64,000 nucleotides of DNA from NCBI RefSeq assembly GCF_900141815.1, contig NZ_FQYR01000003.1, forward strand, positions 124,001 through 188,000. The letters are read 5' to 3'. The stretch is from Rubritalea squalenifaciens DSM 18772. Lineage in GTDB: Bacteria > Verrucomicrobiota > Verrucomicrobiia > Verrucomicrobiales > Akkermansiaceae. A program made the position numbers and the translations under genes. Positions 1 to 64,000 of the stretch are shown here, one piece after another (position 1 is the first letter of the stretch; every line of letters starts with the position of its first letter). The notes under the pieces were generated by a model, which saw nothing but the letters and a program-made list of their open reading frames with translations, was not told the origin of the DNA and did not search any database.

Positions 1-674
1 TAAGGGGTCTTGGTCGTGGCGTAGCGAGCCTCGTTCTTGTTGATGGCTAACAGCAGTTGGCTATAGGCAAACAGGGAAGGGATCTCTCCGGGCTTCTGGT
101 TGCGCAGGAACTGCTTGTCGATGGCCTTACGCGCCCAGTCCTTGTCGTCTGGCCTCTTGCATTCAATGACGACCAGCGGGATGCCATTGACGAAGAGTAC
201 GATGTCAGGACGCCGTGTCTGCGCACCTTTCAAGCTTGCCGTATTCTCGCAGCTCACACTGAACTCGTCAGTGACATGAAAGACGTTGTTCTGTGGGTTA
301 TTCCAGTCGATGAACTGCAGTTGCGGGCTGGTGAGGTTACCGTCCAGATTCTCTTTAAAGCTCTCTCCTAGGTTGAGCAGGTTATAGAGCCATTCACTTT
401 GCTGCACGAGTCCTACGTCCCTAGGATAGTCTCTCAGCAAGCGTATGGCCTTTTGGATGTTATCTTCGGAAAACTGATAGATTTTCCCTTTGTAGTTGAT
501 CGTATTGATCTTCCGAAGCTGAGTCTCAAGCACCTCATCCAATAAGACGTTCGATAGCTTGCCTCCGCGTAATCGAAGAGCCTCTGCTGGTGGCAGATAG
601 CGATACCCCATCTTCACCAGCAACTGGAGTGCCGGGATCTGGGAGATGTGGTTCTCGAGGAAGGATGGGGTCAT
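1..674 (-). CDS. hsdR: Type I restriction enzyme R subunit, N-terminal part (runs off the window)
   Basis: HsdR is the nuclease/translocase subunit that cleaves unmodified DNA in complex with HsdM and HsdS. Reading the minus strand from the ATG at 674 gives 224 open codons to the window edge. The product starts MTPSFLENHISQIPALQLL and contains a PD-(D/E)xK nuclease core: D157 in RRPDIVLF and E171-C-K173 in VVIECKRP, the expected spacing for HsdR nuclease domains. The helicase/translocase part lies beyond the left edge. The gene starts 18 bp after the Fic gene ends, so it is probably the last cistron of the restriction operon. Family assignment is firm; whether the full protein is intact cannot be judged here. 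Confidence 0.93.
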   Translation of the reverse strand, partial: MTPSFLENHISQIPALQLLVKMGYRYLPPAEALRLRGGKLSNVLLDEVLETQLRKINTINYKGKIYQFSEDNIQKAIRLLRDYPRDVGLVQQSEWLYNLLNLGESFKENLDGNLTSPQLQFIDWNNPQNNVFHVTDEFSVSCENTASLKGAQTRRPDIVLFVNGIPLVVIECKRPDDKDWARKAIDKQFLRNQKPGEIPSLFAYSQLLLAINKNEARYATTKTP

Positions 675-692
675 CGAATGTTGCAGGCTATG

Positions 693-2003
693 TTATCGGG
701 AGGCTTGACCGGATCTCTTTTTAATCTCTTCAAAGATCGAGGCTTGAATTTTCGATGCCATGTCACGAATTTCTTCCTGAAGCAGGGGCTCGGAATAGAG
801 TCGTGTGTCCATTACAGAGTTTTGGTGATGTATACTGTATTCGAACTGAGTGAAGTTGAAGATTAATTGATGCTGTAAGTCAAAGGGAGTTGGAGCTTCT
901 CCTTTAAAACCATTCATACGCATGATCACGGTAAAATTATTTTTAGCTCCTTGGCTGATCCAATAGCGCATTGCTTTTTCAAGATCTCCATTTTCTCCAG
1001 GAGTGGGCGGGTTAGAGGTGATCATAGTACTAACAAAGATAGGAGAAAATTTCTCCAGCTTGTCAGTCAGGAGATTTAAAAATGGGATCAGACTGGTTTC
1101 AGCCAGTGTTTCGATAGCTTCTTTACTGCGGGGGACGACGTCTTTTGCTGTGTCGGTTTGGTTTTTGACGAAGATGGCGATTTCCTTGTCTAGATCGTCT
1201 TCGTCTGCGATGCTTGCTCCTTTGGCAGCCTTAATGGATACGTCGAGAGACCAGTCCAGTTCTTTGGCCAGAAACTCGATAAGCCGGGCAGGTTCTCCGG
1301 CGTCGGCGAGCTGAAGGGCGGCGAGGTATTCAGGTTTTGTCTCAGTTTTAACGATGACTGGTGGGTATCCTGAGCGAAGTAGTATGTAGTTCATCAGGAG
1401 CCTCGCTGTACGTCCATTTCCGTCATCGAAGGGGTGGATGAGGACGAAACGGTGGTGGGCGAGAGCTGCTGCCTCGATTGGGTGAAATTGAGGGTTCTCC
1501 AGCTCCTCGCGAATCCATGTGATTAGTTCATGGATTTTTTCCGGTACTTCTGCTGGAGGTGCAAATTCAAAGATACTGCCGTCCTTTTGGATGACGTTGT
1601 TCGGTGTGGTCTTATATTCTCCAGGATCAATGCGTTTCTTTGTGGGTTTGCCATCTGCAGTCATCGCGTCCTTATAAAAAGGTTCCTTGAGCAAGGTTGC
1701 GTTCAGCTGCCGAATATCGCTTTCAGTGATTGGCCGCTCATCTGTAGCGAGGGTTCTTAGTTGGCCGATGGCGACATCGTGCGCTTTCATTTCCTCGATG
1801 TCCCGGAGACTATGTGTGCCTGTCACCTTGTCGTGATTGAAAAGAAGCTCGGTCTCTCCGTAGGTTAGAGTATTGCCTTCAATGTGGTTCGAGTGGTAAT
1901 TCCATTCGAGCTGAAATTTTTTCCAGAGTCGCTTCTCGTCGGCAGGACTCATCTCAAGGGTCTGAAGTTCGGCGAGTTTGTCAGTAAGGTCGGAGGTTTT
2001 CAT
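693..2003 (-). CDS. Fic domain protein (probable AMP-transferase) inside the type I RM operon
   Basis: Fic enzymes usually transfer AMP from ATP to a hydroxyl group of a target protein. The 436-residue product carries the full Fic active-site loop HPFDDGNGRTAR, with catalytic H190 and N196/R198. Near the N-terminus is S38-NHI-E42-G43-N, which matches the inhibitory (S/T)xxxE(G/N) helix that obstructs ATP binding; this placement makes it a class II Fic that is normally self-inhibited. The C-terminal ~180 residues are probably a substrate- or DNA-recognition region. It lies between hsdS (89 bp upstream) and hsdR (18 bp downstream) on the same strand, suggesting co-transcription. Fic genes in type I RM loci are recurrent, but their target there is unknown. 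Confidence 0.93.
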   Translation of the reverse strand: MKTSDLTDKLAELQTLEMSPADEKRLWKKFQLEWNYHSNHIEGNTLTYGETELLFNHDKVTGTHSLRDIEEMKAHDVAIGQLRTLATDERPITESDIRQLNATLLKEPFYKDAMTADGKPTKKRIDPGEYKTTPNNVIQKDGSIFEFAPPAEVPEKIHELITWIREELENPQFHPIEAAALAHHRFVLIHPFDDGNGRTARLLMNYILLRSGYPPVIVKTETKPEYLAALQLADAGEPARLIEFLAKELDWSLDVSIKAAKGASIADEDDLDKEIAIFVKNQTDTAKDVVPRSKEAIETLAETSLIPFLNLLTDKLEKFSPIFVSTMITSNPPTPGENGDLEKAMRYWISQGAKNNFTVIMRMNGFKGEAPTPFDLQHQLIFNFTQFEYSIHHQNSVMDTRLYSEPLLQEEIRDMASKIQASIFEEIKKRSGQASR

Positions 2004-2091
2004 GTTATAGGTGAAATTTGGTTGAGAGTCTCGGCATGCGTCTGATTTTTTTGTATGTTCACATGCAGTGATTTCTGGGGGAGGCTTATCG

Positions 2092-3336
2092 TCATGATAC
2101 GGTTACTCGGGTTTTTCCTGTTAGGAGTTGTTGCATGAGGCCGCGTTTTTGTTGGCGGAGTTGGTCTAGGTATTGGGATTGGAGGGTGATTTCCTGGTCG
2201 GCGGCGGTGAGGACCTTGGCGATGGCTTGTTGCTCTTCTACTGTCTTGGGAATTTGTATTTTTTCTTTTAAATAAACTTTGGGATCGAAGATTAGCTTCT
2301 CGATATGTACGCCAGTGCTGGCAACTCTGGCTCTATGAATTAGTCTGGGGGTTTGAGCCAATCTCGCAAAGAATGGCATGTGGAGAAGGTTTGGGGCTTG
2401 GTTTTCGAATATTGCATATTCCTTGGAAACATGACCTCCAGCATGTTCGGGGGTCACAAGTGCGAGGGCTCCATGAGCCACTTGACGTTTTGATACTAGA
2501 AAGTCGCCAGCACAAATTTCATGTAGATCCTTGGTTTTGTATTCAGAACCTAGAAGAGGGGGGCGAAGAAAAACTCCTCCGCATCGGCGTCTTAGACTGA
2601 CAAGTGTCAGCTCGATAGTTGGGCTCCAGTCAATAGGGCGGAATACTCTTCTAAGAGCTTGATTTATCCTAATAGTTTGCCATTTGCCTTCAAACTCTGG
2701 CAGTCTGGTTTTTCCTGTGAGGAGTTGTTGGGCGAGGGCTTGCTTGCGGCGGGTGAGGGCCTTGACGAGCTTGTCTTGGGTCTCGATGGCCCTATCCCAA
2801 GTGCCGAGGATCTCAGCAATCTTCCGCTGCTCGGGGATTGGGGGGGTTACGATTGGTAAACTATCTAGAAATTCTACGTTAATGTTCTTTTGCGCTCCTT
2901 CAGGTGCTATGTAACGAAAGACTGCTTTTCTGTCGTTGAGATAATAATTAAAGAAATTAGCATCATGATTAGCCCTTGGCGTAATTCCCACTACGCTATC
3001 CGTGCACGCGCAGTCATATTGAAGGATAGCGCAATCCCCAATGTTGGCAGCAATAGCCATCATGATCGTTCCTGCAGGAAAGACCTTACTTACTGATACA
3101 CCCAGATCATTGAGGCTTTGGCTGTGATGAGTTACTTTTCCATTTCCAGAGACGATGTCGCCAGTTTGGATAAATGGAGTCTCTCCTCCGAAAAACTTAG
3201 GGTCATTTCTTGGCCTATGAGAAAATTTTCCTCTTTTGATAGAGGTAACGTCTCCAAGTTTTTTAGATTGCCAGCCAGCAGGGAGTGTATTGTGGTGTCT
3301 GGTAAGAAGTTTCTCAGTTAGTGTTATTACTTTCAT
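2092..3336 (-). CDS. hsdS: Type I restriction enzyme specificity subunit, two target-recognition domains
   Basis: HsdS gives sequence specificity to the HsdM/HsdR complex. The 414-residue product has the standard two-half layout: TRD1 (about residues 20-165), a central conserved helix starting PPIPEQRKIAEILGTWDRAI and ending QQLLTGKTRLPEF, TRD2 (about 215-360), and a C-terminal conserved helix ending MQQLLTGKTRV. The repeated LLTGKTR at the end of each half is the usual internal repeat. The start ATG overlaps the RhuM stop as ATGA and is preceded by a strong Shine-Dalgarno sequence, so translation is probably coupled. No frameshift is visible. Confidence 0.95.
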   Translation of the reverse strand: MKVITLTEKLLTRHHNTLPAGWQSKKLGDVTSIKRGKFSHRPRNDPKFFGGETPFIQTGDIVSGNGKVTHHSQSLNDLGVSVSKVFPAGTIMMAIAANIGDCAILQYDCACTDSVVGITPRANHDANFFNYYLNDRKAVFRYIAPEGAQKNINVEFLDSLPIVTPPIPEQRKIAEILGTWDRAIETQDKLVKALTRRKQALAQQLLTGKTRLPEFEGKWQTIRINQALRRVFRPIDWSPTIELTLVSLRRRCGGVFLRPPLLGSEYKTKDLHEICAGDFLVSKRQVAHGALALVTPEHAGGHVSKEYAIFENQAPNLLHMPFFARLAQTPRLIHRARVASTGVHIEKLIFDPKVYLKEKIQIPKTVEEQQAIAKVLTAADQEITLQSQYLDQLRQQKRGLMQQLLTGKTRVTVS

Positions 3337-4391
3337 TTAGAACCTCCTTTCTCTCTGTTTTCAAGAGCCTTGATAGAGGCTCGTTCTGCTTCGGCTTCTA
3401 GTAGTCGACGGCGTTGTTCGGCGTAGATCTCGTACTGGGCTTCGGCATGGTTCTTGGCCTGGGTGTGGCTGCGCTTGCCGGGGGATTGGAGCACATTGCG
3501 CTCGTTGAACTCGAGGAAGCCGTCGAGTTTTTCCAGCCAGTTTTTGAGAAAGACTTGCTTGCGGCGTTTGGCCTGATCCTCAGCGTAGTCCAGCCACATG
3601 GTGACGATGCGGTTGAGACCGTTGATTTCCTCTTCGCTGAGGTAGTTTTTGGCGGTCGCCACATCGGATTTGTTGATGCGCCCATCCGGGGCATTCTTCC
3701 AAGTGGTGAGGCCCATGTTCGGCTGGCTGGCATCTGCCCTGCCGAGGATGATCTCGGCGGCGGTGAGGCCTGTGGAGGCGAAGTGGAGCTTGTTCTGGAT
3801 CGTCTTGAAGAAGACATTGGTTTCCTTGGTGGACGGTGTGTAGTCCGCCGCGAGGGCGAAGATCTCCCTGACGCGAAGATAGACGCGCCTCTCGCTGGAG
3901 CGGATGTCACGGATGCGCTCTAGAAGCTCGTCAAAGTAGTCCGGGATGCCGGAGCCCTCGACGGGTGGGTTCTTCAGCCTATCGTCGTCCATGGTGAAGC
4001 CCTTCACGAGGTATTCCTGCAGGCGGGTATTCGCCCATTTACGGAACTGGGTGCCCCGTGGTGATTTCACCCGGAAACCAACGGCCAGAATCGCCTCGAG
4101 GTTGTAGTGTAGAGTATCGTAGGTTTTGCCGTCGGCGGCAGTTGTCCGGAAATTCCGGACAACTGAATCCGGGGCAAGCTCACCCTCCGTAAAGAGGTTG
4201 GTCAGGTGCTCGCTGATGGTTTTTTTGGATCGATCAAAGAGTTCTCCCATCAGGGCCTGTGATAGCCAGATGGTCTCGTCTTCAAATCGGCACTCTACGC
4301 GGCTTCGTCCATCCTCTGTGGTGTAGAGGATGAATTCGCCGACTGATTTTCCAGAATCAGGGAGGTTGTTGTCAGGTTGTTCAGTCATCAA
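3333..4391 (-). CDS. RhuM-family protein
   Basis: The 352-residue product matches the RhuM ('virulence protein RhuM') family. The N-terminus contains a winged-helix-like region (ETIWLSQALMGELFDRSKKT), followed by the typical segment HYNLEAILAVGFRVKSPRGT and FRKWANTRLQEYLVKGF. The C-terminal half is helical and charged. RhuM genes are very often embedded in type I restriction loci between hsdM and hsdS, as here, and their biochemical role is not established. hsdM ends 51 bp upstream and hsdS begins with a 4-bp overlap. The family call is secure; a DNA-binding or regulatory role is inference from the N-terminal motif. Confidence 0.88.
   Translation of the reverse strand: MMTEQPDNNLPDSGKSVGEFILYTTEDGRSRVECRFEDETIWLSQALMGELFDRSKKTISEHLTNLFTEGELAPDSVVRNFRTTAADGKTYDTLHYNLEAILAVGFRVKSPRGTQFRKWANTRLQEYLVKGFTMDDDRLKNPPVEGSGIPDYFDELLERIRDIRSSERRVYLRVREIFALAADYTPSTKETNVFFKTIQNKLHFASTGLTAAEIILGRADASQPNMGLTTWKNAPDGRINKSDVATAKNYLSEEEINGLNRIVTMWLDYAEDQAKRRKQVFLKNWLEKLDGFLEFNERNVLQSPGKRSHTQAKNHAEAQYEIYAEQRRRLLEAEAERASIKALENREKGGSK
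3343..3350 (-). promoter_or_regulatory. Strong ribosome binding site for hsdS
   Basis: The minus strand reads AAAGGAGG six bases before the hsdS ATG at 3336. It lies inside the end of the RhuM coding region and fixes the hsdS start at the ATGA overlap. Most genes in this window have no such perfect Shine-Dalgarno sequence, so its presence here is notable. Confidence 0.75.
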
Positions 4392-4442
4392 ATCTAATTG
4401 GGTGGATGATCGTTTCCGGGGGAGGCGGGTATGATCTGGGGA

Positions 4443-5975
4443 TTAGGCTAAGTTGAGTTCTTTGAGGTGCTGGGCCATTTCTTCCCGGACATTGGAGAGC
4501 TTGGTTTCCAGTGCGTCGATTTCCTTCTGCACCTCAGCGATGTTGATGTCTTCCTCTTCTTCGAAGGTGTCGACGTAGCGGGGGATATTGAGGTTGAAGT
4601 CGTTTTCCCTCAGTTCGTCCACCGTGGCGCGGTAGGCGTACTTCTCGACGGTCTTGAAGTCCTTGAAAGTTGAGACGATGCGGTCGAGGTGCCCTGGATC
4701 GAGACGGTTCTGATTGGTGCCCTTGGTGAACTCCTTGGAGGCATCAATGAAGAGCGTGTCGGTGTGCTCCTTGCCCTTGTTGAAGATGAGGATGGCTGCA
4801 GGAATCCCGGTGCCGTAGAAGAGGTTCGCTGGTAGGCCGATCACAGCTTCCAGCATGTTTTCCTCGATCAGCCGCTGCCTGATCTTTCCTTCACCGGCAC
4901 CACGGAAGAGAACGCCGTGGGGTACGATGACTCCTACCTTACCCGTGCCTTCGACTGTGGTCTCGATCATGTGGGAGATGAAGGCGTAGTCGGCTTTGGA
5001 CTTGGGTGGAACGCCCCTGTGGAAGCGCTGGAAGGAATCGGTAGCCGCATCTTCCGCTCCCCATTTATCCAGAGAGAAGGGTGGGTTTGCCACGACGATA
5101 TCGAACTTACGTAAGCGTTCTTCGTGGAGGAGTTTCGGGTTGTTGATCGTGTCGCCCCATTCGATCTGGGCGCCATCCATGCCGTGAAGGAAGCAGTTCA
5201 TGCGACCGAGCGCCCATGTGGAGCCGTTGCTCTCCTGGCCGAAGAGGGCGAAGTTGCGGTCGCCCACTTGCTCGCCTGCCTTGATGAGGAGGGAGCAGGA
5301 TCCGCATGCTGGATCGCAGATGGTTGCACCTGGCTGTGGATCTACCAGACGGGCGAGGAGGATGGATACTTCCTCCGGGGTGTAGAACTCTCCACCTTTC
5401 TTGCCTGAGTCTCCGGCAAAGCGCTTGATCAGGTATTGGTAGGTGTTGCCGATGATGTCTTCCGATTTCACTCTGCTAGGGGAGAGGTCCAGCTCAGGCT
5501 TAGCGAAGTCTTCTAGCAGGTTCTTCAGGCGGCGGTTGCGGTCCTTGGTCTGGCCGAGGGCGGATTCGGAGTTGAAGTCGATATTGCGGAAGACGCCGTT
5601 GAGCTTGCCCTTGTTCTCTTCCTCGATGTGGTCGAGCACGATGTTGATGAGTTCGCCGATGTTAGAAGCATTGCGGCGATCATAGAGGGCGTAGAAATCT
5701 GCAGTGAAGGAATCGAGGATCTTGCCTTCTTCATCCTTCAGCTCCACGTGGGGCAGGATGAAACGCTCCCTGGAGAGGCGTCGGTTGACGCGGGTTTCGT
5801 CTCCGTTGAATTCCTTCATGAAGGCTTCGCGGTGCTCCTTCCAGACATCGGACATGTACTTGAGGAAGAGTGTAACGAGAATGTAGTTCTTGTACTCGGA
5901 AGGGTCGACGACTCCACGGAAAGTGTCGCAGGCGGCCCACGCCGCGCGGTTGATGTCTTCTTGTCTAATGCTCAT
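4443..5975 (-). CDS. hsdM: Type I restriction-modification DNA methyltransferase subunit
   Basis: HsdM methylates adenine at the N6 position of the site chosen by HsdS. The 510-residue protein has an N-terminal helical HsdM domain (MSIRQEDINRAAWAACDTFR onward), the SAM-binding motif I at D221-PACGSC, and catalytic motif IV N297-PPF. The C-terminus (about 460-510) is a coiled-coil-like segment, as expected for contact with HsdS. Length and motif order fit the family. It lies 25 bp after a single-TRD HsdS-like gene and 51 bp before rhuM. Confidence 0.97.
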   Translation of the reverse strand: MSIRQEDINRAAWAACDTFRGVVDPSEYKNYILVTLFLKYMSDVWKEHREAFMKEFNGDETRVNRRLSRERFILPHVELKDEEGKILDSFTADFYALYDRRNASNIGELINIVLDHIEEENKGKLNGVFRNIDFNSESALGQTKDRNRRLKNLLEDFAKPELDLSPSRVKSEDIIGNTYQYLIKRFAGDSGKKGGEFYTPEEVSILLARLVDPQPGATICDPACGSCSLLIKAGEQVGDRNFALFGQESNGSTWALGRMNCFLHGMDGAQIEWGDTINNPKLLHEERLRKFDIVVANPPFSLDKWGAEDAATDSFQRFHRGVPPKSKADYAFISHMIETTVEGTGKVGVIVPHGVLFRGAGEGKIRQRLIEENMLEAVIGLPANLFYGTGIPAAILIFNKGKEHTDTLFIDASKEFTKGTNQNRLDPGHLDRIVSTFKDFKTVEKYAYRATVDELRENDFNLNIPRYVDTFEEEEDINIAEVQKEIDALETKLSNVREEMAQHLKELNLA

Positions 5976-6000
5976 GGCGATGAATCTTTTTGGGTGGTGA

Positions 6001-6567
6001 TTAAAGTTTGTTGAAGCACTGCTGCACCTGGAGTTCGTGGAGCTGGTGAATGCGGTTTTGAAGGTCTTTCTCGGTTTCGAGTAGCTGGTGGAGTCTGATC
6101 AGCCTGGCTTGTGTCTCCAGTGAAGGGAGGGAAATGGGGAGCTCCCCCAGTGATTTCTTGGTGATCAAGGGGACAGCGCTGCCTCGGCGCTTTTCATGGA
6201 AGTAGCGTTGAGATGGTTCCGAGAGTAGGTAAATGGCGAGATACTCAGGAAGTAGTTTCTCCCGGTCATTCGGAGTCAGGATGCAAAGGTGGGAGGGGGC
6301 GACGAAGGTCTCCGGGTGCTCCGGCATGACGGAGGCTTTGAGGTGGGTGCCCCTGACTGAGAACAGGACATCGTTCGGTTGCGCTACGTAGCGGTCGATC
6401 TTGGTGGTGAAACGTTGCGGGAATCTTGTGGAAGGAGTGAGATGGATAAAATCCATGTCGGCCACACTCAGAAGGTGGGTATGCCCGTCTTCGGACGGCT
6501 CGCAGCTGTCCTTGCGCAGAGTGATCCCGCTTTGGATCGTGCAGACTTGTTGCAGTGTTTGACTCAC
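6001..6567 (-). CDS. Half-length HsdS-like protein (single target-recognition domain)
   Basis: The 188-residue product resembles one half of a type I specificity subunit. It starts SQTLQQVCTIQSGITLRKDS and contains the TRD-type features DVLFSVRGTHLKASVMPE and PLITKKSLGELPISLPSLE, then ends in one helical dimerisation arm (LIRLHQLLETEKDLQNRIHQL). There is no second TRD and no sign of a downstream frameshift, because hsdM follows after 25 bp. The start is GTG at 6567, overlapping the stop of the upstream small reading frame. Half-HsdS proteins can act as homodimers or modulate specificity. Here it coexists with a full HsdS, so its role (alternative specificity, modulator or relic) is open. Confidence 0.8.
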   Translation of the reverse strand: MSQTLQQVCTIQSGITLRKDSCEPSEDGHTHLLSVADMDFIHLTPSTRFPQRFTTKIDRYVAQPNDVLFSVRGTHLKASVMPEHPETFVAPSHLCILTPNDREKLLPEYLAIYLLSEPSQRYFHEKRRGSAVPLITKKSLGELPISLPSLETQARLIRLHQLLETEKDLQNRIHQLHELQVQQCFNKL

Positions 6568-6776
6568 GAATACGAATCATGCATAAAATTTAGCTCAGTA
6601 CAAGCCAAAGTTGCATGAAATGCATTCGTGATTAATTTATTACACATTCCGGCCTCTTTCAGCAGCTCGCTGGGACTGGTGCCCAGAGCCTCTGCAAAGA
6701 GCTTGAGGGTGTAGAAGATGATGTCTCGCGCAGTGTTGGCTGAGGATTTAAATCGTGTTCTTTTCTGTACCTGCAT
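6564..6776 (-). CDS. Small protein resembling the end of an XRE-type regulator (possible remnant)
   Basis: This 70-residue frame overlaps the GTG of the half-HsdS gene by four bases. Its middle, TLKLFAEALGTSPSELLKEA, looks like the final helices of HTH_3/XRE repressors, which usually read KLAEALGVSPSELL. The recognition-helix part expected before it is missing, and the C-terminal 25 residues resemble nothing I know. It could be a truncated controller protein of the restriction locus or a chance frame. It is included because of its position and the helix similarity. Confidence 0.35.
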   Translation of the reverse strand: MQVQKRTRFKSSANTARDIIFYTLKLFAEALGTSPSELLKEAGMCNKLITNAFHATLACTELNFMHDSYS

Positions 6777-6806
6777 TCGGATCGTATCTATGCGTTTCAG
6801 GTGGTA

Positions 6807-6835
6807 TTGACCCGGAAGTAGGAATGGGTTATACT
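6807..6835 (+). promoter_or_regulatory. Sigma70-type promoter for the lipoprotein gene
   Basis: TTGACC (6807-6812), a 17-bp spacer and TATACT (6830-6835) form a near-consensus promoter pointing right, with the coding region starting about 28 bases later. Confidence 0.6.
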
Positions 6836-6863
6836 ATCTCTCCTTCTAGAGGATTCTAGATGA

Positions 6864-7280
6864 GTGTTTTACTGGCTTATGAAGTGCATCATGGTCATGG
6901 CTATGCCGCTGTTGTTGGTTGCTTGTTCAAGTACAAGTGAGCCGGTGGATGTGGCTACCCTGCCAGTACATGAGGTGACGGTGAAGGTGGATGGTGTGGA
7001 GCGGGGAAGTCCGGACTCACGATTCACGCTGGATCATCAGGATGCCAGGGTGGTGCGTCTGGTCTTGGCGGGTACACAGCACCAGAATGGAGATGTGGCC
7101 ACTGTGGAGAGGACGGATAAGCCGAATGCCGCCGGTCTCTCGGTGGTGGATTTTGGCAGGGACAAGTTCTACGTTTACCAGAATCTCCATGTCCATGGAC
7201 TTGATGTGGGGAATGAAGACAAAGAGGTGCTGTACGGAGTGTTCTCCAAATACACCGCGCATTTCGTTCAGCCCAGGTAA
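6864..7280 (+). CDS. Small lipoprotein of unknown function
   Basis: The product has a lipoprotein signal peptide: Met-Lys, a hydrophobic stretch and the lipobox LLVAC, with the cysteine about 20 residues in and a short Ser/Thr linker after it. The mature part is about 115 residues and I recognise no family. The GTG at 6864 is preceded by AGAGGA at 6848-6853; an ATG at 6879 is an equally plausible start and gives a more usual signal peptide. It stands alone between the restriction island (divergent) and the convergent metal ATPase gene, and has its own promoter. Confidence 0.7.
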   Translation: MFYWLMKCIMVMAMPLLLVACSSTSEPVDVATLPVHEVTVKVDGVERGSPDSRFTLDHQDARVVRLVLAGTQHQNGDVATVERTDKPNAAGLSVVDFGRDKFYVYQNLHVHGLDVGNEDKEVLYGVFSKYTAHFVQPR

Positions 7281-7298
7281 TGGTCTGAAAAAGGGTTT

Positions 7299-9110
7299 TT
7301 AGAGATCGTGGATGACTTTTGGCGGGACTGCTGCGCGCAGGGCATTGAGAATCGCAAGGACATCGATGACTTCCTGGATGATGGCGCCCTGTACCGGGCT
7401 GAGGCAGCCGGCTGCCGCAAAGGCCATGCCGATGAGGCTGAGAGCCATGCCGCCGACGGCGCTCTGGAGCGCGATGGTACGCATCCGTCGGCTGATGTGC
7501 ATGAACTCATCCACACGGGTAAGCGAGTTGTCCATGATGACGACGCTGGCGGCTTCGGTAGTGACTTCACTGTTTTGACCTATGGCGATACCTACCGTGG
7601 CGGCCATCATGGCTGGAGCATCATTGATGCCGTCGCCAACATAGAGTGTTTTGGCTTCGGAGGTGAGCCGGGTCACGATATCGAGTTTCTCCTCCGGGCT
7701 TTGCTGGGCGTGTACTTCAGTGATGCCAACCTGCTTGGCGAGGTAGCTGACCTCGGAATTCCGGTCGCCCGAGACGATCATGAGGCGCTTGAACTGGTGC
7801 TTGGAGCCCAGGTGGCTGATAAAGGGTTCCGAGTCAGCCCGTGGTGCATCATGGAACCTGAGGGTGGCGGCGTATTGGTTATCGATGGCGACGATGCACT
7901 CCAGTCCGCTGCTGATAGGCGGGATGTTTTCTAGGCCGGAGAATTGGGCCTGCTGGGCTATCTTGTTTCTGCTAGAGATGAGTATCTGATGGCCGTCGAT
8001 GGTGCCGCGCAGGCCTTTGCCGGGTTGCTCGCTAAGTTCTTTGACCTCAGGGATGGCCAGTGAGTGCTCATTGGCAGCTTGCAAAACGGCGTGAGCTAAC
8101 GGGTGCTTGGAATAGGTTTCCAAGCCAGCGACCAATGCTAGGATCCTGTCATGGTCAAAGGAAGGTGAGGGGAGTAGCTCAGTTAGGGTAGGTTCCCCAT
8201 AGGTGAGTGTGCCAGTTTTATCGAAGATAGCAGTCTGGCAGGAGCTTATTTGCTCCAGTGCCGTGGTTTTCTTTACGATGATGGATCTGCGAGCGCAGAG
8301 GGAAATGGATCCAATGACGGCGATCGGTATCCCTATCAGCAGTGGGCAGGGCGTGGCGATGACGAGGACTGAGAGAAAGCGCAGGGATTCTCCGCTGATG
8401 AACCAGGCCAGAAGTGCAATGGTGAGGGCGACCGGGGTATAGAGGGCGCCCAGCTTGTCGCCCAGTCTTCTGATGTGTGGGCGTTTTTCCTCAGAGGCAC
8501 GTATTACCTCCATGATTTTTGCGTAGCGTGAATCGGCTGGGATTTTGGTGGCTTTGATGGTGAGGGCGGATTCTCCATTTACCGCACCTGAAATCACGTC
8601 TGAACCGATAGTTTTGGTGATGAGGAAGGGTTCTCCTGTTAGGTAGGACTCATCCATGACTCCGTGGCCTTCGGTGACAGTGCCGTCTGCCGGGCATATT
8701 TCGTGGGGATAGATGACCAGCAGGTCGCCGATCTGGATGTCTTCTAGATTTGCCTCGTGAATCTTATTTCCCACCTTCCGGTGAGCCTTGGACGGCATGC
8801 GCTTGGCGAGAGCCTCAAGCACAGAAGAGGCGCTGCGCAGAGCATAGCTCTCCAGGGCTTCTCCACCGGAGAGCATGAGGACAATGATGGAGCCCGCCAG
8901 ATACTCGCCGAGAAAGATCGAAGTGATGATGGATATCCCACCTAGCAGGTCTGAGCCGAATTCCCCTTTGAGAGCTTTCACCAGTAACTCGAGAATCAAG
9001 GGAATGCCGCCGATCACGATCACTGCATAGAGCGGGGCGAGTACGCTGGACTCTGGTAGGGTGGTGGCAAATTTAAAGATCAGGTGAAGGGCGATACCTG
9101 CTATGGCCAA
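7299..9110 (-). CDS. Heavy-metal translocating P1B-type ATPase
   Basis: This is an inner-membrane ATPase that exports or imports transition metals. The ~603-residue protein has the actuator motif TGE (158-160), the membrane metal site TPCPLL (253-258), phosphorylation site D297-KTGT, the P1B histidine-proline pair in SKHPLAHAV (336-337) and GDGINDAP near the end. There is no N-terminal cysteine-bearing HMA domain. The CPL-type membrane motif places it in the P1B group, but the metal cannot be stated. The chosen start is TTG at 9110; the frame stays open to 9212 without ATG/GTG, so translation may start slightly upstream at a rare codon. It lies 118 bp after coaB on the same strand. Confidence 0.93.
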   Translation of the reverse strand: MAIAGIALHLIFKFATTLPESSVLAPLYAVIVIGGIPLILELLVKALKGEFGSDLLGGISIITSIFLGEYLAGSIIVLMLSGGEALESYALRSASSVLEALAKRMPSKAHRKVGNKIHEANLEDIQIGDLLVIYPHEICPADGTVTEGHGVMDESYLTGEPFLITKTIGSDVISGAVNGESALTIKATKIPADSRYAKIMEVIRASEEKRPHIRRLGDKLGALYTPVALTIALLAWFISGESLRFLSVLVIATPCPLLIGIPIAVIGSISLCARRSIIVKKTTALEQISSCQTAIFDKTGTLTYGEPTLTELLPSPSFDHDRILALVAGLETYSKHPLAHAVLQAANEHSLAIPEVKELSEQPGKGLRGTIDGHQILISSRNKIAQQAQFSGLENIPPISSGLECIVAIDNQYAATLRFHDAPRADSEPFISHLGSKHQFKRLMIVSGDRNSEVSYLAKQVGITEVHAQQSPEEKLDIVTRLTSEAKTLYVGDGINDAPAMMAATVGIAIGQNSEVTTEAASVVIMDNSLTRVDEFMHISRRMRTIALQSAVGGMALSLIGMAFAAAGCLSPVQGAIIQEVIDVLAILNALRAAVPPKVIHDL

Positions 9111-9228
9111 GGCAACAATGATGGTGGACTTCCTTTGCCAGAGTTTCTGCGGCAGGGAAATCTCAGGAGCCTTGTCTTGGGGCGGGGCTGGAATAGCGGG
9201 GTGGGGTTTGTATCAAGAGAGTGGGAAC

Positions 9229-9864
9229 TTACTTGGGTTGTAGATCGGTTACTTTCTCGATGATGATATGCGCCAGGTGGTGCTTGTCAGCTTTCGGGAT
9301 GGATTCTGTTGTCTGAGGGTACACGAGAAGTAGTTCGTTCTCGTTGGAGTCAAAACCGATGTCCTTGCGAGACACGTCATTCGCGATCACGAGGTCACAT
9401 TGCTTGCGCATGAGTTTCGCGCGGGCATTGGATTCTACGTTTTCAGTCTCTGCGGCAAAACCGACGAGAACGCCCTGATAAGAAAATTTCGAACGAGCTG
9501 AGCCCAGGATGTCCGGATTCTTGATGAGCTTCAGCGTGAGAGTGTCCTCTGTTTTTTTGATTTTCTGCTCGGCGATGGATGCAGGGCGATAGTCGGAGAC
9601 TGCCGCCGCGAAAATGGCGGCGTCCATTTTGCCGATGTAGTTTTGCACTGCCTGGTACATTTCCTCGGCGGTTTCTACCGGGATGTAGTCTATCCCATCT
9701 GGGACCTCTTCGTTAGAAGGACCTGAGATGAGTGTGACGTGATGGTTTGCCACCGCAGCGGCATCCGCAATGGCGTAACCCATTTTGCCTGAAGATCGGT
9801 TAGTCAGGTAGCGAACTGGATCCAATGGTTCGCGGGTAGGGCCGGCGGTGATCAAGATTTTCAT
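9229..9864 (-). CDS. coaB: Phosphopantothenate-cysteine ligase (CoaB domain as a separate protein)
   Basis: CoaB joins cysteine to 4'-phosphopantothenate in coenzyme A synthesis. The product starts MKILITAGPTREPLDPVRYL, the typical nucleotide-binding start of the CoaB domain, and retains NRSSGKMG, the AAVSDYRP segment and the conserved NDVSRKDIGFDSNENE. I placed the start at the ATG at 9864; the frame stays open to 9930 but the extra residues overlap coaC and look non-coding. In most bacteria CoaB is fused behind CoaC in one Dfp protein. Here two adjacent genes, 28 bp apart, encode the two activities. Confidence 0.93.
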   Translation of the reverse strand: MKILITAGPTREPLDPVRYLTNRSSGKMGYAIADAAAVANHHVTLISGPSNEEVPDGIDYIPVETAEEMYQAVQNYIGKMDAAIFAAAVSDYRPASIAEQKIKKTEDTLTLKLIKNPDILGSARSKFSYQGVLVGFAAETENVESNARAKLMRKQCDLVIANDVSRKDIGFDSNENELLLVYPQTTESIPKADKHHLAHIIIEKVTDLQPK

Positions 9865-9892
9865 GAAAAGCGGAGAGAAAGTACTGCTGATG

Positions 9893-10426
9893 TTAGAGGA
9901 TGGCCCTGATTGCATCAAGGATGGAATCAACGGGCATCAGGCGGCCCTTGCCCTCGTATCCGCAGGCCAGCATGCCCTCGGAGTCCGGGCCATGGAAGGT
10001 ACAGCCATCACCTTTGAGGATCTCTACGTTCCTCTGTGTGGCGGGGTGATCCCACATCTTGCCGTTCATGGCGGGTGCGATGAGTACCTTGGCTTTTGTG
10101 GCCAAATATATGCTAGAGAGTGGATCTGGTGCTAGACCGTTGGCAAAGTTACCAAGGGTGTTCGCGCTGGCAGGAGCGATGACCAGCAGATCTGCCCGGT
10201 CTGCTAGATCGATGTGACCCGGTTTCCAAGATTGCTTTTCATCCTCCAGGGTGACGAGCACGGGATTACGTGAGAGTACCTGCAAGGTCAGGGGGGTAAT
10301 GAACTCGGTGGCCGCCTGGGTCATCACGCAGTGAACTTCGTGTCCCTCCTTGACCAGTTGGGATGTCAAATCAGCCGCTTTGTAAGCGGCAATAGAGCCT
10401 GAGATGCCTATGACGATGGTTGCCAT
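9893..10426 (-). CDS. coaC: Phosphopantothenoylcysteine decarboxylase (CoaC)
   Basis: CoaC is the FMN enzyme that decarboxylates 4'-phosphopantothenoylcysteine. The 177-residue product has the flavoprotein start IVIGISGSIAAYKA, the catalytic histidine H71 in KPGHIDLADRAD, the PAMNGKMW loop (N121) and the substrate-recognition cysteine C155 in GMLACGYEGKGR. Length fits a stand-alone decarboxylase domain. It is the first gene of a pair with coaB downstream on the same strand. Confidence 0.95.
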   Translation of the reverse strand: MATIVIGISGSIAAYKAADLTSQLVKEGHEVHCVMTQAATEFITPLTLQVLSRNPVLVTLEDEKQSWKPGHIDLADRADLLVIAPASANTLGNFANGLAPDPLSSIYLATKAKVLIAPAMNGKMWDHPATQRNVEILKGDGCTFHGPDSEGMLACGYEGKGRLMPVDSILDAIRAIL

Positions 10427-10544
10427 GGCTGGATCTTAACCTCAGTGTTGAGCAGCTTAGAAGCTCATTTTTTTATCCGTGAGGTGTTTTTTTGAACATG
10501 GGTTGTTTTTGGTGTTGTGACTGCTAATATTGTGCTATTAATAG

Positions 10545-10710
10545 GATCTAGTCGGCACAAAAATAAAACATAAGCAAATCCCCTATAGCATAAGTGTAGC
10601 GCAATTTTAAACGGTTGTTTGTTACTCAACTACGATAAATAACAAATCTCTACACTCAATGTCCCCCTTGAAAAAGCTGCTGGAGAAAGGCTCTGGCAGC
10701 TTTTTATTTT
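10545..10710 (+). ncRNA. Candidate orphan small RNA in a 350-bp gap
   Basis: The stretch 10427-10776 between coaC and the KH-R3H gene has no credible protein gene. Near its right side is a strong intrinsic terminator on the plus strand, yet the nearest upstream gene is on the other strand, so the terminator has no obvious plus-strand gene to serve. A transcript starting around 10545 (weak promoter-like TTGTGA and TTAATA upstream) would be ~160 nt. Exact ends and the existence of a transcript are inference. Confidence 0.3.
10671..10710 (+). terminator. Intrinsic terminator without an upstream plus-strand gene
   Basis: AAAAAGCTGC (10671-10680) and GCAGCTTTTT (10696-10705) form a perfect 10-bp stem. 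The inner GGAG/CTCT can extend the pairing, and a T-rich tail follows. Confidence 0.6.
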
Positions 10711-10776
10711 GCAGAATAATGGGCGCAGGACGAATGCTAGTTTGACGTTGGGGCTGTTAGTTTTTAGATTGGGTGC

Positions 10777-11226
10777 ATGAATTGGGAAGATGCGTCAGAA
10801 AAGATACTCGTGACTATGCTAGGTCAGTTAGGCTTTTCGATTGAGGTTGAGAGAGAGAATACGGAAGACGGCCTATGTCTTCAGATCAAATCTGAGCACA
10901 ATAAAACGATCATTGGGCGCAATGGAGACCGCCTGGAAGATCTCCAGTATCTAGTCAACCGGGTGCTGAACAAGCACTTCCCTGATGCCCCACGAGTCAA
11001 AGTGGATTGTGCTCACTACCGTGATGAGCAGGAGAAGAAGCTCGTGGAGAAAGCTCGTGTGCTTGCTGATAGAGTGAGGGCTGACGGCAGATCGATCAGA
11101 ACTCGCCCTCTTAATGCATACTATCGCCGAATCGTTCACAATGCTCTGATGGATGTAGAGGGCGTAAGTACAGTTTCTCCTAAAGGTGATTCCCGTTTCA
11201 AGAGAATCGAGATCAAACCTGCCTAG
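10777..11226 (+). CDS. KH-R3H RNA-binding protein (KhpB/Jag-like, lacks the Jag_N domain)
   Basis: KhpB/Jag proteins bind RNA and influence envelope growth and small-RNA biology in several bacteria. Residues ~30-75 form a KH domain with the GxxG loop in KTIIGRNGDRLEDLQYLVN. Residues ~85-149 form an R3H domain with the basic segment GRSIRTRPLNAYYRRIVHNAL. At 149 residues it lacks the N-terminal Jag_N domain found in the Firmicutes protein, and it is not next to yidC here. The ATG at 10777 begins MNWEDASEKILVTML, similar to other short verrucomicrobial versions. The thioesterase gene follows after 5 bp, so the two are probably co-transcribed. Confidence 0.85.
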   Translation: MNWEDASEKILVTMLGQLGFSIEVERENTEDGLCLQIKSEHNKTIIGRNGDRLEDLQYLVNRVLNKHFPDAPRVKVDCAHYRDEQEKKLVEKARVLADRVRADGRSIRTRPLNAYYRRIVHNALMDVEGVSTVSPKGDSRFKRIEIKPA

Positions 11227-11231
11227 GTGCC

Positions 11232-11576
11232 ATGGAAACTCATCGTCTGGTATTTACTGAAGACCTGAATCCCTATGGCTTCCTATTTGGTGGACGGCTG
11301 TTAAGCTGGGCTGATGAGGCCAGCTATATCGCTGCCAATCAGGATTATCCCAAGTGCCGGTTCGTGACCATCGGCATGGACAAGGTGGAGTTCCGGCATT
11401 CTGTGAAGAATGGGGCGATACTCACGATTGTCAGTGAACAGGTGAGAAAGGGGACTACCTCGATCACCTACAGTGTGACTATCTACTCCAGCCACGAGTC
11501 GCCTGATATGCCCATATTCACGACGAATGTGACCTTCGTGAACGTGGATGAGTCCGGGAATAAGAGACCGCTTTAA
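11232..11576 (+). CDS. Hotdog-fold acyl-CoA thioesterase (YciA/acyl-CoA hydrolase type)
   Basis: The 114-residue product carries the acyl-CoA hydrolase signature LNPYGFLFGGRLLSWADEAS followed by the strand motif VEFRHSVKNGAILTI, as in YciA-type thioesterases that hydrolyse acyl-CoA esters in the cytoplasm. It is a little shorter than YciA (about 130), with the C-terminal end reduced. It starts 5 bp after the KH-R3H gene. Substrate preference cannot be read from the sequence. Confidence 0.85.
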   Translation: METHRLVFTEDLNPYGFLFGGRLLSWADEASYIAANQDYPKCRFVTIGMDKVEFRHSVKNGAILTIVSEQVRKGTTSITYSVTIYSSHESPDMPIFTTNVTFVNVDESGNKRPL

Positions 11577-11671
11577 AGCTCGCTTCCTATTACAGGATAA
11601 GAAAATCGGCTGAAATTTCTGTATGACAGGATAGTTGCCGATCTGAGTTGACCAAGGCGATTTCTGTGGAA

Positions 11672-14017
11672 ATGATCGTGCTCATGATCAAGCTGGCAAA
11701 GTGCGGTTTATTGGTATTGGGTGCTCTTCTGGGCAGCCCGTTATTGGCTGAGACAGGGACCTTTTCCTCGGAGGCGAGACTGGATGCGATTGAGAAGGTG
11801 ACTGAAGCGGTCGCACGCTGGCAGCTAGCGAACCAGCCCAAGCCGACACGTCTGCATGACTACTTGCCGACCGACTGGACCATGGGGGTGATGTATACAG
11901 GTTATGTGGCGCATGCACACACCATGGGAAGTGAAGAATGGTATGAATACCTGCGTGATGTCGCCAAGAAGTGCCAGTACAAGTTGGGAGAGCGAGAAGC
12001 GTTTGGGGATGACCATGTGGTAGGGCAGCTGTATCTCTCCCTTTATTTGCGCGATGAGATGCCCAAGTACTTGCAGCCCAGCTATGAGGTACTGGAGCAT
12101 TTCGTGGAGAGACCTCATGATGAGTCTCTTGACTGGACCAGCAAGGTGCACCTACGTGAGTGGGCCTGGTGTGACTCCCTTTACATGTCACCACCTACCT
12201 TGGCGATGATGTACGCCGCGACTGGTGAGAAGCGCTTTCTTGATACCATGGATGAGCTGTGGTGGAAGACCACGGATTATCTCTACAACAAGGATGAGAA
12301 GCTGTACGCAAGAGATCAGCGCTACCTGACGAGGAAGGAAAAGAATGGTGAGCTTGTCTTCTGGGCGAGAGGAAACGGCTGGGTATTCGGGGGACTGTGC
12401 AACTTACTCAAGTACATGCCTGCGGATTATCCTAGCCGGGCGAAGTACGAGCAGTTGTTTCAGGATATGGCTGGCCGTCTCAAAGAGATTCAGCAGGAAG
12501 ACGGTACCTGGCATGCGGCACTGCTGGATCCAGAGACCTACTCAGCTCCAGAGAGCAGTGGAACGGGTTTCTATGTGTATGGGATGCTCTGGGGGATCAA
12601 TAATGGTCTGTTAGAACGCGAGGTCTATTTGCCTGTGGCGATGAAAGGCTGGAATAGGCTGGTCCATAACGTCCATGAGAATGGCAAGCTGGGCTTCGTG
12701 CAGGCGATTGGCAAGGATCCGCAGCAAGTCTCGGCTGATGAGACGGATGTCTATGGCACTGCCAGTTTCCTTCTTGCAGGGCATGAGCTGCATAAGATGG
12801 TCACGATGGAGGGCGCCAAGAAGTCTGAACTGAGTGTGGTAAATCCGGGTAAGCTGAATAGGCTGAATGAAGTTATTGAGCTAGACTGGAATCATGTGGC
12901 GAAATCCCTGCCTGGCCTGACGATCGAGAATGCCGCCGTGCGTGACGGGGTGACCGGGATGTTTCTGCCAACGCATGCATGGGATGAGGACAAGGATGGT
13001 AAGATAGATCATCTGCTGGTGCAGGTGAGCCTGCGCCCGAAAGAGAAGAGAAAGCTCGAAGTAATGGCTCTTGCTGAGGGCAAGAAGGTAGCCCAGTTCC
13101 CATCACGTTTGCAGGCCCGCTTCGTGCCAGAGCGGAAGGATGACTTCGCCTGGGAGAATGACCGCATGGCTTTCAGGGCTTACGGTCCGGCCTTGGCTGC
13201 TGAAAATGCCACAGGAGGTCTCGATGTCTGGACCAAGAAAGTGCGCTATCCTGTGGTAGACAAGTGGTATGCCAAGGGGCCCGAGTTTTACCATGAGGAT
13301 CATGGGGAGGGCATGGATGCCTATAAAGTGGGTCAATCGCTTGGGCTGGGTGGCACTGGCTATCTGGACAAAGAGGGGAAACTCTCATTCAGCCCGGAAT
13401 ACGCCAAGTGGGAGGTGATGGATCTCGGACCGCTGCGTTTGAGATTCAAGCTAAGCTACCGGCCGATTGAAGTCGGGGCTGCTCAAGTAGCGGAGGAGAG
13501 AGTCATTAGCATGGATGCTGGCAGTTACTTTTTTGATGTGCATTCCAGCTTCCAGACGACAGGGGATGCAGAGGGTGTGCGCCCGGTGACTGGTATCCAT
13601 TTCCACAGCAAGGAGAATAATGAGCATGAGCCGCTGTTTGAGTATGAGCAGCAAGTATTTCAGACCAGCCATGCTGTCGGAGGCTGGGAGATGCTGGGCA
13701 AGCCAGAGGATCAATCTGGACACATAGGCCTGGCTCTGGTGTTCCCGGAAGGTGGGCTGTTCCGTAGGGAATTTGATTTTAAAGAGGATTTAGAGGATTT
13801 CGTTGCCAAGGGGGAACCCCAAAGGGGGACCAAGGAGGTATTCAAGCGTGATGGGCACACACTCTTTGCGGTAGCTGAAGACCTGTCTAAGCCAGTCTCT
13901 TGGCAGGCGGGAGCTGCTTGGGATCAATGCGATATACCTCATTATCGCGACTTTCAGGATGAAATTTTACGACAAGCTCATGAGACGATTTTCAAGCCAA
14001 TCAAGGTCCTCTACTAG
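11672..14017 (+). CDS. Secreted GH105 unsaturated rhamnogalacturonyl hydrolase fused to a DUF4861-like domain
   Basis: GH105 enzymes remove the unsaturated galacturonyl end left by pectate/rhamnogalacturonan lyases. After a signal peptide (IKLAKCGLLVLGALLGSPLLA), residues ~30-380 form the GH88/105 (alpha/alpha)6 barrel, with typical segments WAWCDSLYMSPPTLAMMYA, VFWARGNGWVFGGL and APESSGTGFYVYGMLWGI. Residues ~400-780 contain TGMFLPTHAWDEDKDGKIDH and resemble the DUF4861 domain seen next to such hydrolases. I chose the ATG at 11672; ATG 11684 gives the neatest signal peptide, and a TTG at 11648 is also in frame. It is a single gene with its own terminator. The fused layout suggests one secreted enzyme acting on acidic polysaccharide. 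Confidence 0.87.
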   Translation: MIVLMIKLAKCGLLVLGALLGSPLLAETGTFSSEARLDAIEKVTEAVARWQLANQPKPTRLHDYLPTDWTMGVMYTGYVAHAHTMGSEEWYEYLRDVAKKCQYKLGEREAFGDDHVVGQLYLSLYLRDEMPKYLQPSYEVLEHFVERPHDESLDWTSKVHLREWAWCDSLYMSPPTLAMMYAATGEKRFLDTMDELWWKTTDYLYNKDEKLYARDQRYLTRKEKNGELVFWARGNGWVFGGLCNLLKYMPADYPSRAKYEQLFQDMAGRLKEIQQEDGTWHAALLDPETYSAPESSGTGFYVYGMLWGINNGLLEREVYLPVAMKGWNRLVHNVHENGKLGFVQAIGKDPQQVSADETDVYGTASFLLAGHELHKMVTMEGAKKSELSVVNPGKLNRLNEVIELDWNHVAKSLPGLTIENAAVRDGVTGMFLPTHAWDEDKDGKIDHLLVQVSLRPKEKRKLEVMALAEGKKVAQFPSRLQARFVPERKDDFAWENDRMAFRAYGPALAAENATGGLDVWTKKVRYPVVDKWYAKGPEFYHEDHGEGMDAYKVGQSLGLGGTGYLDKEGKLSFSPEYAKWEVMDLGPLRLRFKLSYRPIEVGAAQVAEERVISMDAGSYFFDVHSSFQTTGDAEGVRPVTGIHFHSKENNEHEPLFEYEQQVFQTSHAVGGWEMLGKPEDQSGHIGLALVFPEGGLFRREFDFKEDLEDFVAKGEPQRGTKEVFKRDGHTLFAVAEDLSKPVSWQAGAAWDQCDIPHYRDFQDEILRQAHETIFKPIKVLY

Positions 14018-14053
14018 TGGACGATGAAGCCAAGCTTTTCTAGGTAAGTAAGT

Positions 14054-14088
14054 AAAGCCCGTGAGGATTCGTCCTTGCGGGCTTTTGC
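14054..14088 (+). terminator. Intrinsic terminator after the GH105 gene
   Basis: AAAGCCCG (14054-14061) pairs with CGGGCTTT (14078-14085). The inner GAGGA/TCCTT extends the stem around a TTCG loop, and a short T tract ends it. Confidence 0.85.
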
Positions 14089-14173
14089 CATAGCGTGTCA
14101 TACTAGTTGTGGCAAAAATTTTTGCATGGACGCGTGTAAGTTTTCTGCTTCGATGCAAGTAAAGTAAGCAATC

Positions 14174-15754
14174 ATGTCAAAAGAACCATACTGTTTCCGC
14201 TCACTGCAAAAGAAGTTCTATCTTCCGGTTCTCATAGCCGGGGTGATAGCCATCATCCTGACATCCATCATGCCCACGATTGGCGAGGTGGGAATGGCTA
14301 GTGAGAAAGCCCAGACGGTGATCGGGCAATGGGTTGCCTTTTTCGGTGAATTTCACCCACTTTTCCTGCACCTTCCGATTGGTGCGCTGATGCTGGTCTT
14401 TTTGATGGAAGCAGCCGGGTTGGCTAGTCGCGGGCGTTATAAGCCGAATACAACGCTCGGTCTGTTCTTTGCCTCCGTGACTGGTTTGTTTGCGGTACTC
14501 TTCGGTTACTGCCTCTATTTGACGGGTGAGTTCAGTGGTGAGCTTGTCGAAAGCCACAAGCGTGACGGTATCATCTTTACGGTTCTATTGATTGGCAGCT
14601 TCTTGCTTCGCTACACCACTGACGTGAAGGGCAGTGGCGGACTCTGGAGACCTGCCTACTACATGGCTCTCGGGGCTACTGGCGTGATGATGATGAGTGC
14701 CGGTCACCACGGTGGTGAAATGACTCACGGTGATCCCATGGACAAAGCTCCTTGGAATAAGGAGGAAGAAGACAAGCCTTCTCAGGAAGAGCTTGCTGAC
14801 CCTGTAGTCTATACACACATCATTCACCCGATTCTCGATGCGAAGTGCATTTCCTGCCATGGTGAGAACAAGCAAAAGGGCGGCCTGAGAATGGACAGCT
14901 ATGCTGCTCTTCTTGACGGTGGCAATGATGAGGTTTGTCTTGAGCCTGGTGACTTGAAGAAGAGTGCTATGATTTCATTCCTCCATCTTCCGATGGAAGA
15001 TGATCTGCACATGCCACCAGAAGGAAAGACCCAGCTCACCAAAGAGGAGATTCAGATCCTGGAATGGTGGGTAGCCATGGGTGCGCCTGAGAAGGCGAAG
15101 CGTAGTGAGGTGGAGGTGACTCCTGAGATTGCCAAGGCTCTGGAGAGTCTGATGACACCTGAGGAGATTGCTGCCATGGAGAAGGCCCAAGAGGAAGCAA
15201 GACTCAAGAAAGAGAAGGAGCTCGCGGCGACTCGTGAGCGCTTGGCTAAGGGGCTTGAGAAGGTGAACCACAAGTATCCAGGTTCCCTGAAGTACATTTC
15301 CCAGGAAGGTACGGATCTCAGTTTCTCTGTCGTCAGCTACCGCAAGACTTTCAATGATGATAACATGGAGATTATCAACTCCGTTGCTAGCGAGATTGCT
15401 GAGCTGGATCTGGGGGCCTCTATGGTGACTGACAAAGGCTTGTCCAAGATTGATCAATTCACCAAGCTGAAAGTCCTTAAGCTGAATGAGACTGGTATCA
15501 CGGATGCTGTCCTACCTCAGCTAGCCAAGCTCAAGAATCTCGAGGTGCTCAACCTCTATGGTACGCCAGTTACTGACAAGGGTATCAAAGTGCTTCATGG
15601 TCACACAGGTCTCAAGAAGGTTTACCTCTGGAATACTAAAGTGAGTGAAGCCGCTGCCAAGGAGCTGGAGAAATCCCTGCGAGAGGCATTTTCTAAGAAC
15701 CCTGAAGGGGGGATTGAGCCTGAAGTGATTCTCGGAATCACCGGTAAGGAGTAA
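14174..15754 (+). CDS. Membrane protein with PSCyt1-type cytochrome c motif and leucine-rich repeats
   Basis: The first ~175 residues hold four to five membrane helices with the HPLFLHLPIGALMLVF motif of DUF2231-type domains. Next comes a planctomycete/verrucomicrobial cytochrome c segment (PSCyt1-like) with haem-binding C225-IS-C228-H229, a KGGLRMDSY motif and DDLHMPPEGK, which brings the distal methionine. A charged coiled coil (~310-360) leads to leucine-rich repeats (LKVLKLNETGITDAVLPQLA, LEVLNLYGTPVTDKGIKVL). This architecture is common in Verrucomicrobia and Planctomycetes and its substrate is unknown. The gene is flanked by terminators on both sides, so it is monocistronic. Confidence 0.87.
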   Translation: MSKEPYCFRSLQKKFYLPVLIAGVIAIILTSIMPTIGEVGMASEKAQTVIGQWVAFFGEFHPLFLHLPIGALMLVFLMEAAGLASRGRYKPNTTLGLFFASVTGLFAVLFGYCLYLTGEFSGELVESHKRDGIIFTVLLIGSFLLRYTTDVKGSGGLWRPAYYMALGATGVMMMSAGHHGGEMTHGDPMDKAPWNKEEEDKPSQEELADPVVYTHIIHPILDAKCISCHGENKQKGGLRMDSYAALLDGGNDEVCLEPGDLKKSAMISFLHLPMEDDLHMPPEGKTQLTKEEIQILEWWVAMGAPEKAKRSEVEVTPEIAKALESLMTPEEIAAMEKAQEEARLKKEKELAATRERLAKGLEKVNHKYPGSLKYISQEGTDLSFSVVSYRKTFNDDNMEIINSVASEIAELDLGASMVTDKGLSKIDQFTKLKVLKLNETGITDAVLPQLAKLKNLEVLNLYGTPVTDKGIKVLHGHTGLKKVYLWNTKVSEAAAKELEKSLREAFSKNPEGGIEPEVILGITGKE

Positions 15755-15785
15755 GTTCAGCTTCAAGTGTAAAACAGATCTAATG

Positions 15786-15817
15786 AAAAGGCCGTGCAGT
15801 GATGCGCGGCCTTTTTG
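15786..15817 (+). terminator. Intrinsic terminator after the PSCyt1/LRR gene
   Basis: AAAAGGCCG (15786-15794) pairs with CGGCCTTTT (15807-15815) and is followed by T residues. Confidence 0.85.
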
Positions 15818-15884
15818 TTTATCGTCCCATGCATGGCCCGGCATACGGTCAGGAAATGCTCACGCTGTGGTTGGGTATTCAGAT

Positions 15885-15914
15885 AAAAAATCCCCGCAAT
15901 CTCAAATTGCGGGG
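15885..15914 (-). terminator. Intrinsic terminator of the ABC-F gene
   Basis: CCCCGCAAT (15892-15900) and ATTGCGGGG (15906-15914) pair perfectly. On the minus strand the hairpin is followed by a run of six Ts, so it serves the leftward ABC-F gene. Confidence 0.88.
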
Positions 15915-15941
15915 ACCGTAAAGAATAGCTCTTAGTGGGGA

Positions 15942-17552
15942 CTAGGAGGCGGTGACGGCGCTGCGGTCGTCGTTGAGTCCGGACTTCTCGAGGAAGTAGT
16001 CGTAACCTCCGGCGTACTTAGTGAGTGTGCCGTTGTTTACGTGGATGGTGGTCTCAGCGAGGTTGCGGATGAAGTGAACGTCGTGAGAAATGAAGAGGAG
16101 AGTGCCCTTGTACTGCTTGAGGGCTTGTACCAGAGCCTCGATAGATAGAATGTCGAGGTGGGTGGTAGGCTCGTCCATGAGCAGGAGGTTTGGCGGGTTC
16201 ACGAGGAACTTCACCAGGTTTAGGCGGGACTTCTCGCCACCGGAGAGAACGCGTACGCGCTTCATGACGTCGTTTCTGCGGAAGAGGAAGGAACCGAGAA
16301 TGGAGCGGGCCTCATCTTCACGTAGGTCAGGAGCGGACTCCATGACTTCATCAAGCACGGTGTTACTCTCATTGAGGGAGAGGGCGCGGTGCTGTGAGAA
16401 GTAGCCCATCTTGGTGGCGTAGCCTAGCTCACAGGAGCCACCCTGAATGTCTACATAGCCAGCAATGATCTTCATGAGTGTAGATTTACCGGCACCATTT
16501 GGTCCGACGAGGACAGTGCGGTCGCCACGCTCGATGATGAGGTCGATGCCGTCATAGATCACTTTCTCGCCGTAGGCTTGCTTGACTTGCTTCAGCTCTG
16601 CAACGATCTGGTTGGAACGAGGTGGATCAGGGATGTTGAACTTGAAGATCTTGCGTGGGGCCTGAGGTTTGACCAGCTTGGCTTTGAGCTTTTCGATCAT
16701 CTTCATGCGCTCATTGACCTGAGAGGCCTTGGAGCCCACGTTGCGGAACTTGTCCACGAATTCCTGGATTCGCTCGATCTCCTTCTGCTGGGAGCGGTAT
16801 TTGGCCACTTTTTGCTCGTAGCGCTTCTCTCGCTCGACTTCGTAGGCGGAGTAGTTGCCTGTGTAGTTGATGAACTTCTGCTCGTCGATTTCGTAGACGG
16901 TCTCGATGATCTCGTCCATGAAGTCACGGTCGTGGGAAATCACGAAGAGAGCGCCTGGATAGTTCTGCAGGTAACGCTGCAGCCAGATGAGGGAGAGGAG
17001 GTCAAGGTGGTTGGTAGGCTCGTCAAGCATCAGGAGATCTGGCTCCTGGACAAGCAGGCGGGCGAGATTCGCACGCATGATCCAGCCACCAGAGAATTCC
17101 TTGGCTGGCTTGTTAAATTCTTCTTCCTTGTAGCCGAGGCCAGCGAGGATCTTTTTGGCCTTAGGTTCGAGAGCGTAGCCATTGGCTGCGTCGAAGGTAT
17201 CCTGGGCATCGGCAAATTCCTTGGAAGTGTGGTCTCCCTTAGCTTCGCACTCGCGCATGACCTTCATGGCATTGGCGACTTCTGGAGTAATGCCGGTAGC
17301 GAGCTCCATGATGGTTTCTTCACCTGGATCGCCGGATTCCTGGGAGAGGTAACCTACGATGCCGTACTCATCCATCTCGATGGTGCCAGCGTCTGGCTCG
17401 TCCTGTCCGAGGATGAGGCGGAAGAGGGTCGACTTGCCTGCACCGTTGGGACCGACGAGAGCGACGCGCTCACCCCAGTTTACTGTAAGCTTGGCGTCTT
17501 CAAAGAGGGTGCGGCCGCCGACTGTTTTGGTGAGTTGGTGGATGTTTAGCAT
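15942..17552 (-). CDS. ABC-F family ATPase (ribosome-associated type)
   Basis: ABC-F proteins are soluble twin-ATPase factors that act on ribosomes and are not transporters. The 536-residue product has two nucleotide-binding domains: Walker A GPNGAGKST at 34-42 and again near residue 350, with signature sequences FSGGWIMRANLARLL and LSGGEKSRLNLVKFL. Between them is the ABC-F linker (YSAYEVEREKRYEQKVAKYR, then the basic KIFKFNIPDPPRSNQ). There are no membrane helices. The layout is closest to the YbiT/EttA-like housekeeping members. It is a single gene with its own terminator. Confidence 0.93.
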   Translation of the reverse strand: MLNIHQLTKTVGGRTLFEDAKLTVNWGERVALVGPNGAGKSTLFRLILGQDEPDAGTIEMDEYGIVGYLSQESGDPGEETIMELATGITPEVANAMKVMRECEAKGDHTSKEFADAQDTFDAANGYALEPKAKKILAGLGYKEEEFNKPAKEFSGGWIMRANLARLLVQEPDLLMLDEPTNHLDLLSLIWLQRYLQNYPGALFVISHDRDFMDEIIETVYEIDEQKFINYTGNYSAYEVEREKRYEQKVAKYRSQQKEIERIQEFVDKFRNVGSKASQVNERMKMIEKLKAKLVKPQAPRKIFKFNIPDPPRSNQIVAELKQVKQAYGEKVIYDGIDLIIERGDRTVLVGPNGAGKSTLMKIIAGYVDIQGGSCELGYATKMGYFSQHRALSLNESNTVLDEVMESAPDLREDEARSILGSFLFRRNDVMKRVRVLSGGEKSRLNLVKFLVNPPNLLLMDEPTTHLDILSIEALVQALKQYKGTLLFISHDVHFIRNLAETTIHVNNGTLTKYAGGYDYFLEKSGLNDDRSAVTAS

Positions 17553-17627
17553 GCGGTTTGTTTGGAGGTAAGTGCTTTAAGTTTCAAGTGCTAAGTTGCT
17601 TGTTTTCTGTCTCCTAAGATACAACGG

Positions 17628-17662
17628 AAAAATCCGCATCCCAGTAGAGATGCGGATTTTTT
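17628..17662 (-). terminator. Intrinsic terminator of the rplM-rpsI operon
   Basis: AAAAATCCGCATC (17628-17640) and GATGCGGATTTTT (17649-17661) form a perfect 13-bp stem with an 8-base loop. T or A runs on both sides allow it to work in either direction; rpsI ends 42 bases upstream on the minus strand. Confidence 0.9.
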
Positions 17663-17703
17663 GAAAAGGAACCAGTGGTCGTTCCAATGTTCTCTGAGGC
17701 GGA

Positions 17704-18099
17704 TTAACGCTTGGAGAACTGGAAGCGCTTGCGTGCGCCTGGCTGACCGTACTTCTTACGCTCTTTCATGCGTGGGTCGCGGCGAAGAAGGAGAGCTGCC
17801 TTAAGTGCTGGGCGAAGCTCTGCGTCGTGCTTGATAAGTGCACGAGCGATAGCGAGTTTGATAGCGCCTACCTGGCCTGTGACACCACCACCCTTAACAG
17901 TGACTTTAACGTCGAACTTGTTGAGGAGTTTGGTTACTTGGAATGGCTCGAGTACTCCGTTCTGAAGGGAAAGAGTAGGAAGGTAGTCTTCGAAAGCACG
18001 CTTGTTGATGGTGATTTGGCCGGTGCCCTCTTGTACCCAAGCGTGGGCGATAGCGTTTTTACGACGGCCTGTAGCACTGTTGGTTGTTGCTGCGCTCAT
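17704..18099 (-). CDS. rpsI: Small ribosomal subunit protein S9
   Basis: S9 belongs to the head of the 30S subunit, and its C-terminal tail reaches the P site. The 131-residue product contains GRRKNAIAHAWVQEGTGQI, VKGGGVTGQVGAIKLAIARAL and the basic end KYGQPGARKRFQFSKR, which finishes with the usual Ser-Lys-Arg. It follows rplM by 24 bp, the standard L13-S9 operon order. Confidence 0.98.
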   Translation of the reverse strand: MSAATTNSATGRRKNAIAHAWVQEGTGQITINKRAFEDYLPTLSLQNGVLEPFQVTKLLNKFDVKVTVKGGGVTGQVGAIKLAIARALIKHDAELRPALKAALLLRRDPRMKERKKYGQPGARKRFQFSKR

Positions 18100-18123
18100 A
18101 ATATAAAATCTTCTGTGTTAGGA

Positions 18124-18552
18124 CTAAACTTCGTAGTTTTCTGGGTTCTGAGCAGTGTGTGGATGCTCGGCACCGTTGTACACGTGAAGCTTCTTGTAAA
18201 CTGCGTTACCGAGCTTGTTGTGTGGAATCATGCCACGAACTGCGCGCTCAACGAGGAGCTCTGGCTTGCGGGCTCGAACCATCTTAGGGTTCTCGACTTT
18301 CTGATTACCTACGTAGCCTGTGTAGTGTGTGTAGATCTTCTGTACTTCTTTGTTGCCTGTGAGGCGAACTTTCTCAGCGTTGATGATGATGACGTTGTCA
18401 CCAGTGTCTACGTGAGGAGTGAAGATTGGCTTGTGCTTGCCACGAAGAAGAACTGCAGCTTCGCGAGCGACCTGACCGAGCACCTTGTCAGCTGCGTCGA
18501 TCACATACCATTTGCGCTCTACGTCCTGAGCTTTAGCGGAGAATGTTTTCAT
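18124..18552 (-). CDS. rplM: Large ribosomal subunit protein L13
   Basis: The 142-residue product has standard L13 features: the start [20 protein letters not shown], the segment [20 protein letters not shown], and the conserved [22 protein letters not shown] near the C-terminus. It is the first gene of the L13-S9 operon and has a consensus promoter about 80 bases upstream. Length is normal for the family. Confidence 0.98.
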
Positions 18553-18630
18553 TGTTCCTAAATCTGGTTCCTTGTTTTCCTAGGTTGTAGGCACAGGAGA
18601 ACGAATTCCCTATGCCGTGAAAGGGCGGGC

Positions 18631-18659
18631 AAACTAGGAGCGAGAACGCCGAGTGTCAA
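18631..18659 (-). promoter_or_regulatory. Strong sigma70-type promoter of rplM-rpsI
   Basis: On the minus strand, TTGACA (18654-18659) is separated by exactly 17 bp from TAGTTT (18631-18636), leaving a leader of about 70 bases before the rplM ATG at 18552. Confidence 0.75.
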
Positions 18660-18769
18660 TCGAAATCTCGCCGACTTTTTGGTTTTTTCAGCTTTGTTAA
18701 GTATTCCGAAGGAATATCAAGCGTTTGCGGCGTTTTGCTAGCTTGTCAGAAAGCTGTCTAGCAGGCTAA

Positions 18770-21640
18770 ATGGGCTTTGTGAAGATGGATATTGAGTGGA
18801 CGAAGCTAATTCCGAACGGTGGACGTGTCTTTATTGGTGGGGGAGCCAGTGTTCCCTTGAAGTTGGTGGAGGATTTGCTGGCTCAGCATGAGAGTTTTCA
18901 GGATGTGGAGCTCATCCATATTCATACTCTGGGGGAGATGCCATGGGTGGATGAAAAGTATGAGGGCAGTTTCCGGCCTAATAGTTTCTTTCTTTCCCGG
19001 AAGATGTTTGATGCTGTGGACCAAGGCAGGGCGGATTATACCCCTTGCCCGATGTCTGAGATTCCCCGCTTGTTCAGTACTGGCGTGCTGCCTCTGGACG
19101 TAGTCTTGGTGCAGGTGAGTCCTCCGGACGAGGAGGGGATGGTTTCACTGGGGGTCAGTGCCGATGTGGTCTGTGCTGCGGTGAAAGGAGCCAAAAAAGT
19201 GGTGGCTCAGGTAAACAAGCATGTGCCGCGCACCTTCGGGGATACTCGTATTCCACTGAAGAAGCTTCACAAGATGATCGAGCATGACGCCCCGTTACCA
19301 GAGATTGAGCAATGGGAGTATAAAGAGCATCACCGCAAGATCGGGGAGTATGCTGCCCAACTCATCGATGACGGTTCCATTATTCAGGCGAGTATGGGAA
19401 ATAGCCCTCAGGCGGTGTTGCATTCGCTCAAGAATCATCGGAATCTGGGTATTCACACAGGTTGCTTCACAGATGCGATGATGGAGCTGACCAAGTCTGG
19501 TGCCGTAGATAATAGTCTGAAACTGGCACAGAAGGGGCTCAGTGTGGCGTCTCATTGCCTGGGATCCCAGGCTCTTTATGATTTTGTCAGGGATAATAAG
19601 GAACTGGCGCTCTATCGCAGTGATTGGGTGAATAATCCTCATCGTATCGGGAAGCTTAAAGGGATGGTAGCCATCAACGGTGCGCGAGAGATCGACCTTA
19701 CCGGGCAGGTGGTTCGTGATTCCAGAGGGCATCGCTTCTATGGGGGGATCGGAGCTACTCAGGACTTTATTCGTGGGGCGGGTATGAGTAAGGGCGGCTG
19801 CCCGATTATTGCACTAGCTTCTACAGATGATGATGGTGCCTCTCGCATCGTGACCGGTCTGACATCTGGTAGTGGGGTCTGCAGCTCCCGGGGGGACGTG
19901 CATTATGTTGTCACCGAGTACGGGGTGGCTAACCTAGTAGGGCAGACGATTCGTCAACGGGTGCTGCGCCTGGTGGAGATTGCTCATCCCAGTGCTCGCG
20001 AAGGGCTCTTGGAAGGGGCCAGGATGCAGGGCTGGATTCCCAAGATCTATGGATTTAATCCGAAGGGAATCAATGATGCTACCCAGGAGATCGATAGTAA
20101 GAGGATCACCTTTGATAATCTGACTTATATTCTGAGGCCTCTTCACCCGAGTGATGTGCGTTCGCTGCAGATGTTCCTGTTTGCTCAGGACGAAGAAACG
20201 ATCCGCCTTCGCTACGGCTATGCAGCTCCTGCGCTTGATGAGCGTTCCGCCTACCGAATGGCGTCAGTGGATCAATCTAGGGATCTGGCTCTGGGGATTT
20301 TTTACAAGATCGGCCACAGGGAAGAGCTTCGGGCGGTCGGACGTTTCTACTTGGATCGGGACAAGACCTCGGCTGAAGTGGCCTTTCTCGTGCACGAGAA
20401 GGCAAGGCGTAAAGGAATCGCCAACTACCTTTTGTCTGAGATGTCGGTGATCGCAAAGGCGAGGGGAGTGAAGCGTTTCTGGGCCAGTGTGCTCAGAGAA
20501 AATAAACCCATGGCTCAGTTGTTTTTCAGCCGTGGCGCGGAGAGGGAGAGGATTCCTGAGGATGACAGTGATGAGTATGTCATGAGCGTCGCTGAATTGG
20601 TGCGTCAGTATCAGAAGTGGCAGGCGAGGCAGGAGCTCAAGGGGCAGACGGTGGCGAGTATTGCCATGGAACTTCAGTCAAAGAAGAAGGCACCTGCTCG
20701 TGTCAAGGATCGTGGATTGGGGATTTATAAGTCCGAGTTTCTACTCAAGCACCAGCCTGGGCCTGAGCACCCGGAGTCTCCGGAGCGATACCAAGCCGTG
20801 CTTGAGGCAATCGGAGAGGTCGAAGGGGATGTGACTTGGATTGCTGAGCGTAAGGCGGAGGTGAAGGAGGTTCTCTTGGCGCATTCTGCCAGCTACCATG
20901 ATCTGGCGAAATACGACATCGAGCACTTTGCCGATCAATTAAGAACGGGGGATACGATGGTATGCATGGATTCTTATGATGTGGTGATGGCCGCGGTGGG
21001 TGGAGTCCTTAATGCGGTGGATGAGGTGATGGAGAACAGAGTCAGCCGTGCTTTCTGCGCTGTGAGGCCGCCCGGACATCACGCCACGGAAGACAGAGGA
21101 ATGGGGTTCTGCATCTTTAATCATGCCGCGATAGCTGCCAGGTATGCACAAAGCCGCCACGATGCGGATAGAGTGGCGATACTCGATTGGGATGTGCACC
21201 ATGGTAACGGGACCCAGGATATCTTCTATGAAGATGGGACGGTCTTCTATTTTTCAACGCATCAAGACGGAGTGTTTCCATTCAGTGGCAGCGCCAATGA
21301 GACAGGCATTGAGGATGGGGCTGGATCTAACTGGAATGTTCCCTTGCCTGCTAGCTCTGGTGATGATGCCTATGGTGAAGCTTGGGGCAAAGCTCTCGAA
21401 GCACGGCTGAAAGAGTTTGCCCCTGATTTGATTATTATTTCCGCTGGTTTTGATGCCTCCGCGTCTGACCCTTTGGCGGACATGTCTGTCACTCCCTCTG
21501 GATTTGCCAAGCTCACCAATCTGGTGAGGGGTTATGCTGACCAGTTTTGCGGAGGAAAATTGATCAGTGTGCTTGAGGGGGGGTATGACCCGAAGTCTCT
21601 GAAAGAGTGTGTCCAGCAGCATCTGGTCTCTCTGAAATGA
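18770..21640 (+). CDS. Three-domain fusion: acetyl-CoA hydrolase/transferase-like + GNAT acetyltransferase + HDAC-family deacetylase
   Basis: The single 956-codon frame joins three enzymes. Residues ~5-435 are an acetyl-CoA hydrolase/4-hydroxybutyrate CoA-transferase-type domain ([48 protein letters not shown]). Residues ~450-615 are a GNAT domain ([18 protein letters not shown], acetyl-CoA loop RRKGIA at 546-551). Residues ~645-956 are an HDAC/acetoin-utilisation/acetylpolyamine deacetylase domain with RPPGHH (H770, H771), zinc ligands D808, H810 and D895, and the catalytic tyrosine Y939 in EGGYD. No frameshift or internal start is evident at the joins. The HDAC part looks fully active. In the transferase part, the position where relatives have HTEM (catalytic Glu) reads H229-T-G231-C. 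CoA-transferase/GNAT fusions are known; the added deacetylase is the unusual part. Substrate and cellular role are unknown. Confidence 0.9.
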
Positions 21641-21648
21641 CATTAAAG

Positions 21649-21699
21649 TGAAAAAAGATTCATTTTATGCTTGTCGAATCTGAAATTTCGGGGTATTTC
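21649..21699 (+). promoter_or_regulatory. Promoter and upstream inverted repeat of array unit 1
   Basis: A 14-bp element TGAAAAAAGATTCA (21649-21662) is followed after 8 bp by TTGTCG (21671-21676), a 17-bp spacer and TATTTC (21694-21699). The same order and spacing recur in units 2-4. Confidence 0.65.
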
Positions 21700-21705
21700 A
21701 TTAAT

Positions 21706-21768
21706 CACCATTTGGGGGGTATAAGGGGCTGTAGATGATCTCGATCGTCTGCAGCCCTTTAATTTTAT
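21706..21768 (+). ncRNA. Small-RNA-like unit 1 of a four-copy tandem array
   Basis: The predicted transcript starts ~7 bases after the -10 at the box CACCATTTGGGGGGTA (21706-21721). It ends in a terminator hairpin: GGGCTGTAGA (from 21726) pairs with TCTGCAGCCC (21748-21757), followed by a T-rich tail. Predicted length is ~60 nt. No open reading frame fits. The box is identical in units 1, 3 and 4 and nearly so in unit 2, while the rest has diverged. Confidence 0.7.
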
Positions 21769-21940
21769 AGCATAGGAGTGCGTTCTCCTGATTGGGAGAG
21801 ACTGTGTGGTTAAAATTAATTCATCAAACTAGAGTGTGGAAATGTGGAGCCTCTGTCTGATACGGTTCAGAGTTTTAAGCTGTCTACGGCTGAATCTTCT
21901 GTGATTGTGAAGATGATTCTAGCTAGTGAGAGAATGTACA

Positions 21941-21990
21941 TGAAAATTATTTCATTTAATTCTTGTCATGTGCCAGGAATGCGCTATTAC
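21941..21990 (+). promoter_or_regulatory. Promoter and upstream inverted repeat of array unit 2
   Basis: TGAAAATTATTTCA (21941-21954), 8 bp, TTGTCA (21963-21968), then about 16 bp to TATTAC (21985-21990). Confidence 0.65.
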
Positions 21991-21998
21991 TTCGTTTA

Positions 21999-22057
21999 AC
22001 CATTTGGGGGGTTAACGAGCTGTAGGATGATTCATTTCACCTGCAGCTCTTTTTTTA
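21999..22057 (+). ncRNA. Small-RNA-like unit 2 of the tandem array
   Basis: The box ACCATTTGGGGGGTTA (21999-22014) is followed by a hairpin in which GAGCTGTAGG (22017-22026) pairs with CCTGCAGCTC (22040-22049), then eight Ts. Compared with unit 1, two stem positions have changed on both sides (G-C to A-T and A-T to G-C), so pairing is preserved. This is covariation between copies in the same genome. Confidence 0.7.
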
Positions 22058-22117
22058 CAGGGGAGGCACCCATACTTTTGGGGTGTTTTTGCGCTTTATC
22101 GATTAGATTTACAAAAA

Positions 22118-22168
22118 TGAAAATAAATTCATTTATTGGGTTGACGGATCGCGTTTTCTGACTACAAA
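22118..22168 (+). promoter_or_regulatory. Promoter and upstream inverted repeat of array unit 3
   Basis: TGAAAATAAATTCA (22118-22131), 9 bp, TTGACG (22141-22146), 16 bp, TACAAA (22163-22168). This is the best -35 match of the set, together with unit 4. Confidence 0.7.
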
Positions 22169-22174
22169 CAGAGT

Positions 22175-22235
22175 CACCATTTGGGGGGTATTGGGGCTGT
22201 GGATGGAATGAATCCGTCTGCAGCCCTATTTTTTT
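22175..22235 (+). ncRNA. Small-RNA-like unit 3 of the tandem array
   Basis: The box CACCATTTGGGGGGTA (22175-22190) is followed by the hairpin GGGCTGTGGA (from 22194) with TCTGCAGCCC (22217-22226; two G-U pairs) and seven Ts at 22229-22235. An inner GGAT/ATCC pairing is an alternative fold of the loop. Confidence 0.72.
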
Positions 22236-22293
22236 GGAGTTTTTTGACAGGTTGTTTGAATGAGGGTCGATGAGAAATAAAATGAGCAAATAA

Positions 22294-22343
22294 TGAAAAT
22301 AAATTCATTTAATGATTGACGAATTGCATTTTCTGAGTAAAAA
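22294..22343 (+). promoter_or_regulatory. Promoter and upstream inverted repeat of array unit 4
   Basis: TGAAAATAAATTCA (22294-22307, identical to unit 3), 8 bp, TTGACG (22316-22321), 16 bp, TAAAAA (22338-22343). Confidence 0.7.
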
Positions 22344-22349
22344 CAGAAT

Positions 22350-22413
22350 CACCATTTGGGGGGTATTTAAGGGCTGTGGACGCACAATGTGTCTGCAGCC
22401 CTTATTCTTTTTC
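22350..22413 (+). ncRNA. Small-RNA-like unit 4 of the tandem array
   Basis: The box CACCATTTGGGGGGTA (22350-22365) is followed by a hairpin of AAGGGCTGTGGAC (22369-22381) with GTCTGCAGCCCTT (22391-22403) and a T-rich tail. The unit ends 10 bases before the stop codon of the convergent exonuclease gene, so its terminator may also serve that leftward operon. Confidence 0.72.
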
Positions 22414-22422
22414 TGTATTCGT

Positions 22423-23055
22423 TCAGCGGCGTAGACGGTGCCAGGCCGATGTGTCAGGTGAGATCAAGCTGCTAAGTGGAGAATGGTGGAGCTCGAAGGT
22501 GTTGATGATGTGCTCGAGCAAGACGATAGAAGCAGCGGCGTCATAGAGGGCATCGTGCCAGGTTCTGTCTGGAACGATTTTACCCACGCTATGGTGAAGG
22601 TTGTGAGTTTGGCAAATGGCCCCCAGTGAGTGGTCGGAAATTTCGGGCCAAGCAGCACGAGAAAGTTGCAGTGTATCGATCCAGGGGCCAAACCCGTGTC
22701 CCGGGAAGGCGTTAAGAAAGCGTTTCTCGGTGCCATGCCCATGAGCGACGACTGCTCTGGAAGCCAGTCGGCGTTTCAGGTGAGGCCAGAGCAGCATGAG
22801 TTTAGGGGCATCCTTCAGATCATCCCGAGTGATGCCGTGTACCTTCTGAGCCGACCAAGTGATATCCTGATCCGTATGAATGTAGGAAGTCCAGGTGTCT
22901 GAGATTCCATCATCCAGTGACCAGGAGGTGGTGCCTACTTGCACGGGGGCGTCAGTCTTTCCGCTGGCAGTACCTGCGGATTCAAAATCAATAGCCGTGA
23001 ATATCGTCTCTCGGATCACCGTTCGAGTCATGCCTGTTGCACAGTCAGTGATCAA
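22423..23055 (-). CDS. DEDDh-type 3'-5' exonuclease (DnaQ/RNase T fold)
   Basis: The 210-residue product has the three exonuclease motifs. ExoI is FTAIDFES (D23, E25), ExoII lies around VVAHGHGTEKRFLNAF, and ExoIII is WHDALYD, matching HxAxxD. This fold removes nucleotides from the 3' end of DNA or RNA; the substrate cannot be assigned. The real start may be the ATG eight codons downstream (MTRTVIRET). It is the last of four same-strand genes with gaps of 26, 12 and 28 bp, behind the anti-sigma factor gene. Confidence 0.87.
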   Translation of the reverse strand: MITDCATGMTRTVIRETIFTAIDFESAGTASGKTDAPVQVGTTSWSLDDGISDTWTSYIHTDQDITWSAQKVHGITRDDLKDAPKLMLLWPHLKRRLASRAVVAHGHGTEKRFLNAFPGHGFGPWIDTLQLSRAAWPEISDHSLGAICQTHNLHHSVGKIVPDRTWHDALYDAAASIVLLEHIINTFELHHSPLSSLISPDTSAWHRLRR

Positions 23056-23081
23056 CCTGGAAATCTCTGAGAGTGCAAAAT

Positions 23082-23729
23082 TTAAGCTCGCAGATCTAGT
23101 GGGAGATTAGAGGTCTGCTCATTGGAGTCTGCTGGGATGCGGGGAATCATCTTGCTGAGATTGGTGGAGAAATGCTCAATGCCAGATGCTAGCTTGGATA
23201 TTTGCTTGGATCGTTCGTTGATCAGCTCCGTGCCAGACTCACTAATAGTGTGAAGTGAGATGGAAATTTTCTCCTGATTGATAGGCAGGCTGTTGATAGC
23301 AAGTTTGACTTGAGAAAGGTCTTTGGGCGTAGCTTGCTGTTGATGACTAGTCTGAGTCTCTTGAGTATATGCGGTTGGAGATTGAGCGTGTGGCTGCGTT
23401 TCTGGCTGAATGGCGATGAGTAGCCCGATGCAGGCCGCGACAGCGAGTGGTATCCAGATTTTTAGGATACTAGTCTTGTCTGATGGCTTCGGCTCAGTCT
23501 GGCGTGTGTTGATCTCAGCCATGATTGTGTCTGCCAAGTCTGCAGGCGTTTCCGCAAATTGCGTGATGCTGGCTAGTTCGGAGAGTGAGCCAGCAGGTCC
23601 CCACTGTTGATGGAACTCGGCACATTCCGGGCAGGCGGAGATATGTTGCACAAGGTCACTTGTCAGCGTATTCCCTTCATCGTAATGATCTGAGAGGCGC
23701 ATCATAGTTTGTTCACAGGTGTCTTTCAT
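23082..23729 (-). CDS. Membrane anti-sigma factor with zinc-finger motif
   Basis: The 215-residue protein starts with a ZAS-type anti-sigma domain carrying H29-xxx-C33-xx-C36 (HISACPEC). One membrane helix follows around residue 110 (LKIWIPLAVAACIGLLIAI), and a ~85-residue Gln/Thr-rich and helical part would lie outside the membrane. It lies 12 bp downstream of the ECF sigma factor gene, the usual partner arrangement in which the anti-sigma factor holds the sigma factor at the membrane. Confidence 0.85.
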   Translation of the reverse strand: MKDTCEQTMMRLSDHYDEGNTLTSDLVQHISACPECAEFHQQWGPAGSLSELASITQFAETPADLADTIMAEINTRQTEPKPSDKTSILKIWIPLAVAACIGLLIAIQPETQPHAQSPTAYTQETQTSHQQQATPKDLSQVKLAINSLPINQEKISISLHTISESGTELINERSKQISKLASGIEHFSTNLSKMIPRIPADSNEQTSNLPLDLRA

Positions 23730-23741
23730 GGTGGGAATAGT

Positions 23742-24377
23742 TTAGTGGTTCACAGTGGCAGCTAGCTCGTGCTGTTCAGCAAGAAGGCTGGATTGAGCGA
23801 GCGCTTTGCGGCCGCGGAATAGGTGGATTTTTACATTGGAGGGACTTTGCTTCATAGTCTCGCTGATCATTTTGACCGGCATCTCTTGCTGGTAGTGGAG
23901 CCAGAGAGCTGTGAATTGGTCGTCTGATAGGAGGCGTCTGGCTTCGTCCCAGAACACTTCTGCTTGCTCATTGGAGTCCAGATCGGTTCTAGGGGTTGTG
24001 CTAAGAATGTCTGAGGCATTGGCAGGTTCGGGGAGAGGCTTGAGCTTACGAAAATGGTCGTTGGCTTTGTTGCGGGCTATTCCGTAGATCCAGGCGCTAA
24101 AAGACTTCTCCGTGTCAAAGGACTCCAGATTGCGATAGATTGCGATGAAGGTCTCTTGGCATACGTCTTGGGCATCAGACCTCTCATTCAGGCGCTTGAG
24201 GAGGAAGGCCATGAGCTTGTTCTCATAGCGTGCAATAATGGAGCGATATGAGTTTGTGCAGCCAGCCAGAACCATGCGGACGAGTTCTTCGTCTGTGGTT
24301 TCGGTGGGGAGACTCATGTGGTGTATGTCGCTCATGGTGAGATTGTGCATGGCACTTGGCGAAGCCGGAGGTGCCAT
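23742..24377 (-). CDS. ECF-type RNA polymerase sigma factor
   Basis: The 211-residue product has region 2 (YRSIIARYENKLMAFLLKRL, then DAQDVCQETFIAIYRNLESF and SFSAWIYGIARNKANDHFRK) and region 4 (DDQFTALWLHYQQEMPVKMI followed by QSPSNVKIHLFRGRKAL). This is the standard ECF core. The first ~20 residues look non-conserved, so the true start may be at 24350, 24335 or 24317. It sits between a secreted-protein gene (28 bp upstream) and its probable anti-sigma factor (12 bp downstream). Confidence 0.92.
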   Translation of the reverse strand: MAPPASPSAMHNLTMSDIHHMSLPTETTDEELVRMVLAGCTNSYRSIIARYENKLMAFLLKRLNERSDAQDVCQETFIAIYRNLESFDTEKSFSAWIYGIARNKANDHFRKLKPLPEPANASDILSTTPRTDLDSNEQAEVFWDEARRLLSDDQFTALWLHYQQEMPVKMISETMKQSPSNVKIHLFRGRKALAQSSLLAEQHELAATVNH

Positions 24378-24405
24378 GCACAGGGTGATCTAGTCTATAG
24401 GAGGT

Positions 24406-25674
24406 TTATTCTTCGTGAGAGTCCTTGTCCTTCTCGCATTTTTCTTTCTGGAATTTCTCGATGATAGGCATGGCGGACTGGAGGTAGCGGCCATACTTGG
24501 ATGGGAATGCTGTTTTGTTGGCGAGATGGATGCCGCTGCCGTCATTACCAAAAGCGAAGACGTAACCAGTTTTTGGTTTGGTAAGATCTTGGATCAGTCG
24601 GTCGATGAGAGGTTTGGCTTTCTGGAAGTCCTCATCATTCAGAAGGCCTTCTTTCTCAGCTGTTTTATAAAGTGTTTCCAGTTGGTTGACGAGTTCCTTC
24701 GAGATGTATGCCATGGAATTGCCTGTGGCGGGCATGCCTGCCCAAGCTGCTTTGAAGGCAGGGTCGTCTGCGAGTTGCTGGCCTGAGGTTTGAGACTTGG
24801 CCAAGAAATCGGCTGAGCTCGCTACCCAGATTTGATCCTTGTTCTTATCGACGACCAGTAGCGGGGCGTAACCTTGGAGAGCTGGGGCCATATCTTCCGG
24901 AACAGCGTAAGTGATGACTCCATCTTTTTCGGTTTTTTTCAGAGGCATTCCTTGGCTTTGAATTAGTTCATCGCCAAATTTGTCCCAGAGCCAGACTAGG
25001 CCGTCTGCACGGGCTACGAGATTGGGTCTCGGCATTTTGTTCTCGCCGAGAGCGATGGTCTTGGTGGGATCCAAGTCGATGGCGAGGTTGAGGACGGTGT
25101 GAGATTTCTTGAGGCTGTCCTCGATGGAGAGTCCCAAGTCTGGGAGCTCCATGGTGATCTGGGATTCCAATGTGTCTTTCTTGCCTACCGACTCGGCTAC
25201 CTTACGAGCAATTTCTGGTGCCTTTCTCAGGTCCAGGGTCAGCTGGAGGGCGAGGTCTGTGCCGGCAGGGCACATGGTAGGGGCGGTGTACTGTTTGTTG
25301 GTTTCACCGACGATAGAAAAGATACCGCTACCATCAGTCTGGAGGTAAGCTTGGTTCAGCCAGATGTCACCTTGTTTGGTGTTGCTCATGGCTGTGGCCT
25401 TGAGGGAATCCAGTCCAGTCGCCGTCATGAGTTTGGCGATATCAAAATTCTCTGGTATGTCCTCGCCGTTCTTGCGGGCGACTTCGACTATGAGTTGCAG
25501 GTACTCAGTGAGAAGTTGGATGTCGCCATCGACTCGGTTTAGCTCCACATAGCTGCCGGAGAGGTCTACCTTGCTGGCCGCCTGATTAAGGTCGGGGTTG
25601 ACGGATTGGGCATTGAGTGTGCTGCCTGCGATGAGGGCGGCTGCTGGGAATGCGATAAGGTGTCTTTTTTTCAT
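24406..25674 (-). CDS. Secreted protein of unknown function, first gene of the ECF sigma operon
   Basis: The 422-residue product starts with a signal peptide (KKRHLIAFPAAALIAGSTLNAQS). I recognise no family. The mature protein is soluble and charged, with one internal cysteine (PTMCPAGTD) and one near the end, and finishes in a Lys/Asp/Glu-rich tail. Several stretches (DLALQLTLDLRKAPEIARKV, NSMAYISKELVNQLETLYKT) suggest alternating strands and helices, reminiscent of DUF3352-like envelope proteins, but that is weak. Being first in an operon with an ECF sigma/anti-sigma pair, it could be an envelope protein of the stress response they control, or a modulator of it. Confidence 0.75.
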   Translation of the reverse strand: MKKRHLIAFPAAALIAGSTLNAQSVNPDLNQAASKVDLSGSYVELNRVDGDIQLLTEYLQLIVEVARKNGEDIPENFDIAKLMTATGLDSLKATAMSNTKQGDIWLNQAYLQTDGSGIFSIVGETNKQYTAPTMCPAGTDLALQLTLDLRKAPEIARKVAESVGKKDTLESQITMELPDLGLSIEDSLKKSHTVLNLAIDLDPTKTIALGENKMPRPNLVARADGLVWLWDKFGDELIQSQGMPLKKTEKDGVITYAVPEDMAPALQGYAPLLVVDKNKDQIWVASSADFLAKSQTSGQQLADDPAFKAAWAGMPATGNSMAYISKELVNQLETLYKTAEKEGLLNDEDFQKAKPLIDRLIQDLTKPKTGYVFAFGNDGSGIHLANKTAFPSKYGRYLQSAMPIIEKFQKEKCEKDKDSHEE

Positions 25675-25783
25675 GGTTGTCTAAGAGGGATTGTAATTGG
25701 TGAACACGAGCGAGAGTGGTTCTCTGAAGTGTTATTCTGCAGAGGATTCTCCAAATACAGAGTCTAGGTTACACAAATCTCAG

Positions 25784-25789
25784 TATAAT
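25784..25789 (+). promoter_or_regulatory. Possible -10 element for trpE
   Basis: A perfect TATAAT lies 69 bases upstream of the trpE GTG. The hexamer 17 bp further upstream (AGTCTA) is a poor -35, so this is only a candidate. I see no leader peptide rich in tryptophan codons in the ~70-base leader. Confidence 0.3.
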
Positions 25790-25858
25790 TGAAAATGTGC
25801 CTGTGTATGCCGCGAATTCGATCTTGCATGTTAAGCGAGGTGAATCATTGTCTCTGGC

Positions 25859-27370
25859 GTGAACGGATGTCCGGTAAAACCGAGTATTGAAGAGTTTCGC
25901 AGCCTCGCGATGCAGGGCAATGTTGTCCCTGTCTACGCGCAGCTTGCTGCGGATTTCGAGACACCTATGTCCGCCTATGTCAAAGTGGCGGATGAGACGG
26001 GTGCGTTTTTGCTAGAGAGCGCCGAAAGTACAGACGCAGGCGGTCGTTATTCCTTTGTGGGTAGCAGACCAAAGGCTGTATTTCAGGCAAATGGTAAGGA
26101 AATCAGCTGGCGAGAGGGCAGCGATACTCAGTTCATTACCGCAGAGACAGACGTGCTTGCTGAGCTGGAGAAGCTGATGGCGAAGTACAAGCCGGTCACG
26201 CACGGCGATGCTCCTCCATTTTATGGCGGCATGGTCGGTTATCTTTCCTATGATGCGGTCCAGCAGTTCGAGCCATCCATCACGCAGACACCAGAGGATG
26301 ATCTCGGTCTGCCGGATGCGGTCTTCATGCTGGCGGATACGCTAATCGTCTTTGACCAGAAGCTGCGCCGCATGCTGGTGGTGGCGAATGCCTTCATTGA
26401 TGAAGCTGAGAGTGTGGACGCTGCCTATGAGCAGGCTGTCGCCAATATCGAATCGATGATTGCCAAGATCGATGAGCCGCTTCATGTGGAAGCTCTCAAT
26501 GGTCTGGCTGATTACGACCAGCCGGAGCTGAAGAGTAATACTTCCCAAGCTGAGTATGAGCAGATGGTTCTTAAGGCGAAGGAATACATCGCCGCTGGAG
26601 ATGCCTTCCAGGTTGTTCCCAGCCAGAGGTTTGAGGCGGATTACCATGGTAGCCCGGTAGATCTCTACCGTGCTCTGCGCCATGTGAATCCGTCTCCCTA
26701 CATGTTTATTTTGCAGCTGGAAGGCTTCTCCCTGGTGGGGAGTTCTCCGGAAGTGCACGTGCGTTCCATCGGTGGTCGTATCGATATCCGCCCGATTGCG
26801 GGCACGCGCTGGAGGGGCAAGACCAAGGAAGAGGATGATGCTCTTGCTGCGGATTTGCTGGCCGACCAGAAGGAGTGCGCCGAGCACCTGATGCTGGTGG
26901 ATCTGGCTCGTAACGACGTAGGTCGCATTGCCAAGCACGCCAGCGTGCGGGTGGATGACTTCATGATCGTGGAACGCTACAGCCACGTGATGCACATTGT
27001 GAGTAACGTGCATGGTGATCTAGCCGATGGCTACAGCGCCTATGATGTGCTACGCTCGACTTTCCCGGCAGGTACCGTGAGTGGTGCGCCGAAGATTCGC
27101 GCTATGCAGATCATCAACGAGCTGGAGAAGAACAAGCGCTGCACCTACAGTGGTGCGGTTGGTTACTTCGGCTGGGATGGGGGACATGATTCCTGCATTA
27201 CTCTGAGAACCTGTTTGGTGAAGGACGGCAAAGTCTATGTCCAGGCTGGTGCCGGAGTCGTGGCGGATAGTAATCCCACCTACGAGTACAACGAAACCTG
27301 CAACAAGGCCAAAGGGATGCTCCGTGCAGTGGGGCTTGCTAAGACAATTACCCCGGCTCAGTCCAAGTAG
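25859..27370 (+). CDS. trpE: Anthranilate synthase component I
   Basis: TrpE makes anthranilate from chorismate using ammonia supplied by TrpG, the first step of tryptophan synthesis. The 503-residue product has the tryptophan feedback motif L51-L-E-S54, the chorismate-binding segments DIRPIAGTRWRGKTKEEDD, ADQKECAEHLMLVDLARND and TFPAGTVSGAPKIRAMQII, and the C-terminal GYFGWDGGHDSCITLRT and VQAGAGVVADSNP. The LLES motif suggests feedback inhibition by tryptophan and favours TrpE over PabB. The start is GTG at 25859 with AAGCGAGG about 19 bases upstream. trpG follows after 27 bp. Confidence 0.95.
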   Translation: MNGCPVKPSIEEFRSLAMQGNVVPVYAQLAADFETPMSAYVKVADETGAFLLESAESTDAGGRYSFVGSRPKAVFQANGKEISWREGSDTQFITAETDVLAELEKLMAKYKPVTHGDAPPFYGGMVGYLSYDAVQQFEPSITQTPEDDLGLPDAVFMLADTLIVFDQKLRRMLVVANAFIDEAESVDAAYEQAVANIESMIAKIDEPLHVEALNGLADYDQPELKSNTSQAEYEQMVLKAKEYIAAGDAFQVVPSQRFEADYHGSPVDLYRALRHVNPSPYMFILQLEGFSLVGSSPEVHVRSIGGRIDIRPIAGTRWRGKTKEEDDALAADLLADQKECAEHLMLVDLARNDVGRIAKHASVRVDDFMIVERYSHVMHIVSNVHGDLADGYSAYDVLRSTFPAGTVSGAPKIRAMQIINELEKNKRCTYSGAVGYFGWDGGHDSCITLRTCLVKDGKVYVQAGAGVVADSNPTYEYNETCNKAKGMLRAVGLAKTITPAQSK

Positions 27371-27397
27371 AACCCTAGTAGTAGAAGCAAATTTACC

Positions 27398-27970
27398 ATG
27401 TTGTTAGTCATCGATAATTACGACTCCTTTACCTACAACTTGGTCCAGTACTTTGGTGAGCTGGGTCAGGAAATGAAAGTTGTCCGCAATGACAAGATCT
27501 CACTGGAGGAAATCTCTGAGCTGGCTCCAGACCACATCTGTATTTCTCCGGGACCATGTACGCCGAACGAGGCGGGCGTGAGCTGTGATGTTATCCGTGA
27601 GTTCGGAGGGAAGATTCCAATTTTTGGAGTCTGCCTCGGTCATCAGAGCATTGGCCAAGTCTATGGCGGAGACGTCATTCGCGCTGAGCAGTTGATGCAC
27701 GGAAAGACCAGTAAGGTCTTCCATGAAGGAAAAAGTGTATTCCGCGGCTTGCCAAACCCTCTAACAGCGACACGTTATCACTCACTTATCGTGAAGCGTG
27801 ACACTCTGCCTGACTGTCTTGAAATTACAGCCGAGACTGAAGACGGGGTGATCATGGGGCTGAGACACAAAGAGCTGGAAGTGCACGGAGTGCAGTTCCA
27901 CCCGGAGTCCATCCTCACGGAAAGAGGGAGAGAGATGCTCCAGAACTTTCTGGATATCAAAATCTCCTAA
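27398..27970 (+). CDS. trpG: Anthranilate synthase component II (glutamine amidotransferase)
   Basis: TrpG hydrolyses glutamine and passes ammonia to TrpE. The 190-residue class I amidotransferase has the nucleophile C79 in [11 protein letters not shown], the oxyanion segment [12 protein letters not shown], and the His-Glu pair H168/E170 in GVQFHPES. Such proteins can be shared with PabB for folate synthesis; the adjacent trpE favours the tryptophan role. The next gene begins 20 bp downstream. Confidence 0.95.
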
Positions 27971-27990
27971 CGAACGAGTTAGATTACATT

Positions 27991-29256
27991 TTGGAACTTC
28001 AAGAAATCAAAGCCGCGATACCGGAATATGGCCTGAGGCAAGGAGCTGACTGGCTGTATTCTCCCGAGCCCTTCAAGCTTACCAAGCGTGAAGCACGCAT
28101 GGTGAAAAGTCTTGGGCATCCGCTGGCGCAGTTCCAAAAAGCTTCGGATAATATTTATCAGCGCTCCGCAATGGGGCGCTTGCCCAAATGGATCTCTGGG
28201 GTTCTTGACGCCGGCAAGCCGGAATGGATGGTTCAGCACCAGCAGCAGGTTGGAATGCGCGAGGTGGTGCCGCGCGTGATCCGGCCGGACTTGATTCTTA
28301 CTGAGGATGGCTTCGCCCTTACCGAGCTGGACAGCGTGCCTGGTGGTATGGGGATTACGACTTGGCTCAGCCAGATGTATTCTGATGCTGGCTTTGAGAT
28401 CTTTGGTGGTCGCGATGGTGTGCCCCAGGGCTTCCGTAGCCTGATGCCTGACGGTGGCCGTATCCTCGTGAGTGAGGAAAGTGCGGATTACCGTCCGGAG
28501 ATGGAATGGCTGGCTCAGCAAGTGGGGAACGATATCTTTGTAGAGACAGCTGAAACGGCGACTTCTAGCGAAGCGGATACCTACCGGTTCTTTGAGTGGT
28601 TTGACTGGGAGAATATTTCCCATGCCAAAGACCTGGCGGGTATGTTGAATCTCACAAGTCCGTGTAAGCCGCACCTTGAAGAGAAACTCTGGCTGGCTCT
28701 GCTCTGGACGCCAGCTTTGCAGGGACTCTGGCAAGAGGTGATGCGCGGCAAGCATCTCCAGCGAGTAAAAGACGTCGTGCCATTCGGCTGGATGATGGAT
28801 CCTCAGGAGCTTCCGCCGCATGCCGCACTGCCGAGCCTCGGAGTACATTCTTGGAATGAGGTGAAGAAATTCAGCCAGACTGAGCGTCGCCTAGTCGTGA
28901 AGATCAGCGGATTCAGTGAGCTCGCCTGGGGATCGAAGAGTGTGCAGATTGGACACGATATGCCCAGGGACGAGTGGGCTTCTGCCATCGAGACGGCAGT
29001 TTCCCAGTTTAATACCCAGCCATGGGTCATGCAGGAGTATCATGCTGGCCGTATTGTGGAGCATCCGTACTACGATCCTGAGTCTGGAGAGCTTCGCATG
29101 ATGAAGGGGCGCGTGCGTCTCTGCCCATACTACTTTGTAGATGGCAAAGGGCAGACCTCGCTAGGGGGGACTCTGGCGACGATCGTACCTGCGGATAAGA
29201 AAAAGATCCATGGTATGAAAGACGGTATTCTTTTGCCCTGTGTGGTAGAGGAATAG
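27991..29256 (+). CDS. Unknown protein downstream of trpEG (possibly ATP-grasp-like)
   Basis: The 421-residue product is soluble with no signal peptide. The stretch RPDLILTEDGFALTELDSVP followed by GGMGITTWLSQ resembles the metal/ATP site of ATP-grasp enzymes, where an acidic residue precedes a Pro-Gly-Gly turn. Later parts contain VVKISGFSELAWGSKSV (a lysine on a strand followed by a Gly/Ser loop) and QPWVMQEYHAGRIVEHPY, which would fit a circularly permuted ATP-grasp core. That is a hypothesis only. The start is TTG at 27991, with no nearby ATG in frame. Its 20-bp spacing from trpG suggests co-expression, and a terminator-like hairpin follows at 29276-29301. Confidence 0.7.
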   Translation: MELQEIKAAIPEYGLRQGADWLYSPEPFKLTKREARMVKSLGHPLAQFQKASDNIYQRSAMGRLPKWISGVLDAGKPEWMVQHQQQVGMREVVPRVIRPDLILTEDGFALTELDSVPGGMGITTWLSQMYSDAGFEIFGGRDGVPQGFRSLMPDGGRILVSEESADYRPEMEWLAQQVGNDIFVETAETATSSEADTYRFFEWFDWENISHAKDLAGMLNLTSPCKPHLEEKLWLALLWTPALQGLWQEVMRGKHLQRVKDVVPFGWMMDPQELPPHAALPSLGVHSWNEVKKFSQTERRLVVKISGFSELAWGSKSVQIGHDMPRDEWASAIETAVSQFNTQPWVMQEYHAGRIVEHPYYDPESGELRMMKGRVRLCPYYFVDGKGQTSLGGTLATIVPADKKKIHGMKDGILLPCVVEE

Positions 29257-29269
29257 AACTGCCAAAAGC

Positions 29270-29301
29270 TAAAAAAGCGGAAGCAATGGTTTGCTTCCGC
29301 T
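29270..29301 (-). terminator. Intrinsic terminator of the leftward PEP-CTERM gene
   Basis: AGCGGAAGCAA (29276-29286) and TTGCTTCCGCT (29291-29301) form a perfect 11-bp stem. The T run lies on the minus-strand side, so it terminates the leftward gene ending at 29333; on the plus strand the hairpin lacks a T tract. Confidence 0.8.
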
Positions 29302-29332
29302 CCTGAGATTAAAAGGTAAGAGTGCTGCTGTC

Positions 29333-30235
29333 TTACTTGCGGCGTCTCATGATGAGTGCCAGTCCACCTAAGCCGAGTAGAGCGGATGAAGAAGGCTCAG
29401 GAATGGCGCTTAACGTGCCAGTTCCATTCACCGTGAAGTAGTCGTCGAAGTTGGAATCATTGATCTGGACGCCGCCCACAGTGAGGGTAGTGGATTCGAT
29501 TTCAGTAACCCATTCCGTTCTGCCCCAAGCTTCATTGGTCATGCTGCCTGTCCAGTCAGCTGCGATGGTCCATTCGGAAGCTGTAAAGAAGTTGTTGTTG
29601 TTGCCTACAGCTGTGCTGGCCATGCCATTGATGGAGAAGTCACCGCCGATGTTCAAGATGCCGCCATTGTAGGTTCTTATTACGGTATTGCTGACCAAGT
29701 TATCGATAGTTCCACCGAGAAGGTTGATGGTGCTGCCGTCGGCCCAGAATCCCATGCCGGAGAATGTGCCGCCAGTGATGTTTGCGACTGCACCAGAGGC
29801 GACTTGGAGCCGAGTACCGCCAGTACCTGATCCTGCAAGGATGCCATCGGTGACGTTCAGGGTGACGCCCGAACCGACCGTGAAGACGCGGAATTCAGCG
29901 TAGTTTCCTCCATCCACCTGCCAGGTGAGTGAACCGCCGCCAGAGGTACTGATGGAGAAATCCCTGTAGTTGGTAATTTCATCATTTGGGTCCCCAATGG
30001 TTCCACTGGAATGAGTGACGGTGACACTGGAGCCTCCGTTGGCGATGGAGATGTTGCCGAGTTCTCCGTCAGTGGAGATGGAGCCATCGTTGCCTGATCC
30101 AGGAAGGCCATTGTCCCAGTTGCTGGCTATACCAAGGCTGTCATCGGTTCCTATTGGGTCTCCAATGAAGCTGGTGGCAGCGTGTGCATGGATTGCAGTG
30201 AGGGTGATTATGGGTATGAATTTTAGTGCTTTCAT
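29333..30235 (-). CDS. PEP-CTERM exported protein
   Basis: The 300-residue protein has a signal peptide (KALKFIPIITLTAIHAHAA) and ends with a PEP-CTERM sorting signal, IPEPSSSALLGLGGLALIM plus RRRK: PEP motif, hydrophobic helix, basic tail. The middle is rich in Gly, Ser, Thr and Asn with beta-helix character (GDISIANGGSSVTVTHSS-like repeats). PEP-CTERM proteins are processed by an exosortase, none of which is in this window. A 36-bp motif lies 127 bases upstream and is shared with the other PEP-CTERM/AraC intergenic region at 33.2 kb. Confidence 0.88.
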   Translation of the reverse strand: MKALKFIPIITLTAIHAHAATSFIGDPIGTDDSLGIASNWDNGLPGSGNDGSISTDGELGNISIANGGSSVTVTHSSGTIGDPNDEITNYRDFSISTSGGGSLTWQVDGGNYAEFRVFTVGSGVTLNVTDGILAGSGTGGTRLQVASGAVANITGGTFSGMGFWADGSTINLLGGTIDNLVSNTVIRTYNGGILNIGGDFSINGMASTAVGNNNNFFTASEWTIAADWTGSMTNEAWGRTEWVTEIESTTLTVGGVQINDSNFDDYFTVNGTGTLSAIPEPSSSALLGLGGLALIMRRRK

Positions 30236-30361
30236 TTTTGCGTGTTGGGTTATGCGTGTCCCGAAATAGAGAGATGATCTGTCTTTCAGCCTTTTAGGAC
30301 TGGATAGAAATTTCAGGATGCTAGAAACACTAGTTACTGCTGAGTAAGGAGGTAAGGCCTA

Positions 30362-30397
30362 AACGTGCATAATTGTACGCGCATTTGTGTACTTGAG
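30362..30397. promoter_or_regulatory. Shared candidate operator, copy 1
   Basis: AACGTGCATAATTGT, then 10 variable bases, then GTGTACTTGAG. The first 15 bases are identical to those at 33225 and the right part matches GTGTACTTTGAG there. It sits in the 244-bp non-coding stretch upstream of the PEP-CTERM gene starting at 30235. The rest of that stretch shows nothing I can name. Confidence 0.6.
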
Positions 30398-30479
30398 ATC
30401 CAAAAAGTCAGAGAGCACTGAACGGAACCACTTCAAGAAGAGGTGCACCGCAATAGGAGGACTGGAATAGGCCGGATTC

Positions 30480-30581
30480 TTATTGGCCGGACTGACGATG
30501 TTTCTTGATAGCCCGCCATTTGGCGTAGGTCTGATACTGTACCGTATTCAGTTTAAAAGCCCGGTCAAAAATTTTAGCCAT
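30480..30581 (-). CDS. Very small basic protein, coupled to the upstream membrane gene
   Basis: A 33-residue frame starts at the ATG at 30581, overlapping the end of the small membrane-protein gene by 8 bases, and ends at a TAA. It begins MAKIFDRAFKLNTVQYQTYA and is basic, with Lys/Arg/His clustered at the end. The overlap suggests translational coupling. I know no family; it may be a real small protein or chance. Confidence 0.35.
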   Translation of the reverse strand: MAKIFDRAFKLNTVQYQTYAKWRAIKKHRQSGQ

Positions 30582-30807
30582 CAAGAGAGAGAAGGCCTGC
30601 CAGAGTAATCATGAGCTGCGGATCCAGAGCGATACCGAAGGCAAAAATCCCAATGGATGTTCCAAAGGCGATGACTGTGGAAATGATGGTAATGGAGCCC
30701 CAAAGGTAACGTCTAGCTCTCAGGGCTTTGACGTAATCTTTCTCGCTGACACCTTTTGCCAGATGATAGATGTGTGGAATTTCCTCCTCTTCGCTCATCT
30801 CTAACAT
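30574..30807 (-). CDS. Small membrane protein of unknown function
   Basis: From the ATG at 30807 the product is ~77 residues: an acidic start (MLEMSEEEEIPHIYHLAKG), a basic segment (KALRARRYLWGS) and two closely spaced hydrophobic segments (ITIISTVIAFGTSIGIFAFG and a shorter one at the end). The basic residues before the first helix place the N-terminus inside. The frame stays open to 30852, but that extension lacks conserved character and reaches to within 2 bases of the sulfatase stop. No family is recognised. Confidence 0.55.
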   Translation of the reverse strand: MLEMSEEEEIPHIYHLAKGVSEKDYVKALRARRYLWGSITIISTVIAFGTSIGIFAFGIALDPQLMITLAGLLSLDG

Positions 30808-30853
30808 ATAGCGAAATGGCGAAGAGGGGGATAGTGCAAACACAGAATGCAAA

Positions 30854-32293
30854 TTATTTGTCGAGGCCGGGCAGCTTCCAGATCGGGTGGGAGGTGTGCT
30901 CCTTGGCCATAATCTCCTCGATCTTCTTCACGATATCAGGATGCTCCGCAGCGAGGTCTTTGGTTTCCCCGATATCAGTATCTAGATTGTAGAGTTCGGT
31001 TTTCCCTTTGAGCCCGTCTCGTCGGTAGCCTTTCCATTTGCCCATACGGACTGATTGCTGTCTGCCAGTCTCGTAAAACTCGAAGTAGATGTAATCTCGA
31101 TTGGTTTGCTTGTTAGGCTCACCGGCGAGTGTGGGGAAGATAGAAATGCCGTCCATCTCTTTGGTGACATGGTTTCCTCCGGCTTCGGCCACGGTGGGTA
31201 TGACGTCGACCTGGGTCGTGATGAGTGCTGAGCTGCTACCTGGCTTGATTTTATCTGGCCACACAGCGATCATCGGGGCTCGGATGCCTCCCTCGTAGAG
31301 GGAGCGTTTCATGGCGCGGAAAGGCCCATTGCCGTCGAAGGTTTTGGTGCGTCTGTAATAGGAGTTTTCGTCGCCATTGTCAGATGTCCAGATGATGATG
31401 GTGTTGTCGGCGATTCCAAGCTCGTCCAGCTTGGCGCGGATCTTGCCAAGGCTGCGGTCATGCCAAGTAAGCAGGGCGCAGTAGAGTTTTTCGTACTTGG
31501 TGAGCTTCGGGTTGTCTTTGTAGTCCAAAAGGTCTGGAACGCGCATGCCGCCGGGAGGACCTCCATGCGGGACGACTGAGGCGAAGTAGATAAAGAAGGG
31601 TTCCTCTTTGTTTTCGGTCATGAATTCGCAGATCTTATCTGCGTAAAGTTCCTCGATGAAGGTGCCTTTTCCCATGCCGACAACTCCGGATCCTTTAGGC
31701 TTTTCCAGAGTGCTGGTACCTTTCAGCAGTTCAGGAGCATTCGCTGGCAGAGTGATCTTCTTGCCGTTCTCCCAGATGTAGCTGGAGTAGTAGTCTCTGC
31801 AGTCAATGTGACCCAGGAATCCCATCCAGTAGTCCCATCCTGTGGCGGTGATTTCCTCAGGTGTAGAAGTTCCTCCGTGGCAGAGCTTGCCAAATGCGGC
31901 TGTTTTGTATCCTGCCTGTCTGGCGACTTCTCCTAGCATCGGGGTGTCGATGGGCCAGACGGAGCTTGGAAGAGTCTTACGATTGGCTCTCCAAGCGGCA
32001 TTGCCTGGGTGTTTACCAGTGAGAAGGGTGCAGCGGGAGGGACCACAGACCGCATTACCAGCATAGGCATTGGTGAATGTCATGCCATCGGCCTTCAGCT
32101 TATCAAGGTTTGGAGTCTTGATGATGCTTTGACTGGCAGGATCCATCTCAAGGGACGGGACTTTGCCGATGCCCCAGTCATCTGTGTTGATGTAGATAAT
32201 GTTTGGCTGCTTGGCTTGGGCATGTGTGAAGGCCAGCTCTGCTGAAAAAACGCTTAGGGCGAGAATGGAAGTCTTTAATAGCGAACGCTTCAT
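30854..32293 (-). CDS. Secreted sulfatase (formylglycine type)
   Basis: The 479-residue protein has a signal peptide ending near AFTHAQA and the family start PNIIYINTDDWG, with D38/D39 as metal ligands. The formylglycine motif is C83-G-P-S-R followed by CTLLTGKHP. The DNG segment TSDNGDENSYYRRTK and the C-terminal substrate-pocket part are present. C-x-P-S-R sulfatases need an FGE-type enzyme to convert the cysteine. The substrate is probably a sulfated polysaccharide, as usual in marine Verrucomicrobia, but is not determined. It lies between two PEP-CTERM genes, all leftward. Confidence 0.95.
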   Translation of the reverse strand: MKRSLLKTSILALSVFSAELAFTHAQAKQPNIIYINTDDWGIGKVPSLEMDPASQSIIKTPNLDKLKADGMTFTNAYAGNAVCGPSRCTLLTGKHPGNAAWRANRKTLPSSVWPIDTPMLGEVARQAGYKTAAFGKLCHGGTSTPEEITATGWDYWMGFLGHIDCRDYYSSYIWENGKKITLPANAPELLKGTSTLEKPKGSGVVGMGKGTFIEELYADKICEFMTENKEEPFFIYFASVVPHGGPPGGMRVPDLLDYKDNPKLTKYEKLYCALLTWHDRSLGKIRAKLDELGIADNTIIIWTSDNGDENSYYRRTKTFDGNGPFRAMKRSLYEGGIRAPMIAVWPDKIKPGSSSALITTQVDVIPTVAEAGGNHVTKEMDGISIFPTLAGEPNKQTNRDYIYFEFYETGRQQSVRMGKWKGYRRDGLKGKTELYNLDTDIGETKDLAAEHPDIVKKIEEIMAKEHTSHPIWKLPGLDK

Positions 32294-32411
32294 TGGATGA
32301 TTATAGATGATAAATGACTTTGTTGGAATGATGGGAGAGAAAAATTGGGGGCTGGGTTTTTATTGGTAGAGGGTGTTGCCTGATGAGAGGCAGAGATGTG
32401 GAGGCTGAAAT

Positions 32412-33128
32412 CTAGCGTCTGCGTCTGAGGATCAATGCTAGGCCTGATAGACCAAGTAGAGCGGTTGAGCTAGGCTCAGGTACAGCGGTAAGGCCACCAT
32501 TCATCGCGATCAAGTGACCGCTATCCAGGCTGGCTTTGTCTGTGCGGAAGTGCAGGTTGGTGCCTTCTGTGCCAGCGTCAGCCGCGTCCCAGTAGCCATA
32601 CAGTCTGTAAGTGACATTTCCGGTGAGGTTGGACTGATTGATGTCGAAAGTGATGACTCCCAAGTCGCCGGAGCTCGTGCCCTGTTGTATAGTCCCGAGG
32701 GTGGATGCGAAACCATCTACACTTGAGCGCAGCTCGAGTTTGAGGGTGTCAGCTGTATTCAGGTTCGCCGTAGCGATTTCCAGATTGGTGACATCCATAA
32801 GGAAGCCTCCGGCTACAGTGACACTCCATTCGAAGTATTCGCTCTCTGTCTCAGAAACGGCTTGGGTAGTTGTCGTGGTAGCAAAACCTTCGTATTTCAT
32901 GGCGACAGTGTTTCCGGGGCCACCACCTGGGCCGGCTACGAGACCATCGCTCATATCGATGCTGCCGCCGCTTAGACTGGCATCCAGATAAGTCGCTGCC
33001 CAAGGATCATCTCCTGCGGTAGCTGTGTTGTTATCCCAGCCGACCAGTACTGCGGCTTGGCTTGTGCAGAGTAGACATGCAATGGTGCCGGACACCACGC
33101 CAAGGGATTTGAGTTTAGTGTTTATCAT
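32412..33128 (-). CDS. PEP-CTERM exported protein
   Basis: The 238-residue protein has a signal peptide (LGVVSGTIACLLCTSQAAV) and the end VPEPSSTALLGLSGLALIL plus RRRR, a PEP-CTERM sorting signal. The mature part starts VGWDNNTATAGDDPWAATYL and has a beta-sandwich-like composition without cysteines. The gene is divergent from the AraC/XylR-type regulator, and the shared motif lies ~97 bases upstream of its start. Confidence 0.88.
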   Translation of the reverse strand: MINTKLKSLGVVSGTIACLLCTSQAAVLVGWDNNTATAGDDPWAATYLDASLSGGSIDMSDGLVAGPGGGPGNTVAMKYEGFATTTTTQAVSETESEYFEWSVTVAGGFLMDVTNLEIATANLNTADTLKLELRSSVDGFASTLGTIQQGTSSGDLGVITFDINQSNLTGNVTYRLYGYWDAADAGTEGTNLHFRTDKASLDSGHLIAMNGGLTAVPEPSSTALLGLSGLALILRRRR

Positions 33129-33224
33129 GTTTTCTTACGTTTTGATCGAGACTTTGGTCTAAGAGTGATTGGAAGACCTCAGTACTTTCATCCTAAGTCT
33201 GCTGGCTACACTGGATAATACGTT

Positions 33225-33261
33225 AACGTGCATAATTGTGTGAATTATCGTGTACTTTGAG
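33225..33261. promoter_or_regulatory. Shared candidate operator, copy 2
   Basis: AACGTGCATAATTGT, variable middle (GTGAATTATC), then GTGTACTTTGAG, between the divergent PEP-CTERM gene and the AraC-type regulator, whose ATG is 24 bases away. Within it the GTGnAT units repeat in direct orientation about 11 bp apart, as AraC-type regulators prefer. Confidence 0.65.
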
Positions 33262-33284
33262 CTGGGCGTGCTTATGCTTACAAC

Positions 33285-34412
33285 ATGTCTCGAAAGAATG
33301 TCCTTCTATCGCTGCTGTGGTATCACCCCAAGATTCACGAGGGGGTGGCGCACTATGCTGGTGAGCAGCATTGGAACCTTCACTTTCAGCGGGTCTCAGC
33401 AGGTGGGCATATCCCTGCTTCATGGACAGGAGATGGGGTGATTACAGGAGGGCAGTTGGTGGATGATGTCATCCAGAACATTCCGCGGTTGAAAGGGAAG
33501 GTGGTACAGTTGGGGCATGCCTCAAATGAGGATATGAAAGTGCCCAGTGTCTCAGATGATCATGAGGGGGTAGTGGATGCCGCGATTGACTATTTCCTGG
33601 AGAATGGATTTCGCACATTTGCGAGTTTCAGTCCCTTGGCAGACAGTGAGTCGGTGAGGATGAGACATTTTAGGAAGCGAATATCCGAGCTAGGTCATGA
33701 TAGCATCTGCTTGGTTTGCGAGTACGAAGACTGGAGAGAGAGGCATGATTGGCTGGTAGAGGGGGTGAGGGGATTACCCAGCTCAACCGCTGTATTCTGC
33801 CAGAACGATGAATATGCCTCAGAAGTTCTTCAGGCAGCTATGGATGGCGGGGTGCCAGTGCCTAGTCAGATCTCTGTGATGGGAGTGCGGAATGATGCAC
33901 TCATCTGTGAATACCTGAGGCCCAAACTCAGTAGTGTGGATAATAATCTCTTCGGAGTCGGCTACAAAGCCGCATCTTTGTTAGATCAGTTGATGAATGG
34001 GGAAGAGGTGAGTTGCGAACCTCATGTCATTAAACCTTTGGGGGTGGTGGAGCGGGAGAGTACCTCGATGTCTGTGGCTGAGCAGAAAGACCCGGCCTAT
34101 CACCGTGCTATGCTTGAACTTAAGGCGAACTACCTGGATCAAAACTTTAGCTGCAATGCCTTGGCGGATTTGGCAGGAATGAGTCTGAGGAATCTCTATA
34201 AAGTGTTTGAGCGGCATGCGGTGGCTAGCCCGGCCACAGAGATCCAGTTGATGAGATTACGTGAGGCCAAGCGTTTGTTAGAAAAAGGAGGCCTGACGAT
34301 GGAAATCGTGGCCGAACGCTCAGGCTTTGGCAGTGCACGAGCCCTCTATAAAGTCTTTCGCCAGCATGAGGGGATGTCTCCAGGGGAATATCGGAAAAGG
34401 CTGAAGCTTTGA
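33285..34412 (+). CDS. AraC-family regulator with XylR-type sugar-sensing domain
   Basis: The 375-residue product has an N-terminal periplasmic-binding-protein-like ligand domain (residues ~5-265, start MSRKNVLLSLLWYHPKIHEG, with AVFCQNDEYASEVLQAAMD and ISVMGVRNDALICEYLRPKL). A C-terminal AraC double helix-turn-helix follows (NCNALADLAGMSLRNLYKVF-like, then TMEIVAERSGFGSARALYKV and FRQHEGMSPGEYRKRL). This matches the XylR/LacI-like sensor plus AraC output. The motif at 33225 just upstream and its second copy at 30362 make the sulfatase/PEP-CTERM locus a plausible target. The ligand is unknown, probably a sugar. Confidence 0.93.
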   Translation: MSRKNVLLSLLWYHPKIHEGVAHYAGEQHWNLHFQRVSAGGHIPASWTGDGVITGGQLVDDVIQNIPRLKGKVVQLGHASNEDMKVPSVSDDHEGVVDAAIDYFLENGFRTFASFSPLADSESVRMRHFRKRISELGHDSICLVCEYEDWRERHDWLVEGVRGLPSSTAVFCQNDEYASEVLQAAMDGGVPVPSQISVMGVRNDALICEYLRPKLSSVDNNLFGVGYKAASLLDQLMNGEEVSCEPHVIKPLGVVERESTSMSVAEQKDPAYHRAMLELKANYLDQNFSCNALADLAGMSLRNLYKVFERHAVASPATEIQLMRLREAKRLLEKGGLTMEIVAERSGFGSARALYKVFRQHEGMSPGEYRKRLKL

Positions 34413-34423
34413 GAAACCCAGTC

Positions 34424-34804
34424 TTAGGACTTGAGTATTTCTTCGAAGTCGGAGTTCAGTAGATCAAAGAGGTTGCCGTCAGGATCGGCAATGGTGACTT
34501 GCCTGCCGCCCCATGGCTCATCCCGGACTTCTCCGCTGAACTTCACTCCCTGGGATTTGAGTTCAGCATGCAATTGGTCCACATCATCGACATAGATTTG
34601 AAGACCAGTATGAGCGCGGTTGAATGGCTTCGTCCATTCGTAAACATGGATGCCGAATCCGGAGCAGTCGAAGTGAGCGAACCTCGAAAAGTCATCCTTC
34701 CCTTCCTTTACAAGAGGAAGCCCAAGTAGATCACGGTAGAATCTGAGCGAGACTTCAAAATCAGATGCCGGGAATGCGATGAAAGCAGCTTTCTGTAGTT
34801 TCAT
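34424..34804 (-). CDS. VOC-superfamily (glyoxalase/bleomycin-resistance-like) protein
   Basis: The 126-residue product has the paired beta-alpha-beta-beta-beta layout of VOC proteins: AFIAFPASDFEVSLRFYRDL with LGLPLVKEG near the start, and GLQIYVDDVDQLHAELKSQG and VTIADPDGNLFDLLNSD in the second half. Members include lyases, dioxygenases and resistance proteins, and no specific activity can be assigned. It converges on the AraC gene, whose stop is 11 bp away. Confidence 0.88.
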   Translation of the reverse strand: MKLQKAAFIAFPASDFEVSLRFYRDLLGLPLVKEGKDDFSRFAHFDCSGFGIHVYEWTKPFNRAHTGLQIYVDDVDQLHAELKSQGVKFSGEVRDEPWGGRQVTIADPDGNLFDLLNSDFEEILKS

Positions 34805-34816
34805 GAGGAAGGTGTA

Positions 34817-35239
34817 TCAGGTCAGGTTAAACTGGGCTAATGGAATACACTCCAAGGTATCGTTGTTCAATTCAAGAAATCTGATGGAGGTAATAAGAAA
34901 GGACTCTTGAGGAAAAGGGGTGCTATCAATGGAGTGCAGTGCTTCCTGCGACCAAGGGCTCCCAATGGTGCAATGAGGCTTGTAAGGAAATTCAATCGGG
35001 AAAAGGGAGTCGTGGACTCCTTGGATTTTTCATGCAGTGTGTCGAACATGAGCCGGCACCTTGGTTCAAGGTAGGCGAGGGTCGTATTGGGGAACACCTG
35101 CCACTCTTTGAAGCTCACAGATAGCGGGTTTTTCTTAAACGCGTCAGTTAAGCCCCCCCCTGTACTCTATGTCCTGTCGCACATGGTCGATCTAGTCGGT
35201 ATTGATGAGTTAATTTGCAGGAGATTTTATAGGAGTCAT
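34817..35239 (-). pseudogene. Decayed 2H phosphoesterase (2'-5' RNA ligase-like) gene
   Basis: Reading the minus strand from the ATG at 35239 gives a protein recognisable only across frames. There are in-frame stops at the 10th and 16th codons, then IDHVRQDIEYRGG, a frame break at a run of eight Gs (35153-35160), then LTDAFKKNPLSVSFKEWQVF and TTLAYLEPRCRLMFDTLHEK. A second break at an A5 tract (about 35028-35032) leads to DSLFPIEFPYKPHCTIGS and a C-terminal end stopping at 34817. The PHCTIG segment is the second HxT motif of 2H phosphoesterases; the first motif reads NTT instead of HxT. Two stops and two frame breaks make decay more likely than sequencing error, although both breaks are in homopolymers. 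No other gene fits this 521-bp gap. Confidence 0.65.
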
Positions 35240-35325
35240 TTTACTCAAACTAGAATATCTATGAAGAAAGCCATACTACAGCGATGAGTACCCCCGATGG
35301 GGCCTTTGTTGATCCCTTTAGTTTA

Positions 35326-38300
35326 TCACTCCGCATAGTCGACTGAAGCTTCAACGCTGAAGAAGCGAGGAGTGGATTGGAGTGGGAAGGTTAGGCTCAC
35401 CCGTTGGTAGCCATCGCCGAGGTCTTCGGTGGTGGTGTTGGTGGGGAGTTCACCGAGTTCGGTGGGTGTTTGCCAGGTGCTGAGCTCGGTGGAGGTGACG
35501 GGGGTAACGCTGATGCCAGTGCCAGTGGCGATGGGTTCGATGTAGCTGAAGGCGAAGTTGTCGCTCTCTTTCGAGCCTGCGGGCAGACGGCTGCGGTCGA
35601 TGTTGGCGTTGTTAGGATCGCCGAGGCCGAAGGCGTAGTAGAGGATGTTTTTTATCCCATTGTTCGACCAATCGAGGAAGTCATCGGAGCCGTCGACAGC
35701 CATTCCGTAAGTGCTGCGGAATTCATCGAGGGCGGGTTCTTCACGGTTGGTGACGGTGATGAGGAAGGTCTCGATGATACTGGAGCTGTTGTCGGTGATG
35801 CGAATGGCAATCTCGTAGATGTTGTCGCCATCGCTGTCGGTTGGGGCCTCAAAATCTGGTGCGTAACGGAAGCTTAGGACGCCGGTGGTGTAGTTGACCG
35901 TGAAGAGCGAGCTATCGGCACCACCGGCGCCAGTGTAGAAGACGCGACTGCCTTCGGGGTCGCTGGCGGTGATGGTGCCGACGGTGGTCAGACCTTCCTC
36001 AATGCTGGTGCTGCTGAGCTGGATGTCGGTGGGGCTTTCGTTCTCGTCGAGGACAGTGATGGTGAAGTTTTTCTGTATACGCGTTTCGGAGTTTTCGACA
36101 AGGATGGCTATCTCATAGGCCCCATCACGATTGGAGTCGTGCGGATTCTCGAAATCCGGTGCGTTCCGAAAGCTGAGGACACCAGTGTTGCTGTCTAGAG
36201 TGAATAGGTCATTGTCGGCTGTGTAGAAGATTGAATACCTGAGTCCTCCGCCAGATGGATCCTCTGCACTGACGGTGCCGATGGCAGTGGTGTTCTCGAG
36301 AACCTGATTGTAGCTGAGCGTGACGTTCCGTGGGGCCTCCAGCTGGTTGTAGACTTCGATGGTATAGCGCTCGAAGACGTGGCCTTCGTCGCCTGTGATG
36401 CGGATGGTGATCTCGTAGTGGTTGTCGCCATCGCTATCGGCGGGAGATTCGAAATCTGGTGCTGAGATGAAGGAGAGGGCACCAGATTCTTCATCGAGTG
36501 TGAATAGGGAGCGGTCGTCGCCGCCTGCAAGTGTGAAGCGGGGTGTGCCGCCTGCTGGATCAGTGGCGGTGATGGTGCCAATGGCGGTTTTTCCCTCGGC
36601 GACGTAGTCTTTGCTCAGTTCAATGTCCGTAGGACCTTCGGAGCGATCCACCACAGTGATGGCGAAGAGAGCTGAGGTGGTGTTTTCGCCATCGGAGACT
36701 GAAAGAGTCACTAGATAGATGTTGTCGGTATCGGCGTCGCTCGGGTTTTCAAAATCCGCAGCGGTGATGAAACTGAGCGCGCCAGATGAGGGATCAATGG
36801 CGAACCGGGCGGAGTCGCTCCCAGGGGTAATGCTAAAGGTGAGGCCGAAACTTTCTGGATCGGTGGCGCTGAGCGTGCCGATGGAGGTTTCATTCTCGGC
36901 GATGCTTTGATTGCTGAGGGCGAGGTTGACGGGGGCTTCGTCAACATTGGTAACAGCGATGCCGGAGCTGCGGGTGGTGGTGCCGTCCGTATTGGTGACT
37001 GCGACGACTACTTCGTAAGTGTTGTCGGCATCCGCTCCGCCGACATCCCTTGGATCTTCGAAATCTGGGGCCTGAAGGAAGCTTAGAGCGCCGGTGGCGG
37101 GGTCGATCAGGAACAAGGCATTGTCCTCGCTGCCCTCGGGGAGCGAGTAGGTGAGCGTGCCGCCCAGCGGATCATTGGCGATGACCGTTGTGGCGGTGGT
37201 GGTATTCTCGGCGATGGAAGCGGTGAAATCCCTGATGAAAGGAAGATCTGGGACGTTGAGGATGGTGATGGTGAAAATGCGGGCCTCGGAGGCTCCGTAG
37301 TCTGGGAGGTTCTCGTCGTCGATGCCGATGACGGTTACCTTTGCCGTGCCGTGGGCATCGTCCCTGGTCTCAAAGGTGAGCTGACCGCTGGCATCGATCC
37401 ATGGTTGGATCTCGAAGAGGTCGTTGTTGTCGTTGGTGACGTCGTAGCGGACGAAGGATTGGCCTTGGTCATGCGTGTTGAAGTTGGTGGCGAAGTTGTG
37501 AATGCGGGACTTCCCGGAGTCTTCGTAGGCTGTTTGGTTGCCCGCGATCCTGAAGGTGGGTTTGGTCGGCGCGAGCAGGGTGATGGTCTGGCCGACGATG
37601 ACGGAGCTGCCGAACTGGTCGGTGGCGCCGTAGGAGGCTCCGTAGCTGCCAGGGATGCCGCTGAGCATCTGGGTGTTGTAGCCGGGCGTGACCGTCACCG
37701 AATTTCCATAAACATCGGTGGCCGAGAATTCTGGCAGGGCCGCGCTGAAGTCGGCGAGATATTGCGAGTAGGCAATCTCGACCGTGGTGCTCGGGCTGAG
37801 GGTGATCACGGGGGCGGCCAGTGAGGTGTTTTCCGAGCCGGGGAAGCGCTTGCTAGTCATGAGGATGAAGCCCTGCTGGTTGTCGCCGTTGCGGGTGAAG
37901 AGGGCGCGCACGATCGCGCGTGAGTCGACGTAGCTGCCGCCGCCTCCGCCTCCGGCCAGGCTGCTGTTGCCGGTGTGACTGCCCGCGCCGCCGCCGGAGT
38001 ATCCTCCTCCTCCGCCACCACCGGAGCCGTAGATGCCATTGCCGTCGTAGCGGTAGCCGGCCCCTCCGCCTCCGCAGCCGTGGCCACCGTCGGAACCAGT
38101 CTCGATGGGAGCGCCGCCGAAGCCCCCTATGGGGTTCTCAACATCGTTACGGCCGGCATTTCCTTCGACTGTGCCGGTGATGCCATTCAGCCAACCACCA
38201 CCGCCTCCCGCGCCGTCGCTCACTCTGGTGGCGGAGTTGACGTAGCTGCCGCCGGAGGTGCCGTTGTCGCCGCCATTGAGTGAGGAATCATCGCCAGAGA

Positions 38301-38850
38301 TCTCGAGGTTAGCATTGCCCCCGTCCTTGCCGAAATTGGATGAGGCGCCGACTTTTGTGACCGCTGCCGCACCGCCGCCACCTCCGGCGATGATGAGTGG
38401 CTCCCATTGTGCATTTTCCAATGGAGCGCGGTAGAAGACGCCGCTGCCGCCGCCCCCGCCCCCGGCAGCGATCTCGGATTTGTTCTGAGTTTCGCCCTTG
38501 CTGCCGGGGATGAAGCGCAGCTGCCCTCCTGGCCTTAGGGCTCCTTCGTCTGCGGGGTCGATGTTGAAGCTCACCTGGAAATGTGCCCCGCCACCGCCAG
38601 CGCCTGATTTGTCCGGTGTGTCGTTGTTGGTGGCCTTGGCGCGGCCGCCGTCGGCCCCTTGGACGGTGAGGGTGATGCGATCAGGCCAGTCGGTGATGGG
38701 GATGTTGTAGGTCTCCACGACTCCCTCGGTGCGCGAACCTGCCCCGGTCACGGCCACATTGCTCGGTAGGTCGTCCTGGGAGCTATCGAAGGGAAAGGCG
38801 GAGGCAGCGGTTGCGGTCAGCAGCAGGGTGAGAAGTGAGCGGAGTTCCAT
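35326..38850 (-). CDS. Secreted surface protein: glycine-rich region, five cadherin-like repeats, shared C-terminal domain
   Basis: The 1174-residue protein has a signal peptide (RSLLTLLLTATAASAFP). Residues ~35-345 are extremely glycine-rich with strand character (GGGGGGSGVFYRAPL, GGAGYRYDGNGIYGSGGGG), similar to Gly-rich folds of receptor ectodomains. Residues ~535-1035 hold five ~100-residue cadherin-like repeats, each with an ITATDPxGG-like strand, SGALSFxxAPDFE and the Ca-binding type DSDGDNxYEI. The last ~130 residues (DDFLDWSNNGIKNILYYAFG to the end) form the domain shared with the proteins at 41.2 and 47.0 kb. It is divergent from a two-component system whose putative binding repeats lie in the shared intergenic region. 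Confidence 0.9.
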   Translation of the reverse strand: MELRSLLTLLLTATAASAFPFDSSQDDLPSNVAVTGAGSRTEGVVETYNIPITDWPDRITLTVQGADGGRAKATNNDTPDKSGAGGGGAHFQVSFNIDPADEGALRPGGQLRFIPGSKGETQNKSEIAAGGGGGGSGVFYRAPLENAQWEPLIIAGGGGGAAAVTKVGASSNFGKDGGNANLEISGDDSSLNGGDNGTSGGSYVNSATRVSDGAGGGGGWLNGITGTVEGNAGRNDVENPIGGFGGAPIETGSDGGHGCGGGGAGYRYDGNGIYGSGGGGGGGYSGGGAGSHTGNSSLAGGGGGGSYVDSRAIVRALFTRNGDNQQGFILMTSKRFPGSENTSLAAPVITLSPSTTVEIAYSQYLADFSAALPEFSATDVYGNSVTVTPGYNTQMLSGIPGSYGASYGATDQFGSSVIVGQTITLLAPTKPTFRIAGNQTAYEDSGKSRIHNFATNFNTHDQGQSFVRYDVTNDNNDLFEIQPWIDASGQLTFETRDDAHGTAKVTVIGIDDENLPDYGASEARIFTITILNVPDLPFIRDFTASIAENTTTATTVIANDPLGGTLTYSLPEGSEDNALFLIDPATGALSFLQAPDFEDPRDVGGADADNTYEVVVAVTNTDGTTTRSSGIAVTNVDEAPVNLALSNQSIAENETSIGTLSATDPESFGLTFSITPGSDSARFAIDPSSGALSFITAADFENPSDADTDNIYLVTLSVSDGENTTSALFAITVVDRSEGPTDIELSKDYVAEGKTAIGTITATDPAGGTPRFTLAGGDDRSLFTLDEESGALSFISAPDFESPADSDGDNHYEITIRITGDEGHVFERYTIEVYNQLEAPRNVTLSYNQVLENTTAIGTVSAEDPSGGGLRYSIFYTADNDLFTLDSNTGVLSFRNAPDFENPHDSNRDGAYEIAILVENSETRIQKNFTITVLDENESPTDIQLSSTSIEEGLTTVGTITASDPEGSRVFYTGAGGADSSLFTVNYTTGVLSFRYAPDFEAPTDSDGDNIYEIAIRITDNSSSIIETFLITVTNREEPALDEFRSTYGMAVDGSDDFLDWSNNGIKNILYYAFGLGDPNNANIDRSRLPAGSKESDNFAFSYIEPIATGTGISVTPVTSTELSTWQTPTELGELPTNTTTEDLGDGYQRVSLTFPLQSTPRFFSVEASVDYAE
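35359..35469. repeat. Near-identical DNA shared with 41247-41357
   Basis: About 111 bp encoding the end of the shared C-terminal domain match 41247-41357 with roughly seven differences counted by eye. The region around 47074 is a more diverged third copy. The similarity at DNA level suggests recent duplication or gene conversion. Confidence 0.75.
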
Positions 38851-38873
38851 ATTGCCGTTTTAGTCAGTGGAGT

Positions 38874-38891
38874 GTTAAGAAACCGTTAAGA
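38874..38891. promoter_or_regulatory. Direct repeat, possible OmpR-type regulator site
   Basis: GTTAAGA occurs at 38874-38880 and 38885-38891, exactly 11 bp apart. One helical turn between half-sites is the usual spacing for OmpR/PhoB regulators. It lies 24 bases upstream of the leftward surface-protein start. Confidence 0.5.
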
Positions 38892-38929
38892 TTGGGAAAA
38901 TTCTTTAAATTTGCCTTTTTGTACTCGTC

Positions 38930-38945
38930 TTAAGAAAAGATTAAT
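38930..38945. promoter_or_regulatory. Second direct repeat of the same type
   Basis: TTAAG at 38930-38934 and TTAAT at 38941-38945, again 11 bp apart, in front of the response-regulator gene. Confidence 0.4.
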
Positions 38946-38987
38946 CTTCATCTTGCTAGGGTGTTGGGCATGCTGCTGGAGAAGACC

Positions 38988-39647
38988 ATGAAAGTGCTAG
39001 TTATTGAAGATGATGCAGATGTGCGCCAAAGTTTGGTGCAAACCTTGGAGGAGGAACTATTCGTCGTCGATGCAGCGGTGGATGGAGCAGAGGGGCTCTA
39101 TCGGGCGAGTGAGTGGCAATACGATGTGATCGTGCTGGATGTCATGTTGCCTGAGTTGGATGGCTGGAAAGTGATCGAACGCCTGCGTGTAAAGGGGATA
39201 TTAACGCCTGTGCTAATGTTGACAGCGCTGGGCGAGATCAATCATCGTATCCGCGGGCTGGACAGCGGGGCGGATGATTTCCTAAGTAAGCCCTTTGATG
39301 AGCGCGAGCTGGTGGCGCGGCTGTATGCGCTTCACCGGCGGGCGACGGGGCGAGCGGCGCATTGCATCGAGCTGGGCCAAATAGTAGTAAATACGGTGGA
39401 CCAGACGGTTTCCCTGCGGGGCGAGCAAATATCTCTGACAGCTTCGCAATATCGGATTGTGGCGCATTTGGCCACGCGGGCTGGGCAAGTCATTTCGCGT
39501 GAAGAGCTTGCGGAAGCGATCATCAGCGAGGATAATGACCGGCTTTCGAACGTGATAGACGTGCAGATTCATCATATCCGGCGCAAGCTGGGCAAGGATT
39601 TCATCGTGAGCCGACGTGGGCTCGGCTACGTCATACCTGTGGAGTAA
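38988..39647 (+). CDS. OmpR-family response regulator
   Basis: The receiver domain starts MKVLVIEDDADVRQSL with the phosphorylation site D51 in IVLDVMLPELDGW and the conserved lysine in LSKPFDERELVARL. The C-terminal winged helix has SLRGEQISLTASQYRIVAHL and DVQIHHIRRKLGKDFIVSRRGLGY. I placed the start at ATG 38988, which has GGAGA five bases upstream; GTG 38961 and ATG 38970 are in-frame alternatives. The cognate kinase begins 6 bp after the stop. The intergenic direct repeats suggest autoregulation and control of the divergent surface-protein gene. Confidence 0.95.
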   Translation: MKVLVIEDDADVRQSLVQTLEEELFVVDAAVDGAEGLYRASEWQYDVIVLDVMLPELDGWKVIERLRVKGILTPVLMLTALGEINHRIRGLDSGADDFLSKPFDERELVARLYALHRRATGRAAHCIELGQIVVNTVDQTVSLRGEQISLTASQYRIVAHLATRAGQVISREELAEAIISEDNDRLSNVIDVQIHHIRRKLGKDFIVSRRGLGYVIPVE

Positions 39648-39653
39648 GTGTTC

Positions 39654-41195
39654 ATGAAATTGACTTTAAAAGCGAGCATCCAGGTCTGGCACGGACTGAT
39701 TTTGTTCTTGGTATTGCTGGCGCTGGGGCTGGGATTTTATTTTTATGAGAAGGATCACCGGTTGACCCAGTTGGACACGCAGATTGACCAATTCGCGCCG
39801 ATGATTGTCGGGGCCAAGCTGCACGAGGAGCGCTTGCACGAAAGGCGGGGTCCGCGCGGGAGAGTCGGTCGGGAAGGAGGGCCGCCGCCGGCAGCGGAGG
39901 AACCGCTTGATGAGCACGGGGAGGTAGATGGCTGGGTGCGGCGCGAGAGCTTATCCGGTTCGCCGGTGACCGAGCTGGATGGGCCGCAGGCGACTGCACG
40001 AGGATTTGAAATCTTCGAGGAGGTGCTGGTACCGCAGGGTTACTACTATAGAGTGGCGAATTATCGAAATCCGGAGGACGTGCAGGAGTCGTCGAACTTT
40101 CCAGCAGTGGGTTTCCCGGAGGGTCTGGGGGTCGGGTATTTTGTGCGGTTTCGGGAGGTGGATGTGAATGAGTTTCGCGAGCTGTATCATGGGACCTCAC
40201 GGTTCCGAGTGTTGATCGGGCGTGATATGGAAGGGTTTTATAAGGGTTTGAATTTACTTAGGTTGCAGATAGTTGGAGGGGTTGTTGGTGTGTTTTTACT
40301 TGGGACGGGTGTGGGCTGGCTGATGGTCTCACGCTGCCTGAGTCCGCTACGGGAGATCGAACGAGCCTCCTCTGAAATAGCCGACGGCAAGCTCGGAGTC
40401 AGAATTTCGCCGATGGCGATGGGTAGAGTCTCGGAGTTGGGTGAGCTGGCGGAGAATCTGAACGAAACCTTCGGTAAGCTCGAGGGGGCATTTCAGCGGC
40501 AGATCCGCTTCACGGCGGATGCTTCTCACGAGCTGCGAACTCCTCTAACATCGCTAATGGCGCAGCTAGCTTTGGGGTTGAAGCGTGAGCGCAGCGTGAA
40601 GGAATATGACCAGATTCTAACGATCAGTCAGCGTTCAGGTAGGCGAATTCAACGCATCACCGAGCAGCTGATCGAGCTCACGCTTTATGATTCCGGTGCG
40701 GTAGATCTGGATTATGAGATTGTCGAGCTGCGAACCCTCCTGACGGCACTACAAGAGGAGCTAACGCCCTACGTGTTAGAGCAAGAGTGCACACTTAAGG
40801 TCCAACTTGGGGGGGGCGATATCGAATGTGATCCCTTCCGCTTGGAGCAGGTGGTGACGAACCTGATCAATAATGCGATCCAGCACAATGGGGGAGGGAT
40901 TGCCATCCTATTGCGGTGTGAGGTAAGGGAGCAAGAAGCGATCATCGAGGTGAGCGACAACGGCAAAGGAATTCAGCCGGGTAATCTGGATCGTTTGTTC
41001 GACCGTTTTTTCCAAGAGAGCAGTTCCCGCAGCAATGAAGACGGGCGGCAAAATGTGGGGCTAGGGCTCTCGGTTAGCCAAGCCATTGTGCAAGCACACG
41101 GCGGCAGCTTTGAAGTGTGTAGTAAGCCTAGTGTGGAGACGGTATTTCGGGTGATATTACCGGTGGAAAGGATTTTAGGTCGGTGTCGTTCGTAA
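39654..41195 (+). CDS. Membrane sensor histidine kinase
   Basis: From ATG 39654 (GGAG nine bases upstream) the product is 513 residues. A first membrane helix (WHGLILFLVLLALGLGFYFY) is followed by a ~165-residue extracytoplasmic region with a Pro/Gly/Arg-rich stretch, a second helix (VGGVVGVFLLGTGVGWLMV), HAMP, then DHp with phospho-acceptor H292 in ADASHELRTPLTSL. The ATPase domain has NLINNAIQHN, DNGKGI and GLGLSVSQAIV. It pairs with the response regulator 6 bp upstream. It is convergent with the 1691-residue surface-protein gene, whose stop is 21 bp away. Confidence 0.95.
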   Translation: MKLTLKASIQVWHGLILFLVLLALGLGFYFYEKDHRLTQLDTQIDQFAPMIVGAKLHEERLHERRGPRGRVGREGGPPPAAEEPLDEHGEVDGWVRRESLSGSPVTELDGPQATARGFEIFEEVLVPQGYYYRVANYRNPEDVQESSNFPAVGFPEGLGVGYFVRFREVDVNEFRELYHGTSRFRVLIGRDMEGFYKGLNLLRLQIVGGVVGVFLLGTGVGWLMVSRCLSPLREIERASSEIADGKLGVRISPMAMGRVSELGELAENLNETFGKLEGAFQRQIRFTADASHELRTPLTSLMAQLALGLKRERSVKEYDQILTISQRSGRRIQRITEQLIELTLYDSGAVDLDYEIVELRTLLTALQEELTPYVLEQECTLKVQLGGGDIECDPFRLEQVVTNLINNAIQHNGGGIAILLRCEVREQEAIIEVSDNGKGIQPGNLDRLFDRFFQESSSRSNEDGRQNVGLGLSVSQAIVQAHGGSFEVCSKPSVETVFRVILPVERILGRCRS

Positions 41196-41216
41196 ATTGC
41201 TGATAATCAATAGGTG

Positions 41217-44200
41217 TTATTTTCTGGTGACTTCGATTTTGATCGTGAAGAAGCGAGGAGTGGATTGGAGTGGGAAGATTAGGGTGTGGCGTTGGTAGCC
41301 GTCGCCGAGGTCTTCGGTGGTGGTGTTGGTGGGGAGTTCACCGAGTTCGGTGGGTGTCTGCCATTGGTCTAGGTTGGCGGAGACGACAGGGGTGATGGTG
41401 ACGCCGGATGCGCTGTTGGTAGGTTCGAGGTAGGTGAAGACGAAACTATCAGCATCTTGTTCTCCGCTAGGCAGGCGGGAGCGGTCGATACTGGCGTTGT
41501 TCGGGTCACCGAGTCCGAAGGCGAAGTAGAGGATGTTTGCGATACCATTGTTGGACCAATCGAGGAAGTCGTCGGAGCCGTCTGGGTTGAGGCCGTATCT
41601 GGCTCGGAATCCGTCTAGGTCATCGGTGAAGTCTATGGTAAGGGTGATGCTGGTTGCAGTTTCCGTGACTTCCCATTCCAGCCAGCTGTTAGGGAGTGCG
41701 GGTAGATTGATGGTGTAGCCGTTGTCGGTGAGAGTGTTGGCGGAGAGGATGGTGAAGGATTCGCCGCCGCTGGGGGAGTAGTCATCTAGGTAGGTGACGT
41801 CGATGGTTCCGGCGAGGCTGGCGTTTCCTGAAATATCGAGGAAATCGTATTCGGATCCTTGGGTGGTGCCGGCGAGTTCGATTTCGAGAGTTCCGGCGGC
41901 AAGTTGGGTGTAGTCGCCGGTGATGGTGGTGTGGGCGGGGGAGTTACCAGGGGAGAAGGTGCCGGAGGTGTTGGTGAGATTACCACTGATTGCCGCAACC
42001 TCCAGTGTAGCTCCAGTGAGCAGATTGAAGGTGTCGTCGTTGCCGATCTGGAGGGTTCCGGCGATGCTCATCGTGGCCTGATTCTGGAGGGTGGCGGTAT
42101 TGAGACCGGCATTGTTGAGGTCGAAGTTTCCGCCGATGTGGACGCTTGTGTCGGCGTCCTCGGCAAGCATGGTGCAGCCATTGCCCACTTCGAGCAATCC
42201 AGCAGTGCTGAAGTGTGCGCCCTGACGCACCTTTAGGCTGGAACCGGCGGCGGTGGCGGTGCTGCCTACTTCCACATCTCCGGCAAACTGGCTGGTGCTG
42301 CCAGCCCCTGTTACCGTGTAGTGACCGATTCCGCGTTCGCCGATTCTCACGTTGTTTGTGTTGAGCTCCTGGAAGAGATGGGTGGCTCCGTTCTGGACGG
42401 TCACACTGCCCGATCCACCTTCCTCCAGAGCGATTCTCAATTGGCTGAAGTTGTCGTAATGCGTGAAGGTTGTGGCTGCGCCGTCAATGATCATGGTGGC
42501 AGTTCCTTGTTCACCTACCCACACGCGTTCGATCGCCACTGTGGAGCCATTTCTGACCGTCATGGTGCCGCTGGCGGTATCATCGTTACCTATGTAAAGC
42601 CGGGCAATGTCACCGTTTTCTGTGACCCACGTGCTGTTGTCCAGGGTCAGGCTTCCGATGCCGTAGTCTCCGACGGAAATTGATCCGGGGCAGTCGAGGG
42701 CGCTTCCGTTTGTTAGGGTAACAAATCCTTCTCCATCTTGCGTGGCACTCCCGTCTCCGACATCCATGCCTGTAACCCCGAGGGTGGAAGCGTCGACGTT
42801 GATTCGACCAACTGATTCATCGTCGCCTAGCACTAGGAAGCCCATGTCTATTGAGCTGCCGGAGAACAGGTCGATGGTGGCCTGGCCTGAGCCGTCGCCG
42901 ACAAACATGCTCTTGCCGCCAGAGAGTTTCGCTCCGTTTTGCAGGGTCATGGCAACGGTGCCTGTTTGGTCGGCGAAATCAATGTATTCGTGGGTGATCC
43001 ATTGCGCGCCGTTGTCCAGGCTGACATTAGCATTGCCATTCTCCCCTAGTCGCGCGCCTAGGCGAGTGGTGAGGACGGTGCCGCTTCCATCGAGAATGAT
43101 ATTTCCCGTCTCGCCCGCATTCCATCCGGCGAGAAGCTGGCCGTTGAAATCCGTGCTGACCGGCTCGCCGTCGCCCGCCAGTGTCAGAAAGCTGCCTTCG
43201 CCAGACGTGTCAGACACGAGATTGTAACCGCCGAAAGTGATGGTGCTTGTGTCGCCATTGCCGATGCGCACGACACTCTTGAGGTCAGTGATCCAGCTGC
43301 CGTGATCTCCGAGCCGTGCGTTGCCAGTGATATCCAGGGAACTTGGGTTCTGAGAGCTGGATGAGGTCAGGTTCAGAACTCCGGACTCATCGCTTGCAAG
43401 ATTGTTGCCGACAATGAGGTCCCCGGCGATGCTGACCTGGGCACCGTCTAATAAGTTTGCCTTGCCATTGCTCAGGTGTCCCACCGTTAGGTCACTGCCC
43501 GTTTGAAAGGATCCGCCGACGATATTCATGTGACCAAAGTCACCGGCTGAAGTTGACCCGCTATGGCCCAAGGTGACTTCTTCTGTAAGCATCACGTTTG
43601 AATGTGTGCAATTGACTGTTCCCTGACCATTTAAGCCAATCAATAGGTTCGATCCTGTGATTTGGCTGTTGGTCGCGCTGAACGCGCCATTCGACCCTCC
43701 AACCCTGATAGGGCCAGCATCGAGGCTGGCATCCTGCATGGCGAAGACTCCAGAGCTCCCAGAGAAGTAAGAGACACGCAGCAAATCGATATCCAAGGTA
43801 TCACCTGCGGCCATGCTCAGGTATCCATCACCATTAAACCCTACATAGAGGTTTCGGAGCGAGCCGTTGGCTCCGGTCCAAGTACCCGTGGAACCGCTGG
43901 AGTTTGCTAAATACATATGTCCAATACTGGTGCGCAGGGCCAGTTCGGCATTGCCTTCCATCGTTAAGGTGCCATGCCCTTGGTCACCGATGTAGATAGT
44001 CTCGCTAGCTGTGAGGGTAGAGCCGTCGCCCATTGAAATAGTTCCGTATTCCCCTTCATAGTAGCCAACAAATAAGCGTGTTCTGCTGCTGTCTAGATCC
44101 AGATCGGCACCCCCTTGAAGTGTGAGGACTCCACCGTCATTAGTGCTATTCGAAAGAATCATCCAGTTTTTCCTGCTGTCTCTATCGCTCAAGAAATCGG

Positions 44201-46292
44201 CGTCTCCGACACCGATGAAAGCTCCATCATAATATGAATTTCCATGATCGAAGTATTGGATGTCGAGGATCCCCGTGCCTCGGGCAGAAGACTCATCCCC
44301 AAGGGTGATGTTGTCAGATAGAAGGCGTGGTGTGGTCGTGGTTCCGAGCCTCCCACCAATTTCGATCACTCCGTAACCGCCATCGCCTGAGCCTAGGTAG
44401 AGATCTCCGGTGCGAAAGATCGTGCTTTGGTTCAAGACCAGCTTGCCGTTGCCAGTTTCGCCGATGGTCATGCTTTGGGAGCTGTGGTCGATGGTGCTTC
44501 CCGTGTATTCCATGATGGCATTGCCTGTGCTATCGGCGGATTCCAGCAGCCAGGGTGCGGTGTTTTCGTAGTCCCAGTTTCCACCGGTGAGGTGGATAGA
44601 GCCGTCGTTGAAGACCAGGCTGCCGCCACCCGCGCTGGTGGAGAGACTGGGGGTGGTGAGGCTTCCGCCGTCGATGGTGATCCGGGCCGAGTTGGCGGCG
44701 ATCACTCCGGTTGTGGCCGTGAAGGTTCCGCCGTTCAGAGCAAGTTTTCCTCCATTATCGACGGTGGCAGTAGTGCCGACTTTTACGGTGCCCCCGGACT
44801 GGGTGAATGTACCGGAGTTGTTCAGGCTGTTGGTTTCGAAGTTCCCGCTAGTGAGATCGAAATCAGCCCCACTGTTGAAGGTGGATGTTGTGGTTGTGGT
44901 GAGAGTTCCTCCCTGCTGGTCGATCCGGCCGGAGCTGGTCAGGCTGTTTGTCGTGAAGTTTCCGTTGCCGAGACCGAAGACCGTGGCTCCTCCGAAGGAG
45001 GATGCGGTGGAGACAGTGAATGTCCCGCCGCTTTGAGCCATGTTGCCGGTGGCGGAAAGGCTTTTTGTGGTGAAAGAACCGTCTCTCAGGTCGAAGTTGG
45101 AGTGTCCTGTTAGAGTAGAAATGCCGTTCGCGGAGAAGCTGCCACCGGACTGGTCGTAAATGCCGGAGCTAGTGAAGTCGGTCGTGTTGAATACACCACC
45201 ATCCAGGTCGAAGCTTCCGTTCTGGTGGACGACTGTTCCGTTCGTGATGGTCGTTGTACCCGAACTCTGCGTAAAGGAGCCGTTTCCACCGCCTGCTGCG
45301 GAAGATCCAGCGATTGCAAAATTCGCAGCATTGAGCGTGCCGTTAGAGAGTGTCAGAGTGCCGGTCGATCCTGGATTCCGCGCGACTTCCAGTTTGTTGG
45401 CCACGCTGAGGCTGGAGCCGCTGCCCGTGACCGTCAGCGTGCCTCCTCCGTTGAAGCCGACGAACAGGTTGTCACCCACTGTCGCCGGGCTAGCGTTGAC
45501 CTGCCAGGTGCCATGACCCGTGCTGACATGCCCCATATAGACCTCATCGGTGACGTTCAGCGTCGCGCCAGCGCTTTGGTTGATCCATCCCGTGCCAGCT
45601 CCGAAAAGGAGATCGTCGAGCACAGCGATTCCGGTTCCTGCGCCGAGGTTCAGTGTTCCCGTCGACCCGCTGTTGTGGCCGACCCGCAGATCGGTCCCGA
45701 CCGATCCGGTGGCGTTGTTACTGAAGGTCAGTGTACCTTCGCCGTCCAGACCGAGGTTGATGACACTGGTTGTGGACAGGCTGCTATCCGCCCCATCCAC
45801 CAGCAAGGTTCCGATTCCTGAACTATCGTCGCCGAGGGTAAGATAGGAACCGGTACTGAGAGAACTCCCACCTTTCACTTCCATCTCGCCAGTCCCCGGG
45901 CCTCCCAAAATTATTGAGCCAGAAGTAAACTCGCTGTCATTGTTTAGGTAAACGCGTGTTGTCCCGTCTTTCTCGTTCCCCAGCAGGGATTGGCCAGACA
46001 CCGTGACGTTTCCGGGTGAACTTTGGCCGATGCTCAGAACTTGTGCCGGGCCTCTCGCACCCATTTCGAGCTTGGCGATATCGATGGGAAGAAACACTTG
46101 CGTTGAGCTGCTATGGAATAGGAATGAAGCAGTGTCGTTAGGTCCCGGTCTCTGATTGTTCACCCAGTTGAATGGCAGACTCCACGTATTGTTGGTCCCA
46201 CCGCCGCCACTCCAAATCGCCGTCGCAGCCTGAGCACTGATCGGACTGGTGAGAGTTAGCAAAATGAATGTTTTATAAAGTCTCGGTTTCAA
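41217..46292 (-). CDS. Very large secreted beta-helix surface protein with shared C-terminal domain
   Basis: The 1691-residue protein has a signal peptide (YKTFILLTLTSPISAQAA) and the start WSGGGGTNNTWSLPFNW, typical of verrucomicrobial autotransporter-like proteins. Most of it consists of short beta-helix repeats with LxVGxxxxGTLxLxxG rungs (VGFNGGGTLTVTGSGSSLSV, VGHNSGSTGTLNLGAGTGI). Near residue 1460 is NTSGTFSPGNSPAHTTITGD, an element also present in the 2336-residue protein. The last ~130 residues are the shared domain (DDFLDWSNNGIANILYFAFG, GELPTNTTTEDLGDGYQRHT). There is no 12-strand autotransporter barrel, so surface attachment must differ from classical type V secretion. Confidence 0.9.
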   Translation of the reverse strand: MKPRLYKTFILLTLTSPISAQAATAIWSGGGGTNNTWSLPFNWVNNQRPGPNDTASFLFHSSSTQVFLPIDIAKLEMGARGPAQVLSIGQSSPGNVTVSGQSLLGNEKDGTTRVYLNNDSEFTSGSIILGGPGTGEMEVKGGSSLSTGSYLTLGDDSSGIGTLLVDGADSSLSTTSVINLGLDGEGTLTFSNNATGSVGTDLRVGHNSGSTGTLNLGAGTGIAVLDDLLFGAGTGWINQSAGATLNVTDEVYMGHVSTGHGTWQVNASPATVGDNLFVGFNGGGTLTVTGSGSSLSVANKLEVARNPGSTGTLTLSNGTLNAANFAIAGSSAAGGGNGSFTQSSGTTTITNGTVVHQNGSFDLDGGVFNTTDFTSSGIYDQSGGSFSANGISTLTGHSNFDLRDGSFTTKSLSATGNMAQSGGTFTVSTASSFGGATVFGLGNGNFTTNSLTSSGRIDQQGGTLTTTTTSTFNSGADFDLTSGNFETNSLNNSGTFTQSGGTVKVGTTATVDNGGKLALNGGTFTATTGVIAANSARITIDGGSLTTPSLSTSAGGGSLVFNDGSIHLTGGNWDYENTAPWLLESADSTGNAIMEYTGSTIDHSSQSMTIGETGNGKLVLNQSTIFRTGDLYLGSGDGGYGVIEIGGRLGTTTTPRLLSDNITLGDESSARGTGILDIQYFDHGNSYYDGAFIGVGDADFLSDRDSRKNWMILSNSTNDGGVLTLQGGADLDLDSSRTRLFVGYYEGEYGTISMGDGSTLTASETIYIGDQGHGTLTMEGNAELALRTSIGHMYLANSSGSTGTWTGANGSLRNLYVGFNGDGYLSMAAGDTLDIDLLRVSYFSGSSGVFAMQDASLDAGPIRVGGSNGAFSATNSQITGSNLLIGLNGQGTVNCTHSNVMLTEEVTLGHSGSTSAGDFGHMNIVGGSFQTGSDLTVGHLSNGKANLLDGAQVSIAGDLIVGNNLASDESGVLNLTSSSSQNPSSLDITGNARLGDHGSWITDLKSVVRIGNGDTSTITFGGYNLVSDTSGEGSFLTLAGDGEPVSTDFNGQLLAGWNAGETGNIILDGSGTVLTTRLGARLGENGNANVSLDNGAQWITHEYIDFADQTGTVAMTLQNGAKLSGGKSMFVGDGSGQATIDLFSGSSIDMGFLVLGDDESVGRINVDASTLGVTGMDVGDGSATQDGEGFVTLTNGSALDCPGSISVGDYGIGSLTLDNSTWVTENGDIARLYIGNDDTASGTMTVRNGSTVAIERVWVGEQGTATMIIDGAATTFTHYDNFSQLRIALEEGGSGSVTVQNGATHLFQELNTNNVRIGERGIGHYTVTGAGSTSQFAGDVEVGSTATAAGSSLKVRQGAHFSTAGLLEVGNGCTMLAEDADTSVHIGGNFDLNNAGLNTATLQNQATMSIAGTLQIGNDDTFNLLTGATLEVAAISGNLTNTSGTFSPGNSPAHTTITGDYTQLAAGTLEIELAGTTQGSEYDFLDISGNASLAGTIDVTYLDDYSPSGGESFTILSANTLTDNGYTINLPALPNSWLEWEVTETATSITLTIDFTDDLDGFRARYGLNPDGSDDFLDWSNNGIANILYFAFGLGDPNNASIDRSRLPSGEQDADSFVFTYLEPTNSASGVTITPVVSANLDQWQTPTELGELPTNTTTEDLGDGYQRHTLIFPLQSTPRFFTIKIEVTRK

Positions 46293-46378
46293 GTTTAGTA
46301 ATGGCGGGTGAGGTTATGGGGGCAACTTGAGTTCTCATTCGGCGTTCGGAGCCGAGGGCGGTGGGGGGTGTCAGTTTG

Positions 46379-47008
46379 TTAGCGCCTGCGGCGAAAGATG
46401 AGAGTGAGGCTGGCGAGACCGATGAGGGTGGTGGATGTGGGTTCCGGGACCGAGGTGGTCTGGATGAGTTGGAAGGCAAAGGAGCCATTCGGTTCGATCC
46501 TCCAATTTTCAAGATTTACTTCGTCGGGTTCAACGGCGTAGTTGCCAGAGGAAGATGAGAATGCCCAGAAGGCATTGCTGCCGTCACCAGTTTGGCCAAT
46601 TGCATTTTCGTGAATTTGGAGCCAGTAATTCCCAGCGTTTAGGTCGACAGATCCTGTATCGATGTCCACCTGCAGATAGTTTCTTCCGGAGTTGAATTCG
46701 ATGCCTGAGTCGGAAGAGGTGGGGGCATTGTCGGCCCCTGAGTGGAGGATGGATCCTGGCAGTCCGGTGTCGTCTGTCCAGATTGCCCAGCCGAGGTCAC
46801 CGGAGAACCCACCGTCGGAGATATCGCCAATCCAGACGCGAATGGTGTTGAAGCTTAACGCTTGGTTGAGGGTGAAGTAATCAGCATGTGCAACACCGGC
46901 GATGTTTCCATAGAAATTGTTGGGAGTGCCGTTGTTATAAACAATGGCTGCAGGTGCGATGCTGGTGAGGGCGAGAGCCAAGGTGGCTGTTAGGATGCTG
47001 TGTTTCAT
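46379..47008 (-). CDS. PEP-CTERM exported protein
   Basis: The 209-residue protein has a signal peptide (ILTATLALALTSIAPAAIV), a single beta-sandwich-like mature domain (ADYFTLNQALSFNTIRVWIG, DLNAGNYWLQIHENAIGQTG) and the tail VPEPTSTTLIGLASLTLIF plus RRRR. It lies between two giant surface-protein genes on the same strand (38 and 86 bp gaps), so it may share their transcription. The mature domain resembles those of other PEP-CTERM proteins and has no assigned function. Confidence 0.9.
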   Translation of the reverse strand: MKHSILTATLALALTSIAPAAIVYNNGTPNNFYGNIAGVAHADYFTLNQALSFNTIRVWIGDISDGGFSGDLGWAIWTDDTGLPGSILHSGADNAPTSSDSGIEFNSGRNYLQVDIDTGSVDLNAGNYWLQIHENAIGQTGDGSNAFWAFSSSSGNYAVEPDEVNLENWRIEPNGSFAFQLIQTTSVPEPTSTTLIGLASLTLIFRRRR

Positions 47009-47046
47009 GAGTGTGTTTGGGTAAGAATGGTCGGGTCTTTAGCGGC

Positions 47047-50000
47047 TTAGTCACCGACGGTGACTTCGACGGTGAAGAAGCGAGGGCTGGTTTTTATCGG
47101 GAAGGTGAGGGTGTGGCGCTGGTAGCCGTCGCCGAGGTCTTCGGTGATGGTGGAGGTGGGGAGTTCGCCGAGGGCGGGGGGTGTTTGCCAGGCGGTTAGG
47201 TTGGTGGAGATGACGGGCGTTATACTGATTCCTGTGGTCGTGGCGATGGGTTCGAGGTAGGTGAAGGCGAAACTATCGCCATCTTGTTCTCCGCTAGGAA
47301 GACGAGAGCGGTTTATGCTGGCGTTGTTCGGGTCGCCGAGGCCGAAGGCGTGGTAGAGGATGTTTTTTGTCCCATTGTTGGACCAATCGAGGAAGTCGTC
47401 TGAGCCGTCTGGGTTGAGGCCGTATTGAGCGCGGAAGCCCTCAATGTTGTCGGTGAATTCGACGCTGAGGGTGAGGCTGGTGGCGGTGGTTCCTACTTTC
47501 CATTCCAGTCCGCTGTTGGCGAGGTCTGGGAGGTTGAGGGTGTAACCGTTGTTAGTGAGGGTGCCTGCGGAGAGGATGGTGAAGGATTCGCCGCCGCTGG
47601 GGGAGTAGTCGCCTAGGAAGGTGACGTTGATGTTACCGGCGAGGTTGGCGGTGCCTGAGATGTCAAGGAAGTCGTATTCGCTGCCCTGAGTGGGGCCGGC
47701 GAGTTCGATTTCGAGGGTGCCAGCGGCTTGCTGGGTGTAGTCACCGCTGATGGTGGTGTGGGCAGGGGAGTTGCCTGGGGAGAAGGTTCCCGAGGTGTTG
47801 GTGAGGCTGCCTGAGAGATTGTCGGTTTTCAGCGTGCCCGCTTCAATGATCGTGGTGCCCGTGTAGCTGTTGTTGCCCGCTAGGATGACGGTGCTATTGC
47901 CGGTCTTAGTGACGGAGCCAGGCCCGCTGGTGTGATCAACGATGGTTCCGGCAAAGGTGCTGAGGCCGCTATTCTTGCCGATTGTTAGTGCGGTGCCGTC
48001 AGTCGGGTCGGTGATGGCGATGGTTCCTTCGCCATTACTGAAATTTGCAAACGTGAAGGAGGCCTCGTCAACTATGATAGCGGCTCCAGACCTCTGGAAT
48101 AACCCCCCTGTCACCGTGATACTCGCACCGGAGCTAATTCTCACCTGGTCTTCATTGTATAAGTCACCCTGTATCGTTAGCCCGGTGTTAGAGCCAGTGA
48201 CCGTTAAGGTCTTAAAGTTGCTAATATCACTAATCCCGAGGTTAGAGTCCACATTCCGGAATGTGATACTTCCTTTTACGGATCGAATTGAGCCAAACTC
48301 ACCGCTAGTTCCATCGAAGATCACTTCACCTCCGAAGCTTTCTAATCCACCGACCAAATGTCCCGAACCAGTCAGAGTTAATGCGCCGCTGCCGCGCTTC
48401 TCCATACGCCCTGAGCCGTTCAAGGTTTCATGCGTGAAGCTCCCATCGAATAGGGTCGATGAGTTATCGGATCCGACTTGAAGCTCACCCACTCGGTAAT
48501 TCACCGTGCCACCACCTGCGATTGAACCCATCTGGTATTGGGCTCCAAAATCGTCATCATCAAAAGTCAGGGTGGCTCCCGAGGCTACAATCACAGAACT
48601 CTTGCTCAGGGCTGTGGTGTTACCTTCGCTGATGATGAGGTTGCCCGCCTCAATCGTCGTGGCCCCGCTATAGGTGTTCGCTCCGCTTAAAGTGATGGAG
48701 TTGCTGCCCGTCTTAGTGACCGAGCCTGGGCCGCTGGTGTGGTCGACGATGGTACCGGCGAAGGTGCTGTTGCCACTGTTGGAGCCGATCGTTAGGGCGG
48801 TGCCATTGGTCGGATCGCTGATCGCGATGGTGCCCTTATTCGTAAAGCCAAATTTCGGGACGACGAGGCTCGCCCGATCCACGGTAGTGGTGGCTCCGCT
48901 GTCATGGATGAACTCATTCAGTGGGCGGACGGTAGCTCCATCTTCGACCAGGAGCGTATTGAAGTTCTCCACATTTCCCGTGGTTTCGACCAGCGTCCCG
49001 GCGCCCGTGATCGTCAAGGTGTTAAAGCTGCGCAGTTGACCAACAACAAACGCGTTGTCGGTATTTCGAATGGTGGTGGAGGCCAGGGCATCGACCCGAT
49101 CAAAGCTCCCCACCGCCCCGTCAAGGGTCACGCTTCCAGATTGAACTTCCAGCAATCCCACATCATGGCCGGAACCGGTCAGGGTCAGCATGCCGCTGCC
49201 GTTCTTTTCGACTTGTCCACTGGTCGTGGTCTCAGTCAAACGAAAGGCCCCGGAGAAGGTCGTGGAGGCATTGTCCCGGCCAATGTCCAAAGTGCCAGTG
49301 CCCACATCAATCACCCCGGCACCCGCTACGGAGCCGATTCGGTATTCCCATTGGTCGACATCATCAAAGGTGAGCTGCGCGCCCGAGGCCACAGTCACGG
49401 CGGAATTTGCAAGGGTAGTCACGTTTCCGTTGCTGATAGCCAAGGTCCCCTCACTGATCATCGTCGCCCCGCTATAGGTGTTCGCCCCGGAAAAGATGAC
49501 AGTGCTATTGCCGGTCTTGGTGACAGAGCCCGGGCCGTTGGTATGGTCTTTGATGATTCCGCTGAAGGTGCTGGTGCCGTTGCTTGAGCCTACTGTTAGG
49601 GCGGATCCAGCATTGGGATCCGGGTCGCTGATGGCGATGGTGCCTGCAGTGTTATCAAACTTGGCAAAGGTGAAGGACGCTCTATCAACCGTGAGTGTAT
49701 CTCCCGTAGATTGAAAGAAATCACCGCTTGTGACGACTCGGGATCCTGATGAGATCGTTAGCTGATTTTCATTGGTGAAATCACCCGTAGAGATGACTTC
49801 GGTTCCACCTCCAATGATGTTGAGAGTTCCAAAGTTTAGCAAAGAGTTCACTTGAAAAGTCTCATCAACATCTTGAATGGTCATTGTTGAATTTGAACTT
49901 TGTATTTTAAGTGCGCCAAAGTTGCCACTCGCACCGTCGATCAAGATGCCTCCCTCAAAGACCTCAAGCTCCCCAATCGAATGATTTGAACCATTTAGTG

Positions 50001-53000
50001 TGAGCGTACCGCCGCCACGTTTTTCAATTTCGCCAGGGCTGTTAAGAGTATCATAGGTAAACGCTCCTGAAAATGTGGTTGAAGTGTTGTTAAGGCCTAC
50101 GTCGAGTTCGCCAAGCCTAAAGTCGACCGTGCCCCCTCCAGCAAGCGAACCGATCTGATAGGATGATCCAACCCCATCATCATCAAAAAGTAGCGTGGCT
50201 CCCGAGGCCACGGTCACCGCACTGTTGCGTAAGGCGGTGGTGTTTCCCTCGCTGATGATGAGTGTGCCATCACTGACCGTCGTTGTGCCGCTGTAGGTAT
50301 TGGCTCCGGAAAAGATGACGGTGCTATCTCCGGCCTTGGTGATGGAACCTGGGCCGCTGGTGTGGTCGACGATCACTCCACTAAAGGTGCTCGTGCCGCT
50401 GTTGGTACCGATGGTGAGAGCGGTGCCGTCTGCCGGGTCACTGATGGCGATGGTTCCTAGTGCATTGCCATATCGAGCTAGGGTCAGCGATGCCCGGTCG
50501 ATGGTGGTAGTGTCTGAGGCATTTTGCTCGAAGACGCCAGTTGCTGTTAGGCGTGCTCCGTTCGATAGGGTGAATTGGTTAAAGTTTCTCAAATTCCCCT
50601 GAACGGTCAGGTCTGTGCCTGCTCCCGTAACTAACAAGGAACTCGCATTGTAGATTGAATCTATGCTGAGAGTGCTGACATTCTGGAGCGTAAGTTGGCT
50701 GCTTTCAGGGTGGTTCTGAATATCCCCTAAGTATCCTGCTGCGCCATCTATGATAAGCGAGCCATCTTTGATTTGCAGCTCTGATATGGAATGCCCGGAG
50801 CCGGTCAGAGTGAGTGTGCCCGAACCAAACTTTTTCACGACCCCCCCACCGAGATGAGGGGCGTCAACCAGAGCACCTGCAAAGGTGGTGGAGCTGTTGT
50901 CGAAACCAAGTTTCAATTCACCACCACTGAAATCCACCGTGCCACCCCCTGCTAGAGAACCGATGTTATAGTCAAATCCATCTCCCTGATCGTCAAATTT
51001 TAGAGTCGCTCCTGCGGCCACGGTCACCGCACTGTGATGCAGGGCACTGGTATTCCCCTTACTGATGATGATCTTGCCAGCTTCGATCTTGGTCGGTCCG
51101 CTGTAGGTATTGGCTCCAGTGAGGGTGAGAGAACCTGTGCCTTTTTTGATCAGCCCACCAGTTCCGCTGATGATTCCTGCAAAGGTAGAATCGCCATCGC
51201 CATTTCCGAGCGTGAGCGTGGAGGTGCCGAGGGCGAGATTTCCGACGCCTGATAGACTCGCGAATGTGGGGTTGAAGCCGTTGATGTCCAGGATGCCATT
51301 GGCACCTACGATGACGTGCGCGTTTTGTAGGGCAAGAGGATGACCCAGACGCACAATACCCTCCTCGATGCGGATGGTTCCGCTAAAAGTATTGGCTGCG
51401 GATAGGATGATGGTGCTATTGCCGGTTTTGATGATTGAACCAGATCCGCTGGTGTGATCGACGATGGTTCCGGCAAAGGTGCTGGTGTCGCTGTCGGTGC
51501 CGATGGTGAGCGCGGTGCCGCCTGCGGGGTCACTGATAGCGATGGTGCCTTGGGCATTGCCAAATCGAGCGAGAGTCAGCGATGCCTGGTCGATGATCGT
51601 AGTATCTGAGTCACTTTGCTCGAAGACGTCAGTCGCTGTGAGGCTGGCACCGTTCGACATGGAGAATTGGTTGAAATTTCTCAAGCTGCCCTCAATGGTG
51701 AAATCTGTGCTCGATCCCGTGACTAACAAAGTTCCCACGTTATAGAGTGAAGCTATGCTGGGGGTACTGCCATTTTGGATCGTGAAATGATTTTCAGAGT
51801 TGATCTGGATCTCCCCAAAATCTCCCGCGGCTCCGTCCAGGATAAGCGAGCCATCTCTGATTTGCAGAACTGTCACGTGATGCCCGGAGCCTGTCAGGGT
51901 GAGTGTGCCGGAACCAAACTTTTTGATCCCATCCCCATTAAAGTTAGGGTCATCCACAAGAGCGCCTGCAAAGGTGGTGGAGCTATTGTCCCAACCAATC
52001 CCCAGATCTCCTCCGTTAATATCTACTGTGCCGGCCCCAGCAAGAGAACCGATCGAGTAAACAAAGCCATCCCCCTGATCGTCAAATCTCAGAGTTGCCC
52101 CCGAAGCCACCGTCACCGCACTGTTAAGCAGGGCATTGGAATTACCCTGACTGATAGTGAGGCTGCCTGCTTCGATCGATGTCGCACCTGAGTAGGTATT
52201 GGCTCCGGAGAAAATGACCGTGCTGTTGCCTGTTTTTTTGACCGAGCCAGAACTGCTGGTGTGGTCGACAATGGCCCCGGCGAAAGTGCTGGTTCCGCTG
52301 CTAGAGCCGATGCTGAGTGCAGTTCCGCCCGTCGGGTCACTGATGGCAATGGTTCCCTGAGCGTCGCCAAATCGAGCGATCGTGAGCGACGCCTGGTCGA
52401 TGGTGGTGCTGTCTGACGCACCTTGCTCAAAGCTGCCTGTCGCTGTTAGGAGGGCTCCGTTTGAAAGGGTAAATTGGTTTTTATTATCGAAGTCTCCCTC
52501 TGTCGTGAGGTTCATGTTTGCTCCTGTGACTAGCAAGGTTCCTTCATTGTAGAGTGACTCTGCGCTGAGGGCATTGACGTTGCGGAGGGTGAGTTGCGTA
52601 TTACCAGCCAAGTTTTGGATATCCCCCAAGTCACCCGCAGTCCCGTCCAAGGTGAGCGAGCCTTCTCTGAGCTGCAGGCCATCTACCGAGTGGCCAGAGC
52701 CGGTGAGTGTGAAGGTGCCGGAACCATATTTGGCGATGACTCCAGCACTGAACGCAGCATCCTCAATAAAGGCACCAGCAAAGGTGGTGGAGCTGTTGTC
52801 GAAACCGAGTTCCAAACGGCTACCCTCAATGTCTACCGTGCCGCCTCCGGCAAGCGAGGCAAGACGGTATTCTGAGCCATCACCATTATCGTCAAATCTA
52901 AGAGTCGCTCCTGCGGCCATGGTCACCGCGCTGTTTTGCAAGGCATTGGTATTCCCCTGGCCGATCACGAGGCTGCCTGCCTGAACCGATGTTGAGCCTG

Positions 53001-54057
53001 TGTAGCTATTGGCTCCGGTGAACGTGAGTGAGCCGGAACCCGTTTTCACGACCTTGCCCGTGCCGCTGATCACGCCGGCAAATGATTTATTTTGATTGCC
53101 GGCTGCTATGGTGAGCGTTGCTGAGCCGAGGCCGAGGCCGCCACTACCGGAGATGCTGGTCAGGTTGGTATTGAAGTTATTGAGGTCGAGTGTGCCTGCC
53201 GAGCCGATCGAGACATCTGCATTTTGCAGAGCCGACGCATGAGCCAGCCGGAGCGTTCCCGCATTGACCGTGGTGTTGCCGCTGTAGGTGTTAGATCCAG
53301 CAAGGGTAAATACGCCGCTGCCGATTTTTGTGAGCTTGCCGCTGCCGCTGAGGGTCCCCGAGTAGGATGTGTTGGCGTTGTTGTTTCCTACGGTGAGTGT
53401 GGAGGAACCTAAGCTGAGGTTGCCATTGCCGCTGAGGCCGCCGAGTGTTGCGCTGAGGTTATTGAGGTTGAGTCCATTGTGGGTATTGATAGCGACCGTG
53501 GAATTCTGCAGAGCCATGGTGTGGTATAGTCGCAGGTTGCCAGAATTAATGATCGTCGCTCCCGTGTAGGTGTGCGCTCCGCCAAGGTTAAGGGTGCCGC
53601 TGCCGTCCTGGGTGAGTGAGCCTGTGCCCGAGATGAGGTTTCCTACGGTAATCGTGTTCGACCGATCAAAGATAAGGCTGCCGTTATTATTGACATTGCC
53701 ACTGCCGAGGCTGCCGCTGGTCGAGTTATTACCAATCCTCAAACTCCCCAGAGAGATGCTCGTGGCTCCTTGGTAGGTGTTGTTCGCGGTGAGAATCAAC
53801 TCGCCGGCCCCAGCTTTGGTAATCGAACCACCTCCATAAATGATACCGCTTTGAGTCGCGATGCCAGATGGTAGGTTTAAGAGAGCGTTATTGCTGGTTG
53901 AGACCGGTGCCTGGCGGTTCTCGCCGTCCCTGTAGCTGATGATCTGCCCCCAGCCGGATGTGGTAAGTAAGCCAGTGATTAATAAGGCTGCGGGCGAGAG
54001 ACGTAGATGCCGAGAGGCAATCCATGAGAATTTGAGATTTGAGCTGTTTAACTCCAT
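47047..54057 (-). CDS. Giant (2336-residue) repeat adhesin-like protein with shared C-terminal domain
   Basis: After a long signal peptide (HLRLSPAALLITGLLTTSGWG) come autotransporter-associated repeats of the PATR type (GSGTLTLTGxNTYSGxTxIxxG), several in the first ~350 residues. Six long modules of ~268 residues follow, each containing TALxNSAVTVASGATLxFDD, LTLTGSGHxVxxLxIxxGSL and GTIAISDPxxGTALTIG. The end has NTSGTFSPGNSPAHTTISGD and then the same ~130-residue C-terminal domain as the 1174- and 1691-residue proteins (DDFLDWSNNGTKNILYHAFG). No beta-barrel is seen. PATR repeats are associated with secreted adhesins; adhesion or matrix function is inference. The frame is uninterrupted over 7 kb. 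Confidence 0.9.
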   Translation of the reverse strand: MELNSSNLKFSWIASRHLRLSPAALLITGLLTTSGWGQIISYRDGENRQAPVSTSNNALLNLPSGIATQSGIIYGGGSITKAGAGELILTANNTYQGATSISLGSLRIGNNSTSGSLGSGNVNNNGSLIFDRSNTITVGNLISGTGSLTQDGSGTLNLGGAHTYTGATIINSGNLRLYHTMALQNSTVAINTHNGLNLNNLSATLGGLSGNGNLSLGSSTLTVGNNNANTSYSGTLSGSGKLTKIGSGVFTLAGSNTYSGNTTVNAGTLRLAHASALQNADVSIGSAGTLDLNNFNTNLTSISGSGGLGLGSATLTIAAGNQNKSFAGVISGTGKVVKTGSGSLTFTGANSYTGSTSVQAGSLVIGQGNTNALQNSAVTMAAGATLRFDDNGDGSEYRLASLAGGGTVDIEGSRLELGFDNSSTTFAGAFIEDAAFSAGVIAKYGSGTFTLTGSGHSVDGLQLREGSLTLDGTAGDLGDIQNLAGNTQLTLRNVNALSAESLYNEGTLLVTGANMNLTTEGDFDNKNQFTLSNGALLTATGSFEQGASDSTTIDQASLTIARFGDAQGTIAISDPTGGTALSIGSSSGTSTFAGAIVDHTSSSGSVKKTGNSTVIFSGANTYSGATSIEAGSLTISQGNSNALLNSAVTVASGATLRFDDQGDGFVYSIGSLAGAGTVDINGGDLGIGWDNSSTTFAGALVDDPNFNGDGIKKFGSGTLTLTGSGHHVTVLQIRDGSLILDGAAGDFGEIQINSENHFTIQNGSTPSIASLYNVGTLLVTGSSTDFTIEGSLRNFNQFSMSNGASLTATDVFEQSDSDTTIIDQASLTLARFGNAQGTIAISDPAGGTALTIGTDSDTSTFAGTIVDHTSGSGSIIKTGNSTIILSAANTFSGTIRIEEGIVRLGHPLALQNAHVIVGANGILDINGFNPTFASLSGVGNLALGTSTLTLGNGDGDSTFAGIISGTGGLIKKGTGSLTLTGANTYSGPTKIEAGKIIISKGNTSALHHSAVTVAAGATLKFDDQGDGFDYNIGSLAGGGTVDFSGGELKLGFDNSSTTFAGALVDAPHLGGGVVKKFGSGTLTLTGSGHSISELQIKDGSLIIDGAAGYLGDIQNHPESSQLTLQNVSTLSIDSIYNASSLLVTGAGTDLTVQGNLRNFNQFTLSNGARLTATGVFEQNASDTTTIDRASLTLARYGNALGTIAISDPADGTALTIGTNSGTSTFSGVIVDHTSGPGSITKAGDSTVIFSGANTYSGTTTVSDGTLIISEGNTTALRNSAVTVASGATLLFDDDGVGSSYQIGSLAGGGTVDFRLGELDVGLNNTSTTFSGAFTYDTLNSPGEIEKRGGGTLTLNGSNHSIGELEVFEGGILIDGASGNFGALKIQSSNSTMTIQDVDETFQVNSLLNFGTLNIIGGGTEVISTGDFTNENQLTISSGSRVVTSGDFFQSTGDTLTVDRASFTFAKFDNTAGTIAISDPDPNAGSALTVGSSNGTSTFSGIIKDHTNGPGSVTKTGNSTVIFSGANTYSGATMISEGTLAISNGNVTTLANSAVTVASGAQLTFDDVDQWEYRIGSVAGAGVIDVGTGTLDIGRDNASTTFSGAFRLTETTTSGQVEKNGSGMLTLTGSGHDVGLLEVQSGSVTLDGAVGSFDRVDALASTTIRNTDNAFVVGQLRSFNTLTITGAGTLVETTGNVENFNTLLVEDGATVRPLNEFIHDSGATTTVDRASLVVPKFGFTNKGTIAISDPTNGTALTIGSNSGNSTFAGTIVDHTSGPGSVTKTGSNSITLSGANTYSGATTIEAGNLIISEGNTTALSKSSVIVASGATLTFDDDDFGAQYQMGSIAGGGTVNYRVGELQVGSDNSSTLFDGSFTHETLNGSGRMEKRGSGALTLTGSGHLVGGLESFGGEVIFDGTSGEFGSIRSVKGSITFRNVDSNLGISDISNFKTLTVTGSNTGLTIQGDLYNEDQVRISSGASITVTGGLFQRSGAAIIVDEASFTFANFSNGEGTIAITDPTDGTALTIGKNSGLSTFAGTIVDHTSGPGSVTKTGNSTVILAGNNSYTGTTIIEAGTLKTDNLSGSLTNTSGTFSPGNSPAHTTISGDYTQQAAGTLEIELAGPTQGSEYDFLDISGTANLAGNINVTFLGDYSPSGGESFTILSAGTLTNNGYTLNLPDLANSGLEWKVGTTATSLTLSVEFTDNIEGFRAQYGLNPDGSDDFLDWSNNGTKNILYHAFGLGDPNNASINRSRLPSGEQDGDSFAFTYLEPIATTTGISITPVISTNLTAWQTPPALGELPTSTITEDLGDGYQRHTLTFPIKTSPRFFTVEVTVGD
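47940..52330. repeat. Six long tandem repeats of ~805 bp inside the adhesin gene
   Basis: An easily recognised segment (ATGGTTCCGGCAAAGGTGCT and variants) recurs near 47945, 48750, 49557, 50370, 51465 and 52268. The intervals are about 805, 807, 813, 1095 and 803 bp. The one long interval contains an extra short PATR unit of ~290 bp (around 51060-51350). Confidence 0.8.
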
Positions 54058-54102
54058 AGCATCTTCGGTTGTCGTTGAATGATTCGAGAGACGAGCGAAG
54101 CT

Positions 54103-54204
54103 TTATTCCGCGATTGGAGTCGTGGCGGTCACACTGGCAGTATAGAAGCCAGGGATGCCGGAGATGGCAGCTAAAGTGCTGGTCGCGGTGAATGAGGATT
54201 GCAT
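54103..54204 (-). pseudogene. Short remnant resembling a surface-protein C-terminus
   Basis: A 33-residue frame contains TLAAISGIPGFYTASVTATT and ends PIAE. The GFYxxxVTA-like strand and the terminal AE resemble the last strand of the large surface proteins (RFFSVEASVDYAE). It is probably the leftover 3' end of another copy, or a very small chance frame. Confidence 0.25.
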
Positions 54205-54300
54205 CGTTTCTCGGGAATGGGTAGGTCGAGAAACGGGCAGGGGTTTTGATGATCGGAGCTGTCCTGACGTTATTCGACAGCGCGATTGGAGTAAAAGAGT

Positions 54301-54317
54301 TTGAACCTAAGTTGAAC
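54301..54317. promoter_or_regulatory. Direct repeat, possible OmpR-type regulator site near the second two-component system
   Basis: TTGAAC at 54301-54306 and 54312-54317, 11 bp apart, in the 283-bp gap between the adhesin start and the 3' end of the kinase gene. Confidence 0.35.
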
Positions 54318-54340
54318 GGCGGGATTATTTCTGAATAAAA

Positions 54341-55759
54341 TCAGTTTTGGTCCGTTGGAGGAAGGGGCAGCAGCACTGTGACGGTGGTGACTTCATTCGC
54401 GCTTTCAGCGGAAATGCGGCCGCCGTGGGCTTCGACGATGGACTTGGTGATGGCGAGGCCAAGACCAGCGCTGCCTTCGCGAGACTTGGTGCGGGATTTG
54501 TCAACCCGGTAGAAGCGGTCGAAGAGATGGGGCAGGTCGATAGCCGGAATGGTTTTGCCAGAGTTCGTGCAGGAGAAGTGGTAGTGATTCGCTTCAACTC
54601 TTCCTGTCACTTCTATCCAGCCATTGGTTGGCTGGTTATATTTGATGGCGTTGCTGAGGATATTAATAAAGACTTGGCGGATGCGCTGCTGGTCGAAGTC
54701 ACTTGGAGCGCTCGTCAATTTCGCCCGCACTTTTATATTTTTTTCTTCAGCAAGGGGATGAATAAAATCGATGGCAGCCTGTGCCATTTCCGCGAGGTCT
54801 CCGGGGGTGGTGAGCAGTTCGAATACCCCGGAGTCCAGGCGTGATAGATCGAGCAGGGATTCAATCAGGTCTCGCATGTGTTTAGCTGCGGTTTCACAAG
54901 TGGCTAGCGCTTCGGTCCGGCTTTGCGGATCGGTGTAATGCTGGCCGAGGTGTGCTTTGGCGAGAATGATCGCAAGGGGAGTCCTAAGTTCGTGTGAGGC
55001 GTCTGCTAAGAACTGCACTTGTTGGTCGAAGGCGGCGTCCTGGCGTTCGAAGCTCTCGTTGAGCACTATGGCCAGGGAGCCGAGTTCGTTTTTCGTTTCG
55101 TCGACGTTGATGCGCTGGCCGCGCTTGCCTGAGGAAATCGAGCGGGCAGTTTGTGAAATAGTTTTGAGAGGGCGAAGGGCTCGGAGTGTGATGATGTATC
55201 CCACAGTCCAGCCCATGAAGATGAGACCTGCACCTAGGCCAAAGAGCTGCCATCGCAATGTGTTGAGCTGATGTGACAATGCTTCACAACTACTGCCGAG
55301 AGCGACAACATAGGATTGCGGCGTATGTTGGATGGCCTCGCGGTATTCTCCCGTGGTGTAAATGTTAGTTCCCTTGTGTGGGGACTGGACGTCTGGATTC
55401 GGTAAATCAGGCGCTCCGTCCGATTTCCATAGCAGTCTGTTATCGCTGGAAAAGATACGGACGTATAGGCCAGCGTCCAAGGCCTCGGCAACAGGGGCAT
55501 CCGGGGTGACCGTGAGTTGTGTTTGGGGCGAGGTGGGGCTTTCTCCGGCCTCAGCTGAGTTTTCGTGATCCAAAGAAGCAACCACTTGATGCGCGAATGG
55601 CAAGATGCCTGAAATGCGAGACTTGAGCTCAATATCAATATTTTCTGTGAGAGCTTTCTCCTGATTTTGATAAAAAAGAATGAGTAAGAGATTCAGGAGC
55701 AGCGAAGGCACTGCACAGTGCCAGAGCTGTAGTTGGGTTGCTATTGAGCGAAAAATCAT
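54341..55759 (-). CDS. Membrane sensor histidine kinase
   Basis: The 472-residue product has a first helix (CAVPSLLLNLLLILFYQ), a ~130-residue extracytoplasmic region, a second helix (LFGLGAGLIFMGWTVGYIIT), HAMP, DHp with H256 in ADASHELRTPLAIIL, and an ATPase domain with ILSNAIKYN, a SCTNSGKTIP segment in place of the usual DNGxGI, and GLGLAITKSIVEAHGG. The replaced G1 box aspartate (TNSGK) is common in some EnvZ/CusS-like kinases, but activity should not be assumed equal. It follows the response-regulator gene after 132 bp on the same strand and lies upstream of the giant adhesin gene. Confidence 0.93.
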   Translation of the reverse strand: MIFRSIATQLQLWHCAVPSLLLNLLLILFYQNQEKALTENIDIELKSRISGILPFAHQVVASLDHENSAEAGESPTSPQTQLTVTPDAPVAEALDAGLYVRIFSSDNRLLWKSDGAPDLPNPDVQSPHKGTNIYTTGEYREAIQHTPQSYVVALGSSCEALSHQLNTLRWQLFGLGAGLIFMGWTVGYIITLRALRPLKTISQTARSISSGKRGQRINVDETKNELGSLAIVLNESFERQDAAFDQQVQFLADASHELRTPLAIILAKAHLGQHYTDPQSRTEALATCETAAKHMRDLIESLLDLSRLDSGVFELLTTPGDLAEMAQAAIDFIHPLAEEKNIKVRAKLTSAPSDFDQQRIRQVFINILSNAIKYNQPTNGWIEVTGRVEANHYHFSCTNSGKTIPAIDLPHLFDRFYRVDKSRTKSREGSAGLGLAITKSIVEAHGGRISAESANEVTTVTVLLPLPPTDQN

Positions 55760-55891
55760 AAGATCCTACTGTTTTGATTCCAACTTACCTCAATGGTTCA
55801 GGCCAGCCATTGCGTTTTGAGATATTAAAACCAGAGTCATACTTGCGATTGTTTCAGATCAAGAGCTGGGTTGTGAATACTGGTCAACTTG

Positions 55892-56557
55892 CTACTGGTG
55901 AGAAAATTTAGGGAGTTCGAAACCAAGTCCACGCCTTGTTTTAATGGTGTTTGAACCGAGTTTTTTCCTCAGACGGTAGATGAGTACACTGAGCACGTCA
56001 CTTTCGGCATCAGAATAGTCGATAAATCTCTCGTCTATCATGGTTCTAGTAAGTGTTCTTCCTTGATTTTGAATGAAATACTCTAATAGCGCGAGTTCCC
56101 TGCTAGTAAGGCTGACCTCCTCTCCATCTTTGGTTACTTTACGTTCTTTTTGGCAGAAGGTTAGTCTTGGTGCGAACTCGATCTTGGTTGTCGATGAACC
56201 AGTCTTTCGCCGGAGAAGCGCTCTGACACGTGCCTGGAGTTCCTCGACTTCAAATGGTTTTGTTTGGTAGTCATCAGCACCAAGGTCCAGCCCGCGTACG
56301 CGATCTTGTGTGGCGTCCATTGCTGTTAGCATGAGTACGGGGACATCGCTTTTGCGGCGCAGGGCCTTTAGAACCTCCCAACCGTTCAACTCAGGAAGCA
56401 TGACGTCAATGAGGACAAGGTCCGGCTGGGCGTGAAGTGCCAGATTAAGGCCGTCACGTCCATTGGTCATCAGTTCTACGTGATGGCCCTCCATTTCGAG
56501 GATCTCCTTTAAAATGGATCCTAGATCTGGTTCGTCTTCGATGACTACGATGTGCAT
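55892..56557 (-). CDS. OmpR-family response regulator
   Basis: The 221-residue product has a receiver domain (start MHIVVIEDEPDLGSILKEIL, D51 in LVLIDVMLPELNGW, lysine in YQTKPFEVEELQAR) and a winged-helix output domain (VTKDGEEVSLTSRELALLEY, VLIYRLRKKLGSNTIKTRRG). It pairs with the kinase downstream. Similarity to the regulator at 39 kb (same MLPEL box and length) suggests the two systems are related paralogues. Confidence 0.95.
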   Translation of the reverse strand: MHIVVIEDEPDLGSILKEILEMEGHHVELMTNGRDGLNLALHAQPDLVLIDVMLPELNGWEVLKALRRKSDVPVLMLTAMDATQDRVRGLDLGADDYQTKPFEVEELQARVRALLRRKTGSSTTKIEFAPRLTFCQKERKVTKDGEEVSLTSRELALLEYFIQNQGRTLTRTMIDERFIDYSDAESDVLSVLIYRLRKKLGSNTIKTRRGLGFELPKFSHQ

Positions 56558-56616
56558 GAAATACAGATATCAGATAACCTTGAAAGTGCCTATCACATCT
56601 CACTTTGGTGTAGACC

Positions 56617-56654
56617 AAAAAAAGGCCTGAGTTCTAGTTGAGAAACTCAGGCCG
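56617..56654 (-). terminator. Intrinsic terminator of the tRNA-Ser gene
   Basis: GGCCTGAGTT (56624-56633) and AACTCAGGCC (56645-56654) form a perfect 10-bp stem. On the minus strand a run of seven Ts follows it. Confidence 0.85.
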
Positions 56655-56668
56655 TATTGGACCAAAAT

Positions 56669-56755
56669 GGCAGAGGGGGTGGGATTCGAACCCACGAAGC
56701 CTTTCGGCTTGCCGGTTTTCAAGACCGGTGCATTCAACCGCTCTGCCACCCCTCC
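56669..56755 (-). tRNA. tRNA-Ser (anticodon UGA)
   Basis: The minus strand folds as a serine tRNA: acceptor GGAGGGG, D-arm with GCAGAGCGGTTGAATGC, anticodon loop CTTGAAA with anticodon TGA (56719-56721), a long variable arm (CAAGCCGAAAGGCTTCG), T-arm GTGGGTTCGAATCCCAC and an encoded CCA end at 56669-56671. The long variable arm and length of 87 bases are typical of tRNA-Ser. A terminator follows after 14 bases. Confidence 0.97.
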
Positions 56756-56852
56756 GTGTTGCAATTTGGTTGCTGGGAGGGAAGAAAGCGTGGTGACGAG
56801 ATATTTGCAAGAAAACAGTGGAGTTTTTTTCGGATTTTTTCAGATTGGTACC

Positions 56853-57938
56853 ATGAGAATTCTAGTTGCGTGTGATAAGTTTAAAGGCTCGCTGACTGCG
56901 ACGGAGGTTTGTGAGGCGATTGCTCAGGGGCTATGGGAGGCCAATCCGGGGATGGTGGTGGATCGAGTGCCCATAGCGGATGGAGGTGAAGGGTTTTCTG
57001 AGACAATGATGCAGGCCCTTGGCGGTGAGTGGGTAGAGTGTGTGGCGAGTGATGCACTGGGGAAGATCAGAGAAGTAAAGTATGCTCTGTGTGGTCATGT
57101 GGCGGTGATTGAGATAGCGGCGGCTGCCGGGCTGGCGATGCTGGAGGAAGGGGATCGGGATATCTGGGCAGCGTCCACCTTCGGTGTGGGGATGATGATG
57201 CGGCATGCCGTGCGTGAAATGGGCGCTACGAAACTCGTGATTGGCCTCGGAGGTAGTGCCACCAATGATGGTGGAGTGGGGATGGCGGCGGCGCTCGGGA
57301 TCAAATTTTTAGATTCAGATGGTAATGAGCTTGAGCCGAATCCGCGTGAGCTTTTGAGGTTGGATCGTATCGATGAGAGTGGAGTGATCGATCTACCTGA
57401 AGTGTTGGTAGCTTGTGATGTGGAGAATCCTCTTCTCGGGGCCCGCGGGGCCAGTGCCGTCTACGGGCCTCAGAAAGGAGCCAGTCCGGAGGATGTGGTG
57501 CAGCTGGATGAAGCGCTGGCCCAGTTGGTCTATGCCGCGGATGCTGGCAAATTGAGTACAATTCCGGGAGTGGGAGCGGCAGGAGGCATGGGCTTTGGGC
57601 TGATGCGCTTTGCTGGCGGCAAGCTGGTGAAGGGATTTGAGTTGGTAGCCAAGGAACTTAGGCTGGAGGAAAGAATAAAGGAAGCTGATCTGGTGATCAC
57701 TGGAGAAGGTAGCCTAGATGCCCAGACTGAGGAAGGAAAGGGGCCGGCTGGTATTGCCAAGTTAGCCAAAGAGGCTGGCAAGCCAGTGATTGCGATTGCT
57801 GGTAGGGTGGAAGACGGGGCTGAAAAGATGTTCGATCAGTGTCTCAGCCTATGCAGTCTGGGGCTTGGTCCTTCCGAGTGCATGGCGCGTGCCGCAGAAT
57901 TGGTCCGCGGCAGGGCCAGGGAATTGGCTGGCATGTAG
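56853..57938 (+). CDS. Glycerate kinase
   Basis: The 361-residue product starts MRILVACDKFKGSLTATEVC, the hallmark of the GarK/GlxK glycerate kinase family, and continues with PIADGGEGFSETM, IGLGGSATNDGGVGMAAALG and VITGEGSLDAQTEEGKGPAG. The family phosphorylates D-glycerate to 2- or 3-phosphoglycerate with ATP. The start is the ATG at 56853; the frame is open further upstream but there it runs through the tRNA-Ser gene on the other strand. fabD follows after 48 bp. Confidence 0.95.
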   Translation: MRILVACDKFKGSLTATEVCEAIAQGLWEANPGMVVDRVPIADGGEGFSETMMQALGGEWVECVASDALGKIREVKYALCGHVAVIEIAAAAGLAMLEEGDRDIWAASTFGVGMMMRHAVREMGATKLVIGLGGSATNDGGVGMAAALGIKFLDSDGNELEPNPRELLRLDRIDESGVIDLPEVLVACDVENPLLGARGASAVYGPQKGASPEDVVQLDEALAQLVYAADAGKLSTIPGVGAAGGMGFGLMRFAGGKLVKGFELVAKELRLEERIKEADLVITGEGSLDAQTEEGKGPAGIAKLAKEAGKPVIAIAGRVEDGAEKMFDQCLSLCSLGLGPSECMARAAELVRGRARELAGM

Positions 57939-57986
57939 TGGTGATGAGGGCTTGCCCTCAGGGGTACTTGAGGTTAGGAACGGCGC

Positions 57987-58916
57987 ATGAGTAAAAAAGT
58001 AGTCATTCTTTTCTCAGGACAAGGTGCCCAGAAAGTGGGCATGGGTAAGGATCTCGTGGAAGCGTATTCGGTAGCCAAGGAGTTGTTCAGCAAGGCTGAT
58101 GAAGCTCTCGGTTTTTCTCTTTCCGAGATCATGTTCGATGGTCCGGATGAGGAACTCACCAAGACATCCCGCTGCCAGCCTGCGCTGTATCTCCACGGTT
58201 TGGCTTGCTTGGCTGTTCTCAAGGAGAAAGTGGCAGACCTCAAGGTGACTGCAGCGGCTGGCCTTTCCCTTGGCGAGTTTACCGCCCATGCAGCAGCTGG
58301 GACTTTCAGTTTTGAAGACGGACTGAACGTAGTCGCCCAGCGCGGCCAGTTCATGGAAGAAGCTTGCGAAAGCACCGAAGGTAGCATGGCTGCCATGATC
58401 GGTGGTGATGAGGAAGCGGTGAAGCAATTGGCTGCCGATAGTGATGTGGATGTAGCCAATTTCAATGCGCCAGGTCAGATCGTACTTTCAGGTACTGTGG
58501 AAGGTATCGACAAGGCGGTTGCTGGTGCCAAGGAGCGCGGTATCCGCATGGCGAAGAAGCTTAATGTTGCTGGTGCCTACCACTCCCGCTTGATGCAGAG
58601 TGCTCAGGACAAGCTTTCTGCTGTTTTGGCCGATACTGAGATCGCTACTCCAAACGTGCCTGTGTACTGTAACTTCAAGGCAACTCAAGTGGCTGATGCC
58701 GCCGAGATCCGTGAGACTCTGGAGAAGCAGGTGACTGGTTCCGTACGCTGGACGGAGAGCATGCAGGCTCTGATCGCTGAGGGTAACACGACATTCGTGG
58801 AGCTTGGCCCAGGCAAGGTGCTTGCTGGTCTGATGGGACGTATCGACAAGAGTGTCGAGGTGATCTCAATCGAGGATGCCGCTTCACTTGAAGAGGCTAT
58901 CCAGAAGCTTGCATAA
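57987..58916 (+). CDS. fabD: Malonyl-CoA:ACP transacylase
   Basis: FabD loads malonyl groups onto acyl carrier protein for fatty-acid synthesis. The 309-residue protein has FSGQGAQKVGMGKDL at the start, the nucleophile S94 in AAGLSLGEFTAHAAAG (relatives have GHSLGE), and the catalytic histidine H199 in NVAGAYHSRLM. FVELGPGKVLAGLMGRI is near the end. The length is normal. It ends 25 bp before a terminator shared with the convergent gene. Confidence 0.95.
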   Translation: MSKKVVILFSGQGAQKVGMGKDLVEAYSVAKELFSKADEALGFSLSEIMFDGPDEELTKTSRCQPALYLHGLACLAVLKEKVADLKVTAAAGLSLGEFTAHAAAGTFSFEDGLNVVAQRGQFMEEACESTEGSMAAMIGGDEEAVKQLAADSDVDVANFNAPGQIVLSGTVEGIDKAVAGAKERGIRMAKKLNVAGAYHSRLMQSAQDKLSAVLADTEIATPNVPVYCNFKATQVADAAEIRETLEKQVTGSVRWTESMQALIAEGNTTFVELGPGKVLAGLMGRIDKSVEVISIEDAASLEEAIQKLA

Positions 58917-58940
58917 GCTCAGGGAATCCCCATTTTTTTG

Positions 58941-58977
58941 ATAACGGCACATCTTCGGAGGTGCCGTTATTTTTTTG
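58941..58977. terminator. Bidirectional terminator between convergent genes
   Basis: ATAACGGCAC (58941-58950) pairs with GTGCCGTTAT (58961-58970), with a T run on the plus-strand side (58970-58976) and another on the minus-strand side (A-complement at 58933-58939). The TAA stop of the leftward gene lies inside the right arm of the stem. Confidence 0.85.
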
Positions 58978-59473
58978 GAAGGTGAGGGGAGTGATTGAAG
59001 TTTTTCGAGGTGAATGCCAGAAAGACAAAGACCCAAAAACAGATGATACCGTAGCTCAGTCCGAGCACGACTCCCACATCAATGATACCTCTCCAGGGTT
59101 GTGGGCAGTAGTTGCGCATCAAGAAGATGACGCCGAGGATGAGCAGTGAAATCGAGATCGCGATGATCTTGGTTTTCTTGTCCGCGTGGAAATAGCCCAT
59201 GCAGAAAAAGGGAGCGAGAATGACGTGTAGCGGACGAGGGTTATCGTAGAGATACTTTACACGAGCTGCGGTACGCGGGCAGAATTTCTTCTGGAAGCCC
59301 CGGTAGCCCTCGCAAACGAGCATGAAAATGGAATAAAGGATCAAGAAAACCCACTGAAAGGTACTTAGTTCATAATCAAGAGCTTCTTTGGCATAGCCTG
59401 AGAGGGTGGTGATGGATTTACCGATAAGGTAAGTTACCCCAATTGTTCCCCAGATGGCGCCGATCAACTTCAT
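58967..59473 (-). CDS. Multi-pass membrane protein of unknown function
   Basis: The 168-residue product has about four to five membrane helices (LIGAIWGTIGVTYLIGKSIT, WVFLILYSIFMLVC, IIAISISLLILGVIFLM, IDVGVVLGLSYGIICFWVFV). A conserved-looking loop, EGYRGFQKKFCPRTAARVKY followed by LYDNPRPLHVILAPFFCMGY, sits between them. I do not recognise the family; the loop suggests a named but uncharacterised domain. It is convergent with fabD and divergent from the transglutaminase-domain gene. Confidence 0.75.
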   Translation of the reverse strand: MKLIGAIWGTIGVTYLIGKSITTLSGYAKEALDYELSTFQWVFLILYSIFMLVCEGYRGFQKKFCPRTAARVKYLYDNPRPLHVILAPFFCMGYFHADKKTKIIAISISLLILGVIFLMRNYCPQPWRGIIDVGVVLGLSYGIICFWVFVFLAFTSKNFNHSPHLPKK

Positions 59474-59571
59474 CGCGGAGACATTGTACGAATCTCGACA
59501 AATGTAAAGGGGGAGATCCGTATGTGACTTGGAAGTTGAATGCTGGAGGATTGGATGCCAGTTTGTCCGTA

Positions 59572-61665
59572 ATGAGTAAGGCTGATTCCCACATTATCGA
59601 ACCACCACGCCTGATGGCGGGGGCCGCGGTAGTTTTCTGGGGGGCCTTGAGTGGGAATGCGCTGGCTGGTTTTGTGATCGCTGTGTTGCTGGAGGCGAGG
59701 AATTGGGTAAAGATCCGATGGGATTTTGGGGAGAAAGGGCATGTGAAAGCCTATCAAGTCAGCCTGTTTCTCTTGTTGATCGGCATGGTGATGATCTGGA
59801 TGGATGGGGCGGGGCATTACGCCTTACTGAAGATCGTGCAATGGATGCCACTCTATGCCCTGCCGGTGGAGCTGGCTCAGCGCTATGGGCGTCAAGATAG
59901 CATGTATTTGAATACCTTCTTCTATTTCAGCAGGAGACGCATGATTCAGGACCGCAGGGAGGGCAGAGAGGTTTCCCCCTTGGAGATCAATACAGGCTAT
60001 CCCTATATCGGGCTGGTCTTACTGGCAGCTGCATGTGCCACGCAAGCCAGCTGGACCTATATGGCTGGAATTATTCTGTTTACGCTAGCTGTTTTTATGG
60101 CTGTTGGCAGGCAGAGGGGGATGAGGTCACTCGGGGTTCTTTATCTTGCGCCCTTGGTGATCATTCTGAGTGCCTTGTTTCAGTGGGGGCTGGTGAGACT
60201 GAACAATTATTTTCGTAATCCTGGAGCTCAAAATGCTGAGAATCTGGAGGCAGGTGGCGGTGCCATCAATGCGCAGTATGCGCGGCTCGGTGGCCTAGGG
60301 AAAGTGAAGCAGAGTAAGGAGGTGATGTGGCGTGTCTGGACAAGTATGACTCCCGGGTATTTGAGGGTAGCGAGCTACGATACTTATTGGGATGGCTTAT
60401 GGACCTACAACTACCGGGCGGATGGTTTTGAGGATGCCGTGGAAGCCTTTGAGCAGGATGGCTCTATTACGGTGGGTGATGTAGATCACTTAGCTGAGGT
60501 CTATAGAGAAGAAGATCAGGCTCGCGGCGCCGATCTGCGTGACGAGCAGGGGGCGAGAATTCGTGGGACCGTGGAAAACGGGAGCCCTACGACGATTGTA
60601 CCTTCCTTGCCGGGCTACTTTGCGGTAAGTAGAATGTTTGGCACGAATGTGACCTCGGAAAATAACCCGTTGGGAACTCTGCGTTTGATCAACCGTGATG
60701 TGATCATTGATTACATGCTGTGGGCCGAGACGGGGAATGTGGTGCAAGATGCATTACCAAGAGACAAGGATCTTGCTGTCGATGTGAAAGAGGCGCCAGT
60801 CATTAAAAATATCGCCAGAGATCTCAAGTTGCATGAACTCTCATCGGCCCGAGCCAAGGTGACAGCTCTTCAGCGGTTTTTTATCAGTGAATTTGAATAC
60901 GCGACCCATTTTGAGGCCGACTATGACTACAGGGAAAAATCTGAATTGGAGATTTTCCTGACGGAGGCGAAGAAGGGCCACTGCGAATACTTTGCATCAG
61001 CAGCTGTTTTGTTGCTGAGGGAGAGTGGCGTCCCTGCCCGCTATACCATCGGTTATGCCGTAGAAGAGAAGGAAGATGATGTGTGGCTGATCCGGGGGAC
61101 TCATGGCCATGCTTGGTGTAGGGTCTTTCTGGATGGTAAGTGGGAGGATGTTGATTTTACTCCTCCAGGTTGGCTCGATGCCGATATGGCTCAGGTAGAT
61201 ATGAGTCTGGCAGAGCGATTTCAGGAATGGCTCAAACTTCTGAGAGAGGATTTCCAGATTTGGCGTCAGGACGAGGCGAATCAGGGCAAGTTCTGGATGG
61301 CCTTCAGTGGACTAGGCCTCTTGTTAGGGGGCTGGTTGGTCTTCCGTCTTTGGCAGTCACGTTTGTCGATAGATGCAGAGGGGGCTCATGTCTACTGGAC
61401 AGGAGACAAGGTCGAGACGCCTTTGCTGCAGTTAGAAAAATATGCACGCAATTTGCTTGGGCCGAGGCCGATAGGCATGCCTTACGGAGAATGGATGAGC
61501 GGGCTATATGATGTGGAGGGAGTGAATCGCGCTGAGCTGAATAAAGCGATTACCTTACATCAGAAAATGAGGTTCGATCCGGCTGCTGAGATGGACGAGG
61601 CAGAGCTGGTCTCTCTAGTAGCGAAGGTGAAATCGGCTCTCAAGCAGGCTCCGCGCTCGCAGTAA
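59572..61665 (+). CDS. Membrane protein with transglutaminase-like (cysteine protease fold) domain
   Basis: From ATG 59572 the product is ~697 residues. Four to six N-terminal helices (MAGAAVVFWGALSGNALAGF, YQVSLFLLLIGMVMIWM, YIGLVLLAAACATQASWTYM, LGVLYLAPLVIILSALFQWG) precede an extracytoplasmic part. This ends in a transglutaminase-like domain with the triad C471 (KGHCEYF), H513 (HGHAWC) and D528 (VDFTPP). A last helix (FSGLGLLLGGWLVFRLW) leads to a ~90-residue cytoplasmic tail. This layout matches the DUF3488/TgpA-type family, often encoded with MoxR and DUF58 genes, which are absent here. The frame is open upstream to 59443 but that part overlaps the divergent gene. The last 26 bases overlap the convergent methyltransferase gene. 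Confidence 0.9.
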   Translation: MSKADSHIIEPPRLMAGAAVVFWGALSGNALAGFVIAVLLEARNWVKIRWDFGEKGHVKAYQVSLFLLLIGMVMIWMDGAGHYALLKIVQWMPLYALPVELAQRYGRQDSMYLNTFFYFSRRRMIQDRREGREVSPLEINTGYPYIGLVLLAAACATQASWTYMAGIILFTLAVFMAVGRQRGMRSLGVLYLAPLVIILSALFQWGLVRLNNYFRNPGAQNAENLEAGGGAINAQYARLGGLGKVKQSKEVMWRVWTSMTPGYLRVASYDTYWDGLWTYNYRADGFEDAVEAFEQDGSITVGDVDHLAEVYREEDQARGADLRDEQGARIRGTVENGSPTTIVPSLPGYFAVSRMFGTNVTSENNPLGTLRLINRDVIIDYMLWAETGNVVQDALPRDKDLAVDVKEAPVIKNIARDLKLHELSSARAKVTALQRFFISEFEYATHFEADYDYREKSELEIFLTEAKKGHCEYFASAAVLLLRESGVPARYTIGYAVEEKEDDVWLIRGTHGHAWCRVFLDGKWEDVDFTPPGWLDADMAQVDMSLAERFQEWLKLLREDFQIWRQDEANQGKFWMAFSGLGLLLGGWLVFRLWQSRLSIDAEGAHVYWTGDKVETPLLQLEKYARNLLGPRPIGMPYGEWMSGLYDVEGVNRAELNKAITLHQKMRFDPAAEMDEAELVSLVAKVKSALKQAPRSQ

Positions 61666-62410
61666 TGGTGAGTAAGTGAGCGTTCGGGTGTAGCATTCCG
61701 GGGTCAAGGTCGGTAATGACATTTTCGAGATGCCATCCGCTCTTTTCGAGCAAGAGTGTCAGTTCCGGAAGTCCGTAGTAGCGAATGACCTGCTCAGATT
61801 TATGAGTGCGGGTATCCATGCCATTGCTGCTGGTGAGGGAGTAGCGATGGCGACGGTGCAGAGTCTGGTTTAGTCTGTCGATGGTGTGAAGAGTTTCACA
61901 GCGAGCAGCAGAGTGGTTGGGGAGGGTGATCTCTTTATCCAGATGCCATTCGTCCTCCTCTAGTTCGCCGGTGATTTCTGCCCAGGGGATGAATGTGGTT
62001 AGATATAGGCTGGCCGATTTTTCTGCTGAGTCGTGCAAGCGCTTGAGTAGGTCATGCGCTTGCCCTCTGCTGAAGAGCTGGATGGTGAAGGCTGGGATGA
62101 GAAAGGAATGAAACTTATGCTCGAAGTCGAAGATTTCTAAAGCATCAGCGTGGTGTACTTTCGGGGTAAGTAGTTGTTCTTTGGCGCTAGTTTCTAGCAA
62201 TTGAATCATATCCTGAGAGAACTCCATGCCCTCTACGTCAAATCCCTCTGCGATCAGGGGGAGAAGTAGTCTGCCTGAGCCGCATCCTATTTCCAGAGTT
62301 TTACCGGGATGTTCTTTGAGGAATGTTTGGAGTAGAGGGAGTTCGCTGGTGTTGTCCTCTTCTGAGTTCCAGAAGTGGTCGTGCAGTTCAGCTTCAAGTG
62401 ACTGGTACAT
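61640..62410 (-). CDS. SAM-dependent methyltransferase (class I)
   Basis: The 256-residue product has the SAM-binding motif LEIGCGSGRLLLPLIAEGFD followed by VEGMEFSQDMIQLL, the acidic strand end in HHADALEIF, and FLIPAFTIQLFSRGQAHDLL. The substrate is unknown; a small-molecule or ubiquinone-type methyltransferase fold is likely. It converges on and overlaps the transglutaminase gene by 26 bases, and is 11 bases after the antiporter stop on the same strand. Confidence 0.9.
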   Translation of the reverse strand: MYQSLEAELHDHFWNSEEDNTSELPLLQTFLKEHPGKTLEIGCGSGRLLLPLIAEGFDVEGMEFSQDMIQLLETSAKEQLLTPKVHHADALEIFDFEHKFHSFLIPAFTIQLFSRGQAHDLLKRLHDSAEKSASLYLTTFIPWAEITGELEEDEWHLDKEITLPNHSAARCETLHTIDRLNQTLHRRHRYSLTSSNGMDTRTHKSEQVIRYYGLPELTLLLEKSGWHLENVITDLDPGMLHPNAHLLTITASAEPA

Positions 62411-62421
62411 GGGGAGGAGTG

Positions 62422-64000
62422 TTAGGGGAGGTAGATTTCCTTTTGTTCGTCGAAGGGAATGGAGACATCCACCTCGGATCCAGCATTGTAGTTCTCGCTT
62501 GGGAAAGTGAGGAAATAAATGGTAGAGCCAAGATTTGGCTTTTTCATGTCATTGGCTGCCGGGCGGAGACCGCGATCTTCAGAGTGAATAAAGAGCGGAA
62601 TGGCATCTGGATTGATGTTGAGAAAGTCCTCATACGTGAATTGTTCAGTCAGTGAGGTCTTCTTCACGATCATTCCATCAGCGCTCATGTTGGCCAGCTC
62701 CTTGTGATTGGGGCGGCCAGGGAATAGGATGCGTCCTCTCATGTGAGCGGCGACGGCTGTGGTGTGATGGCTCTTGTCATCCCGTGGAGCTACTTGCCAG
62801 ACATCCGCTGAGCTGAAAATGTGAGTGAACTCATGAGCGGCCAAGCTGTTAACCTCGTCGTTGTGGGTGCAGGCGACAAGTTGCCCAAGTCCGCTGAAGT
62901 CAAGCTCCTCCTCCACATATTCGGAGAGGATATTGGCTCTTTTCGCGGGAATGCCATCCATGGTGGCTGCGGCCACATTCGAGTAGTTGGTATCAAGCAT
63001 GAGGACGTCATGGCCGTCTTCTCTGAGAGCAAAGGCAATCTTACGAGCCCAGCTATCGGCACCAGCAAAGAGCACACCGCGAGGGTTTCGGGAGGCGAGC
63101 TTCAGTTTGTTAGCCAGTGGGGCTGCCAGGAGACCATAAAATGCCACGGTTCCGATGATGACGATAAAGACGACAGGAACCATAGTCTCTGCCTGAGAGG
63201 CTACTTCGATTGGAAGATTTGACTCTGGCTTGCTGGCTGAGTGCTCCAGCTCGAGCGCAAAGATGGCGGTCACCGCAGCCGCAACAATACCCCTTGGAGC
63301 CAAGAAGGCTAGGAAGAGCCTCTCTTTGAAGGAGGTCTGCTTGGTGAAAATATTGGCGATAAAGATGGAGGCTGGACGGATGAGGATGATCAGGAAGGCC
63401 AGGAACGCCAGACCAACGGGCAGAGCGTTGATGAGGCTTTCTGATTTCACTCGCCCAGAGAGGACGATGAAGAGAATGGAGATGATCAAGGTGCGTAGCG
63501 TTTCCTTGAATTCCAGGATGTGCTTCACGGATACTGATTTCTGGTTGGCCAGAGCGATACCCATCACTGTCACAGTGAGAAGGCCTGCTTCCTTTTGGAT
63601 AGCATTAGAGGCTACGAAGGCGATGCAGACCACAGACAGAAGGAAGACTGAGTGAAGGAAGTCCGGGATGAGATGGTTGCGCAGGAGGATCTCAATGAGT
63701 TTCGCAATGATGAAAGCAAGGACGATACCCACTAAAAGTGTGACGCCTAGGGAATAAAGGATAGCGGACTTTGCGGCTTCAACATCTCCAGCCAAGGCTG
63801 CCTGGAATACAAAAACCGCCATAATGGCACCAATAGGGTCCACCACAATACCTTCCCATTTTACAATGGAAGCCATCTTGCGAGATGGCTTGATGTGGCG
63901 AATTAGCGGGGCAATCACGGTTGGACCGGTGACCACCAGGATAGAGCCGAGGATGGCTGCAATTCTCCAGTTCCATTCAAAGATGTAGACTCCTACCGCT
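62422..64000 (-). CDS. CPA1-type Na+/H+ antiporter with C-terminal TrkA-N-like domain (N-terminus outside the window)
   Basis: The reading frame is open to the right edge, continuing upstream of the apparent GTG at 63936 with YIFEWNWRIAAILGSILVVT, so the N-terminus is cut off. The membrane part contains TGPTVIAPLIRHIKPSRK, the charged helix VVDPIGAIMAVFVF and FLAPRGIVAAAVTAIFAL, as in NhaP-like CPA1 antiporters, with about ten helices visible. After the last helix (VFIVIIGTVAFYGLLAAPLA) comes a nucleotide-binding domain, GVLFAGADSWARKIAFALRE with VLMLDTNYSNVAAA, of the TrkA-N/RCK type, then a soluble tail. Cation specificity is not readable. Expected role: cytoplasmic pH/Na+ homeostasis. Confidence 0.92.
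   Translation of the reverse strand, partial: AVGVYIFEWNWRIAAILGSILVVTGPTVIAPLIRHIKPSRKMASIVKWEGIVVDPIGAIMAVFVFQAALAGDVEAAKSAILYSLGVTLLVGIVLAFIIAKLIEILLRNHLIPDFLHSVFLLSVVCIAFVASNAIQKEAGLLTVTVMGIALANQKSVSVKHILEFKETLRTLIISILFIVLSGRVKSESLINALPVGLAFLAFLIILIRPASIFIANIFTKQTSFKERLFLAFLAPRGIVAAAVTAIFALELEHSASKPESNLPIEVASQAETMVPVVFIVIIGTVAFYGLLAAPLANKLKLASRNPRGVLFAGADSWARKIAFALREDGHDVLMLDTNYSNVAAATMDGIPAKRANILSEYVEEELDFSGLGQLVACTHNDEVNSLAAHEFTHIFSSADVWQVAPRDDKSHHTTAVAAHMRGRILFPGRPNHKELANMSADGMIVKKTSLTEQFTYEDFLNINPDAIPLFIHSEDRGLRPAANDMKKPNLGSTIYFLTFPSENYNAGSEVDVSIPFDEQKEIYLP

Follow-up and report, generated by a model that had tools for sequence, protein, structure and literature searches.

A tandem array of four G-box units that looks like an undescribed family of multicopy small RNAs

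Some bacterial small RNAs (sRNAs) come as siblings, where redundant genes encode RNAs with a shared seed. Qrr, PrrF, CcsR and NgncR_162/163 are examples, and most of these siblings are Hfq-dependent. Two systems are of particular interest for the locus described here. LhrC1-5 of Listeria monocytogenes are several copies of an sRNA under the control of one regulator (LisRK), with a redundant short pairing motif that is CU-rich and occurs three times per RNA; lapB is a known target, and Hfq is needed neither for stability nor for target binding (PMC4132741). The CiaR-dependent csRNAs of streptococci are encoded by two to six genes per genome, are 51-202 nt long, and are made from a common regulated promoter in an intergenic region that is followed by a terminator (PMC3091779). 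A third system, the sRNA RepG of Helicobacter pylori, illustrates that specificity can rest on a homopolymer, as it targets a G repeat in an mRNA (PMC8295292).

The locus that we compare with these systems lies in a 64,000-nucleotide stretch of DNA from Rubritalea squalenifaciens (the window; all positions without a further label are positions in it). An array of four units occupies 21649-22413, inside a 782-bp gap between an ORF that ends at 21640 (+) and a convergent, exonuclease-like ORF at 22423-23055 (-). The gap, with its four units on one plan, had been proposed by an earlier sequence-only reading and is confirmed here. In every unit a TGAA-N6-TTCA dyad precedes a -35 of the type TTGWC, which a spacer of 16-17 bp separates from a weak -10; the box ACCATTTGGGGGGT, a hairpin and a T-rich tail come next. 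The individual features are listed below.

21649-21662, no strand: unit 1 upstream dyad TGAAAAAAGATTCA (sequence reading; unit alignment)
21671-21699, plus: unit 1 predicted promoter, TTGTCG, 17-nt spacer, TATTTC (sequence reading; missed by consensus scan)
21706-21721, plus: unit 1 G box CACCATTTGGGGGGTA, predicted RNA 5' end (sequence reading; genome pattern search)
21722-21761, plus: unit 1 terminator hairpin, then T-rich tail (terminator scan, folding, covariation)
21941-21954, no strand: unit 2 upstream dyad TGAAAATTATTTCA (sequence reading; unit alignment)
21963-21990, plus: unit 2 predicted promoter, TTGTCA, 16-nt spacer, TATTAC (sequence reading; missed by consensus scan)
21998-22013, plus: unit 2 G box AACCATTTGGGGGGTT (sequence reading; genome pattern search)
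22017-22049, plus: unit 2 terminator hairpin, its stem changed in a compensatory way, then T run (folding, covariation; missed by terminator scan)
22118-22131, no strand: unit 3 upstream dyad TGAAAATAAATTCA (sequence reading; unit alignment)
22141-22168, plus: unit 3 predicted promoter, TTGACG, 16-nt spacer, TACAAA (sequence reading; missed by consensus scan)
22175-22190, plus: unit 3 G box CACCATTTGGGGGGTA (sequence reading; genome pattern search)
22192-22228, plus: unit 3 terminator hairpin, then T run (terminator scan, folding, covariation)
22294-22307, no strand: unit 4 upstream dyad TGAAAATAAATTCA (sequence reading; unit alignment)
22316-22343, plus: unit 4 predicted promoter, TTGACG, 16-nt spacer, TAAAAA (sequence reading; missed by consensus scan)
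22350-22365, plus: unit 4 G box CACCATTTGGGGGGTA (sequence reading; genome pattern search)
22368-22404, plus: unit 4 terminator hairpin, then T-rich tail (terminator scan, folding, covariation)

The spacing is tightly kept. The dyad is centred 15.5, 15.5, 16.5 and 15.5 bp upstream of the -35 in units 1-4, the box starts 7-8 nt past the -10, and the hairpin begins 1-5 nt beyond the last G of the box. All four units have the 14-bp upstream element, the -35, the 16-17 spacing and the box position that the earlier reading had listed, and the box is, as it had said, identical in units 1, 3 and 4 (CACCATTTGGGGGGTA), with AACCATTTGGGGGGTT in unit 2. Its further claim of exactly six Gs is true of this genome and fails elsewhere, as four of six homologous units from another genus (see below) have seven. 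Terminator-like sites at the locus number three (units 1, 3 and 4), against 0.7 +- 0.9 in shuffled sequence. A consensus promoter scan called none of the four unit promoters and one site elsewhere, against 1.9 expected; the predicted promoters thus rest on the common dyad, -35 and spacing. By eye, no reading frame is common to the units; the frame that opens at the TTG in the box ends after three codons in unit 2, and the possible frames and their lengths vary between the units.

The neighbourhood holds some further features. The upstream gene (18770-21640, +) encodes a fusion protein of 956 aa that joins acetyl-CoA hydrolase/transferase, GNAT acetyltransferase and histone-deacetylase domains. 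It has good matches, in open frames 920-960 codons long, in L019-L023, which are five further members of the genus, and a weak one in a sixth (G003). About 700 bp downstream of the array, at 23082-24377 (-), lie genes for an ECF sigma factor and an anti-sigma-like protein; the sigma factor matches a Rhodopirellula/Verrucomicrobium subfamily model at 77 bits, which is below the cut-off of 124.55, a match in keeping with membership of the Verrucomicrobiota but no proof of it.

Conservation among the four units is concentrated in a few blocks. Mean pairwise identity is 96% in the box, 88% in the dyad block (13 of 17 columns invariant) and 70% and 86% in the two stem arms, and falls to 45% in the spacer, -10 and discriminator, 40% in the loop, 39% in the tail and 33% in the DNA immediately upstream. 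Loops and promoter-hairpin stretches do differ around a nearly constant box, as first noticed by inspection. The stem alignment likewise confirms that two stem pairs of unit 2 are altered on both arms with pairing kept (GC to AU, AU to GC), and one more pair is altered on both sides in another unit, which makes three such pairs in total. Folding energies of the plus strand run from -25.8 to -30.5 kcal/mol and those of the minus strand from -17.3 to -20.6, a strand bias that is as expected for a plus-strand RNA with G.U pairs. The folding z-scores of units 1-4 are -5.67, -6.00, -4.09 and -4.92.

Within the 4.32-Mb genome the array stands alone. The pattern CCATTTGGGGGG occurs four times, always at the array and on one strand, and its reversed form not at all. 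Covariance model R1 recovers the same four units, followed at 23.7 bits by an ordinary terminator. The looser pattern TTTGGGGGG has 31 places against 4 for the reversed pattern; of 30 inspected by eye, four are the units and the other 26 are without the promoter-box-hairpin plan, 20 of them in open frames of at least 150 codons. When up to three mismatches are allowed, the 16-nt box turns up at 21 places outside the units and a control at 20. Rfam 15 at curated scores finds only a tRNA in the whole window (56671-56755), and a relaxed scan of 21600-22450 gave six matches, all far under the gathering scores. This agrees with the sequence-only reading, which had recognised no known RNA family. 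A search of an open-access library for regulatory RNAs of the phylum also brought up no sRNA family of this kind.

The dyad deserves some attention of its own. Combined with TTGNC, it occurs in this genome at the four units and also at nine sites elsewhere, of which eight are in open frames (reversed control, 0). None of 30 inspected upstream regions of tRNA genes, from 41 tRNA matches in this genome, has it, so tRNA promoters here do not, as a rule, share the dyad. In other genomes of the order there are 23 places with a dyad-like pattern. Four of the 12 inspected precede a tRNA gene, so the dyad may contribute as an UP element. These four (L236, L237, L245, L246) have TGAAAA-N4-TTCATTT and then TTG, upstream of genes for tRNA-Thr, tRNA-Val and two tRNA-Phe. 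By eye, many of the tRNA promoters of this genome (G000; L248-L277) have A-tracts directly ahead of a -35 of the TTGC type, with a discriminator rich in C; the array discriminators are A+T-rich, unlike those.

Is the box found in any other organism? Outside this genome, exact CCATTTGGGGGG has 102 places against 22 for the reversed pattern, an excess that arises mostly because 93 of the 102 are in open frames of at least 80 codons. All 102 were inspected. Four places have the box, a strong hairpin and a T-rich tail, and all four belong to another genus of the same family (g9: species G248, G359, G277 and G278). Three were among 13 places flagged by a script, and the fourth came from R1, run on 98 of the 102, plus inspection; the remaining flagged places do not repeat the unit plan. 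The four g9 places are one locus, beside a divergent lysS. In G248 and G359 a further unit stands in tandem, 227 nt upstream of the first, and has the box ATATCATTTGGGGGGAAGG, giving six homologous units in four species. Rfam finds only rRNA and tRNA at these loci.

The g9 units have folding z-scores of -3.5 to -5.1. The sequence CATTTGGGGGG, with one A two positions earlier, is identical in all ten units of both genera and makes up 12 of the 20 invariant columns in a 74-column alignment of the ten units. The hairpin sequences differ, with GGGCTG..CAGCCC in this genome and AGCAGCC..GGCTGCT or GCGGCC..GGCCGC in g9. Among the four primary g9 units there are 23 consecutive invariant columns, and in the cross-pairs G248/G278 and G359/G277 the box plus 5' stem is 96% and 89% identical in flanks that are 22-45% identical (24-33% for G248/G278). 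The box was the search key, so its identity at the four primary g9 places is partly ascertained; the single syntenic locus, the equal terminator distance and the second copy in two species are not ascertained by the search. The dyad is clear in one of the six g9 units (first copy of G359). By eye, the predicted promoter of the second unit in G248 and G359 contains an inverted repeat of the type GTGGG..CCC(C)A (L350:7060-7120 and its L351 counterpart), and no such repeat was seen at the other units. The box is thus conserved beyond the strain, in four species of a second genus, and these homologues support the core of the earlier proposal, that the units are paralogues which encode small RNAs of a so far undescribed family and come in several copies in the manner of stress sRNAs.

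Further searches added no units. A covariance search for relatives had been suggested at the outset; with strict filters, R1 found no homologue in 386 genomes of the order and missed the g9 units, which came to light through exact CCATTTGGGGGG. R1 was also run on 39 genomes (relatives plus this one). We judged its matches in G029 and G344 (terminators) and G130 (inside a coding frame) to be due to chance, as we did two matches of the box with GCTG..CAGC in public genome contigs. In viral contigs a 14-mer gave 53 matches, 16 of them with R1 at E 0.01 (best 25.1 bits), and the three that were aligned have no hairpin; the homologue-type pattern gave none in viral contigs, and phages and plasmids gave no match. 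At E 0.1, scans of 904 kb and 1.02 Mb of sequence with model R2 added no unit. Two more scans returned low-scoring matches, 49 in one (best 24.7 bits) and 36 in the other (best 24.0 bits), and almost all of these are at box-selected places. Within the genus, no unit came to light beside the fusion-gene orthologue in the five members L019-L023, where the orthologous downstream DNA inspected was about 1.5 kb each in L019 and L023 and about 185 nt, to the contig end, in L021, and where L020 and L022 had a motif scan of both strands only.

We lean towards the reading that the array is four paralogous genes for non-coding RNAs of about 60 nt, which would act in trans through a G-rich 5' seed, probably independently of Hfq. 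Together with the g9 homologues they look like an undescribed family of sibling sRNAs with a known general plan. Apart from the box, no long stretch is retained in both genera. The box lies near the predicted RNA start and before the terminator, and this layout is the plan of a minimal seed-plus-terminator sRNA. There is no recognisable Hfq in the 16 genomes searched, this one included, by a search whose control was positive in 5 of 14 well-known genomes. This result and the box-before-terminator plan lead us to favour Hfq-independent pairing with C-rich mRNA sites. In the mechanism that we propose, each unit would be transcribed from its own predicted promoter, with the RNA starting at or just before the box, and the common dyad would bind one regulator, which would switch the four units together. 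The box core CAUUUGGGGGG would be the seed, pairing in trans and without Hfq, at C-rich sites, with a single mRNA or a small number of them. The hairpin would serve both termination and stability, and copy number would set the dose. In the second genus the same RNA would be made at a different locus, next to lysS, and with a hairpin of another sequence.

The search for targets gave a more sober picture. The earlier suggestion that the G-rich end pairs with C-rich leaders is, as a broad rule, not borne out by duplex, C-tract and start-anchored tests on 599 start regions (20% of the genome, from gene calls made for this analysis). Box duplexes below -14 kcal/mol number 94 across these starts, against 75 for the reversed box and 26-102 for ten shuffles; below -17 kcal/mol the counts are 12, 13 and 5-22. 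Further inside the same genes there are 147 and 26 such duplexes, respectively. Tracts of five or more Cs are equally common at -90..-45 and -40..+5 (24/599 each). At every threshold, complementarity anchored at the start is less frequent for 516 ATG starts than for 29,468 other ATGs. The stretch -40..-1 has 15 overlapping CCCCCC positions and each upstream bin 6-8, a hint in favour that we judge untrustworthy, and only eight of the 599 genes have C6 in -45..+12. A post hoc association of C5+ leaders with exported, signal-peptide-like proteins (12/27 vs 118/572, p 0.006) failed in an independent 800 kb (5/18 vs 181/568, OR 0.82). Pairing of the core with 16S rRNA, examined in G278, was also rejected, with 123 of 200 shuffled cores equal or better.

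A narrow target set may exist. The core is 11 nt long and is the exact complement of CCCCCCAAAUG. One candidate target gene in this genome (C4:197618-198388) encodes a protein of 256 aa whose N-terminus is hydrophobic, and the gene has CCCUCCAAAUG at its start. The gene of a PEP-CTERM protein (L234:8552-9418, -; C4:448552-449418) is also a candidate; three CCCCCC tracts surround its start codon (GCCCCCCAACTAACCCCCCTAGCTATGACCCCCC) and are complementary to the box Gs.

The missing signal in the start-region tests would also suit RNAs that bind a protein, as a CsrB-like sponge or a scaffold, with the G box as the protein site and not a seed. Several identical copies with a short invariant single-stranded motif fit titration of a protein. 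However, each RNA carries one motif and not an array, and by eye the box is without the GGA-loop that is the motif of the CsrA kind. We consider this explanation unlikely.

It is also conceivable that the box works at the level of DNA, as an initially transcribed or regulator-binding element, and that the units are promoter-terminator decoys which titrate a regulator, the RNA being inert. In favour of this, the present genome conserves the dyad, the -35 and the box and keeps their spacing fixed. That said, the second genus keeps the box beside the hairpin though the upstream region has changed, and the hairpins retain pairing through sequence changes, which makes a decoy quite unlikely.

Instead of free sRNAs, the units could be parts of mRNAs from adjacent genes, as leaders, attenuators or 3' ends. 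Unit 1 starts 9 bp past the fusion gene's stop codon, and the mRNA of that gene could terminate at the unit 1 hairpin; in G248, G359 and G277 a unit lies immediately upstream of ilvA. Yet four tandem units cannot all lead or end one gene, the next gene after the array is on the opposite strand, with no plus-strand gene downstream for which the units could be leaders, and the neighbours differ between the genera. The G278 unit persists without an adjacent ilvA, so the units are not an ilvA leader. All in all, this alternative is very unlikely. A recent tandem duplication of functionless terminator-like sequence, for which the 88% identity of units 3 and 4 across 52 nt and the lack of a unit at the orthologous place in five genus members could speak, is hardly credible given identical boxes amid diverged spacers and loops, compensatory stem changes and homologues in another genus.

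To return to the sibling-sRNA reading, a conserved multicopy family in which an 11-nt core is fixed and the hairpin varies by genus offers a concrete, testable way to study Hfq-free riboregulation and to ask how a homopolymer seed achieves specificity. A bolder version appears doubtful at present: G-box RNAs would found an Hfq-independent class, whose core CAUUUGGGGGG clamps a C tract plus the start codon of a few mRNAs, whose dose is set by tandem copies, and which has moved between loci within the family with its core kept.

How does the array compare with the known systems? With LhrC1-5 the likeness is in the multicopy sRNA, the short redundant motif and, here as proposals, control by one regulator and independence of Hfq; the difference is that each unit has one G-rich box and not three CU-rich sites. 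LhrC1-5 is a separate sequence family, as the array has no Rfam match. The csRNAs share the gene plan of the array units. They have a direct-repeat CiaR site and an anti-SD/anti-AUG seed, and belong to other organisms and another regulator, whereas the array has an inverted repeat as its dyad and a G-rich proposed seed. RepG, from a host that lacks Hfq, is a partial mirror image, with the G repeat in the mRNA there and the G tract in the sRNA here. Qrr, PrrF, CcsR and the NgncR_162/163 pair resemble the array in having redundant genes with a common seed; their seeds and regulators are others. The lack of an Rfam match and the different seed place the array in neither the LhrC nor the csRNA family. 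Judged from its sequence, the array would work by a plan like that of LhrC1-5 or the csRNAs and, as far as tested, belongs to neither.
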